Part shown: in pieces, positions 1 to 39,627 of the stretch | Numbering within the stretch: the first letter of the stretch is position 1 | Layout of the letters: each line of letters starts with the position of its first letter | Origin: Thermoproteales archaeon | GTDB taxonomy: Archaea; Thermoproteota; Thermoprotei; Thermofilales; Thermofilaceae | Length of the DNA: 39,627 bases | Assembly (NCBI GenBank): GCA_021163245.1 | Contig: JAGGXB010000090.1 | Span: 1-39,627 of the forward strand | Reading direction: 5' to 3' | Made by a program: the position numbers and the translations under genes | The notes under the pieces: model-generated | Database searches by the model: none | The model's input: only the letters and a program-made list of their open reading frames with translations | What the model was told of the DNA's origin: nothing

Positions 1-1
1 T

Positions 2-559
2 AATGAATATGAATTATTGAATTTTTTAAAAAATACGCCACTAGATATAACCTATTATATAAATAAGCTTAAAAATGAGGATGAAAAGGATTTGGTGATA
101 AAGGAAATATTGCTAGATATTAAATACTATGAATATTATTTTTCGACTTTAAAAGAATTTAAAAAATTTTTATTTCCTATGGTTAATCTTGAAAGGATAA
201 TAACATATATTTTTTGGTGCACAATGATTGGAGAAGAAAAAATAAGTAAACTTTTATTGCTATTTAATATTAAAAATTTAAATTATGCAGAAATTTCTCA
301 TGCATTAGGTTTATCTAAAAATGATTTACAAAGGCATCTAGAAAATAAACATTATATGCGTTTATTAGAGATAGCTGAGGATAATTTTATCAAGAAACTT
401 AAGAAAAATGTTCTTAGGAACAAAGACAACATATTCTTTGTATATTACTATATGATTGCCTCTTATTATGAGATGAAAAACTTGGAGAAAATTTTACTTG
501 GAAGAAAAATAGGGCTTCGTCCGGAAGTTATTAGAGGAACTTTAAAATTATTCATTTAA
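2..559 (+). CDS. atpC: A/V-type ATP synthase subunit C (5'-truncated by window edge)
   Basis: This is the C-terminal part of subunit C (the d-type subunit), the socket that joins the central rotor to the membrane c-ring. The reading frame is open to the left edge of the window without a stop, so the TTG at 17 is probably internal. About 185 codons are visible, against roughly 340-350 residues for the whole family. The end of the protein (NLEKILLGRKIGLRPEVI, followed by a short hydrophobic tail) matches the usual last helix of archaeal subunit C, and aromatic-rich helical segments precede it. Its stop overlaps by four bases the stop of atpK on the other strand. The neighbouring atpK, I, F, H and E genes support the call. 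Confidence 0.82.
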   Translation, partial: NEYELLNFLKNTPLDITYYINKLKNEDEKDLVIKEILLDIKYYEYYFSTLKEFKKFLFPMVNLERIITYIFWCTMIGEEKISKLLLLFNIKNLNYAEISHALGLSKNDLQRHLENKHYMRLLEIAEDNFIKKLKKNVLRNKDNIFFVYYYMIASYYEMKNLEKILLGRKIGLRPEVIRGTLKLFI

Positions 560-912
560 ATCTTACCGAGAATCATGATTGCTATAAGTAAGCCATATAT
601 GGCTATTCCTTCAGCTAAGCCTCCGATAATAAACATGTAAGATTTTAGCTCTGGTTTTTCAACAGCGGCAGCGAAACCAGATGAGGCCACTGAACGTAGT
701 GCTATACCTGCGGCTATACATGATCCAGTGACGGATATTGAGGCACTTAGAGTAACTAAACCTACTCCAATAAGATCAGTTACAGCTTGTTTATCCTTAT
801 AATCTGATACATTAGTTGTACTAGCATATACCTGTACTACAATTGCCGAGAATCCTATGATAAAGTTGAAAAGAATAATAATATTAGCTAATTTTTTTGG
901 GTCTATGTTCAT
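556..912 (-). CDS. atpK: A/V-type ATP synthase proteolipid subunit K (c-ring)
   Basis: Membrane rotor subunit that carries the coupling ion. From the chosen ATG the protein is 118 residues: an N-terminal hydrophobic segment that looks like a signal peptide (ending near VQVYA), then one hairpin of two glycine- and alanine-rich helices. The second helix carries the ion-binding glutamate in GGLAEGIAIYG. The ATG at 912 is chosen because GGGGA lies just upstream; a TTG nine codons earlier is possible but would spoil the signal sequence. The residues that often bind Na+ in other archaea (Ser/Thr after the Glu, a Gln in the first helix) are absent, which hints at proton coupling. It lies 57 bases downstream of atpI on the same strand. 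Confidence 0.88.
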   Translation of the reverse strand: MNIDPKKLANIIILFNFIIGFSAIVVQVYASTTNVSDYKDKQAVTDLIGVGLVTLSASISVTGSCIAAGIALRSVASSGFAAAVEKPELKSYMFIIGGLAEGIAIYGLLIAIMILGKI

Positions 913-969
913 TTGATGTCCCCGTCTTTCTATATACAACGTGTATTAACTCTTTAAGGCTAATAAATT

Positions 970-3837
970 TTACTTTTGGGCTATGGTTATAGCGGAAGGT
1001 GAGACAGGTATAAACTCCTGACCTCCCCCTCTAAAGAATTTAGTGGAAAATTCATAGTAAGTTAATCTAAGTGCTTGGATGCCGACGGCAAATGCTTCAA
1101 TTGACAAGACTAGGATATTTGTTATAAAGTAACCTATGGGTACACTTAAAATCGATGATAATTCGATAGCTAGGATACCAAATACTTCATGTGCAATAGC
1201 AAAAGCAGCAAGCCTTATATATGATAATGAATTAGCAGGATAGGCTACTATCATTTCTAATAGCTCAATAATACCGTTGGTAATTTCTTCGCTTTCACCT
1301 GTTTTTAGAAATTTCAAGAATGCTGAGATGAGCACTATTATTAATGTGCTTGAGATAATAATTATAAATGGTAACGCTTTAGGTGTTGTTAGAATACTTA
1401 GATTATAGCCGTTATCTATGACTAGATACGCTAAATATACACCACAAATATAGTAAATTAGTCCTATTAAACCTGTACCACCAAAAAATGCATGGTAATA
1501 ATTTTTCTCATTTATATCATTTATAATATTTATAGACATAGCTATTATTAGTTGTACTACTCCGAATAGTAATGCTATTCCTATTATAGTGTAGGGATCA
1601 TGTACAGGCTTCAATATTTTCCAAGGTAGAATATCAGCTAGAAAAGCCATTCCATAAAATAAACCGAAGATCATTGAAGATATACCAGCGAATAATGAGA
1701 GTACACCTAATGTTTTAGTATTTTCCTTGCTTATTCCAAAGATTTCCTTATCACTCCTATATAGAAGAAAGCCTAGAGATGAAATTATTGCACCCAGTCC
1801 TATATCACCAAACATAAGGCCATACATTGTTAAAAATAGTAGTGTAAAAATAAGAGTAGGATCTATTTCCCAATAGTTTGGAATTCCTCTAAGCAATGTA
1901 AGAGATACAAAGTATCTTAATATACCTTTTTTATTAAGGAGTGTAGGGGCCTCCTCACCAATTACAACATCTCTTATTCTAAAATAAATAATTCTTGGGA
2001 TTTTAGAGATGATAGTTTCTTTTAGATAGTTTACATATTTTTCTGGGATCCATCCATCAGCTATAAAAACTCTTCTATTGTGTAAAAGTGTCAATCCCTG
2101 TATATGGCTTTGTGCATTAAGTAAACTTTCAATAAATGGTTGCAGTGATAAAATATTTTTTCCTAAATCTACGAATTCTTCAATAATTTTTAACATATAT
2201 TCTTCATCAAGATATATTTTTTCAATATTTGGTTCCTTACCAATATTTTGAAGTATATTGTAGTTTTCTTTTAAAGATTTTATTACTTTTTCCGTATCAT
2301 CTATAATATTTTTAATTATCTCAAATCTTTTATCAGAAGGTATCATTCTGGCCTCTAGCTTTTTCATCTTTAAGGTTTCTAATTCATTAAATAATTTTAG
2401 ATATAGTGGATCATCAAGAGTGATTTTTCTTTTTTTGATATGATAATCAATTATTAGAAATAAAATTAATAATTTTATTTTCTCGATTTTTTCATTTAGC
2501 TCTTGGTCTATTCGTTCAATTGCTGTGGTTATGTTTTCCAAGATATAATCAGGTATCTCTATTTTATTCATCTTGTATCTCTCCATAACAGAGTTTATGT
2601 CTTGTTCGTTAATGGTTTTATGAGCTATGAGAATAGCTGATTCTGATGTATCAATATCTAGAAACTCCATTGCGGCTCCAATTTTTATTATTTCTTTTTC
2701 TATTTCATCTAAGTGATCTTTATTTCCTATGAAAATTGAAAGTTCTATATCGCCGATTTTTTTCCTAAGAAAGGAAGTTGTTGGGAATTTTGCTAGATAT
2801 TTTTCAATGATTTTTTTAATTGCTTTAAGTTTTTCAATGTTTAAAACTTCTTGTTCTATATCATTACATACTGTTGGATATATTTTACAATACTCCTTTT
2901 TCATTAATTCATCTATTAATTTTTCATCTATTTCTGAGGTCTCAAAGAGTTTTCTATAAATATTAAGCATCTTTTGTTCTATTTCAAATTTTTTTAAAAT
3001 ATCAAGATTTTTTTCCTCAAAAATTTTCCTAGTAGTTTTTATGACAATAGCTTCTTCTAGCATTTCTTCAACAAGTAATATGTTATCATAGATATTCTTA
3101 CATGCGTTTAATGCTAATTCCAATAGTTGGACTCTAGAGGCCTGTTCATACTCGAAAGAAGATATAAGAAGTGTAGCGAGTTCAGAAAGTAGATCGAATG
3201 TTCTTCTTTTTAATTCACGGATTCTCCTATCAATGCTGGAAAAAATAAAGTCACTGGACGTATACATCCATTCTGGTAATCGAACCTCTTTCAATTTATA
3301 TTTACTTATAATATTTGAAATTTCGATATCTAGATCTTTACTATAAACTAATACAATTATGATTTCTTCAGATGATAGAAATATAGTTTTTACTACGACT
3401 CTATTTTTCCTTAATTCATTTATTAATATCCTTAAAAATTTCTTATCTGCATAATACCATTTAAAGACCAATTTTTTAAACTCTTTTTTGAACACTAAGG
3501 GAGACATGTTTATTTCTAAAAGTTTCTCAATAATTTCTCTATAATAATTAATTTCTTTATATTCCTCATAGATTTTCTCCATCTCTAAACGAAGAATGTC
3601 ATCTTTATAGGTACTTTTTATAATAATTTTATAAGCTTCACTAATGTCTATTTTTTCAGAAGAAATACGGTTTTCGACGATTAATTGTAATAAAAGGGGT
3701 AGATGTGTTCTCGATCCATGAACAAGAGGTTTTAAATGTATTGCTCCTAAACTAATAAGACTATCCAAAAGATCATATTCATATTCCTCAGGTACAATTA
3801 CCTTAAATCGTAACATTTTTTCAGGTTTAATTAGCAT
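970..3837 (-). CDS. atpI: A/V-type ATP synthase subunit I (a subunit), unusually long
   Basis: Stator subunit that forms the ion half-channels against the c-ring and anchors the peripheral stalks. The membrane half (about residues 640-930) is typical: a YWEIDPTL-type entry, FGDIGLG, the essential channel arginine in LSYIRLAAFAIAHE (R875), and a RLTYYEFSTKFFRGGGQ ending. The N-terminus (KPEKMLRFKVIVPE) and the GWIPEK lobe near residue 595 are also typical. At 955 residues it is well above the usual 620-720. The surplus is cytoplasmic: a lobe plus coiled coil around residues 115-215 appears to recur around 345-455. It starts back to back with atpF. Confidence 0.93.
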   Translation of the reverse strand: MLIKPEKMLRFKVIVPEEYEYDLLDSLISLGAIHLKPLVHGSRTHLPLLLQLIVENRISSEKIDISEAYKIIIKSTYKDDILRLEMEKIYEEYKEINYYREIIEKLLEINMSPLVFKKEFKKLVFKWYYADKKFLRILINELRKNRVVVKTIFLSSEEIIIVLVYSKDLDIEISNIISKYKLKEVRLPEWMYTSSDFIFSSIDRRIRELKRRTFDLLSELATLLISSFEYEQASRVQLLELALNACKNIYDNILLVEEMLEEAIVIKTTRKIFEEKNLDILKKFEIEQKMLNIYRKLFETSEIDEKLIDELMKKEYCKIYPTVCNDIEQEVLNIEKLKAIKKIIEKYLAKFPTTSFLRKKIGDIELSIFIGNKDHLDEIEKEIIKIGAAMEFLDIDTSESAILIAHKTINEQDINSVMERYKMNKIEIPDYILENITTAIERIDQELNEKIEKIKLLILFLIIDYHIKKRKITLDDPLYLKLFNELETLKMKKLEARMIPSDKRFEIIKNIIDDTEKVIKSLKENYNILQNIGKEPNIEKIYLDEEYMLKIIEEFVDLGKNILSLQPFIESLLNAQSHIQGLTLLHNRRVFIADGWIPEKYVNYLKETIISKIPRIIYFRIRDVVIGEEAPTLLNKKGILRYFVSLTLLRGIPNYWEIDPTLIFTLLFLTMYGLMFGDIGLGAIISSLGFLLYRSDKEIFGISKENTKTLGVLSLFAGISSMIFGLFYGMAFLADILPWKILKPVHDPYTIIGIALLFGVVQLIIAMSINIINDINEKNYYHAFFGGTGLIGLIYYICGVYLAYLVIDNGYNLSILTTPKALPFIIIISSTLIIVLISAFLKFLKTGESEEITNGIIELLEMIVAYPANSLSYIRLAAFAIAHEVFGILAIELSSILSVPIGYFITNILVLSIEAFAVGIQALRLTYYEFSTKFFRGGGQEFIPVSPSAITIAQK

Positions 3838-3925
3838 TATTATCTAATCCCCATATATTTAAGATAAAAATTTAACTATGTTAGATATAAAGAGTCATAG
3901 TTTTAAAAATTACTGGTGGGTTTCA
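3838..3925. promoter_or_regulatory. Divergent promoter region between atpI and atpF
   Basis: This short AT-rich stretch separates the leftward atpI from the rightward atpF. A TATA-like run (atatatttaa, about 3852-3861) could serve the rightward unit, placing the start of transcription near 3880-3886. GGGGAT on the minus strand lies about ten bases before the atpI ATG. GGTGG at 3915-3919 precedes the TTG taken as the atpF start. Assignment is by eye only. Confidence 0.4.
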
Positions 3926-4243
3926 TTGAGCATAGTTGCTATTGGATCAGATATAGGTATTGAAACTCTCAAGATAATTGGTGCAAAAATACTAACGATA
4001 ACTGATGTTAGAGATGAAGAAGAACTATCTAAAGTTTATGGTTCTGTTATAAATTCTAAAGCTGTAATTATTGAAGATAATTTATATAGAGTTTTAAAAG
4101 CCGACCTAGAAAACATTATTTCAAGTTTACCAAGTCCTCCTCTAATAATAGTTGTACCTTCATTTACTGTACATGAAACTTCTAGATTAAGAGAAATACA
4201 TAATAAAGTATCTCTAGCTGTAGGGGTGAAATTAAAATGGTAG
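3926..4243 (+). CDS. atpF: A/V-type ATP synthase subunit F
   Basis: Small central-stalk subunit that sits with D in the rotor and influences ATPase activity. The fold signature is visible: a first strand SIVAIGSD, a middle AVIIEDN strand-loop, then PPLIIVVPSF and a C-terminal AVGVKL. I chose the TTG at 3926, which gives 105 residues, near the usual 100 or so, and has GGTGG six bases upstream. An in-frame ATG at 3878 would add a 16-residue extension rich in aromatic residues that the family lacks, but it lies close to the expected transcription start and cannot be excluded. The stop overlaps atpH by seven bases, so F-H-E are probably cotranscribed. Confidence 0.82.
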   Translation: MSIVAIGSDIGIETLKIIGAKILTITDVRDEEELSKVYGSVINSKAVIIEDNLYRVLKADLENIISSLPSPPLIIVVPSFTVHETSRLREIHNKVSLAVGVKLKW

Positions 4244-4548
4244 ATATAGATTTTACTAGACTTTTAGTGGCAGAAAGGGAGGCGGATAAAAGAATTGAAA
4301 AAGCACATAAAAGAGCCGACGAAATTTTAAGACAGGCTCGTGAGGAGGCAAGAAAAATATTTGAGGAGAAATCAAAGATAGATGAACAGGCAATATATGA
4401 AGAAATAAGGAATGAACTTGCAAAAGAATATGAGGATTTCTCTATAAGACTAGCTAACCAATTTGAAGGATTCAGAAAATATATAGAAGAAAATAGGGAG
4501 GAAATTATCCAGAAAATAGTTATGCTTACATTAGGTGTTAATTTATGA
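4237..4548 (+). CDS. atpH: A/V-type ATP synthase peripheral stalk subunit H (coiled coil)
   Basis: A 103-residue, highly charged, alanine-containing helix (for example AEREADKRIEKAHKRADEI) that should form a long coiled coil from about residue 8 to 70. This is the pattern of the H (AhaH, G-like) subunit, which pairs with subunit E to make the peripheral stalk binding subunit I. GGGGTGA lies eight bases before the ATG, inside the end of atpF, and its stop overlaps the atpE start by four bases. The sequence alone fits many coiled coils. Its position between F and E makes subunit H the best call. Confidence 0.77.
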   Translation: MVDIDFTRLLVAEREADKRIEKAHKRADEILRQAREEARKIFEEKSKIDEQAIYEEIRNELAKEYEDFSIRLANQFEGFRKYIEENREEIIQKIVMLTLGVNL

Positions 4549-5180
4549 GGGTTCAGGAGGAAAGAGAAATACTTGCTGCATTAATTAAAGAGATAGAAAA
4601 GGCTGCTGACGACGAAATTAAAAAAATTTTAGGAGAGGCGGAAAAACAGAAAGTGGAAATATTAAAAGAGGCTGAGGAAAGGGCATTAAAAGAAAGAAAG
4701 AAAAAAGAAATGGAAATTAGGCGAAAGGCTAGAATTGAGATTTTAAAGGAGTTATCGTTTAAAAGAATTTCGTATAGGAAAAAAATATTACTTGAGAAAT
4801 ATAAGTTAATTACAAGTTTAGTTGATGAAGCTAGGAAAATAGTAATTGATGAAGTTAGAAAAGGTAGTCATCTGTATTATCTAGGATTAGAAAAACTTTT
4901 AGAGGAAGCAGTCATAAATCTGAATAAAAATAATGTTATTATAATCTGTAATAAGAGAGATAGAGAAAATATTGAAGGAATGTTACAGAAAGTTTACGAA
5001 TCAATAAAGGAAAAATATAATAGAGAGTTTAATGCTGAAATTAGATCAACATTACCTGACGATGAATACGGTGTTATTGTTTTGAGCTCCGACAAGAGAG
5101 AGTATTATATAAATACTATTAGTTCTCGTTTTGATTATTATATAAAAGAGTATCTTCCAGAATTACTTTACAAGAAATAA
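4545..5180 (+). CDS. atpE: A/V-type ATP synthase subunit E
   Basis: Peripheral stalk subunit E, 211 residues, a normal length for the family. The first 110 residues are a continuous charged helix with AEKQKVEILKEAEERALKE repeats. The C-terminal domain shows the family pattern: a short strand VIIICNKRD, a helix, then DEYGVIVLSSDKREYYINTISSRFDYY, which corresponds to the conserved 'GGvvv...dg.i.v.NTle.Rl' region. Here the usual glycine pair is replaced by DEYG. It follows atpH with an ATGA overlap. The A, B and D genes that normally follow are absent; a convergent hydrogenase gene starts 40 bases on. Confidence 0.87.
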   Translation: MRVQEEREILAALIKEIEKAADDEIKKILGEAEKQKVEILKEAEERALKERKKKEMEIRRKARIEILKELSFKRISYRKKILLEKYKLITSLVDEARKIVIDEVRKGSHLYYLGLEKLLEEAVINLNKNNVIIICNKRDRENIEGMLQKVYESIKEKYNREFNAEIRSTLPDDEYGVIVLSSDKREYYINTISSRFDYYIKEYLPELLYKK

Positions 5181-5220
5181 ACATTAAATAGTATATTAGT
5201 TTTTACAAATTCTTAAGAAG

Positions 5221-5574
5221 CTATGCTTTGATTAATTCATCTCTATTTAATACGGCTAATTTGTATTCGTTAGTGGTTATATACGCTTTAACAGGACATA
5301 CTAAAACGCAGTGATAACAAAAGACACATGCATCATAATTGACTACTGCCAATTTTTTTCCAGGTTTTTTAGGATTAGGTATCATCTTGATTGTGTTTGA
5401 TGGACATTCACGTGCACATAGATTACATCCTATACATTTTTCATCATCGACATAATGCAATCCTCTATATTCCGGTGTTGCAGGTATATCTACTTTTACA
5501 GGATATTCGATAGTTGCTGGTTTTTTAAAGAGGTTTTTAGCCATTTCACTAATAAATTTTAGAGAGATTTTCAT
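5221..5574 (-). CDS. Complex I-like hydrogenase ferredoxin subunit (NuoI homologue)
   Basis: Electron-entry subunit of the energy-converting hydrogenase, 117 residues. Two complete CxxCxxCxxxCP motifs bind two [4Fe-4S] clusters: C47, C50, C53, C57 and C83, C86, C89, C93. The N-terminal stretch SLKFISEMAKNLFKKPATIEYP resembles NuoI/FpoI-type subunits, which lie on the membrane arm. Its ATG overlaps the stop of the large-subunit gene (ATGA), and it is the last gene of the B-C-D-I unit. No NADH- or F420-oxidising partner is nearby, so soluble ferredoxin is the likely donor (inference from group 4 hydrogenases). Confidence 0.92.
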   Translation of the reverse strand: MKISLKFISEMAKNLFKKPATIEYPVKVDIPATPEYRGLHYVDDEKCIGCNLCARECPSNTIKMIPNPKKPGKKLAVVNYDACVFCYHCVLVCPVKAYITTNEYKLAVLNRDELIKA

Positions 5575-6722
5575 TTTCTCAACTCTCTTATATTAATTAT
5601 TCTTTCATCACCATTCTGGTTAACTACAATGATTCTTTCCATACATGAGATACATGGATCAAATGATCCAAATATAACAGGAACATCAGCTAATACTACA
5701 TCTCTAAAAGCTATTCTACTTCCATTGAGAATATTGGGAAAGCTAGGTGTCCTTACTTTAACTCTGTAAGGTTTATCTCCTCCTTTACTTATCATATGAT
5801 AAAGAAGTTCGCCACGTGGAGCCTCGCTTCTAGATATTGCTTCTCCTTCCGGATATCTTCTTTTGATAAATTTAGGTGCTATAGGACCTGTGGGTAGATG
5901 ATCTAACAAATATTCGATTATATTTATCGATTCAAAAATTTCATCGATTCGTACAAGCATTCTAGCCCATGAATCTCCCTCACTGTAGGTTATCAAATTA
6001 AAAGGTATTTCGCCGAATGCAGCGTAGGGTTCATCTTTTCTTATATCAGTTTTTACACCTGAGCCTCGAGCTGTTGGTCCCACTAAACCATACTGAACCG
6101 CCTCATTTTTCTTTATTATCCCGACACCCTTTAATCTATTCAAAACTGTGGAATCCTCGCTAAAAACTTGTTTATATTTTTTCATCCTGACTTTCAATAA
6201 ATCTAGCGTTTTCTTTATAGTTTGTATCTTTTGATCATCGATATCTCTTTTTACGCCACCAGGCCACATAAAGTCTGCGATAACTCTTTGTCCAGTTACG
6301 ATTTCCTTAAGTTTCATTACTGGTTCACGATCCCTCATAATTAACATAAATAAACCCTGGAATCCCATAATTTCTGCTTCTACTGCTAAAACTAGGAGAT
6401 GGCTATGAATCCTTTCTAACTCACTGACAAGGCTTCTCAAATATCTTGCTCTTGGAGGAACCTCAATATTACCTATTTTTTCAAGTACCTGAACATAAGT
6501 TAATTGATGCACTATATTGCAGATTCCACAAACTCTTCCAAAAACATACATTGCTTGTAGAAAACTTTTAGATTCTCCAAGTTTTTCAATTCCTCTATGG
6601 TTATATCCAGTAATTACTTGTACATTTTCCACATGTTCTCCATCCACTCTTACCTTTAACATCAATGGTTCATGTAGAGCTGGATGTTGTGGACCGACAG
6701 GTATTTCAATGCTAGTTTTCAT
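5571..6722 (-). CDS. Group 4 [NiFe]-hydrogenase large subunit (NuoD-like fold)
   Basis: Catalytic subunit, 383 residues, related to NuoD (49 kDa) of complex I. Both active-site cysteine pairs are intact: C65 and C68 in GRVCGICN, and C357 and C360 in FDPCISCMER. True NuoD and FpoD proteins have lost them, so this should be a working [NiFe] hydrogenase rather than a quinone reductase. HRGIEKL near residue 42 and ELERIHSH are shared family motifs. The protein continues 20 residues beyond R363, the kind of C-terminal tail removed by HycI-type proteases after nickel insertion; such a protease is encoded at 14602. Start and stop each overlap neighbours by four bases (nuoC-like, nuoI-like). Confidence 0.95.
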   Translation of the reverse strand: MKTSIEIPVGPQHPALHEPLMLKVRVDGEHVENVQVITGYNHRGIEKLGESKSFLQAMYVFGRVCGICNIVHQLTYVQVLEKIGNIEVPPRARYLRSLVSELERIHSHLLVLAVEAEIMGFQGLFMLIMRDREPVMKLKEIVTGQRVIADFMWPGGVKRDIDDQKIQTIKKTLDLLKVRMKKYKQVFSEDSTVLNRLKGVGIIKKNEAVQYGLVGPTARGSGVKTDIRKDEPYAAFGEIPFNLITYSEGDSWARMLVRIDEIFESINIIEYLLDHLPTGPIAPKFIKRRYPEGEAISRSEAPRGELLYHMISKGGDKPYRVKVRTPSFPNILNGSRIAFRDVVLADVPVIFGSFDPCISCMERIIVVNQNGDERIINIRELRK

Positions 6723-7159
6723 TTTTTATCACTCTGCCAATCTTTTCTTAAGGGACAAACATTTATAATTGAAGAGGGTACGAAAAATCCTTTCCTAAGA
6801 TATTTATTACCTTTAAATTCGACACCTAGTAAATCATAGATTTCTTGTTCATATGGAATAGCTCCTGGGATAATATCAATTATTGAATCTAGAAAAGGTT
6901 GATCTCGTGGAATATCTGTCTTAATTATTAAGAGGGTTTTATAATCGTAAAACCAAATCTCGTAGTCAATTTCAAATATATTTTGTTCAATGTAATCTAT
7001 TCCAGTTATTGTTGCAAGATACATCTTATTATTAAACCTATTCCATAATTCTTTAATAGTATCCTTAATTCTTTCTTTAGGAATGCTCACAATAATTTTA
7101 TTTTCTTTTTCAGAAAATTCAAGTTTTTTCTCTATTAAAAAGTCTTTAATGCTCGACAT
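6719..7159 (-). CDS. Complex I-like hydrogenase 30 kDa-type subunit (NuoC homologue)
   Basis: Structural subunit next to the large subunit in the hydrophilic arm. The protein is 146 residues, comparable with compact NuoC, FpoC or EchD-type subunits. The signature lies near residues 100-120: IPYEQEIYDLLGVEFKGN, followed by YLRKGF, corresponding to the family pattern E.EiyDllGi.F.gh..L.R. No metal-binding motif is expected or seen. Its start overlaps the end of the small-subunit gene by 14 bases, and its stop overlaps the large-subunit ATG by four, so translation is probably coupled. NuoC and NuoD are separate here, not fused. Confidence 0.88.
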   Translation of the reverse strand: MSSIKDFLIEKKLEFSEKENKIIVSIPKERIKDTIKELWNRFNNKMYLATITGIDYIEQNIFEIDYEIWFYDYKTLLIIKTDIPRDQPFLDSIIDIIPGAIPYEQEIYDLLGVEFKGNKYLRKGFFVPSSIINVCPLRKDWQSDKK

Positions 7160-7592
7160 ACAACTCCTCCTCTTCCTTTATTTTCATCAAAAGTTTAACT
7201 ATGCCATCAATTATAGCCTCTGGTTTCGGTGGGCATCCGGGGATGTATACATCTACTGGAATAACTTTATCAACACCTTCTAACACACTATAAGAGCCCT
7301 TAAATACACCTCCACTAATAGCACAAGCACCTACAGCTATAACATATTTAGGATTTGGGGTTTGTTCATATATAGTTTTAAGTCGTTCAGCAGCTTTTTC
7401 AGTTACTGCACCTGTAACGATTAATATATCTGCATGTCTCGGACTAGGTGACAGTTTTATACCAAATCTTTCAGGGTCATAAAGAGGTGTTATTGCTGCT
7501 AAGACCTCTATATCACAGCCATTACATGCACCTGTATTAAAATGCGAAAGCCAAGGTGAAAGACGTATAAACTTTAAGTTCCATCGAGGCAT
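7146..7592 (-). CDS. [NiFe]-hydrogenase small subunit (NuoB homologue)
   Basis: Electron-transfer subunit holding the proximal [4Fe-4S] cluster next to the [NiFe] site, 148 residues. Ligands are C23 and C26 in NTGACNGCDIEV, C90 in VGACAISGG and C120 in PGCPPKPE. The CxxC spacing at the first pair is the hydrogenase form; complex I NuoB normally has two adjacent cysteines there. It is the first gene of the B-C-D-I unit, with a TATA element about 31 bases upstream of the ATG, so its mRNA may be nearly leaderless. Together with the large subunit it marks the cluster as hydrogenase. Confidence 0.94.
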   Translation of the reverse strand: MPRWNLKFIRLSPWLSHFNTGACNGCDIEVLAAITPLYDPERFGIKLSPSPRHADILIVTGAVTEKAAERLKTIYEQTPNPKYVIAVGACAISGGVFKGSYSVLEGVDKVIPVDVYIPGCPPKPEAIIDGIVKLLMKIKEEEELYVEH

Positions 7593-7616
7593 GTTATTTC
7601 GAGTATATGTTAGTAA

Positions 7617-7629
7617 GTTAATATATAAC
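7617..7629 (-). promoter_or_regulatory. TATA element of the hydrogenase B-C-D-I unit
   Basis: On the minus strand this reads GTTATATATTAAC, centred about 31 bases before the small-subunit ATG at 7592. Archaeal transcription usually starts 25-30 bases after the TATA centre, so the mRNA should begin at or just before the ATG. It lies in a 141-base AT-rich gap (7593-7733) separating the membrane-arm genes from the catalytic genes. I see no other gene in that gap. Confidence 0.5.
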
Positions 7630-7733
7630 TCTTTTTTATTTAATTAATTTAAATTATAGATTATATTTATTTAAAATAAATTTATAGTAATATATGCCAT
7701 AATTAGCATAGAAATTATAAGTTTGTAAAAGAT

Positions 7734-9152
7734 TTAAAGGAAAGGTATTAGAAGATAATCAATAATTATTGTAAACAATATGCCTATAGTTATTATGGCT
7801 ACAGCAAGAATAAACATACCAATAACTCTGTAACAATCTGTTTCCTCAGGAAGAGATTTAATCATAATGTCAGTTGGGTGCCAGAAAATCTTAAGCCAAA
7901 ATCTTAATGCATAAGCAGCCGAGATAATTAAAACGAACACAAAGGCAAGACTAATCTCTAGATATTTGCTTTGAACTCCACCAACTATTATCATAAATTC
8001 TCCTGGAAAGCAAGCTAGAATAGGCACGCCTGCTAAACTAAGCGAAGAAATTAGTCCAAAAAATGATGTAAAACGTGTATTTTTCATAAGAAGACCCATT
8101 TTTCTTATATCTTTTGTCTTGAATAGATGTGAGACTGTACCTGAAACTAAGAAGAATAGGCCCTTGCTGACTGCATGGGATAAAAGATGGAAAAGGCCTC
8201 CTATCAAAGCATAAATAGATCCTAAACCACCTAGACTTAATCCTAAAATAATATAGCCGGCGTGACTTATGCTACTGTATGCTGCTATTCTCTTAACATT
8301 ATTTTCCTTTAGGGCAAGAATACCACCATAGAAAGCTGAGAGTAAAGCTAGAAATGTAGTAATGTATAATAATTGTGGAATATTTTGGCTGAGGACTATT
8401 CTGTAAAAAGTATAGCCTCCTGTCTCAATTATAATGCCAGAAAGTATTGCTGAGATAGGTGTAGGTGCTTCACTATGAGCATCTGGTAGCCATGTATGTA
8501 ATGGAAATATTCCTTGTTTCGTCAGTAAAGCTATAGTAAATAGGGACATTATATACAGAATATCTGGATTCTTGTAGCTATGAAGTTGGGATATTAAAAC
8601 TATTCCATGTGAAACAAGTATTGCTATTGCTATAAGCATTAAAAGTGAACTTGCATGTGTAAATAAGAAAAATTTAATTGATGATCTATATCTTTTTTCT
8701 CCGCCCCACCATAATATTAGTAAAGTTGATGGAATAAGCATAAATTCCCAGTATATATAAAATATTGGTAAGGTTTCTGTAACAAATATACCTATGAGAC
8801 TTGTATAAAGTAGTAATATAAGAATGGTATATGAAATATATCTTTCTTTTATTTCGGAGTATGAATAGATAATAATTGCAATATATAATACTGCCGTCGC
8901 TGTTATCATTAAAAATGAAATTCCATCAATATAATCTATTACTGGTATACTGTAGAGGGTTAGTTTTTCAGAATAATAGAATAAAAATTCTTTTATTTTT
9001 CCCTTTGTAACAAATAATGTTAGAATAATAAAATATGAGACTAAGACAGAAATAAGAGCTACTATAGTTTGTCTTTTTTTCTCCTTAATGAAAAATATGG
9101 AGAATGAAACTATTGCAGGTAATATTGTTGCTAAAAATATTAGAGGTATCAT
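7734..9152 (-). CDS. Proton-pumping antiporter-like subunit (NuoM homologue)
   Basis: Membrane subunit of 472 residues with about 14 predicted helices, related to NuoM and Mrp-type antiporters. Key positions by eye: E136 in IYWEFMLIP (helix 5 Glu), K212 in LLTKQGIFPLHTWLPDAHSEAP (helix 7 Lys), and a retained Glu in FPGEFMII corresponding to NuoM E407. The helix 8 lysine that E. coli NuoM has in LLKTAAY is replaced by glutamate (E243 in IIETGGY). Its ATG overlaps the stop of the NuoN-like gene by one base (TAATG). It is the last gene of the membrane-arm unit. Confidence 0.92.
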   Translation of the reverse strand: MIPLIFLATILPAIVSFSIFFIKEKKRQTIVALISVLVSYFIILTLFVTKGKIKEFLFYYSEKLTLYSIPVIDYIDGISFLMITATAVLYIAIIIYSYSEIKERYISYTILILLLYTSLIGIFVTETLPIFYIYWEFMLIPSTLLILWWGGEKRYRSSIKFFLFTHASSLLMLIAIAILVSHGIVLISQLHSYKNPDILYIMSLFTIALLTKQGIFPLHTWLPDAHSEAPTPISAILSGIIIETGGYTFYRIVLSQNIPQLLYITTFLALLSAFYGGILALKENNVKRIAAYSSISHAGYIILGLSLGGLGSIYALIGGLFHLLSHAVSKGLFFLVSGTVSHLFKTKDIRKMGLLMKNTRFTSFFGLISSLSLAGVPILACFPGEFMIIVGGVQSKYLEISLAFVFVLIISAAYALRFWLKIFWHPTDIMIKSLPEETDCYRVIGMFILAVAIITIGILFTIIIDYLLIPFL

Positions 9153-10534
9153 TACAGACCACCTAATATATAAAATAGGTCAGGCCATAAGCCTAGAACT
9201 ATAAGAAAAATACATGCAAAGTATAGGGGGAGAAATATTTCTTTATTTTTTATGTTGGCTCCTTCACCTTCACTTGCAACTTTAAATATTATCAATAAAG
9301 AGTATGATACACAAACAAGGAAGAAAAAGGCTGCTATATATCCCAGCCAGTATTCAAAGGTCTCCATTAGGTATGAAAGTATAAATAGTTTTGCGTAGAA
9401 GCCAGCGAATGGAGGTATACCCGCCATACTCAAGAAAAATATACTTAGCAAGATTGCTGTCATAGGTTGTCTGACAAATAATCCTGATAATTGGTTTGAA
9501 TTTATAGGTTTATTGTTTTGTTCTAATGATCCGAATATTATATATAAGGAAGATATTGCGATATTACTAGTTACAACAAAGAATGAAATCATCCATGGGT
9601 CTGTCATTTGAAGTATAGATTCTGCAATAACTCCTACTATTATATAACCTGCATCAGAAATTATGCTGTATCCTAACATTCTTCTAGGAATTTTTTGTGA
9701 GAGTGCAGAAATTTCACCTATGCTCATAGAAAATAAGGCAAGTAAGACCATTATGGCTATAAAACTTGCATGGATTATCTTATAAAGATTTACGGAAAAA
9801 ATTGCTAAAAATAATATTAAACTGGTATCGCCAACTAAAATTGAATAAGCAACGGAATAAGATGGAGCACCTACTGTAACATCGGGAAGCCACATATGAA
9901 ATGGAACTAGTCCTATTTCCATTGATATTCCTGTTATTAGAAAAGCTGTAGCAACAGGTAATATATATTCTACATTTGTCTCTGTAAAGAAAAGAAATAT
10001 TCCCATAACTATGAATGAAGAAGAAATCAATATTGTTAGAATATACTTTATTAACGCTTCAATGCTTGTTTCTTTTTCATAAAAATATAATCCGATTGAT
10101 GAAATAGTCATTGTTTCTAATCCTATTAACGGTAATATGCTGTGTATTAGAGATTTCTTTATCAGTAAAGAGTTTGTGAATGGAATACTTGTGTATATCA
10201 ACATTAATGAACCTGAAAGAAGCGTAAGTGCTGAAATTACCTTTGTATGTGATCCGTTAGACGCTATAATTTCATATATGAATAGGAATCCGAAAATGAG
10301 TAGTATCCACAACGTGGCTCTAAGAGAGGGAGATATTTCGAAAAGTATATCGTTTTGTAATATTTTGTTTTCTCCACTGAATGCAAATATATTTAGAATC
10401 GCTAAAGATATGAATAGTATCCCTACATATAAGATCATTATTTCTTTATTTTTTTCTTTGATCTCTTTGATTAATAATGGTAGTCCGTAAAACGCTGGTA
10501 GAATTATTTCTAATAATACAATCCATTCATTCAT
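9152..10534 (-). CDS. Antiporter-like subunit (NuoN homologue) with reversed channel charges
   Basis: Membrane subunit of 460 residues; the pattern LVPFHMWLPDVTVGAP and LSMAGIPPFAGFYAKLF is that of NuoN, the antiporter-like subunit nearest the hydrophilic arm. The ATG at 10534 is chosen because GGAGGTG lies seven bases upstream. E140 (helix 5, LETMTIS) and the helix 12 Lys are kept. The helix 7 lysine found in NuoN (K217 in E. coli, FKLSLVPFH) is glutamate here (E206), and the helix 8 lysine (K247) is aspartate (D236). The codons GAA and GAT are clear in the sequence. The fold call is firm; whether it still pumps in the usual way is open. Confidence 0.9.
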   Translation of the reverse strand: MNEWIVLLEIILPAFYGLPLLIKEIKEKNKEIMILYVGILFISLAILNIFAFSGENKILQNDILFEISPSLRATLWILLIFGFLFIYEIIASNGSHTKVISALTLLSGSLMLIYTSIPFTNSLLIKKSLIHSILPLIGLETMTISSIGLYFYEKETSIEALIKYILTILISSSFIVMGIFLFFTETNVEYILPVATAFLITGISMEIGLVPFHMWLPDVTVGAPSYSVAYSILVGDTSLILFLAIFSVNLYKIIHASFIAIMVLLALFSMSIGEISALSQKIPRRMLGYSIISDAGYIIVGVIAESILQMTDPWMISFFVVTSNIAISSLYIIFGSLEQNNKPINSNQLSGLFVRQPMTAILLSIFFLSMAGIPPFAGFYAKLFILSYLMETFEYWLGYIAAFFFLVCVSYSLLIIFKVASEGEGANIKNKEIFLPLYFACIFLIVLGLWPDLFYILGGL

Positions 10535-12435
10535 GGTATCCACCTCCATATAACTGATGAGATCAATAAGATTAGCAATCCGAGTATATACATAGAAATA
10601 TATGTGAATATTCTACCGCTATGTGTTTTTCTTAATGTTTTACTTAGCCAAAATCCGAGTGTTGATATGTTTTCGATTAGCCTATTGATCAATAAATCTA
10701 AGCTATATGCAACTTCAGTGAATGACCATTTTAAAGCCGGTAATGCGTAATGTTCATAGAAATAATCAATGAAAAATGCATTGAATAAAATATTCCAAAG
10801 AGACGATAAGAATCTATTAGAGAAAATGTTTTGCCAAGGTCTTTTAACGTATAAAAGGTACACTATTAATAGAGCAATACAAAGTATTGATGTACTTACC
10901 GTTAAGCTGTAATAACTAGGTATTTCTATAAATGTTATTTCATTAAATAATGTTTGAAAAATGAAAGGAGATATGATAGTAAGAAGCGATAGAAATATTA
11001 GAGGAAGTGTCATTACTTTTGGAGGATTCTTGATCTTAAAACTTTTTTCTGGCTTTGAGAAAAAGATAATGTACGTAACTCTTAGTATATAAATTACAGA
11101 CAATAATGATGTTAGAATAAAAATGATACTTAGTATCGGGACTTTTTCAAATGTTTTAATTATATTTTCCATTATGAGGTCTTTACTCCAAAAACCATTA
11201 AAGGGGGGAAAACCAGCTAAGGCGAGGGCTCCGAATAAAAATGAGATTGTTACGCTTGGCATCTTCTTTGCAAATCCACCCATATATCTTATATCTCTGC
11301 TTACCTCCAGTCCTAGTATAGGTTCAATACTATGGATAACACATCCTGCAGCCAGAAAGAGCAATGCCTTAAAAATAGCATGGTTTGCTAAATGTGTAAC
11401 ACATGAATCAATAGCCAAAGATGGAGTAATAAAGGCAACCAGTCCTAATGTCGTAAACATGTATCCTAACTGGCTTATTGTTGAATAAGCAAGCACGCCT
11501 TTTACATCATATTGTGTAAGAGCTATAGAAGCCGCTAAGAATGAAGTAAAAATTCCTATGAATAACACCGTGTTTGAAAACATGGATATAAGAGATGGTT
11601 GTAATCCTGCATATATGAAGAGTAAGATTTCTAATCTTGCAACTAGATACACTCCTGCTTTTACCATTGTTGCTGCATGTATCAGTGCTGAAACCGTTGT
11701 TGGTCCCTCCATAGCATCTGGAAGCCATACATGTAACGGAAATTGAGCCGACTTACCAACACTACCAGCAAAGAGTAGTAATAGAATCATGTTTAGTGAT
11801 GAAGTAGGGATGCCTGTTATTCTCTGACTTAATTCCACTAATGATAAAGTACCTGTATTTAAGTAGAGTAGAATGATTCCGGCTAACATTAATGTGTCGC
11901 CTATACGTGTAGTTATAAATGCCTTTATACCTGCACGTGATGCCTTAGGTCTCATGTACCAAAATCCTATTAAGGAAAATGAACAAAAACCAACTATTTC
12001 CCAAAACATGTATAGTAAGAAAAAGTTTCCTGAAATCACCAGGCCGATCATTCCAAAAATAAAAAGTAATATCAACGCATAATATCTTACATAGTCCTTA
12101 GACTCATGCATATACCCAATAGAATAAATTATTATTATCAGCCCAATCAAAGACACTATAAAAAGCATAACAAGTGTTAACCAATCTATAAAAAACTCTA
12201 GATTTGCAAAGGGTAACTGGAAGAAGAAATTACTAAATTCTCTTATAACGATATAATGTTTAATCGATTTTTGGAACGTAACCAAATATGTCGTTAAACT
12301 GAATGTTAATAATCCAGTAATAACAGAAAAAATTTCACAGATTTTCCTTTTGAAATATTTACCAAGTATTAATATTAGAGAGCTAGCTATAAATGGTAGA
12401 AAAAGTATACTTTCAAGTAAAATTTTTATATCCAT
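10531..12435 (-). CDS. Distal antiporter-like subunit (NuoL homologue)
   Basis: The largest membrane subunit, 634 residues. Signatures: E146 in MFWEIVGFCSFSLIG (helix 5), K228 in GSVGKSAQFPLHVWLPDAMEGP (helix 7), HAATMVKAGVYL (helix 8), and a retained Lys-Asp in NGFWSKDLI (helix 12). All proton-path residues of NuoL are therefore present. The C-terminal 100 residues contain a long, less hydrophobic segment followed by a last membrane helix, as expected for the lateral helix of NuoL that ties the membrane arm together. The ATG at 12435 is preferred, with GGGG six bases upstream; a TTG two codons earlier is the alternative. The stop overlaps the NuoN-like ATG. Confidence 0.93.
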   Translation of the reverse strand: MDIKILLESILFLPFIASSLILILGKYFKRKICEIFSVITGLLTFSLTTYLVTFQKSIKHYIVIREFSNFFFQLPFANLEFFIDWLTLVMLFIVSLIGLIIIIYSIGYMHESKDYVRYYALILLFIFGMIGLVISGNFFLLYMFWEIVGFCSFSLIGFWYMRPKASRAGIKAFITTRIGDTLMLAGIILLYLNTGTLSLVELSQRITGIPTSSLNMILLLLFAGSVGKSAQFPLHVWLPDAMEGPTTVSALIHAATMVKAGVYLVARLEILLFIYAGLQPSLISMFSNTVLFIGIFTSFLAASIALTQYDVKGVLAYSTISQLGYMFTTLGLVAFITPSLAIDSCVTHLANHAIFKALLFLAAGCVIHSIEPILGLEVSRDIRYMGGFAKKMPSVTISFLFGALALAGFPPFNGFWSKDLIMENIIKTFEKVPILSIIFILTSLLSVIYILRVTYIIFFSKPEKSFKIKNPPKVMTLPLIFLSLLTIISPFIFQTLFNEITFIEIPSYYSLTVSTSILCIALLIVYLLYVKRPWQNIFSNRFLSSLWNILFNAFFIDYFYEHYALPALKWSFTEVAYSLDLLINRLIENISTLGFWLSKTLRKTHSGRIFTYISMYILGLLILLISSVIWRWIP

Positions 12436-12437
12436 CC

Positions 12438-12722
12438 TCAACCCCTCAGTTTATTCATTTTTTCAAGATCCTCAATATGAAAAACTCTGAAAATATACAA
12501 TCCTATGGCTAAAAATATACCAATAAGTATAGAATCAATAAGTGAAATGATGATGAATAGGGAATAAGATATGCCAAAAATAATAGAAGTTGCTAATGAT
12601 GCCGAAGATATAAATTCTAACGCTATAAATATTCTTATAAAAGACACTCTCCTTAGCAAGCCATAAATTCCTATTAAAAATAAGCTTAACCATGAACTTA
12701 TAATTAATAACTGGAATATCAT
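12438..12722 (-). CDS. Small membrane subunit (NuoK homologue)
   Basis: A 94-residue protein with three predicted membrane helices. The second carries E36 in FIALEFISSAS, matching E36 of E. coli NuoK in sequence context and position. The third helix lacks the second conserved glutamate (E72 in E. coli, AAAEASIG); the nearest acidic residue is D63 in SLIDSILIG, one place out of register by eye. The ATG at 12722 is chosen because it overlaps the NuoJ-like stop (ATGA); a longer frame upstream would run through NuoJ-like coding sequence. It lies in the conserved J-K-L order. Confidence 0.86.
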   Translation of the reverse strand: MIFQLLIISSWLSLFLIGIYGLLRRVSFIRIFIALEFISSASLATSIIFGISYSLFIIISLIDSILIGIFLAIGLYIFRVFHIEDLEKMNKLRG

Positions 12723-13159
12723 TTTTTCAACCTCGCTAATATGTTTGAAATTACAAGAAAACCCGTCACAAATATAACAGAGATAGTTATAAAAAATATC
12801 AAGGAGAACCAATTTTCTGGTAAAGGAGTTTTTATCCTTTTAAATCCAATAAATAAAGGAAAGAGAACCATTAGAAGAACTATAGTTAGGGAGGCTGCTA
12901 CAGGATATTCATTTTTATCGTTTGTTTTTCTTACAGCTTCAAAAGACGTAAATATTAAAGCTGTCAATATACTAGATGCAAATGATATTTGTACTATTGC
13001 TGCTATATAATTTTCAGTTATAAGATAGATTAACGAAAATATAAACAGTGTAAGACTACCTGTGAAAATAGCTCTTTTCTCATTATCAACTTCGAATGTA
13101 TATAGACCTAAAAGTACAATAGATATGAGAATAGATGAAGCTGCTATTAGTTCTATCAT
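12719..13159 (-). CDS. Membrane subunit (NuoJ homologue)
   Basis: A 146-residue membrane protein with about five predicted helices. A mid-protein segment ENYIAAIVQISFASSILTALIF resembles the NuoJ region around helix 3 (the usual 'a...vivYvGAI.vLflFviMm'), though the usual tyrosine-glycine pair is not conserved. The ATG at 13159 shares a base with the NuoH-like stop (TAATG), and starting here removes an N-terminal extension that merely reads through the end of the preceding gene. Position between H and K matches the canonical H-(I)-J-K order. The call rests on context as much as on sequence. Confidence 0.8.
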   Translation of the reverse strand: MIELIAASSILISIVLLGLYTFEVDNEKRAIFTGSLTLFIFSLIYLITENYIAAIVQISFASSILTALIFTSFEAVRKTNDKNEYPVAASLTIVLLMVLFPLFIGFKRIKTPLPENWFSLIFFITISVIFVTGFLVISNILARLKK

Positions 13160-14157
13160 TATAACACACCTCTGTAGAGGAATGTTAATGATAAAACAAG
13201 TAAAATCAGAGGGGTAGTGAACCATAATAATTTCTGTGCACTGAAAAGCTTTATTCTAGATAATCCTGTGTCGAATAAACCGACCAGAATAAGGATTAGA
13301 AATCCACCTAATATCAACATGACAATTTCTAGTATGCCATTTACCGGTATTATATGTCCAAAGAATAAAACAAAAGTTAGGATTACTATAATCGTTTCAT
13401 GAATTTCATGTATCAAGTGGATGAAAGCAAGTCTCCTTCCTGTAAATTCTGTAGAATATCCTGCGACGATCTCAGTCTCTGCCTCAGGTATAGTAAATGG
13501 ATTTTTTTCTAATTCCGCTTGCAAACTTAATAAGGTTATAACAAAAGCTATTAACCAGAAAAATATCATAATTGGATGATTTAATAATGAAGGAATTATA
13601 GAATGATATATTTCTTTAATCGAGAGTTTACCTGTAATAACAGCAGGAACAAGATAAGATAAAAAAATAGGAATTTCGTAAGAAAAGGATTGATGTAACA
13701 ATCGTGAAGATCCTATATATGGATAAACACTATTTGTTGCAATACCAGCTAAAGCCATAATCGATGAGGAAAATGCTAATAGTACTAAGACCAAAATAAG
13801 ATCACCTTCGAAAGATAAATTTAATGAGTACGAAAATAGATTTATTCCATTAAACCACGGTATAAATAGCATGGGAAAGATCGAAAAAATCAGGGAAAAT
13901 GCAATTGCATAATTTACTAATTCATTATCTCCTCCGTCTATATCTATTTCTTCCTTATGAAGTAGTTTCAAGAAGTCTAAAAATGGCTGAAATATTCCAA
14001 AGGGACCATTATAGCTTGGCCCCATTCTGTTTTCCATTCTAGCCTCGATTTTTCTCTCAACCCATTCAATAATTAGAGCGAGAAATATAGTGAAAACAGT
14101 TCCCGGGAACAGTGTTGAATATATTAATAGTCCAAATATTTTTTCAAGCCCATACAT
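13159..14157 (-). CDS. Membrane anchor subunit (NuoH homologue)
   Basis: The subunit joining the hydrophilic and membrane arms, 332 residues and eight or more helices. Motifs are clear: EWVERKIEARMENRMGPSY near residue 30, GPFGIFQPFLDFLKLLHKE, and the cytoplasmic loop NPFTIPEAETEIVAGYSTEFTGRR near residue 220, equal to the complex I loop PFDLPEAESELVAG. In complex I this region forms the quinone cavity and start of the proton path. In a hydrogenase it should relay the redox signal without quinone, as inferred for other group 4 enzymes. It follows the NuoA-like gene closely on the same strand. Confidence 0.95.
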   Translation of the reverse strand: MYGLEKIFGLLIYSTLFPGTVFTIFLALIIEWVERKIEARMENRMGPSYNGPFGIFQPFLDFLKLLHKEEIDIDGGDNELVNYAIAFSLIFSIFPMLFIPWFNGINLFSYSLNLSFEGDLILVLVLLAFSSSIMALAGIATNSVYPYIGSSRLLHQSFSYEIPIFLSYLVPAVITGKLSIKEIYHSIIPSLLNHPIMIFFWLIAFVITLLSLQAELEKNPFTIPEAETEIVAGYSTEFTGRRLAFIHLIHEIHETIIVILTFVLFFGHIIPVNGILEIVMLILGGFLILILVGLFDTGLSRIKLFSAQKLLWFTTPLILLVLSLTFLYRGVL

Positions 14158-14163
14158 GTTGAA

Positions 14164-14478
14164 TCACTTAATGATGAGTTTTTGCAGTACTAGAAAAAGT
14201 ATTATAGAAAGAACCATAAGAGATAAGCTCGTAAAAATAAAGTTTTGTGAAGATAGTAATGTGAAAGAGGTAACTATAGGAACAAATTCTAAAACAATAA
14301 ATAATATAAAATATTCGACTTTTCCTCTAAATATAATAAATTTTAATGCTTCTCCTTTTTCACCACAATAATAAGGTTTTGTTTTTCTCTTGGATTTAGA
14401 AGATATAGAACTGGAAGCAATATAAAGAAGTAAAACACTAAAAACGACTCCTATGAAGCAGATCATTATATCAATCAT
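14164..14478 (-). CDS. Small membrane subunit (NuoA/NdhC homologue)
   Basis: A 104-residue protein with three predicted helices. After the first helix comes a basic loop with KTKPYYCGE (C38), the counterpart of the NuoA/ND3 loop (PYECG) whose cysteine reports the active or inactive state in mitochondrial complex I. The second helix contains a glutamate (FIVLEFVPI) near the NuoA position of the conserved acidic residues. The ATG at 14478 is preferred because AGGTGA lies five bases upstream; a GTG three codons earlier overlaps that site. This is the first gene of the membrane-arm unit. Simpler group 4 hydrogenases such as Ech have no NuoA-like subunit. Confidence 0.82.
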   Translation of the reverse strand: MIDIMICFIGVVFSVLLLYIASSSISSKSKRKTKPYYCGEKGEALKFIIFRGKVEYFILFIVLEFVPIVTSFTLLSSQNFIFTSLSLMVLSIILFLVLQKLIIK

Positions 14479-14601
14479 CGAAGTCACCTACACTTTACAT
14501 AGTTAAAATACCTAAATATTAACATATTGTGTTTTTTGTATGTCATTATTCAGGAATATTAAAGCTATTATACGTGTTTTTTATATGATATTTGAAATTT
14601 G

Positions 14602-15087
14602 ATGAAGATTGAGGAACATATAAAAGAACTTGTTAGGAGTAAGAAGACATTATTTGTATGTATGGGTAATTTACTGAGAGGAGATGATGGAATTGGATCA
14701 TATATTTGTCATAAGATATTGGAGATAAAACAGTGTGACAATATTTTAATAGTAGGGTCATATTTAGAGAATGCTTTGGGAAAGATAATTGAAAAAAGAC
14801 CTAAAAATATAATTTTTATAGATGCAGTTCATACAGATAGCGAAGAAGGTACTATTATTTTTAAGAAAATAAATAATGATGATTTTGCAAAAAATTATCC
14901 TTTGACCACGCACTCTATTCCGTTTCCTCTATTATTAAAGTTTATAAAAAATGAATTACGAGATGTTGAGTTTTACTTACTTGGGATATGTGCATCTCAT
15001 ACTTCGATAGGTAATTCTATTTGTAGTAAAGTTAAAGAAAGTGGCGAGACCCTCTTCAGGTTTCTTTCTAAGGAGATAGTTTGTTAA
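14602..15087 (+). CDS. Hydrogenase maturation protease (HycI-type)
   Basis: Nickel-dependent endopeptidase that removes the C-terminal tail from the large subunit after [NiFe] assembly; 161 residues, normal for the family. Motifs: MGNLLRGDDGIG near the N-terminus with the metal-binding aspartate, FIDAVH in the middle, and TTHSIPF with the metal-binding histidine. The ATG at 14602 is taken as the start; a TTG directly before it is possible. It is transcribed divergently from the membrane-arm genes and 124 bases away, and its expected substrate (tail after R363) is encoded in the same cluster. Its stop overlaps the DUF362 gene stop by 20 bases. Confidence 0.93.
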   Translation: MKIEEHIKELVRSKKTLFVCMGNLLRGDDGIGSYICHKILEIKQCDNILIVGSYLENALGKIIEKRPKNIIFIDAVHTDSEEGTIIFKKINNDDFAKNYPLTTHSIPFPLLLKFIKNELRDVEFYLLGICASHTSIGNSICSKVKESGETLFRFLSKEIVC

Positions 15088-16015
15088 TCTCTTCTTTAAT
15101 TTCTAATAATATTTTTCTTTCTGTTTCAGGATCTAGTTTCCAATTCAGTTGCTGTTTATAAGTGACATGAGGTTTGTATTCCCTGATATATTCTTTCCAG
15201 TTTTTCTCGCTAATAAATATAACATTATCTGGATCAATTTCTCCAAATCCTAGTTTCCAAAGATAGTATAAGTAACCTATATTTAAAGGATTAAACCCCA
15301 TCAGTAAAGATGTTATTGAGTCACCTACAAGAGGATTTTCACTTAATAATATAAAATTGGATGATATAGGTGATCCATTTATAGGACCATTACCTTCCAT
15401 TCCGACAAGTCCATCTATAATTGTTAATGATGGCCACATAAAAATAGCTAAGTATGCTATGTTTACATTAATTCCTCTGAATCCTTGATGCATGAGTACT
15501 TTATATCCTTTTTGAACAGCTCCCATTACAACATTTTTTATTGATAAAGTAACAATTACTGTATCGTGGGTTTTTGGTCTCACGGGTGAAATTATAAAAT
15601 CGCTTTCAAGAATAGTTTTTGCAACTCTTACCTTTATTTTCTTAATAATTTTTTCGTTCCAAACTGTAAAAATTTCGAAATCATCTTTATTTAAATCTAT
15701 AAATTCTAAGTTATATTGTTCTTTAAGTTGATAATATCCATAATTTTTTAGACCTTCTTTCAAATCGCTAAAAGCTGGGCCTTCAGCTATTATTATATCT
15801 TTTCTTCGAATTTTTGAAATATATTCCAGTATTGCTTTAACTGTGTTCAAGGGAGTAGCTGAAATTTGGTTATAAGTTGATACAAAGTTTGGTTTGATTA
15901 CTAAATTAGAACTATTTCTAATTCTTTCTCTTGTTTTATTATCTATGTTTCTGAGTATATTAAGGGTGTCTTTGTAGTGATCATAATTATCATTAAGAAA
16001 TATTTTAGAAACCAT
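15068..16015 (-). CDS. DUF362 family protein
   Basis: A 315-residue protein of the DUF362 (COG2006-type) family, whose biochemical role I cannot state. Visible family features are LVIKPNFVS near residue 40, IIIAEGPAF near residue 75, the PVRPKTHDTVIVTLSIKNVVMGAVQKG block near residue 145, and IIDGLVGMEGNGPINGSP near residue 200. Unlike many relatives it has no attached ferredoxin domain and no cysteine clusters. The ATG at 16015 starts back to back with radA. Its end overlaps the hydrogenase protease gene tail to tail, which does not suggest shared regulation. Confidence 0.8.
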   Translation of the reverse strand: MVSKIFLNDNYDHYKDTLNILRNIDNKTRERIRNSSNLVIKPNFVSTYNQISATPLNTVKAILEYISKIRRKDIIIAEGPAFSDLKEGLKNYGYYQLKEQYNLEFIDLNKDDFEIFTVWNEKIIKKIKVRVAKTILESDFIISPVRPKTHDTVIVTLSIKNVVMGAVQKGYKVLMHQGFRGINVNIAYLAIFMWPSLTIIDGLVGMEGNGPINGSPISSNFILLSENPLVGDSITSLLMGFNPLNIGYLYYLWKLGFGEIDPDNVIFISEKNWKEYIREYKPHVTYKQQLNWKLDPETERKILLEIKEEINKLSP

Positions 16016-16107
16016 GGTTTACACCTTGGAATGTTTCTGAAAATCGATAATATACAACATTATTATTTTATTTTATTGTATTGTATTATATATAACGAGA
16101 TGTGAAT

Positions 16108-17070
16108 ATGGTAAATGAAGATAAGGAAAAAATTGATCTAGAAGATGTTCCAGGACTTGGTAGAATAACCGCACTTAAGCTTAGGAGTGCTGGTATTAAC
16201 AGTGTAAAACAACTAGCACTATATACAGCAGAGGAAATTGAGGAAATAGCTAAAATAGATCCAGGCAGAGCATCTAAAATACTAAAAAATGCAAGGGCAT
16301 TAATTAAAAGTGGTACTAAGATATATACAATGGAAGAATTTGAAAAAGAACAATATAATAAAGCTCTATTGTCCACTGGAGTTAAGTCAATTGATGAACT
16401 CCTTAATGGCGGTCTTGAACCCGCTAGTATCTATGAATTTGCGGGTGAATTTGGTAGTGGAAAAACACAGCTTTGTCATCAATTGGCGGTTATGGTTCAA
16501 TTATCTAAAAATAAAGGAGGTGTTGGAGGTAAAGTATTTTATATTGATACTGAGGGTACTTTTAGTCCTGAGAGGATTCATAAAATTGCTACAAGGTTTG
16601 GCTTAGATCTATCTCTTGCTGTGAAAAACATTTATTATGCTAGACCAATAAATGTTGAATATTTAGAGGATTTAGTTAAAGGTGAACTTATAAGGTATGT
16701 TGAAGAAGTAGATGTTAAACTTATAATTATTGATTCTATAATAGCATTATATAGGGCAGAATTTAAAGGTAGAGAGTTTCTAGCTAGAAGACAACAAAGA
16801 ATAAATTATATCCTAGATTGGCTTAAAAGAATAGGAAAGAGTTATTACATATATGTTGTTATAACTAATCAGATAATTACAGCACCTACAGGTTTTGCGA
16901 CGATAAAGATACCAGCTGGAGGAAATATTATAGCACATGCTTCAACACATAGATTTCTTCTTAAAAAGGCAGACAAGGTATGGAAAATAGAAAGTTTGGA
17001 TTCTCCTAAGATTCCGAAAGGAAAAACGGCCTTGTTCAGAATAAGTGATGATGGTTTATTAAGTGTATAA
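16108..17070 (+). CDS. radA: DNA repair and recombination protein RadA (divergent)
   Basis: RecA/Rad51-family strand-exchange ATPase, 320 residues, normal RadA length. Order: helix-hairpin-helix N-domain (LEDVPGLGRITALKLRSAGI, 11-30), linker, Walker A GEFGSGKT (113-120), FYIDTEGTF with the catalytic Glu (near 149), Walker B LIIIDS (205-210), and NQI at the start of DNA-binding loop 2. Loop 2 is unusual: the common NQVMARPD..FGDP run is replaced by NQIITAPTGFATIKIP. The linker motif that normally reads FxxA is also not obvious (KIYTMEE). The ATG at 16108 is chosen over a GTG two codons upstream. The full N-domain makes RadA more likely than a RadB-type paralogue. Confidence 0.85.
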   Translation: MVNEDKEKIDLEDVPGLGRITALKLRSAGINSVKQLALYTAEEIEEIAKIDPGRASKILKNARALIKSGTKIYTMEEFEKEQYNKALLSTGVKSIDELLNGGLEPASIYEFAGEFGSGKTQLCHQLAVMVQLSKNKGGVGGKVFYIDTEGTFSPERIHKIATRFGLDLSLAVKNIYYARPINVEYLEDLVKGELIRYVEEVDVKLIIIDSIIALYRAEFKGREFLARRQQRINYILDWLKRIGKSYYIYVVITNQIITAPTGFATIKIPAGGNIIAHASTHRFLLKKADKVWKIESLDSPKIPKGKTALFRISDDGLLSV

Positions 17071-17224
17071 AACTTATAAAGTTTATATTATTTTGACTTA
17101 ATAATGTTTTGGAATCGAAATCTTGGTTTTTGTAAAGTAATTGCTTAAGGTTTTTTATTAAAAAGAGGATTTAAACTACTTGAGATTTCAAAAACGCCAT
17201 AAGATTTATATATGATTTTTTGTT

Positions 17225-17248
17225 AAAAGAGTTTTAAAAAACTCTTTT
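17225..17248. repeat. Perfect 24-base palindrome upstream of nrdD
   Basis: Two 11-base arms, AAAAGAGTTTT and its exact reverse complement AAAACTCTTTT, are separated by AA. The site lies in the 258-base gap between radA and nrdD (17071-17328), in which I find no gene. It sits about 35-58 bases upstream of the candidate nrdD TATA element, where a dimeric regulator could bind. It is 155 bases past radA and lacks a following T-run, so a terminator role is less likely. It does not resemble the bacterial NrdR box. Confidence 0.6.
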
Positions 17249-17281
17249 ATAGATATATTACTTTCACCTTACTATAAATCT

Positions 17282-17291
17282 AGCTTAAATT
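17282..17291 (+). promoter_or_regulatory. Candidate TATA element of nrdD
   Basis: AGCTTAAATT has the crenarchaeal CTTAAA-type core and lies about 42 bases before the nrdD ATG. Transcription would start near 17312, leaving a short leader that contains AGGTG (17317-17321) seven bases before the ATG. An alternative TATA-like run (atagatatatta) lies just after the palindrome near 17250-17261. Confidence 0.35.
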
Positions 17292-17328
17292 AGTCTTTAT
17301 CGAATAATACTAATACAGGTGTATTGTT

Positions 17329-19284
17329 ATGACTCTTCAGGATAAGAGGATTCTATCGCTCCGTGGACGAGCTTTAGATGTATGGAATTCAGAAGATGAG
17401 TATAAACAAATGAAGGATTGGGAAGTACAGGAGAATGCTAATACCAATTTAAGTTATAGTAACTTTATGAATTTTCTTTATGATAAACTGCTAAAAAGAA
17501 AGGATGTACTTAGTGTTTATTTACCTCCTAATTCTGTTGAGATGTATTTTAATGGGGATTTACATATTCATAAGCTTCCACATTCTCTTTGGATTCCATA
17601 CTGTGCTGGTTGGAGCTTAGAGAGAATATTAAAGAATGGTCTCAAAACTCCGAACATAATCTCCAGTCCGGCAAAACATTTTGACACAGCTGTTGCACAT
17701 GTAGCAAACTTTTTCTTTATGGGAGCTCAAGAATGGACTGGTGCGCAAGCAGTTAGTGCTTTTGACCTATATGTTGCTCCATTTATAAAACATGATAATC
17801 TAGATTATAGACGAGTAAAACAGATTTTACAAGGTATGCTTTTTGAGCTTAATTATCCAGCTAGGGCTGGATATCAAAGTCCATTTACAAACATAACAGT
17901 TGTTATGGATACAAGCAAAGATATTCTTGAGGGATATGCTTATGTTGCTGGAAGAGTGGAAGGGCATTTAGGAGATTATGTTGATGAAGCATTAATGGTT
18001 AATAAGGCATTATTTGAGCTATATCTTGAAGGTGATTCCATCGGACAACCGTTTACTTTTCCTATACCAACTTTAATGCTAACGAAAAATTTTGATTGGA
18101 ATGGAAGAAGATGGAATGGTTTGACAGATTTAATATTTGAAGCATTGGCGAGGAAAGGAACAGCATATCTTCTCAATGGATATGCAAGTAATGTTGAAGC
18201 TTTATATGCTATGTGTTGCCGTTTAACAATAGATACATCTAAGCTTTCTAAACAGACCTTTTCATTAAAGATTAGTCCAGAAATGATTAAAAATGATGGT
18301 AATAGAGATGAGGAAATTGAGGAATATCTAAGGTCTAATAGACATGCGTATGGCATATGGGCTTTACCGGATGCTACTGGCAGTATAGGTGTGGTCACAT
18401 TAAATATGCCAAGATTAGCTATTTTGAGTAAAGGAGAGTGGGACATATTTGAAGAATTATTGTATTCCAGGATGAGTCATGCGAGAGACGTGCTTCTTGC
18501 ATGGAGAAATAGATATGAAGAAAATCTAAAGGCCGGGTTTATGCCTTTAACAAAAATTTATCTTGGTCATCTAAGGAATCATTTTAATACATTTGGGATA
18601 ATTGGTTTGCCTGAGGCTGCTGCAAACTTTATGAGAAATCCGCTTGTATGGACTGAAGGTTCAGACAGAGATATGAATGAAGCAGTATCTATAATGAAAA
18701 AAATGGTTTCGTTAGTTAGGAAAAAAGCTGAGGAATGGGAACAGATAGACAAATATCTATATAATGTGGAAGAAATACCAGGTGAATCGACTGGTTATAG
18801 ATTAGCACGAATTGATTCTAGAAGATTTAAAGAGGAATATAGAAAAGGAGAGATTCTTATACCAAGTGATGGAACAGCACCATTTTACAGTAATAGTATA
18901 ATACCTTACTATGCTGATGTTCCTATATTTAAGAGAGCAACATGGGAAGGTGAAGTTCAACAAGAGTTTACTGGAGGTGTAATGATGCATATATTTCTAT
19001 ACGAATCCCCTGATCCTAAAGCATTAAAGCATCTTATTTATAAAATTGTTACAAATACAAAAATTGTTTATTTCAGCATAACGCCAACAATCGCAGTTTG
19101 TAGAAGTTGTGGATGGCGTGCTGTAGGAATATTTGATAAATGTCCAAGATGTGGTGGTAAAGTAGATTTATGGAGTAGAATAGTTGGCTATTATAGACCA
19201 ATAAAGAATTGGAATATTGGTAAAAAAGCTGAATTTAAACTAAGAACGCAGTACGGATCAAAAGGTACTCTAAGAGCTAAATAA
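17329..19284 (+). CDS. nrdD: Anaerobic (class III) ribonucleoside-triphosphate reductase
   Basis: Glycyl-radical enzyme that reduces ribonucleotides to deoxyribonucleotides without oxygen; 651 residues. GDLHIHKLP near residue 76 and IPYCAGW with a candidate catalytic cysteine are family motifs; AMCCRLTID lies mid-protein. The C-terminus has the zinc site CRSC...CPRC (C591, C594, C605, C608) and the glycyl radical motif RIVGYYRP with G620, followed by NWNIGKKAEF. The N-terminus goes almost directly into the catalytic barrel, with no ATP-cone domain (about 90 residues) of the kind many NrdD proteins use for activity control. AGGTG seven bases upstream supports the ATG. nrdG follows 61 bases later. 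Confidence 0.95.
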   Translation: MTLQDKRILSLRGRALDVWNSEDEYKQMKDWEVQENANTNLSYSNFMNFLYDKLLKRKDVLSVYLPPNSVEMYFNGDLHIHKLPHSLWIPYCAGWSLERILKNGLKTPNIISSPAKHFDTAVAHVANFFFMGAQEWTGAQAVSAFDLYVAPFIKHDNLDYRRVKQILQGMLFELNYPARAGYQSPFTNITVVMDTSKDILEGYAYVAGRVEGHLGDYVDEALMVNKALFELYLEGDSIGQPFTFPIPTLMLTKNFDWNGRRWNGLTDLIFEALARKGTAYLLNGYASNVEALYAMCCRLTIDTSKLSKQTFSLKISPEMIKNDGNRDEEIEEYLRSNRHAYGIWALPDATGSIGVVTLNMPRLAILSKGEWDIFEELLYSRMSHARDVLLAWRNRYEENLKAGFMPLTKIYLGHLRNHFNTFGIIGLPEAAANFMRNPLVWTEGSDRDMNEAVSIMKKMVSLVRKKAEEWEQIDKYLYNVEEIPGESTGYRLARIDSRRFKEEYRKGEILIPSDGTAPFYSNSIIPYYADVPIFKRATWEGEVQQEFTGGVMMHIFLYESPDPKALKHLIYKIVTNTKIVYFSITPTIAVCRSCGWRAVGIFDKCPRCGGKVDLWSRIVGYYRPIKNWNIGKKAEFKLRTQYGSKGTLRAK

Positions 19285-19345
19285 TCAAAATAGTTTAAGT
19301 ATTGTATTTTTCTTAGCATATTTCTATATTTATAAGTGATAATGT

Positions 19346-20152
19346 ATGAGGGATGAATACATTTACGTAGCTGGATGGAAAGATTTAAGTTTAGTTGATG
19401 TAATTGAAGCTACTTCATTTACTGTTTGGATGAATTTTTGTAATTTTAATTGTCCATGGTGTAGTAATGCACATGTAGCTAAAGGTTTAGAGAAAAAGAA
19501 AATAAGAATCATTGAACTTTACGAGAAGGTTAGAGAAGCTTCCGATTTCATAGATTATTTTCATGTAACTGGTGGAGAACCAACGCTTCAGCCTAAGGCT
19601 TTGTACAAAATTTTTAAGATGATTTATGACAATTTAGATCTACCAAACAGTCTTGATACCAATGGATCAAATCCAGAATATTATTCGAAGGTTGTTAACA
19701 TGATAAAACATGTTGCAATAGATATAAAGGCTCCTTTTTCAAAACCACAGCTTTATGCAAAATCAACAGGTCTTAATATAAGGGCAATAAACTTTTTTAT
19801 ACCACGTATAAAAAAGAGTTTAGATATTTCTTTAGACGTAGATTTTTTCGAATTAAGGACTACTTTAGTTCCTAATATCATAGGAGAAGAAGAGACATTA
19901 ATGATTGCACGTGATTTATTGCCTATAGTTAATAGAGGTAAGAAAAGAATTGTTTTTGTTATACAACAATTTATCCCATATAGTAATATAGCATCCGAGG
20001 AATACAGAAATACAAGTCGTACACCACCAGATCTAGTCATTGATATAGCTAAAAAAGTAGCCGAAATACTTCCCATAGAGATATATCATAGAACTCTGGA
20101 ATATGGAACTAAAAAATGTAAGGTAACATTCTCTAAAGTGAGACATACTTAA
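19346..20152 (+). CDS. nrdG: Anaerobic ribonucleotide reductase activase (radical SAM)
   Basis: Radical S-adenosylmethionine enzyme that should generate the glycyl radical on NrdD. The cluster motif is CNFNCPWC (C32, C36, C39), followed by the SAM-binding HVTGGEPTLQ near residue 75. Length (268) fits the archaeal and bacterial NrdG2-type activases, longer than the roughly 155-residue E. coli NrdG because it carries a fuller radical SAM barrel. Its position directly after nrdD on the same strand supports the pairing. The substrate cannot be proven from sequence, since other activases share these motifs. The stop overlaps the sugar kinase gene stop by four bases. Confidence 0.86.
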   Translation: MRDEYIYVAGWKDLSLVDVIEATSFTVWMNFCNFNCPWCSNAHVAKGLEKKKIRIIELYEKVREASDFIDYFHVTGGEPTLQPKALYKIFKMIYDNLDLPNSLDTNGSNPEYYSKVVNMIKHVAIDIKAPFSKPQLYAKSTGLNIRAINFFIPRIKKSLDISLDVDFFELRTTLVPNIIGEEETLMIARDLLPIVNRGKKRIVFVIQQFIPYSNIASEEYRNTSRTPPDLVIDIAKKVAEILPIEIYHRTLEYGTKKCKVTFSKVRHT

Positions 20153-21378
20153 GATATAATTTTTGGACCTTCGCTTATTTTAATATACCATCCTTGGCTT
20201 GCTCCATTCTCTATTGCTTTTTCAATTATTTTATTAGCATCTTTTTTCTTTCTTATTAGGGCTATCAGTGATCCACCCATACCTGCACCACTAATTTTTA
20301 CCCCCAAAGCTCCAGCGTTTAGCATAGCATTTCTAATTTTTTCTATTTCTGGAAGGCTTACATCATAATAATCTCTTAATAGTTCATGTTGTTTATTCAT
20401 AATTATTCCTAACATAGTTAATTTATCTTTATGGTATCCAATTTTTTGAAATTCTTTACTTGTAAGTTTTTCGTTTCTTATAATTTTTATAGCTATATCT
20501 GTATATTCTTGCATTAGGAATGTAAACATTATTCTTTTTTGTGATATAGAATTTATTTTATCTAGATATTTTTCTATTTGTTCTATTTTGATTTCTCTCC
20601 ATTTTGTGTCATAATAGTGGTTACCTATTTTTTCTTTTATATTTGAAGGTAAGTCTAGGTTTAATAATTCTTGTAATCCGATGTTTATTTCTCTTTGTCT
20701 AATAGGATGTATTTCTGATACACTATGTCGTATTCCAGAGTCCACTATTACAAGATGAATGTTTTCTAATGGTAGTTTTTCAACTTGAACTGGGGGATTA
20801 GGATTTATCAATATTGCTCCCCCTATTGCTGAACTGTACTGATCCAGTCTTCCACATGGTATTCTCATTATAGTGTTTTCGGCTAGAAAAGATATTTCTG
20901 CAATTTCTTTCTTATTTAATCCTAGGCAAAACCAATAATTCAATAATGTAGTAAAAGATACTTCTAATGCTGCGCTACTAGCTAGGCCACTACCCAAAGG
21001 TATATCACTATCTATTACTATTTCTAGTCCTTTCTCAAGTTTTATTGACTTATACTTATTAAGAGCTTTTATAACAGACCTAAGATAGTTTCCAAACCAT
21101 TTATTTCTATTATCTAGAGGTGGATTATTACATGGAAATGTATCAACATAATCTGTTCTCTCTCTACTTAAAGTTAGACTAGTCACTGTAAATTGATCAG
21201 ATTCTCTGATTACGCCGATATAAGTATATAAGTTTATAGCAATTGGTATCACTGGTAATCCTTTATAATCTTGGTGAGTATTTAGAAAATCTGCTCTTCC
21301 GGGAGCACACGAAATAATTTGTTTTCTCCTATTTTTTTCTTCAAGATAAGTTTTTATATTTTTTAGGGCTTGGCTCAT
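20149..21378 (-). CDS. GHMP-family sugar kinase, galactokinase-like
   Basis: Cytoplasmic ATP-dependent sugar kinase, 409 residues. Motif 1 is CAPGRADFLNTHQDYKG (24-40), motif 2 is PLGSGLASSAALE (127-139), and motif 3 is SGAGMGGSLIAL near the C-terminus. IPCGRLDQ (173-180) keeps the catalytic aspartate of galactokinases. The galactokinase signature GEHxDY reads NTHQDY here, so the glutamate that contacts galactose is a threonine while His and Asp remain. With galT nearby, a Leloir-type galactose 1-phosphate role is plausible, but another hexose is possible. It starts 13 bases after the GNAT gene, probably the same operon. Confidence 0.82.
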   Translation of the reverse strand: MSQALKNIKTYLEEKNRRKQIISCAPGRADFLNTHQDYKGLPVIPIAINLYTYIGVIRESDQFTVTSLTLSRERTDYVDTFPCNNPPLDNRNKWFGNYLRSVIKALNKYKSIKLEKGLEIVIDSDIPLGSGLASSAALEVSFTTLLNYWFCLGLNKKEIAEISFLAENTIMRIPCGRLDQYSSAIGGAILINPNPPVQVEKLPLENIHLVIVDSGIRHSVSEIHPIRQREINIGLQELLNLDLPSNIKEKIGNHYYDTKWREIKIEQIEKYLDKINSISQKRIMFTFLMQEYTDIAIKIIRNEKLTSKEFQKIGYHKDKLTMLGIIMNKQHELLRDYYDVSLPEIEKIRNAMLNAGALGVKISGAGMGGSLIALIRKKKDANKIIEKAIENGASQGWYIKISEGPKIIS

Positions 21379-21391
21379 AGTTTTTCCTAAA

Positions 21392-22327
21392 TTATTTTAT
21401 TATTTCCTTAACATAGATATTAAAATGTCTTATTTTCATGATACCTGGTAGCTGCGTATAATAGAACAGATGGCTTGTCCAAGGAATTATCACAATTCTT
21501 TGGCCATTCGCTTTTAATTCTTCTAAAGTTTTAAAAAGAAGTACAGTTCCAATGCCAAGTCCTCTTGCTTCCTTGGAAACCCCTATAGGTCCAAACCAAG
21601 ATGGATGAAGTGAACCGTACGTTGAGAAGCCTAATATTTTATCATTGTTTATTGCTATTAAAACACCTCCAAAATTGTTTTCCATAGCTATTTTCGCCTC
21701 AATTTTCCAGAAAACTGAAAAATGTTCTTCGATCCAGTCTAATGTTTTTTTATCAATATTATTTTTAATATTTATTATGTATATGTCTTTTTCTGAGAAT
21801 TTTTTCCTCATAATATCATAGACATATGTAGGTATATAGAATCTAGACATATCTATCTCATAGTTTACTGTTGATCCTAATCTACGATATCCTTGGGTTA
21901 CAAGAAACTTGTTGTAATAATCATATAGATTGTCTACTCCTGGTGTTAGATACCAACTAGCATAGTCTGAAATTCTTATAACTTTTTTTAATTTTTCCTT
22001 CACATATTCTTCAAATTCTTTAAATAACCTATCAAGGATTCCTTTATTTTTGTATCTGTATAGAACTCCAAAAGCTTTAATCCACATAATCTCTTTATGC
22101 TCTTCGACTTTTTCACGAGGCTCTTTTATTCTTTCTACTCCAAAAATAAAACCAATGATCTCATTATCCTCAATTGCTATCAAAATATCATTTTCGTTGA
22201 AATTTGGATCCTTATATGTTAGAGTTTTTAAAAAAGTATCATCCACAAAATCGTATTGAAGTGACAAATTGATGGCTTTTTTTAATTGTTCATAGTTATC
22301 ATATTCAGAAAAATGAAGAATTTTCAT
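21392..22327 (-). CDS. Double-GNAT-domain acetyltransferase
   Basis: A 311-residue protein with two GNAT-type halves. The C-terminal half has a full acetyl-CoA motif, GPIGVSKEARGLGIGTVLL (about residues 246-264), preceded by a strand-rich segment AINNDKILGFSTYG. The N-terminal half has the same plan in weaker form: ILIAIEDNEIIGFIFG, then IKAFGVLYRYKNKGILDRLF, which lacks the usual Q/RxxGxG. One active and one degenerate domain is common in such tandem proteins. The acceptor is unknown. Position upstream of a sugar kinase and divergent from an alpha-mannosidase suggests a sugar or amino-sugar substrate, which is inference only. Confidence 0.76.
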   Translation of the reverse strand: MKILHFSEYDNYEQLKKAINLSLQYDFVDDTFLKTLTYKDPNFNENDILIAIEDNEIIGFIFGVERIKEPREKVEEHKEIMWIKAFGVLYRYKNKGILDRLFKEFEEYVKEKLKKVIRISDYASWYLTPGVDNLYDYYNKFLVTQGYRRLGSTVNYEIDMSRFYIPTYVYDIMRKKFSEKDIYIINIKNNIDKKTLDWIEEHFSVFWKIEAKIAMENNFGGVLIAINNDKILGFSTYGSLHPSWFGPIGVSKEARGLGIGTVLLFKTLEELKANGQRIVIIPWTSHLFYYTQLPGIMKIRHFNIYVKEIIK

Positions 22328-22398
22328 GTTCTCATCTATTCAATTATAGTAAACCTAATAATATGTTTATACGTATTTTTCATTTTGAGGTAAACGAT

Positions 22399-25026
22399 AT
22401 GCCTATTGAGGGATATGTTGTCTCTCATACACATTGGGATAGAGAATGGTATCTAACTTTTCAGGAATATAGGATGAGACTTCTTAGAGTTATAGATAAA
22501 GCCATTAGGGTGTTAACTAATAATCCAGAATATAGAGCTTTTATGTTGGATGGACAAGTCTCTGTAATTGAAGATTATCTAGATATAAATAGAGAGAAGG
22601 AAGAAATCATAAGATATCTCGTTTCCTCAAAAAAATTAATTATAGGTCCATGGTATACACAGATGGACGAAGCACTTGTATCAGGAGAATCTATTATTCG
22701 TAACTTATTAATCGGTCATAGAATCGGACTAAAATATGGAGGTGTGATGAAAGTAGGTTATCTACCTGATACTTTCGGTCACACACCTCAACTTCCTCAA
22801 ATTTTACAAGGATTTAACATAGATAGTTTTATATTTATGAGAGGTACAGGAGATGAAGAAAAATGGCTTGACACAGAGTTTTATTGGGAGGCTCCTGATG
22901 GAAGCAGAGTTTTTACAATTCATTTAGAGAGAGGATATTGTAATGCTAACATGCTTGGGATAAAAAATAGTTATGCATCGACAATATATCGTGCTCCAGA
23001 GGGATGGTTTACTGTTTTTCTTAAAATTTATGAATCTGAACCTCATCCAGATTTAGAGGAGGCTTATAACCGTATAAAATCTCTCTATGAGGATCTTTAT
23101 GATAAGACTCCATCTAAAACTCTTCTACTGATGAATGGATGTGATCATATGCCGCCACAGGAATATGTAACTGAAGTAATAAACCATATAAACTCTTGTC
23201 ATTCTGAATTTGTTTTAAGACATACGACACTAGAAGACTATGTAAATTTGGTTAAAAATCGTGTGAAGAATTTGAAGCTTTTTAAGGGTGAACTTAGAGG
23301 TGCAAGGTCTCACCCATTATTGGTAGGTGTTCTCTCAACAAGAATATATCTTAAGCAACTAAATTATAGGTCTCAGCTATTATTAGAAAAGTATGCTGAG
23401 CCTCTTTCCTCAATAGCTTTTGTTAAGGAAAAAGTAAAATATCCTAAGGAATTATTATGGAAAGCTTGGAAGCTTATACTAGAAAATCAAGCACATGACA
23501 GTATATATGGTAGTGGAACTGATCCTTTACATCAAGAAAATGAGACTAGGTTTCTCAAAGCGATAGAGATAGCAAGTAATATAGCTTTTGAGAAATTGGG
23601 AAGTCTTATAAAGACTAGTGATGAAGAATGTGATTATTTAATTATTTTTAATCCTTCATCGTGGGAAAGAACAGAGTTTGTCAAGTTCTTATATAAAAAA
23701 GATAATGTTGAGCTAATAGATTTGTCTAGTGGTGAAAAGATTTCTGTAAGGAAAATTGATGACTTAAAATATTGGGCTAATTTTTCGGAGTTAGGATTTA
23801 TTGCCAAGAATATTCCATCTGTTGGATACAAAGTTTATAAAATTGTTGAAAGCAATGAACCAGTATTTCTAAGTTTGTCTGATAATAACGTTATAGAAAA
23901 TGAGTTTTATAGAATAGAAGCTGAACCTAGGAAAGGTGGAGAGTTGCGTATAATTGATAAGACAACTGGGCGTGTGTATGAGGGATTTAATGTTTATGTT
24001 GATGAAGGCGATGCTGGAGATGAATATAATTATTCACCACCTAAGGAAAAAGATGTCAAAATTTTAAGTTCGTCTTTTACGGCTGATGTTAAAACTTTAA
24101 TTGGAGAAGTTGTATCGATCCTTGATATAAATTTGGTTATGAAAATACCCTCGCATATAGAGGATCAGAAGCGAAGTGAAAATACTGTAGAGTTACCTAT
24201 AAAAACGAAAGTTTACCTATATAAAGGGTCTAGAAGAATAGACATTGAGACAATTATTGATAATAAGGCTAAGGACCATAGATTAAGGGTGAGATTTCCT
24301 ACATCATTTAAGACCGATAAGTCCATAGCAGATTATCATTTCTATGTTATAGAGAGAAGTATAAAACCTGTAAGCAAAGGAGAGGATTGGGTTGAGAAAC
24401 CTCCAACCACGCATCCACAACATTATTGGGTTGGTGTTAGTGATGGAACATATTCTCTTATTGTTGCAAATAAAGGATTACCTGAATATGAGGTTAAGGA
24501 TGAGAATGGAGCTACAATTTACCTAACATTGTTTAGAAGTGTAGGTTGGCTTTCGCGGGATGATTTGGTGACACGTAGAGGTAATGCGGGTCCACAAATA
24601 CCAACCCCAGATGCACAATGTTTAAGAAAGATGAAGTTCGAATATTCTCTAATCTTTCATACATATGACTGGTTAAAGAGTAAGGCTTATAAAGATGCTA
24701 GAAATTTTGCTGAACCTTTATTCATTGCTGTAAAAGAAAGGAGGCCGGAAGAAAACAAAAAAAGCTTTATAAAAATCATTCCAGATGAATTGATTTTAAC
24801 AGCATTTAAGAAGGCTGAGGATAGAGATTGGCTGTTAATAAGATTTTACAATATTTCTAGTAATGAAATAAAGGGGAAAATCATAACTGGATTCAAATAT
24901 AGAGAAGTTTGGCGGGCAAATCTTAATGAAGAACCTATTTACAAAATTTTATCAGGAAAAAATTCAAATGAAGTTACTCTAACAGTAAGAGGTCATGAAA
25001 TAGTAACATTATTATTTAATCTATAA
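22399..25026 (+). CDS. Alpha-mannosidase, glycoside hydrolase family 38
   Basis: Zinc-dependent retaining alpha-mannosidase, 875 residues, close to bacterial MngB length. SHTHWDREWY at the N-terminus gives zinc ligands H12 and D14; GYLPDTFGHTPQLPQIL holds the nucleophile aspartate; and ENQAHDSIYGSGTD holds the third-domain zinc histidine. The C-terminal half is the beta-sandwich region of GH38. The ATG at 22399 is chosen because GAGG lies about nine bases upstream; an ATG 12 codons earlier is less likely. There is no signal peptide, so it should act in the cytoplasm on imported oligosaccharides or on the cell's own glycans. galT follows almost directly. Confidence 0.92.
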   Translation: MPIEGYVVSHTHWDREWYLTFQEYRMRLLRVIDKAIRVLTNNPEYRAFMLDGQVSVIEDYLDINREKEEIIRYLVSSKKLIIGPWYTQMDEALVSGESIIRNLLIGHRIGLKYGGVMKVGYLPDTFGHTPQLPQILQGFNIDSFIFMRGTGDEEKWLDTEFYWEAPDGSRVFTIHLERGYCNANMLGIKNSYASTIYRAPEGWFTVFLKIYESEPHPDLEEAYNRIKSLYEDLYDKTPSKTLLLMNGCDHMPPQEYVTEVINHINSCHSEFVLRHTTLEDYVNLVKNRVKNLKLFKGELRGARSHPLLVGVLSTRIYLKQLNYRSQLLLEKYAEPLSSIAFVKEKVKYPKELLWKAWKLILENQAHDSIYGSGTDPLHQENETRFLKAIEIASNIAFEKLGSLIKTSDEECDYLIIFNPSSWERTEFVKFLYKKDNVELIDLSSGEKISVRKIDDLKYWANFSELGFIAKNIPSVGYKVYKIVESNEPVFLSLSDNNVIENEFYRIEAEPRKGGELRIIDKTTGRVYEGFNVYVDEGDAGDEYNYSPPKEKDVKILSSSFTADVKTLIGEVVSILDINLVMKIPSHIEDQKRSENTVELPIKTKVYLYKGSRRIDIETIIDNKAKDHRLRVRFPTSFKTDKSIADYHFYVIERSIKPVSKGEDWVEKPPTTHPQHYWVGVSDGTYSLIVANKGLPEYEVKDENGATIYLTLFRSVGWLSRDDLVTRRGNAGPQIPTPDAQCLRKMKFEYSLIFHTYDWLKSKAYKDARNFAEPLFIAVKERRPEENKKSFIKIIPDELILTAFKKAEDRDWLLIRFYNISSNEIKGKIITGFKYREVWRANLNEEPIYKILSGKNSNEVTLTVRGHEIVTLLFNL

Positions 25027-25036
25027 GGTGTTTTTG

Positions 25037-26044
25037 TTGACAGAATCAATCAATGAACTTAGGTGGAATCCACTGATTGGATCTTGGATTATAGTATCTT
25101 CAAAAAGAGAAAAAAGACCTTGGAGAAAAGGATTATGTCCATTTTGTCCAGGTAGACCTGAAACAGGAGAGGGTTGGGATGTGATAGTGTTAGATAATAA
25201 ATTTCCAGCGCTTAAAGTAGATGCTGTTGTATCTACTACTTCAAGAGATATATATAAGGTGAAAGAAGGTTATGGTTATTGTAAGGTTGTTGTAGAGACT
25301 ACTGAACATGAGGGAGATCTTGACAGCATCCCCTTCAAGAACCTTATTAAATATTTAGAAGTTTTAACAGATGAAACAAGGAAAATTTGTAAGGATAAGA
25401 AAATAAAATATGTTTTTCCTTTTAGGAATAAGGGTAAGGAAATAGGGGTATCGTTAACACATCCTCATTCTCAAATCTATGCTTTATCCTTTATTCCTCC
25501 TAGAATTAGAGTTGAGTTAAAAAATATGAAGAAATATTATGAAGAATATGGTGAATGTCTACTTGGTAAAATTATTGATATTGAAAAAGGAGAAAAAAAG
25601 AGGGTCCTATATGAAAATGAAGAATACATAGCTTTTTTACCGTTTTATGCTATGTGGCCATATGAGGTACATATTTATCCGAAGAAACATTATTCTTCTC
25701 TCATTGATTTAAATGATAGTTCTCGAAGATTTCTTGCAGATGTAATAAAGATTATAGTAGCAGGTTACAATAGCCTATTTTCCTTTAGTTTGCCTTACAT
25801 TATGGTTTTTCATCAAAAACCTTGTAGAGGAGATTTTGATTTCTTCCATTTTCATATAGAATTTTATCCTGTTCATCGTGATGAAAATAAAATGAAGTTT
25901 CCTGCAGGAATAGAAAGGGGTGCTTGGACTTTTACATACGATGGATTGCCTGAGGAGAGAGCGTTAGAGTTGCGTAAGGCTCTTTTCAGAGCTTCAAAAA
26001 GAATGAAAAAAAATGGATATAAGCCTCTGGGAGTTTTTTATTAA
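25037..26044 (+). CDS. galT: Galactose-1-phosphate uridylyltransferase
   Basis: Transfers UMP between UDP-glucose and galactose 1-phosphate through a histidine-UMP intermediate; HIT superfamily, 335 residues. RWNPLIGSWIIVSSKREKRPW begins the protein, CPFCPG is the first zinc-type CxxC pair, and SLTHPHSQIYAL holds the active-site HPH. FHFHIEFYPV near residue 275 matches the second conserved histidine group. The TTG at 25037 is preferred because AAGGTG lies six bases before it; GTG at 25028 is the alternative. It follows the alpha-mannosidase gene by about ten bases. No galE is visible in the window. Confidence 0.92.
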   Translation: MTESINELRWNPLIGSWIIVSSKREKRPWRKGLCPFCPGRPETGEGWDVIVLDNKFPALKVDAVVSTTSRDIYKVKEGYGYCKVVVETTEHEGDLDSIPFKNLIKYLEVLTDETRKICKDKKIKYVFPFRNKGKEIGVSLTHPHSQIYALSFIPPRIRVELKNMKKYYEEYGECLLGKIIDIEKGEKKRVLYENEEYIAFLPFYAMWPYEVHIYPKKHYSSLIDLNDSSRRFLADVIKIIVAGYNSLFSFSLPYIMVFHQKPCRGDFDFFHFHIEFYPVHRDENKMKFPAGIERGAWTFTYDGLPEERALELRKALFRASKRMKKNGYKPLGVFY

Positions 26045-26077
26045 GTTAAAAATAAATTTTATCCCCTTTTTAATTGA

Positions 26078-26087
26078 TTATATAAGT
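26078..26087 (+). promoter_or_regulatory. Candidate TATA element of pheS-pheT
   Basis: TTATATAAGT in the 71-base gap after galT lies about 34 bases before the pheS ATG. Expected transcription start is near 26108, giving a very short leader. A purine-rich AAGGGTTGG run sits between it and the ATG. Confidence 0.45.
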
Positions 26088-26115
26088 TTCGTTTATTTAA
26101 GTAAGGGTTGGTTAG

Positions 26116-27666
26116 ATGGAAAATGATAGAAGTGAGAGAATCATAATATCTGATAAACAGTATACAATATTAAAACTTGTATCTCAGGGTATTAACGATG
26201 TAGATGACATTTCTCAGAGAATGGGTGTTAAAAGAGAAGATATAATGAGAGATATAGAAGAATTAAAAGTTAGAGGGTTGTTGAACATTAAGCGTTTTTC
26301 TCTTGATAGATATGGGTTAACTAAAGAAGGCGAGCTTTATATTAGTCAAGGCTTTCCCGAGGAATATTTACTTGAGGTTTTATCAAAAGTAAAGATTATT
26401 GAAAGAAATAAGATTTCTTCTTTTTTAGAAAAATATGGAAAAAAGTTGGACGGTTATCATCTTAAAGTTGCATTGCAACATTTAGCGAAGAACAAAATAC
26501 TATTGTTTGAAAAAGATAAAGTTCGGTTAAATGAGGATAAGAAAGATGAATATTTAAAAAATATAGAAAGAATTAAGGAGATTTTAAGAATTATAAATAA
26601 GAAAGGTGTATGCGACGATACTTACATAATAAATTTATTAAAAAGAAGAAAACTTATTGAACGTAAACCTTTAACGAAAATTGTTTTAGAGATTCCTCCT
26701 ATAGTTCTCGAAAAATTTAAAAAGGGTTTAGTTAGAAAGCAACGAATTATAACTGTATTGACATCAGATATATTGTCAGAGAAAAGTTGGGTTAATGCAT
26801 CATTTAAAGAATATGATATTACGCAGAGTCCACCAGTTATTTTTCCAGGTAAAAAACATCCATATTTAGATTTGTTAGATCAAATAAGAGAGATACTTGT
26901 TTCCATGGGTTTTGAAGAAGTTAAAGGTCCACATGTTGAGTTAGAGTTATGGAATTTTGATGCATTGTTTCAGGCTCAGGACCATCCTGCTCGTGAGATT
27001 CATGATACATATTTTTTGAAGTATCCTATATATGGACGTTTTGATGACTATGAATTATTGAAAAGGGTTTCGTTGACTCATGAGAATGGATGGATAACTG
27101 GCTCAAAGGGATGGGGATATAAATGGGATTCTAGAAAAGCATTAAGGCTTGTTCTACGGACCCAAACAACAGCTGTATCAGTAAGAACTCTCTATACTAG
27201 AGGTGAGGGTGAGTATATGTGTTTCTCGTTAGATAGAGTTTTTAGACCTGAGAATTTAGATGCTAAACATTCGATGGAATTTTATCAACTTGAAGGAATA
27301 ATAGTCGGTAGACAAGTTACATTTCGTCATCTTATAGGTTTTTTTGACGAGCTTGCAAGAAGATTGGGTCTTGGAAAGGTTAAGGTTAAGCCTGCGTATT
27401 TTCCTTTTACAGAACCTAGCGTCGAAGGCTTTATTAAACATCCAAAGCTTGGATGGATGGAGGTATTTCCTGGAGGAATGTTTAGACCAGAGGTTTTAAT
27501 ACCATTAGGTGTCCGTGAATCTAATGTAGCGGCTTGGGGAATAGGAATTGACAGGATTGCTATGACAATTCTAGGTATTGATGATATAAGACAGTTGTTT
27601 TCTTCAGATATAGCATTTCTCAGAAATATGAAGAAGCCATTTATAGGTAGCTTGATCGAAAGGTGA
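26116..27666 (+). CDS. pheS: Phenylalanine--tRNA ligase alpha subunit
   Basis: Catalytic subunit of the (alpha-beta)2 synthetase, 516 residues, archaeal type. The first 200 or so residues hold winged-helix-like segments (for example IRDIEELKVRGLLNIKRF-type helices near 45-60) that in this family bind tRNA. The class II core follows: motif 1 around HPYLDLLDQIREILVSMGF, LWNFDALFQAQDHPAREIHDTY, motif 2 around VLRTQTTAVSVRTLY, RVFRPENLDAKHSMEFYQLEG, and motif 3 in WGIGIDRIAM. The phenylalanine pocket residues around FPFTEPSVEG are present. The next gene, pheT, starts five bases later and completes the enzyme. Confidence 0.97.
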   Translation: MENDRSERIIISDKQYTILKLVSQGINDVDDISQRMGVKREDIMRDIEELKVRGLLNIKRFSLDRYGLTKEGELYISQGFPEEYLLEVLSKVKIIERNKISSFLEKYGKKLDGYHLKVALQHLAKNKILLFEKDKVRLNEDKKDEYLKNIERIKEILRIINKKGVCDDTYIINLLKRRKLIERKPLTKIVLEIPPIVLEKFKKGLVRKQRIITVLTSDILSEKSWVNASFKEYDITQSPPVIFPGKKHPYLDLLDQIREILVSMGFEEVKGPHVELELWNFDALFQAQDHPAREIHDTYFLKYPIYGRFDDYELLKRVSLTHENGWITGSKGWGYKWDSRKALRLVLRTQTTAVSVRTLYTRGEGEYMCFSLDRVFRPENLDAKHSMEFYQLEGIIVGRQVTFRHLIGFFDELARRLGLGKVKVKPAYFPFTEPSVEGFIKHPKLGWMEVFPGGMFRPEVLIPLGVRESNVAAWGIGIDRIAMTILGIDDIRQLFSSDIAFLRNMKKPFIGSLIER

Positions 27667-27670
27667 TGGT

Positions 27671-29344
27671 ATGCCAGTTATTGAGATTAGTAGATTTGAT
27701 TTAGAGAAATTATTAGGTATTTCCCTAAGTGATGATCAGATAGAGTACTATTTGCCAATGTTAAAATGTGAGATTGAAGAAGTAGATGATGATTTAATTA
27801 TTTATGAGGCAACACATGATAGACCTGATCTATACTCTGTTGAAGGATTAAGTAGAGCTCTTCGAGGCATATTAGGCATTGAGACTGAACTGCCTATTTT
27901 TAACAGTAAAGTTGAGTTTTTTAAATGTATATCTGATGGTCCTTCATACAGACCTGTAGCATTGTTTGCGACGGTACATAATGTTAGATTAGATGATGAG
28001 GCTATCAAACAAATGATGCAACTCCAGGAAAAACTACATACAACCTATTGTAGAAATAGAAGAAAGGTCTCGATAGGAATTTATGATCTTGACAAGATTA
28101 CTCCTCCAGTTAAATATATGGGTGTAAAACCAGAGGATGCGAGTTTTGTTCCGCTTGATATGAATAATCGGTTAAATCTCAAGGAGATATTAGAAAAGCA
28201 TCCTAAAGGAATCGAGTATGCTCATCTTGTTAAAGATCATGGATATTTTCCTCTTTTAATAGATTCTAAGGGTAAAATCTTATCTTTTCCACCTATAGTT
28301 AATAGTGAAGACACTAAGGTTGATTTGGATACAAAAAACTTATTCATAGATGTTACTTCTACAGATCTACAGGCAGCATTTAAAGTTTTATCAATTGTTG
28401 CTACTTCATTATATGAAAGAGGAGATTATATAGGGCTAATTAAAACGGTTTTGAAAAACAACAATGAGGTTGTATCTCCGGATCTTTCTTATTCAATTAT
28501 TTCTGTTAAAAAAGATACTATTGAAAGATTACTTGGAGTAAATATAGATTCTAATAAAATAATCGAGCTACTTGGAAAAATGCGTTTTTCGGCTAGTATA
28601 GAAAATGATAAAGAAATACAAGTTAAGGTTCCTCCATATAGAGCTGATATTTTGCATGAGGTTGATATCGTTGAAGATATTTTAATGGCGTACGGGTATG
28701 ATAATGTTGAACCGGTTGTGATGAGACCTTTACATCCAGGTAGAGAAGATGGATTAGAATTTTTTACGAGACATATACGAGAATTATTGGTGGGATATGG
28801 ATTCCAAGAAGTTAATAACTATATGTTGACGAATAAAGAAGTTATTTTTTCGAAGATGGGTTTAGAAGAGCAACCAGTAGTCGAAGTTAAAAATCCAAAA
28901 CAAGAGACGTACTCATGTATTAGAACATGGATAATTCCACAGCTAATTAGAGTTTTATCAAATAGCAAACATGCAGATTATCCCCAGAAAATATTTGAAG
29001 CTGGAGATGTAGCTATTCCTGATCTAGAAAGCCCAAACGGTGTTAGAGAAGAGAAGCGATTAGCTATAGCTATGACTGATTCAAAGGTTTCGTTTACTGA
29101 TATCTACGCTGTTCTTGATTCAATAATGAAGAAACTAAACTTGAAGTTTATATTGAAGAGAGCTGTACATAGAAGCTTTATCAAAGGCAGGGTGGCTGAG
29201 ATTCTAGTTAATAAAAGTAATGTTGGAATTATTGGAGAAATTCATCCCGAAGTTCTAGAGAAATGGGATTTAACAACTCCAGTGGTTGCTGCAGAACTTA
29301 ATCTAGGGCTAATTAAAGAAATCTATCTTAAGAAAAACGTCTAA
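27671..29344 (+). CDS. pheT: Phenylalanine--tRNA ligase beta subunit
   Basis: Non-catalytic and editing subunit, 557 residues, the usual archaeal length (bacterial forms are near 800). Early residues MPVIEISRFDLEKLLG and EATHDRPDLYSVEGLSRALRG are typical. The B3/B4 editing region includes THDRPD-type strands and LHTTYCRNRRKVSIGIYDLD. The B5 domain is at about residues 275-350 with KVPPYRADILHEVDIVEDILMAYGYDNV, and the inactive synthetase-like domain follows (RELLVGYGFQEVNNYMLTN). AGGTGA spanning the pheS stop is five bases before the ATG, so translation is coupled. Its stop overlaps the next, convergent gene by 17 bases. Confidence 0.97.
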   Translation: MPVIEISRFDLEKLLGISLSDDQIEYYLPMLKCEIEEVDDDLIIYEATHDRPDLYSVEGLSRALRGILGIETELPIFNSKVEFFKCISDGPSYRPVALFATVHNVRLDDEAIKQMMQLQEKLHTTYCRNRRKVSIGIYDLDKITPPVKYMGVKPEDASFVPLDMNNRLNLKEILEKHPKGIEYAHLVKDHGYFPLLIDSKGKILSFPPIVNSEDTKVDLDTKNLFIDVTSTDLQAAFKVLSIVATSLYERGDYIGLIKTVLKNNNEVVSPDLSYSIISVKKDTIERLLGVNIDSNKIIELLGKMRFSASIENDKEIQVKVPPYRADILHEVDIVEDILMAYGYDNVEPVVMRPLHPGREDGLEFFTRHIRELLVGYGFQEVNNYMLTNKEVIFSKMGLEEQPVVEVKNPKQETYSCIRTWIIPQLIRVLSNSKHADYPQKIFEAGDVAIPDLESPNGVREEKRLAIAMTDSKVSFTDIYAVLDSIMKKLNLKFILKRAVHRSFIKGRVAEILVNKSNVGIIGEIHPEVLEKWDLTTPVVAAELNLGLIKEIYLKKNV

Positions 29345-30821
29345 TTAATATTTTTTTAGTTTTAAGTATAATAGCTGCTAAAAGTAGAGCAATAAATGGT
29401 ATAGACATTATAAGAAGTGGAACATTATTTTCTAAGGTTTTTCCTATTTCTTTAATCCAATTTATTTTCTTTACATATTCTCCGGTTTGTATAATGCTTG
29501 TTTTTCTCGGTATATCAAAATAAGTTATATTACCCTCTGTATTCCATTCAACTGGTGATACTGGTTTTTTTATTAATGCTTGTTTTCTCTTTTTCCAGTC
29601 TCCAAATGTGATATATTCCTTAAAATTTTTAATTTTAAGAATTCCTATTTGTTTAACTTGTAAAGTTGAATAGTATACAAATTTATTAGTTGGAGCATTG
29701 TTTGAATATTTTATTGCAAATATTGTGTCATTTCCAATCGACATTTTTCCTATAAATAAATGTGGATCTTTTGAAAATGCAGTTAATGTTTCATATCCTT
29801 CATGTTCTAATAAATACATATTTACTATTTCTCCATTCTGCGCATTCATAAAGGCTATAAGTGGGTCTTGTTCATTTTCTCTAAGATGGATATATCCTAG
29901 AAGATAAACTGTACTATTTTCATAGCCAATAGTTAATAATCCATCATCGTCATTTGAACCAATTCCTAAAATGGATAACATGTTTCCATTTTTATCCAAT
30001 CTGAGAACAAATCCATCATTTCCTCCTAATACAAAGCTTCTGCTTACACCTATTATCCACATTTCGTTTCGAATTTCTTCTAAATCAATTGCTTCCTCAT
30101 AACTTGGTCCTCCATAACTATTAGCCCATAATATGTTAAGGTTGTTATTAATTTTTACCAGGAAAACATCGGACATAGAGACATTGTAGCTCCATGTTTC
30201 GCCTAGAAGCATAAAATTATTGTCCTTTAATTTTTTTATTTTCCTTGCTGTATCATCATATGCTTCAGTTCCAATAATAATGCTTTTTAATATTTTTCCT
30301 TCTTCGTCAGTTTTCATTATTAAAATATCTGCGTCTCCAAGCTTACTATAACTATATGTGTCTCCAATTAGAATAAAAGTATTATTCGATGATAGTATAA
30401 AGTCACTACCACTATCATAGCGTTCGCTTCCATATGTTTTAACCCAAATAATTTTATCGGGGGGTTTAAATTTCACGAACAGGATATCATAGCTCAGTGA
30501 GTTAGGAACATAAATTGTGCCGATTGAATAAATATATCCTCCTATTATCTTACTTGTCTTAAAGTATGCAGTATATGGTAACGAAAACTGATATACTGTA
30601 GCAACTTTATTCTTTGCTAAAATTATGATTGGGTTCTTTCTTTTATTTACGGATACGTATCCCGATGCTATTATTGTATCATTAAATGATTCTATTGATA
30701 AAAGTTTTATAATTTTTTTAGAGGAGGGTACTGATAGAATATTTATACTTGAAGCATATATCTGTACAATTAGTATAGTAATAATAATTATTGTAATGTA
30801 TGTAGATTTTTTGTTCATCAT
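29328..30821 (-). CDS. Secreted, membrane-anchored propeller-like protein of unknown function
   Basis: No enzyme family is recognised. The 497-residue protein has an N-terminal signal peptide (hydrophobic run to about residue 24), a large outward domain, and a C-terminal membrane helix (about 465-485) ending in basic residues. The outward domain repeats a motif seen in seven-bladed or SBBP-type propellers: WVKTYGS..YDSGSDFI, then IGDTYSY..GDADILIMKTDEEGKI, and again WANSYGGPSYEEAIDLE with GNDGFVLRLDKNGNM. The start ATG at 30821 follows GAGGCGG. It is divergent from the peptide-binding protein gene; a surface role is likely, but the ligand is unknown. Confidence 0.68.
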   Translation of the reverse strand: MMNKKSTYITIIIITILIVQIYASSINILSVPSSKKIIKLLSIESFNDTIIASGYVSVNKRKNPIIILAKNKVATVYQFSLPYTAYFKTSKIIGGYIYSIGTIYVPNSLSYDILFVKFKPPDKIIWVKTYGSERYDSGSDFILSSNNTFILIGDTYSYSKLGDADILIMKTDEEGKILKSIIIGTEAYDDTARKIKKLKDNNFMLLGETWSYNVSMSDVFLVKINNNLNILWANSYGGPSYEEAIDLEEIRNEMWIIGVSRSFVLGGNDGFVLRLDKNGNMLSILGIGSNDDDGLLTIGYENSTVYLLGYIHLRENEQDPLIAFMNAQNGEIVNMYLLEHEGYETLTAFSKDPHLFIGKMSIGNDTIFAIKYSNNAPTNKFVYYSTLQVKQIGILKIKNFKEYITFGDWKKRKQALIKKPVSPVEWNTEGNITYFDIPRKTSIIQTGEYVKKINWIKEIGKTLENNVPLLIMSIPFIALLLAAIILKTKKILIRRFS

Positions 30822-30914
30822 TATCAACCGCCTCGAAAAAGGCTATATGGCCCAACTATAAAAATTTTTTATATCATTAAAGATGTATCATGATAATATC
30901 TTTAGGTAATATTA

Positions 30915-30931
30915 GGAAAATACATAAATAT
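30915..30931 (+). promoter_or_regulatory. Promoter of the peptide-binding protein gene (leaderless)
   Basis: A purine-rich GGAAAA element directly followed by TACATAAATA forms a good BRE-TATA pair. The TATA centre is about 26 bases before the ATG at 30952, so transcription should begin at or next to the start codon, giving a leaderless mRNA. No ribosome site is visible between them, which fits. Confidence 0.6.
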
Positions 30932-30951
30932 TCAAGATATAACATTTTTTA

Positions 30952-33636
30952 ATGATCAACATGAAAACAAGAAAAATAGCTGTTTTATTGATAATGCTAT
31001 TTGTAGTTGCAACAGTGTTACCTTTTGTGTCTTATAATGTTGCTGCTGAGGAAGAAGCTCCGAAAGGACCATGGGTTGACGAAATAGTATTTTTCGCGGA
31101 GCAAGAACCAGCTAAAGTTGTAGACATGTTAGAAAAGGGTGATATGCATCTATATTTAATAGATGTCTCAGATCCAGATCTTTTCCAGAAAGTTAAGGCT
31201 TCTCCCAACCTTAAATATAAGTATGCTTTTGGTCTTTTCAATGAATTAACCTTTAACCCAGTAGGACCCACATTTAAGAACGGTGAACTTAACCCGTTCT
31301 CAAACCCAAGAATTAGAGAAGCTATGAATTACATAATAGATAGAAACTATATAGTAGACGAAATATTCAAAGGTTTAGCTAAGCCTAAATGGGTTTCATT
31401 CATATCAGCTTTTCCAGAATATGGTAGGCTGGCAGATGTCATAAAGCTACTTGAGGCCAAATATAGTTACAATTTTGAAAAAGGAAAAGAAATCATCTAT
31501 GAAGAAATGAGTAAAATGGGAGCAACGCTTAAAGAAGGTAAATGGTATTATAATGATAAACCAGTCGTAATAAGGTTCCTAATAAGAATCGAAGATCAGA
31601 GAAAGCAAATAGGTGATTATGTAGCTGGACAGCTTGAGAAGCTCGGCTTTACTGTTGAGAGAATGTATAAGTCGAGCAGAGAAGCTAGTCCTATATGGTT
31701 ATTCGGAAATCCAGCTGAAGGACAGTGGAATGTGTATACGGGAGGTTGGATTTCTACTGTAATAAGCAGAGACGATAGTGGAGATTATGGTTTCTTCTAT
31801 ACAAACTTAGGATTCCCAGTACCCCTCTGGCAAGCATACAAGCCAGATCCAGTCTTCTACGAAATAGCATTAAAACTTTGGAACGGTGAATGGAAGACAT
31901 GGGAGGAAAGAATGGAACTTATGAGAAAGGGTATAGCTTATGAGCTTAAAGACTCGGTACGAATATGGCTGGTTGACCAAATATCACCATTCGTTTCAAG
32001 AAAAGAAATAGAAGTTGCAGTAGATCTTTCATCCGGATTTAACAACCCAATATGGGCTAGAACTATCAGATTTGCAGGAAAAGTGGGAGGAACTATAAAA
32101 GCTGCAAATAGAGAAGTATTAGTGGATCCATGGAACCCGGTAGCAGGTAGTAACTGGGTATATGACTCAGTAGTCCAACAAACACTTAATGATCCTGACT
32201 ATATATCTAACCCATATACAGGTCTTCCGATGCCTAACCGTTTCGAAAGTGTATCGATGGTTGTAGAAAAAAGCGTATATACAAGAGCGTCAAGTGACTG
32301 GCTAAAGTTAGAGTTTGTTGATAAAGTGGAGGTGCCGACTGATGCATGGTATGCTTGGAACTATACGACAAAGAAACTTGAAACAGCTCCACCTGGAACA
32401 TATGCTAAAGCAAAGATAGTTGTTAATTATGGAGACATACTAGGCAAAGTTAAATATCATGATGGATCTGTCATGACTTTGGCCGACTGGTTTGCCTTAT
32501 GGCCTTTTGGACAGGAGAGAGTTAATCCGGACAGCCCATTATATGATGAAAGTGCTTTACCTGGATATAGAAATTGGCGTCAAAACTTTAGAGGACTCAG
32601 AATAGTAAGTGAGCATCCACTTGTTGTAGAATATTATACAAACTATACTAATCAAGAAGCAGAGTTTATGGCAGTATGGGCTACTGGATGGCCTAACATT
32701 CCATGGCATGTGACTGCAATAGGTATATATGCTGAAGAGCATGGAATGGGTGTAGCATTTTCAGCTGATAAGGCTGATAAGATAAAGGCAGAATGGATGA
32801 ATTATATAGGTGGTCCAAGCCTCAAGATACTTGAGAAGGCACTTGACGAGTGTCTCACTAATGGATATATACCATTCAAAGAATGGGCAAGCAAATATAT
32901 AACAACAGAGGAAGCTAAAGCTAGATACCAAAACTTGAAGAATTGGTATCAAGCACATGGACATTTCTGGGTTGGAACAGGACCATTCTATCTAGATACA
33001 GTTAACTTCCAAGCTCATCAAGTTGTTGTTAAAGCTTTCAGAGACTATACATTTAAAGCAGATAGATGGGCATGGCTGTCCGAACCACCTATACCTGAAT
33101 CTTTAGTTGAGGTTCCTGATAACGTAGTACCTGGTTTGGATGCTACATTTAATGTAAAGTTATCATTCAAAGGTAAACCATATCCAAATGATAGGATAGA
33201 ATTCGTTAAATACCTCTTACTAGACTCTGCAGGCAATGTACTTCTTTCAGGTGAAGCTACTCCAGGCGAAACAGGTACTTGGGTTGTTAAACTGAATTCA
33301 ACACAGACAGCTAAGCTATCTCCAGGAACATATAAGATAATGACCATAGCTTTAAGTAAAGATGCCGCAATGCCATCTACAAAGGAGACTCCATTTACAG
33401 TAATTCCACAGATTAGCTACTTCCAGGCTTTAGTTTCCGAGACTCAATCTCAGATTAACGCAAAGGTATCGACACTCGAGACGACACTTGCACAGACTCA
33501 GAGTAAACTGTCTTCACTTGAGGGCTCATTGGCTGGTTTACAGAGTACCCTTTACGGAGCTTTAGGATTATCTTTGGTTGCATTACTAGTAGCGGTATAT
33601 GCTATATTTGCAGGGAAGAAGAAAACTGAATCTTAA
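30952..33636 (+). CDS. Extracellular peptide-type substrate-binding protein of ABC importer
   Basis: Binding protein of the DppA/OppA (SBP family 5) type, 894 residues, much longer than the usual 530-600. Order: signal peptide (1-32, ending NVAA), a two-lobed binding domain (for example NPFSNPRIREAMNYIIDRNYIV near 115-140), an Ig-like beta domain (about 715-818, VPGLDATFNVKLSFKGKPYPNDRIEF), a coiled coil (821-867) and a C-terminal membrane helix (869-888) followed by KKKTES. There is no lipobox cysteine, so anchoring is by the C-terminal helix. The gene has its own strong promoter and a following T-rich stop signal, suggesting higher expression than the rest of the transporter. Confidence 0.92.
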   Translation: MINMKTRKIAVLLIMLFVVATVLPFVSYNVAAEEEAPKGPWVDEIVFFAEQEPAKVVDMLEKGDMHLYLIDVSDPDLFQKVKASPNLKYKYAFGLFNELTFNPVGPTFKNGELNPFSNPRIREAMNYIIDRNYIVDEIFKGLAKPKWVSFISAFPEYGRLADVIKLLEAKYSYNFEKGKEIIYEEMSKMGATLKEGKWYYNDKPVVIRFLIRIEDQRKQIGDYVAGQLEKLGFTVERMYKSSREASPIWLFGNPAEGQWNVYTGGWISTVISRDDSGDYGFFYTNLGFPVPLWQAYKPDPVFYEIALKLWNGEWKTWEERMELMRKGIAYELKDSVRIWLVDQISPFVSRKEIEVAVDLSSGFNNPIWARTIRFAGKVGGTIKAANREVLVDPWNPVAGSNWVYDSVVQQTLNDPDYISNPYTGLPMPNRFESVSMVVEKSVYTRASSDWLKLEFVDKVEVPTDAWYAWNYTTKKLETAPPGTYAKAKIVVNYGDILGKVKYHDGSVMTLADWFALWPFGQERVNPDSPLYDESALPGYRNWRQNFRGLRIVSEHPLVVEYYTNYTNQEAEFMAVWATGWPNIPWHVTAIGIYAEEHGMGVAFSADKADKIKAEWMNYIGGPSLKILEKALDECLTNGYIPFKEWASKYITTEEAKARYQNLKNWYQAHGHFWVGTGPFYLDTVNFQAHQVVVKAFRDYTFKADRWAWLSEPPIPESLVEVPDNVVPGLDATFNVKLSFKGKPYPNDRIEFVKYLLLDSAGNVLLSGEATPGETGTWVVKLNSTQTAKLSPGTYKIMTIALSKDAAMPSTKETPFTVIPQISYFQALVSETQSQINAKVSTLETTLAQTQSKLSSLEGSLAGLQSTLYGALGLSLVALLVAVYAIFAGKKKTES

Positions 33637-33639
33637 ACA

Positions 33640-33662
33640 TTTTTCTTTTTTTAAATTTTTTT
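33640..33662 (+). terminator. T-rich terminator after the binding protein gene
   Basis: Three T-runs (ttttt, ttttttt and ttttttt, broken by c and aaa) begin four bases after the stop codon. Archaeal RNA polymerase terminates at such oligo-T tracts without needing a hairpin. Partial termination here would give more binding protein than permease, as is common for ABC importers. Confidence 0.55.
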
Positions 33663-33710
33663 GAATAATTCTACAATTTTAACTAAATTTTATTCTATTA
33701 AGTAAGGAGA

Positions 33711-33722
33711 ATATTTATATTA
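33711..33722 (+). promoter_or_regulatory. Candidate TATA element for the permease-ATPase genes
   Basis: ATATTTATATTA preceded by the purine run AAGGAGA lies about 58 bases before the permease ATG at 33775. It offers a separate start for the dppB-C-D-F-like genes after the T-rich tract. Confidence 0.45.
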
Positions 33723-33774
33723 ATCCTAAAATTATAATTCAATATCAAAAATATTGCGAAGGGGATATGCTAAA

Positions 33775-34842
33775 ATGGCGATTAAAGGATTTGTGAAGTT
33801 TGCAGTAAAAAGAGGAATAACATTATATCTTGTTGTACTACTTTCAATCTACATTACTATTGTTGTAGCAAATATGGGTGGTATGATTGATAATTTCATA
33901 AAAAGTCAGTTGTTATTCGATATAACATATCAATTTAAGAGAGATCCTGAGTATAAGGACCTGCCCGCAAATGAACTAGATAAATTAATAAAAGAAACAT
34001 ATAAGCTTGAGATTAAAAGGAGAGGATTAGATAAGCCATTCTATATAAGAAGCTTGGTGTATATGAAAGACGCTATAACTCTAGATTTAGGAAGAGCATT
34101 ATATCTTACTAGCGATACGGGGTCTCGGTCTGTAAGACTGATAATTTTAGAAAGGTTGCCACAAACAGTAATGTTATTCACAACCGCGATGATAATAAAC
34201 TTCTTAACGCATATATTTATTGGATTATATTTATCTAGACATTATGGTGGAAAACTCGATAAGCTTTTTATAGCATTGGCTCCAACATCAGTTGTTCCAG
34301 GATGGTTCTATGGTATTTTCCTTATATTAATATTTGCCTCGTGGCTACATATACTTCCATATGGTGGCCTTGTTGATGTTCCGCCACCAAAAGACCCGAC
34401 ATTATACACTTTAAGTGTTTTGAAGCATATGATACTACCATTAGCTTCGTGGGTTATCTCTGGATTTTTCTTAGGTTGCTATAGTAATAGGACATTCTTT
34501 CTTATTTTTTCAACAGAGGATTATGTTGAAGCAGCGAGAGCTAAAGGTGTACCTCCGAGACAGCTGGAAATTAGATACATTCTTAGGCCTTCTCTGCCTC
34601 CGATAATTACTGGTTTCGCGCTTGGTCTTATTGGTTCCTGGGGAGGAGCGATTATAACGGAAACTGTTTTTAACTGGCCTGGACTTGGAAAGGTGACATA
34701 CCAAGCTATAAATGCATTTGATACGCCTGTTTTAGTTGGAGTCACTGTGATATATGCATATTTGTTGGCGGCTACTGTGTGGATACTGGATATGATTTAT
34801 GGAATTATAGATCCCCGTATTAAGGTTATGTATGGGAGGTGA
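33775..34842 (+). CDS. Peptide ABC transporter permease (DppB-like)
   Basis: Membrane permease of 355 residues with about six helices. The EAA loop that contacts the ATPases is EAARAKGVPPRQLEIRYILRPSLPP, and the ending FDTPVLVGVTVIYAYLL...IYGIIDPRIK is typical of the DppB family. An outward segment of about 70 charged residues follows the first helix. The ATG at 33775 is chosen because AAGGGGAT lies seven bases upstream; a TTG seven codons earlier overlaps that site. The next permease starts five bases after its stop, with GGGAGGTGA between them. Confidence 0.93.
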   Translation: MAIKGFVKFAVKRGITLYLVVLLSIYITIVVANMGGMIDNFIKSQLLFDITYQFKRDPEYKDLPANELDKLIKETYKLEIKRRGLDKPFYIRSLVYMKDAITLDLGRALYLTSDTGSRSVRLIILERLPQTVMLFTTAMIINFLTHIFIGLYLSRHYGGKLDKLFIALAPTSVVPGWFYGIFLILIFASWLHILPYGGLVDVPPPKDPTLYTLSVLKHMILPLASWVISGFFLGCYSNRTFFLIFSTEDYVEAARAKGVPPRQLEIRYILRPSLPPIITGFALGLIGSWGGAIITETVFNWPGLGKVTYQAINAFDTPVLVGVTVIYAYLLAATVWILDMIYGIIDPRIKVMYGR

Positions 34843-34847
34843 AGTAA

Positions 34848-36278
34848 ATGAGTAGTGCAGGTATGGAATATAGTTTAAAAGGAATATTGAGAGAAGTTTT
34901 ATCATATAAATCAGGACTGTTCGGAATTCTCTTACTTATATTTCTAGTTGTTTTATCGATTGTAACTATTATAGCCATACCTTATAATACTGCAATCAAT
35001 TTATGGAGGGGAGAAGAAGGTATTTGGTTAGAGAATCCAAAAAATGCTCAGCCAGTTTGGGTTAAATATATAGTTGGAAAGAACTTGCCGGAGAATATAG
35101 TTCTTGATTCTAAAAAAGCGGGGATGATAGGTATCACGAAAGCTTTAACGGAAATTCCTGGCACCGATTTTAAAAAGGTGTATATGGAGTTTACTTTTAC
35201 TTATGATTATGACGATTTTCCAAGTGAGGTAAACATATTTTTCGATGCGAAGTATACTAAAAATGCACCTATATTAAAAATATACATTATTAAGCCAGGA
35301 GGAATAAAAGTAGACTTGATTAACTATATATTAAGAAAGCCTGATGATATTCTTTATCTTTCTATTAACCCGATTGTTTCACAAAACCTTTTGATACATG
35401 CATCAAGTGTAGTTGGAAAACAGCTTGAAGAAGAACTACCTATTGAAATGGCTCTTTTTGCTGTTGAAGATGAATCTTTGGCAAATGTAGGAACTTTGAA
35501 AGTTCTAAAAGGCGTGTATAAAATAGTTATCGAGGGGACTTTGTTTGGTAAAGAATCGGATGTTGATGCTAAGGTTGTGATATATGGTAAGGTCTGGGGT
35601 TGGGCTGGTACTGACCATATGAGAAGAGATCTGGGTATTGCATTATTATGGGGTACACCTGTTGCAATGTCTTTTGGACTAACTGCTTCTTTAATGATAA
35701 CAATTTTGCATTTATCTATTGCAACAATTAGTGGCTACTATGGTGGTTGGGTTGATTCTCTAATACAGAGATTGACTGAAATTTATATGATTATACCGTT
35801 TCTACCTTTCTTAATTATGATAGCAACATTTTATAAATTAGATATATGGATACTTTTGGCTGTTATCATTGTACTAAGTATTTTTGGTGGGGGTATTAAA
35901 AGTACAAGAGCACTCGTTATGCAGATCCGAGAATATCCCTACATTGAAGCTGCTAAGGTTTATGGTGCGAGCAACTTAAGAATAATATTTTTATATATCA
36001 TTCCAAAGATTCTACCGCCAGTTATACCTGGATTAATAGGTGCAGTGCCAGGCTATGTATTTCTAGAAGCTGGATTATCATTCCTTGGACTTGGAGATCC
36101 TTATTTGCCGACATGGGGTAAGGTTATAAATGATGCATATAACAATGGAGCATTGTATAAAGGCTACTATTATTGGGTATTGGAGCCTGCGTTCATGTTA
36201 ATTTTGACTGCATTTGCCTTCTCATTCTTAGGATTTGCATTAGATAAGATAGTAAATCCAAAACTTAGAGAAGTTTAG
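34848..36278 (+). CDS. Peptide ABC transporter permease (DppC-like) with large outward insertion
   Basis: Second permease, 476 residues against about 300 for the usual DppC. The first helix is at residues 23-45; then comes an insertion of about 200 residues (50-250) predicted to lie outside the cell, rich in beta-like segments; then the family pattern resumes with GTDHMRRDLG (254-263), five more helices, and the EAA loop EAAKVYGASNLRIIFLYIIPKILPP. The LEAGLSFLGLGDPYLPTWGKVI ending is typical. A near-perfect ribosome site, GGGAGGTGA, lies five bases before the ATG. The insertion may dock the long binding protein, which is inference. Confidence 0.92.
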   Translation: MSSAGMEYSLKGILREVLSYKSGLFGILLLIFLVVLSIVTIIAIPYNTAINLWRGEEGIWLENPKNAQPVWVKYIVGKNLPENIVLDSKKAGMIGITKALTEIPGTDFKKVYMEFTFTYDYDDFPSEVNIFFDAKYTKNAPILKIYIIKPGGIKVDLINYILRKPDDILYLSINPIVSQNLLIHASSVVGKQLEEELPIEMALFAVEDESLANVGTLKVLKGVYKIVIEGTLFGKESDVDAKVVIYGKVWGWAGTDHMRRDLGIALLWGTPVAMSFGLTASLMITILHLSIATISGYYGGWVDSLIQRLTEIYMIIPFLPFLIMIATFYKLDIWILLAVIIVLSIFGGGIKSTRALVMQIREYPYIEAAKVYGASNLRIIFLYIIPKILPPVIPGLIGAVPGYVFLEAGLSFLGLGDPYLPTWGKVINDAYNNGALYKGYYYWVLEPAFMLILTAFAFSFLGFALDKIVNPKLREV

Positions 36279-36288
36279 GTGCAGAAAG

Positions 36289-37254
36289 ATGACGGATAAT
36301 ATATTAGAAGTAAAAAATCTTAAACTTTATTATGATACTAGAAAGGGCATTGTCAAAGCTGTAGACAATGTCTCCTTCACTTTAAAACGTGGAGAAACTT
36401 TGGCTATTGTAGGAGAATCTGGATGTGGTAAAAGTTCTATGGCAAAGGCTATTATTAGACTTCTACCTAGAAATGTACATACATATAGTGGAGAAGTCTT
36501 TTTTGATGGTAAAGATATAATGAAATACGATGATAATAGATTTAGAAGAGAAGTTAGATGGAGAAAGATTTCTATGGTTTTTCAAGGCGCCCAGAATTCA
36601 TTGAATCCCGTTCTGAAAGTTGGTTTTCAGATAGCTGAGCCTTTAATGATACATGAAGGACTAAAAAAGGAAGAGGCTATAAAAAGAGCTAGAGAGGCTT
36701 TAAAACTAGTTGGTATTCATGAGGCTTTTATTGACAGGTATCCTTTTGAGCTTAGTGGAGGTATGAAGCAACGTGTTGTTATTGCTATGGCACTTGTTAC
36801 TAGACCTGAAATATTAATTCTTGATGAGCCTACGTCAGCTTTAGATGTGATAACTCAAGCAAATATTATGAATCTTTTAAAACGATTAAGGAAGGAATTT
36901 AACTTTACATATATTTTCATTACTCATGATATCGCGTTAAGTAGTGAGCTTGCTGATAAAGTTGCTGTAATGTATGCTGGAGAAATAGTTGAGCTTGCAA
37001 GTGCAGAAGTTTTCTATGGAGAGCCTAATCATCCATATTCAAGAAAACTTATGGCTAGTGTTCCAACACTACGTACGGATAAAAAGCTCGAATTTATTCC
37101 CGGTGCTCCGCCTAGTTTGATTAATCCTCCTCCTGGTTGTCGTTTTGCTCCTCGTTGTCCTTTCGCGATGGATAAATGTAAAGAAGAACCACCTGTATAT
37201 GATCTTGGTGAAGGTCATTTTGTAAAATGTTGGTTGTTTGAAGAAAAGAGGTGA
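36289..37254 (+). CDS. Peptide ABC transporter ATPase (DppD-like)
   Basis: ATP-hydrolysing subunit, 321 residues. Walker A is GESGCGKSS (42-50), the Q-loop is FQGAQNSLNPV, the signature is LSGGMKQR, Walker B is ILILDEPTSALD, and the switch histidine is in ITHD. The C-terminal oligopeptide-transporter extension has four cysteines (C284, C290, C297, C314), a pattern that binds an Fe-S cluster in related DppD proteins. AGGTG lies upstream of the ATG. An 80-base stretch near the end is identical to one in the next gene. It is followed by the DppF-like gene with a six-base gap. Confidence 0.95.
   Translation: MTDNILEVKNLKLYYDTRKGIVKAVDNVSFTLKRGETLAIVGESGCGKSSMAKAIIRLLPRNVHTYSGEVFFDGKDIMKYDDNRFRREVRWRKISMVFQGAQNSLNPVLKVGFQIAEPLMIHEGLKKEEAIKRAREALKLVGIHEAFIDRYPFELSGGMKQRVVIAMALVTRPEILILDEPTSALDVITQANIMNLLKRLRKEFNFTYIFITHDIALSSELADKVAVMYAGEIVELASAEVFYGEPNHPYSRKLMASVPTLRTDKKLEFIPGAPPSLINPPPGCRFAPRCPFAMDKCKEEPPVYDLGEGHFVKCWLFEEKR
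37111..37190 (+). repeat. 80-base perfect repeat, copy 1
   Basis: Identical base for base to 38103-38182. It encodes the cysteine-rich end of the DppD-like ATPase (from PSLINPPPGCRF through KCKEEP). Identity stops sharply on both sides, while the rest of the two genes is only moderately similar. Confidence 0.95.
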
Positions 37255-37259
37255 TATAG

Positions 37260-38237
37260 TTGTCAGAAGATAATGTATTGTTAAAGGTTGTTAAACTAAG
37301 GAAATGGTTCGAGATGAGAAAAGGATTATTTGGAGAAGTTATGTACCTTAAGGCTGTTGACGGAGTCACGTTTGATCTGAATGAGGGTGAAGCTATATCT
37401 TTAGTTGGAGAATCAGGCAGTGGAAAAACTACATTGGGTAAGACAATTCTTAGATTGAGAGAACCGACAGATGGAAAAATAATATTTAAAGGAAAAGACA
37501 TTACTCATCTTCCTAATGATAAACTTTTCTGGTATAGGAGGGAAGCATCACTTATTCAACAAGATCCTTTCGGTGCTCTTCCTGCTCATTTTACCATATC
37601 GAAGATAATTGAGGAACCTTTAATAATTCATAAAATGGGTGATAAGGAAGAGAGAAGAGAAAGGGTATATAAAGCATTAGAAGAAGTGAGATTGACACCA
37701 GTAGAAGATTTTGCTAGTAAATATCCTCATATGCTTAGCGGAGGACAGATGCAACGTGTAGCTATTGCTAGGGCTCTTGTATTAAGACCAAGTTTAGTTA
37801 TAGCTGATGAACCAGTTTCAATGTTGGATGCATCTGTTAGGATTGAGATATTAACTTTGTTAAGAGAGTTGCAGGATAGATTAAAGATAAGTTTCATATA
37901 TATTACTCATGATTTGGCAACTACCAGATACTTCTCTGAATGGATCTTTATAATGTATGCTGGACATATTGTTGAAAGAGGCATAACAAAAGAAATATTA
38001 AGGAATCCATTACATCCATACACAAAGGCTTTGTTATCCGCAATTCCTGATCCTGATCCTGAAAATCGTAAAAAATTCCGTGATGTACCTCCGGGCGAAC
38101 CACCTAGTTTGATTAATCCTCCTCCTGGTTGTCGTTTTGCTCCTCGTTGTCCTTTCGCGATGGATAAATGTAAAGAAGAACCGCCAGAGATTGAAGTTAG
38201 TCCTAAACACTTCGTAAAATGCTGGCTATATGCTTAA
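37260..38237 (+). CDS. Peptide ABC transporter ATPase (DppF-like)
   Basis: Second ATPase, 325 residues. Walker A GESGSGKTT, Q-loop IQQDPFGALPAH, signature LSGGQMQR, Walker B LVIADEPVSMLD and ITHD are all intact. The C-terminal cysteine set (C291, C297, C304, C321) mirrors that of the DppD-like partner. It starts with TTG; GAGGTGA, placed over the previous stop and six to seven bases upstream, makes this start convincing. The usual first-walker 'DPxxSLNPR' loop is altered to DPFGALPAH. Its end overlaps the following membrane-protein gene by eight bases. Confidence 0.95.
   Translation: MSEDNVLLKVVKLRKWFEMRKGLFGEVMYLKAVDGVTFDLNEGEAISLVGESGSGKTTLGKTILRLREPTDGKIIFKGKDITHLPNDKLFWYRREASLIQQDPFGALPAHFTISKIIEEPLIIHKMGDKEERRERVYKALEEVRLTPVEDFASKYPHMLSGGQMQRVAIARALVLRPSLVIADEPVSMLDASVRIEILTLLRELQDRLKISFIYITHDLATTRYFSEWIFIMYAGHIVERGITKEILRNPLHPYTKALLSAIPDPDPENRKKFRDVPPGEPPSLINPPPGCRFAPRCPFAMDKCKEEPPEIEVSPKHFVKCWLYA
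38103..38182 (+). repeat. 80-base perfect repeat, copy 2
   Basis: Second copy of the 80-base stretch at 37111-37190, in the same reading phase at the end of the DppF-like gene. Spacing between copies is 992 bases in direct orientation. Best explained by recent gene conversion between the paralogous ATPase genes. Confidence 0.95.
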
Positions 38238-38802
38238 AAGTTTTTTTAAAAATCCTAAAAAATTAATTATAATTGGTGTTTTACTTTTTGTTATTGCTTT
38301 TTTATTATCATTGCATACAATGTATTATTCATCTCCGCACTATGAGTTAAAGAAAAAGATTAATGTTTCAATTAAGAAAGGCAAATTAGAAGTACTAAAT
38401 TTTATTTTTCCGAGAGATATTGGAGAACGTTTATACTATGATATAGATCTAAAAGGTATAAAGAAATTTAGTATCGTATTAGAATTTTATGATAATGATG
38501 GATATATTCTGTATTCTAAAAATTTTACATCAAGTGAAACCTATATTAGAGAGAAAGGTAGTGTACTCTTTTATCGTTCTCCATACTCATTAAAAGTATT
38601 ATTACATTGTTTAAATAATACTAAAGTTTCAGGAATATTTGTGATAAGATATTCTATAATCGACATTACTACTTTGGCTATATTTTCTATATCCAGTGCA
38701 GTTTTATCTTTGATTGGAATGGGTATATTAGCATTTGGTGTATATGGATATTTGATTGAAAAAGAGTTTGAAAGAAGAAAAAAAAGGGAAAAAAATATTT
38801 GA
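38230..38802 (+). CDS. Small membrane protein linked to the peptide transporter, unknown function
   Basis: Not a family I recognise. The 190-residue protein has an N-terminal membrane helix (about 12-28), an outward domain of about 110 residues with alternating strands (for example KFSIVLEFYDNDGYILYSK and YSLKVLLHCLNNTKVSGIFVIRYS), then a second helix (about 148-172) and a very basic, charged cytoplasmic tail (EKEFERRKKREKN). The outward part may be a beta-sandwich with a lipid- or peptide-facing role. Its ATG lies within the last codons of the DppF-like gene, so the two are translated together, and the nucleoside phosphorylase gene follows by three bases. Confidence 0.7.
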   Translation: MLKSFFKNPKKLIIIGVLLFVIAFLLSLHTMYYSSPHYELKKKINVSIKKGKLEVLNFIFPRDIGERLYYDIDLKGIKKFSIVLEFYDNDGYILYSKNFTSSETYIREKGSVLFYRSPYSLKVLLHCLNNTKVSGIFVIRYSIIDITTLAIFSISSAVLSLIGMGILAFGVYGYLIEKEFERRKKREKNI

Positions 38803-38805
38803 TAT

Positions 38806-39546
38806 ATGGCTTATTTGAAAAATATGGACATAAAACATTCTATTTCTGATAAACCCTTCCATATATTGGCAGAGCCTCATGAAATAGCTGAAAAAGTAAT
38901 CGTAGTTGGAGATCCACTAAGAGCAGAAAGGATTTCACAAATTCTTGATGATGTTAGATTAGTTAACAAAAATAGATGTTTTCTAACATACACAGGTTTT
39001 TATAATAACATGAAAATTACGATTAGCACACATGGTATTGGAGCTCCTTCAGCGGCAATAGTTTTTGAGGAACTTTATATGCTTGGTGCAAAAACTATTA
39101 TAAGATTAGGAACAGCTGGTAGTTTGGTTGACGGGATTGAAGTAGGGTCAGTTTTTATTCCTGTGGCTGCTGCTTATGAAAAAGGTGGTACTATTGGGAT
39201 GTATTTTGATGATTTATGTTTTCCAGCCATTCCAGACTTTAAGTTGGTTAACATACTAGAAGAAGCTTTTCTAAATAAAGGATTAAACATACAGAAAGGT
39301 ATAGTTGTGTCAAGCGATTCTTTTCATGCTGAGAAAAAATACTCCAAAAAATGGAGGTCTTATGGTATTAAAGCGGTCGAAATGGAATGTGCCACACTTT
39401 TTACTCTTTCTAATTATAAGGGTTTTAGAAGTGCAGCTGTTCTCTTGATCATCGATAGTTTAGTCACAGGAGAAGTATTAGAAAGACATCAGATTGAAGA
39501 AAAAGAAGTAGTTCTCGCAAAAACTATAATAGAAGCATTAAAATAA
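38806..39546 (+). CDS. Nucleoside phosphorylase (purine/uridine phosphorylase family)
   Basis: Cytoplasmic phosphorylase that splits nucleosides into base and pentose 1-phosphate; 246 residues, a hexameric-type (PNP/UDP family 1) length. VVGDPLRAERI near residue 35 is the phosphate loop; STHGIGAPSAAIVFEEL and IRLGTAGSL near 75-105 complete the phosphate and ribose sites; VSSDSFH and VEMECATLF near 165-195 are the base and ribose loop. Purine nucleoside, uridine or methylthioadenosine specificity cannot be told apart by eye. It starts three bases after the membrane protein gene, so it may be the last gene of the transporter operon. Confidence 0.9.
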   Translation: MAYLKNMDIKHSISDKPFHILAEPHEIAEKVIVVGDPLRAERISQILDDVRLVNKNRCFLTYTGFYNNMKITISTHGIGAPSAAIVFEELYMLGAKTIIRLGTAGSLVDGIEVGSVFIPVAAAYEKGGTIGMYFDDLCFPAIPDFKLVNILEEAFLNKGLNIQKGIVVSSDSFHAEKKYSKKWRSYGIKAVEMECATLFTLSNYKGFRSAAVLLIIDSLVTGEVLERHQIEEKEVVLAKTIIEALK

Positions 39547-39627
39547 AAAATTATAAGCTAAACTGGCTAAGCTTAATATATACTAATTTCTTGAAGCTTT
39601 TTATATTCATATTGTATAAAACTCCTA

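Follow-up and report, generated by a model that had tools for sequence, protein, structure and literature searches.

Each antiporter-like subunit's share in complex I pumping is an open question, as is why some relatives of the enzyme pump fewer ions. The locus described here raises both questions in one protein: a NuoN-like subunit of an archaeal hydrogenase operon carries acidic residues at slots that hold lysines in E. coli NuoN. We asked whether this charge swap is real, how far it extends through the complex and through related genomes, and what it may mean for proton movement.

The operon and its NuoN-like subunit

The window, i.e. the whole stretch of 39,627 nucleotides that was analysed, is contig C42 of an archaeal draft genome of 1.95 Mb. 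Eleven Fpo/Nuo-like genes (A-D and H-N) occupy positions 5221-14487, while electron-input modules are absent. On the minus strand they run from 14487 to 5221 in the complex I-like order A-H-J-K-L-N-M-B-C-D-I, which is identical to the gene order of loci L147-L149. A, C and J were identified by position and weak matches. The genes and their neighbours are as follows.

14164-14487, minus strand: NuoA-like subunit (placed by position and similarity to A in related operons; without a family match)
13159-14157, minus strand: NuoH-like membrane anchor (PF00146, 2.6e-62)
12719-13225, minus strand: NuoJ-like subunit, exact start not set (placed by position and similarity to J in operons of this type; no family above cut-off)
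12438-12722, minus strand: NuoK-like subunit (PF00420)
10531-12441, minus strand: NuoL-like subunit with canonical channel residues (TIGR01974 above cut-off)
9152-10549, minus strand: NuoN-like antiporter subunit with the acidic channel, 465 aa from the first ATG (Proton_antipo_M, 2.9e-29)
7734-9152, minus strand: NuoM-like subunit (TIGR01972 above cut-off)
7146-7592, minus strand: NuoB-like/hydrogenase small subunit (PF01058, TIGR01957)
6719-7159, minus strand: NuoC-like subunit (operon position and matches)
5571-6722, minus strand: NuoD-like large subunit with both [NiFe] motifs, CGICNIVH and DPCISCMER (PF00346, PF00374)
5221-5574, minus strand: NuoI-like 2x[4Fe-4S] ferredoxin subunit (family match)
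14599-15087, plus strand: HycI-like hydrogenase maturation protease (TIGR00072 above cut-off; TIGR00142, 6e-24)
556-5180: A-type ATP synthase genes adjoining the hydrogenase operon (PF00137 at 571-747; V_ATPase_I at 973-3837; c-subunit sequence)
556-939, minus strand: ATP synthase c subunit (PF00137 and sequence)
3878-5180, plus strand: small ORFs in the ATP synthase region (assigned by position only)

Judged from its subunit set, motifs and pairwise similarity, the operon appears to specify a [NiFe] energy-converting hydrogenase of the Hfo type (subgroup 4g), built like complex I from 11 subunits. Hfo was described as an Fpo-like 11-subunit [NiFe] hydrogenase of this subgroup from Bathyarchaeia (Bathy-6), with relatives in Methanomethylicus and Pyrodictium delaneyi (Loh, Herve and Brune 2021, PMC7886697). 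According to that paper none of the 4g enzymes is characterised, and its main text does not mention the antiporter subunits (PMC7886697). The window shares with Hfo the 11 subunits and the [NiFe] L1 and L2 motifs in D; its D is up to 52% identical to D of relatives in pairwise comparison, and it is the sole match of its kind in the window's genome. All subunits are of complex I type, and no separate Mrp-like Na+ module was found in the operon, whereas the Mrp-type MBH and MBS have one. By analogy with complex I, N would be the subunit nearest the redox module. The search yielded no structure of an Hfo enzyme, so the orientation of the membrane arm relative to that module is a matter of analogy; in MBH, MBS and FHL the arm is rotated (PMC9474812).

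An ATP synthase c subunit shares a contig with the hydrogenase in G001 and G004 as well. In three genomes of one family (G344, G397 and G291 of f15, probably Bathyarchaeia) in which the hydrogenase is present, a search of the whole genomes gave no ATP-synt_C match, which may reflect genuine absence or a divergent c subunit. Elsewhere in the window (15068-39546) lie genes for a DUF362 protein, a Rad51-like protein, anaerobic ribonucleotide reductase with a radical SAM protein, a GH38 alpha-mannosidase, galactose-1-phosphate uridylyltransferase, PheRS and an oligopeptide ABC transporter. These neighbours suggest that the host is a fermentative heterotroph.

The charged residues of the NuoN-like channel, all on the minus strand and numbered from the first ATG, were located by alignment with E. 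coli NuoN.

10115-10117, minus strand: E145, the retained TM5 Glu (E. coli Glu133)
10046-10048, minus strand: K168, the retained TM6 Lys (E. coli Lys158)
9917-9919, minus strand: E211 (GAA), TM7, slot of E. coli Lys217; residue 206 if the second ATG is the start
9827-9829, minus strand: D241 (GAT), TM8, slot of E. coli Lys247; residue 236 if the second ATG is the start
9713-9715, minus strand: E279, an extra acid of the window's sub-clade (E. coli Asn285)
9653-9655, minus strand: D299 (GAT), TM10, slot of E. coli His305, which is mostly His/Gln in complex I NuoN
9389-9391, minus strand: K387, the retained TM12 Lys (E. coli Lys395)

A first-pass annotation of this DNA had placed a glutamate (its E206) and an aspartate (its D236) where the helix 7 and helix 8 lysines normally sit, and the alignment bears this out. 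From the VPFHxW motif through GAP to TM8, the protein aligns without gaps to NuoN of E. coli MG1655, with E211 on K217 and D241 on K247, and the helix 5 Glu and helix 12 Lys that the annotation described as kept are present as E145 and K387. Pairwise phmmer opened a 2-residue gap in the loop between VPFHxW and TM8, and one MAFFT run displaced the TM8 region of the window protein by one residue. Because neither Lys nor Arg occurs among residues 169-256 (between K168 and K257), the absence of lysine is independent of the alignment, and no alignment could place a lysine at either slot.

The closest NCBIfam model is TIGR01770 (NDH_I_N), at 145.5 bits and thus below its cut-off of 332.6. An AlphaFold2 model of N (mean pLDDT 78) has its helices in the expected places, and its best PDB matches in Foldseek are complex I N/ND2 subunits. 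The likeness to NuoN/Nqo14/ND2 covers the fold (TM-score about 0.8 to E. coli and Mycobacterium N), the TM5 Glu, the TM6 and TM12 Lys and the VPFHxW motif; the window differs in its TM7 Glu, TM8 Asp/Glu, TM10 Asp and a displaced acid in NuoK.

Conservation, descent and the link to the [NiFe] site

A profile built from 12 sequences was searched in 398 genomes of one phylum. Thirty-six genomes scored at least 416 bits and the next best 284, marking a discrete clade. In every one of the 36, TM7 carries Glu and TM8 carries Asp or Glu, and no close relative has a lysine at these slots. E211 is invariant among the 12 sequences, even though relatives are only 22-30% identical to the window protein. 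The clade retains the TM5 Glu and the TM6 and TM12 Lys, and has Asp at the His305 slot throughout, except for Gly in two (L148 and L149). The main differences from complex I NuoN in the charged columns are therefore K217 to E, K247 to D/E and H/Q305 to D, with N285 to E added in the window's sub-clade only; no compensating basic residue conserved across the clade appeared in this comparison. Since every relative found shares the swap, it is real and not a sequencing quirk, and is probably a functional redesign of the proton path. The alternative charge pattern proposed in the first-pass annotation thus outlasts both the alignment and the comparison with relatives.

When trees are built without the trait columns, the acidic N proteins form one clade that is sister to complex I N, with bootstrap/SH-aLRT support of 98/94, which falls to 87/78 once more divergent rows are included. 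The TM7 Lys is present in nearly all of the M-, L- and Mrp-like antiporter subunits placed in these trees, so the acid at TM7 is most simply a derived state. The window N is very divergent and sits on a long branch, and its exact place inside the clade is unsure.

Two further [NiFe] lineages carry a doubly acidic antiporter subunit. In loci L153 (861-8297), L154 and L155, which belong to relatives of the window's family that we take to be Thermofilum-like, the antiporter subunit of the [NiFe] complex has Glu at TM7, TM8 and TM12 (E/E), and the NuoK-like subunit has Gln for Glu36. Loci L265 (8554-16602) and L266 (3-7285) contain a second [NiFe] hydrogenase cluster of smaller size (B, D, H and I plus L-like and N-like subunits); in the second small hydrogenase of G187 and G136, TM7 of the N-like subunit bears Asp and a Glu lies near the TM8 slot (D/E). 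The notion that all acidic cases form one clade is unsupported: the E/E and D/E proteins fall on separate long branches, a placement that calls for caution given the branch lengths. This makes three separate [NiFe] lineages in all.

Related changes also occur outside the [NiFe] enzymes. In G030 and G031, N of a non-NiFe complex I has Glu at TM7 and retains the TM8 Lys; as the TM7 Glu was gained and the TM5 Glu lost, the acid of the pair has moved helix. In the window's class, L146 (2066-3538, plus strand) and L268 (2214-3683, minus strand) show TM5 Glu to Thr/Ser together with TM7 Lys to Glu, in non-NiFe complex I N subunits whose TM8 Lys is intact. Comamonadaceae-type complex I NuoN has Gln (L079, L094, L097, L115 and L134) or Glu (L105, L109 and L117) for the TM8 Lys, with the TM7 Lys retained and Gln at the His305 slot.

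The acidic N proteins go with a hydrogenase rather than a quinone enzyme, in line with the hydrogen reaction to which the first-pass annotation linked the charge pattern. A D-like large subunit with both strict [NiFe] patterns was present in 32 of the 36 acid-N genomes. In L152 the patterns are divided between two ORFs. Three acid-N genomes deviate in one motif: G004 reads DPCFCC in L2 and retains the CxxC, G002 leaves the L2 pattern unmatched, and L149 (1602-2822, minus strand; G082) has FGIC for CGIC in L1 and so lacks one of the four [NiFe] cysteines, with L2 and the acidic N retained. The search of one genome (G344) yielded no large subunit. In several genomes D and N are on separate contigs or well apart, and there the link is one of co-occurrence only. 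[NiFe] motifs were absent at all 23 loci with a NuoN bearing both lysines (K/K) and a large subunit in range, and the sister complex I NuoN proteins have both lysines in nearly all cases and no [NiFe] motif. Loci L153-L155 provide a control within the same genome, where a non-NiFe complex has a K/K N and the [NiFe] complex has the E/E antiporter subunit.

The association is not proof of adaptation, because it reflects mostly one evolutionary event; with mainly one origin of acidic N plus [NiFe], it has little statistical weight. The acids may simply have been fixed once in an Hfo ancestor, with no specific link to hydrogen chemistry, as the single clade and the scarcity and long branches of the E/E and D/E lineages would allow. 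The recurrence of doubly acidic subunits in three [NiFe] lineages and the K/K subunit of the non-NiFe complex in the same genomes speak against history alone, which we nevertheless regard as a possible, if tentative, account. It concerns the cause of the association and can be compatible with any of the mechanisms considered below.

Loss of the TM7 Lys has precedents. MbsH of the Pyrococcus furiosus MBS has Glu (E219) at TM7 with the TM5 Glu and TM12 Lys; however, it retains the TM8 Lys (K250), and MBS reduces polysulfide without a hydrogenase reaction and has a Na+ module (PMC7684303). HycC of E. coli FHL, also an antiporter subunit of a group 4 hydrogenase, has lost the TM7 Lys and retained the TM5 Glu, but its TM7 residue is the neutral Leu208, its TM8 Lys239 is kept and TM12 bears Glu391 (PMC9474812). 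MbhH (PDB 6cfw) and E. coli HyfF are homologous antiporter subunits of [NiFe] group 4 enzymes in which the TM7 Lys is retained, and E. coli Hyf was rejected as a parallel on this ground. A literature search for an acidic TM7/TM8 pair surfaced only MbsH E219 and HycC Leu208, and no description of a conserved acidic TM7 and TM8 pair with a NuoK shift was found in the literature searched.

Changes in the neighbouring membrane subunits

The first-pass annotation had treated the change as local to TM7 and TM8 of N. The two acids stand, whereas the confinement does not: the change also reaches N TM10, NuoK and TM8 of M. In the window NuoK, E36 is retained (12615-12617) and the second acid, D63 (12534-12536), lies one turn ahead of the E72 slot. 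Asp or Glu at slot 69 with an uncharged residue at 72 was found in all 26 acid-N NuoK entries listed, against E72 in 56 of the 59 K/K-locus entries. The other three come from Thermofilum-like loci that contain the [NiFe] operon as well. Glu36 is retained in acid-N loci, apart from Asp in two entries of one species. Judged from these sequences, the acid swap in N and the shift in NuoK appear to be a coordinated change.

L and M were said to keep the helix 7 lysine, and they do so as K230 and K212, respectively. L has canonical channel residues, whereas M has E243 (8424-8426) in place of the TM8 Lys265, and E385 at TM12. The TM8 slot of M is Glu, Ser, Gly, Ala or Asn in relatives. Loss of this lysine was rejected as a specific marker: Nitrosopumilus-type complex I shares it, so the change in M is less specific.

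A candidate carboxylate relay and competing explanations

Our joint best explanation, to which we give an even chance, combines an Hfo-type enzyme, a derived clade of acidic N, a carboxylate relay and fewer protons moved. In the derived clade, carboxylates have taken the place of three buried basic groups in the N channel (TM7 Lys, TM8 Lys and TM10 His), and the second NuoK acid is displaced by one turn, with the TM5 Glu, TM6 Lys and TM12 Lys unchanged. These substitutions are seen directly, as are their conservation, their clade and their co-occurrence with the [NiFe] large subunit and the NuoK shift, whereas the mode of action is inferred from sequence. The resulting carboxylate row (the NuoK acids, E145, E211, D241 and D299) may act as a protonatable acid relay, closer in kind to the E-channel of NuoH with its chain of glutamates than to the Lys/Glu switch of an antiporter module. 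Most acids along the N axis would need to be protonated or to share protons, and what basic residues remain there are the lysines of TM6 and TM12. Such a relay could carry protons or charge between NuoH-J-K on one side and M/L on the other while pumping no proton of its own; N would then skip the standard Lys/Glu ion-pair switch and fewer protons would be moved. The energy span from ferredoxin to H2 permits about one proton per two electrons, and a smaller number of protons would fit this small span, which is a fit and not proof.

The suggestions of the first-pass annotation, that N may not pump in the usual way or that its charges suit the lower energy of the hydrogen reaction, stay conjectural. 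Mutants of E. coli NuoN bear on how much the lysines matter. K217A pumps normally in liposomes (PMC13073174), so loss of the TM7 Lys alone need not stop pumping. K247A is severe, and this mutation removes the protonatable group rather than swapping in Asp; in these mutants the TM7 Lys is dispensable for pumping while the TM8 and TM12 Lys are not, and those listed include no acid-for-Lys swap (PMC13073174). N may thus remain a full proton pump in which carboxylates replace the lysines as protonatable groups at the same stoichiometry. All key positions are indeed protonatable, the TM5 Glu, TM6 Lys and TM12 Lys are retained, N is under strong constraint, and MbsH, with its E219 at TM7, is still regarded as a pump by its authors (PMC7684303). 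However, the axis differs in formal charge by as many as about five units and no conserved counter-charge offsets this, NuoK is rewired in parallel, and the MbsH precedent keeps its TM8 Lys; from general bioenergetics, the energy from ferredoxin to H2 is too small for several protons. We therefore find an unchanged pump rather doubtful.

N could also be a pump-dead structural spacer that holds the membrane arm and transmits conformational change, having lost lysines thought essential for pumping, much as FHL HycC lacks the TM7 Lys (Leu208, PMC9474812). Decay predicts mixed residues, whereas TM7 Glu is invariant and TM8 always acidic at 22-30% identity, which makes this reading improbable. Equally improbable is a Na+-translocating enzyme in which the acidic cluster serves as the Na+ site. 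Carboxylate-rich membrane sites are able to bind Na+, and the related MBH and MBS are thought to move Na+, yet through a separate module (PMC7684303), whereas the operon holds only the complex I-like set. The neighbouring rotor also looks H+-type by eye: its c subunit has neither a Ser/Thr after the Glu nor a helix-1 Gln. These residues are the marks of Na+-type c rings, so H+ rather than Na+ is the likely coupling ion. Finally, a sequencing error (GAA for AAA is one base at TM7) or a misalignment is ruled out for practical purposes, as 36 genomes share the acids and no Lys/Arg lies between residues 168 and 257.

Beyond the relay itself, a wider idea can be put forward tentatively, namely that antiporter charge chemistry follows the redox partner. 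In complex I-like machines that use H2, N would have changed at least once, and perhaps three times, from a pump based on a lysine switch to a proton wire of carboxylates, with its junction to NuoK rewired. A full-length membrane arm of the complex I kind would then run with fewer pumping modules.

The clade thus offers a double, mostly triple, natural charge swap at residues targeted by mutagenesis, carried by a whole clade together with a differing NuoK acid. Should the acidic N prove not to pump, Hfo would be a natural complex I-like machine with one module running in another mode; should it prove to pump, then pumping could do without buried lysines at TM7 and TM8. Either outcome constrains models of complex I.
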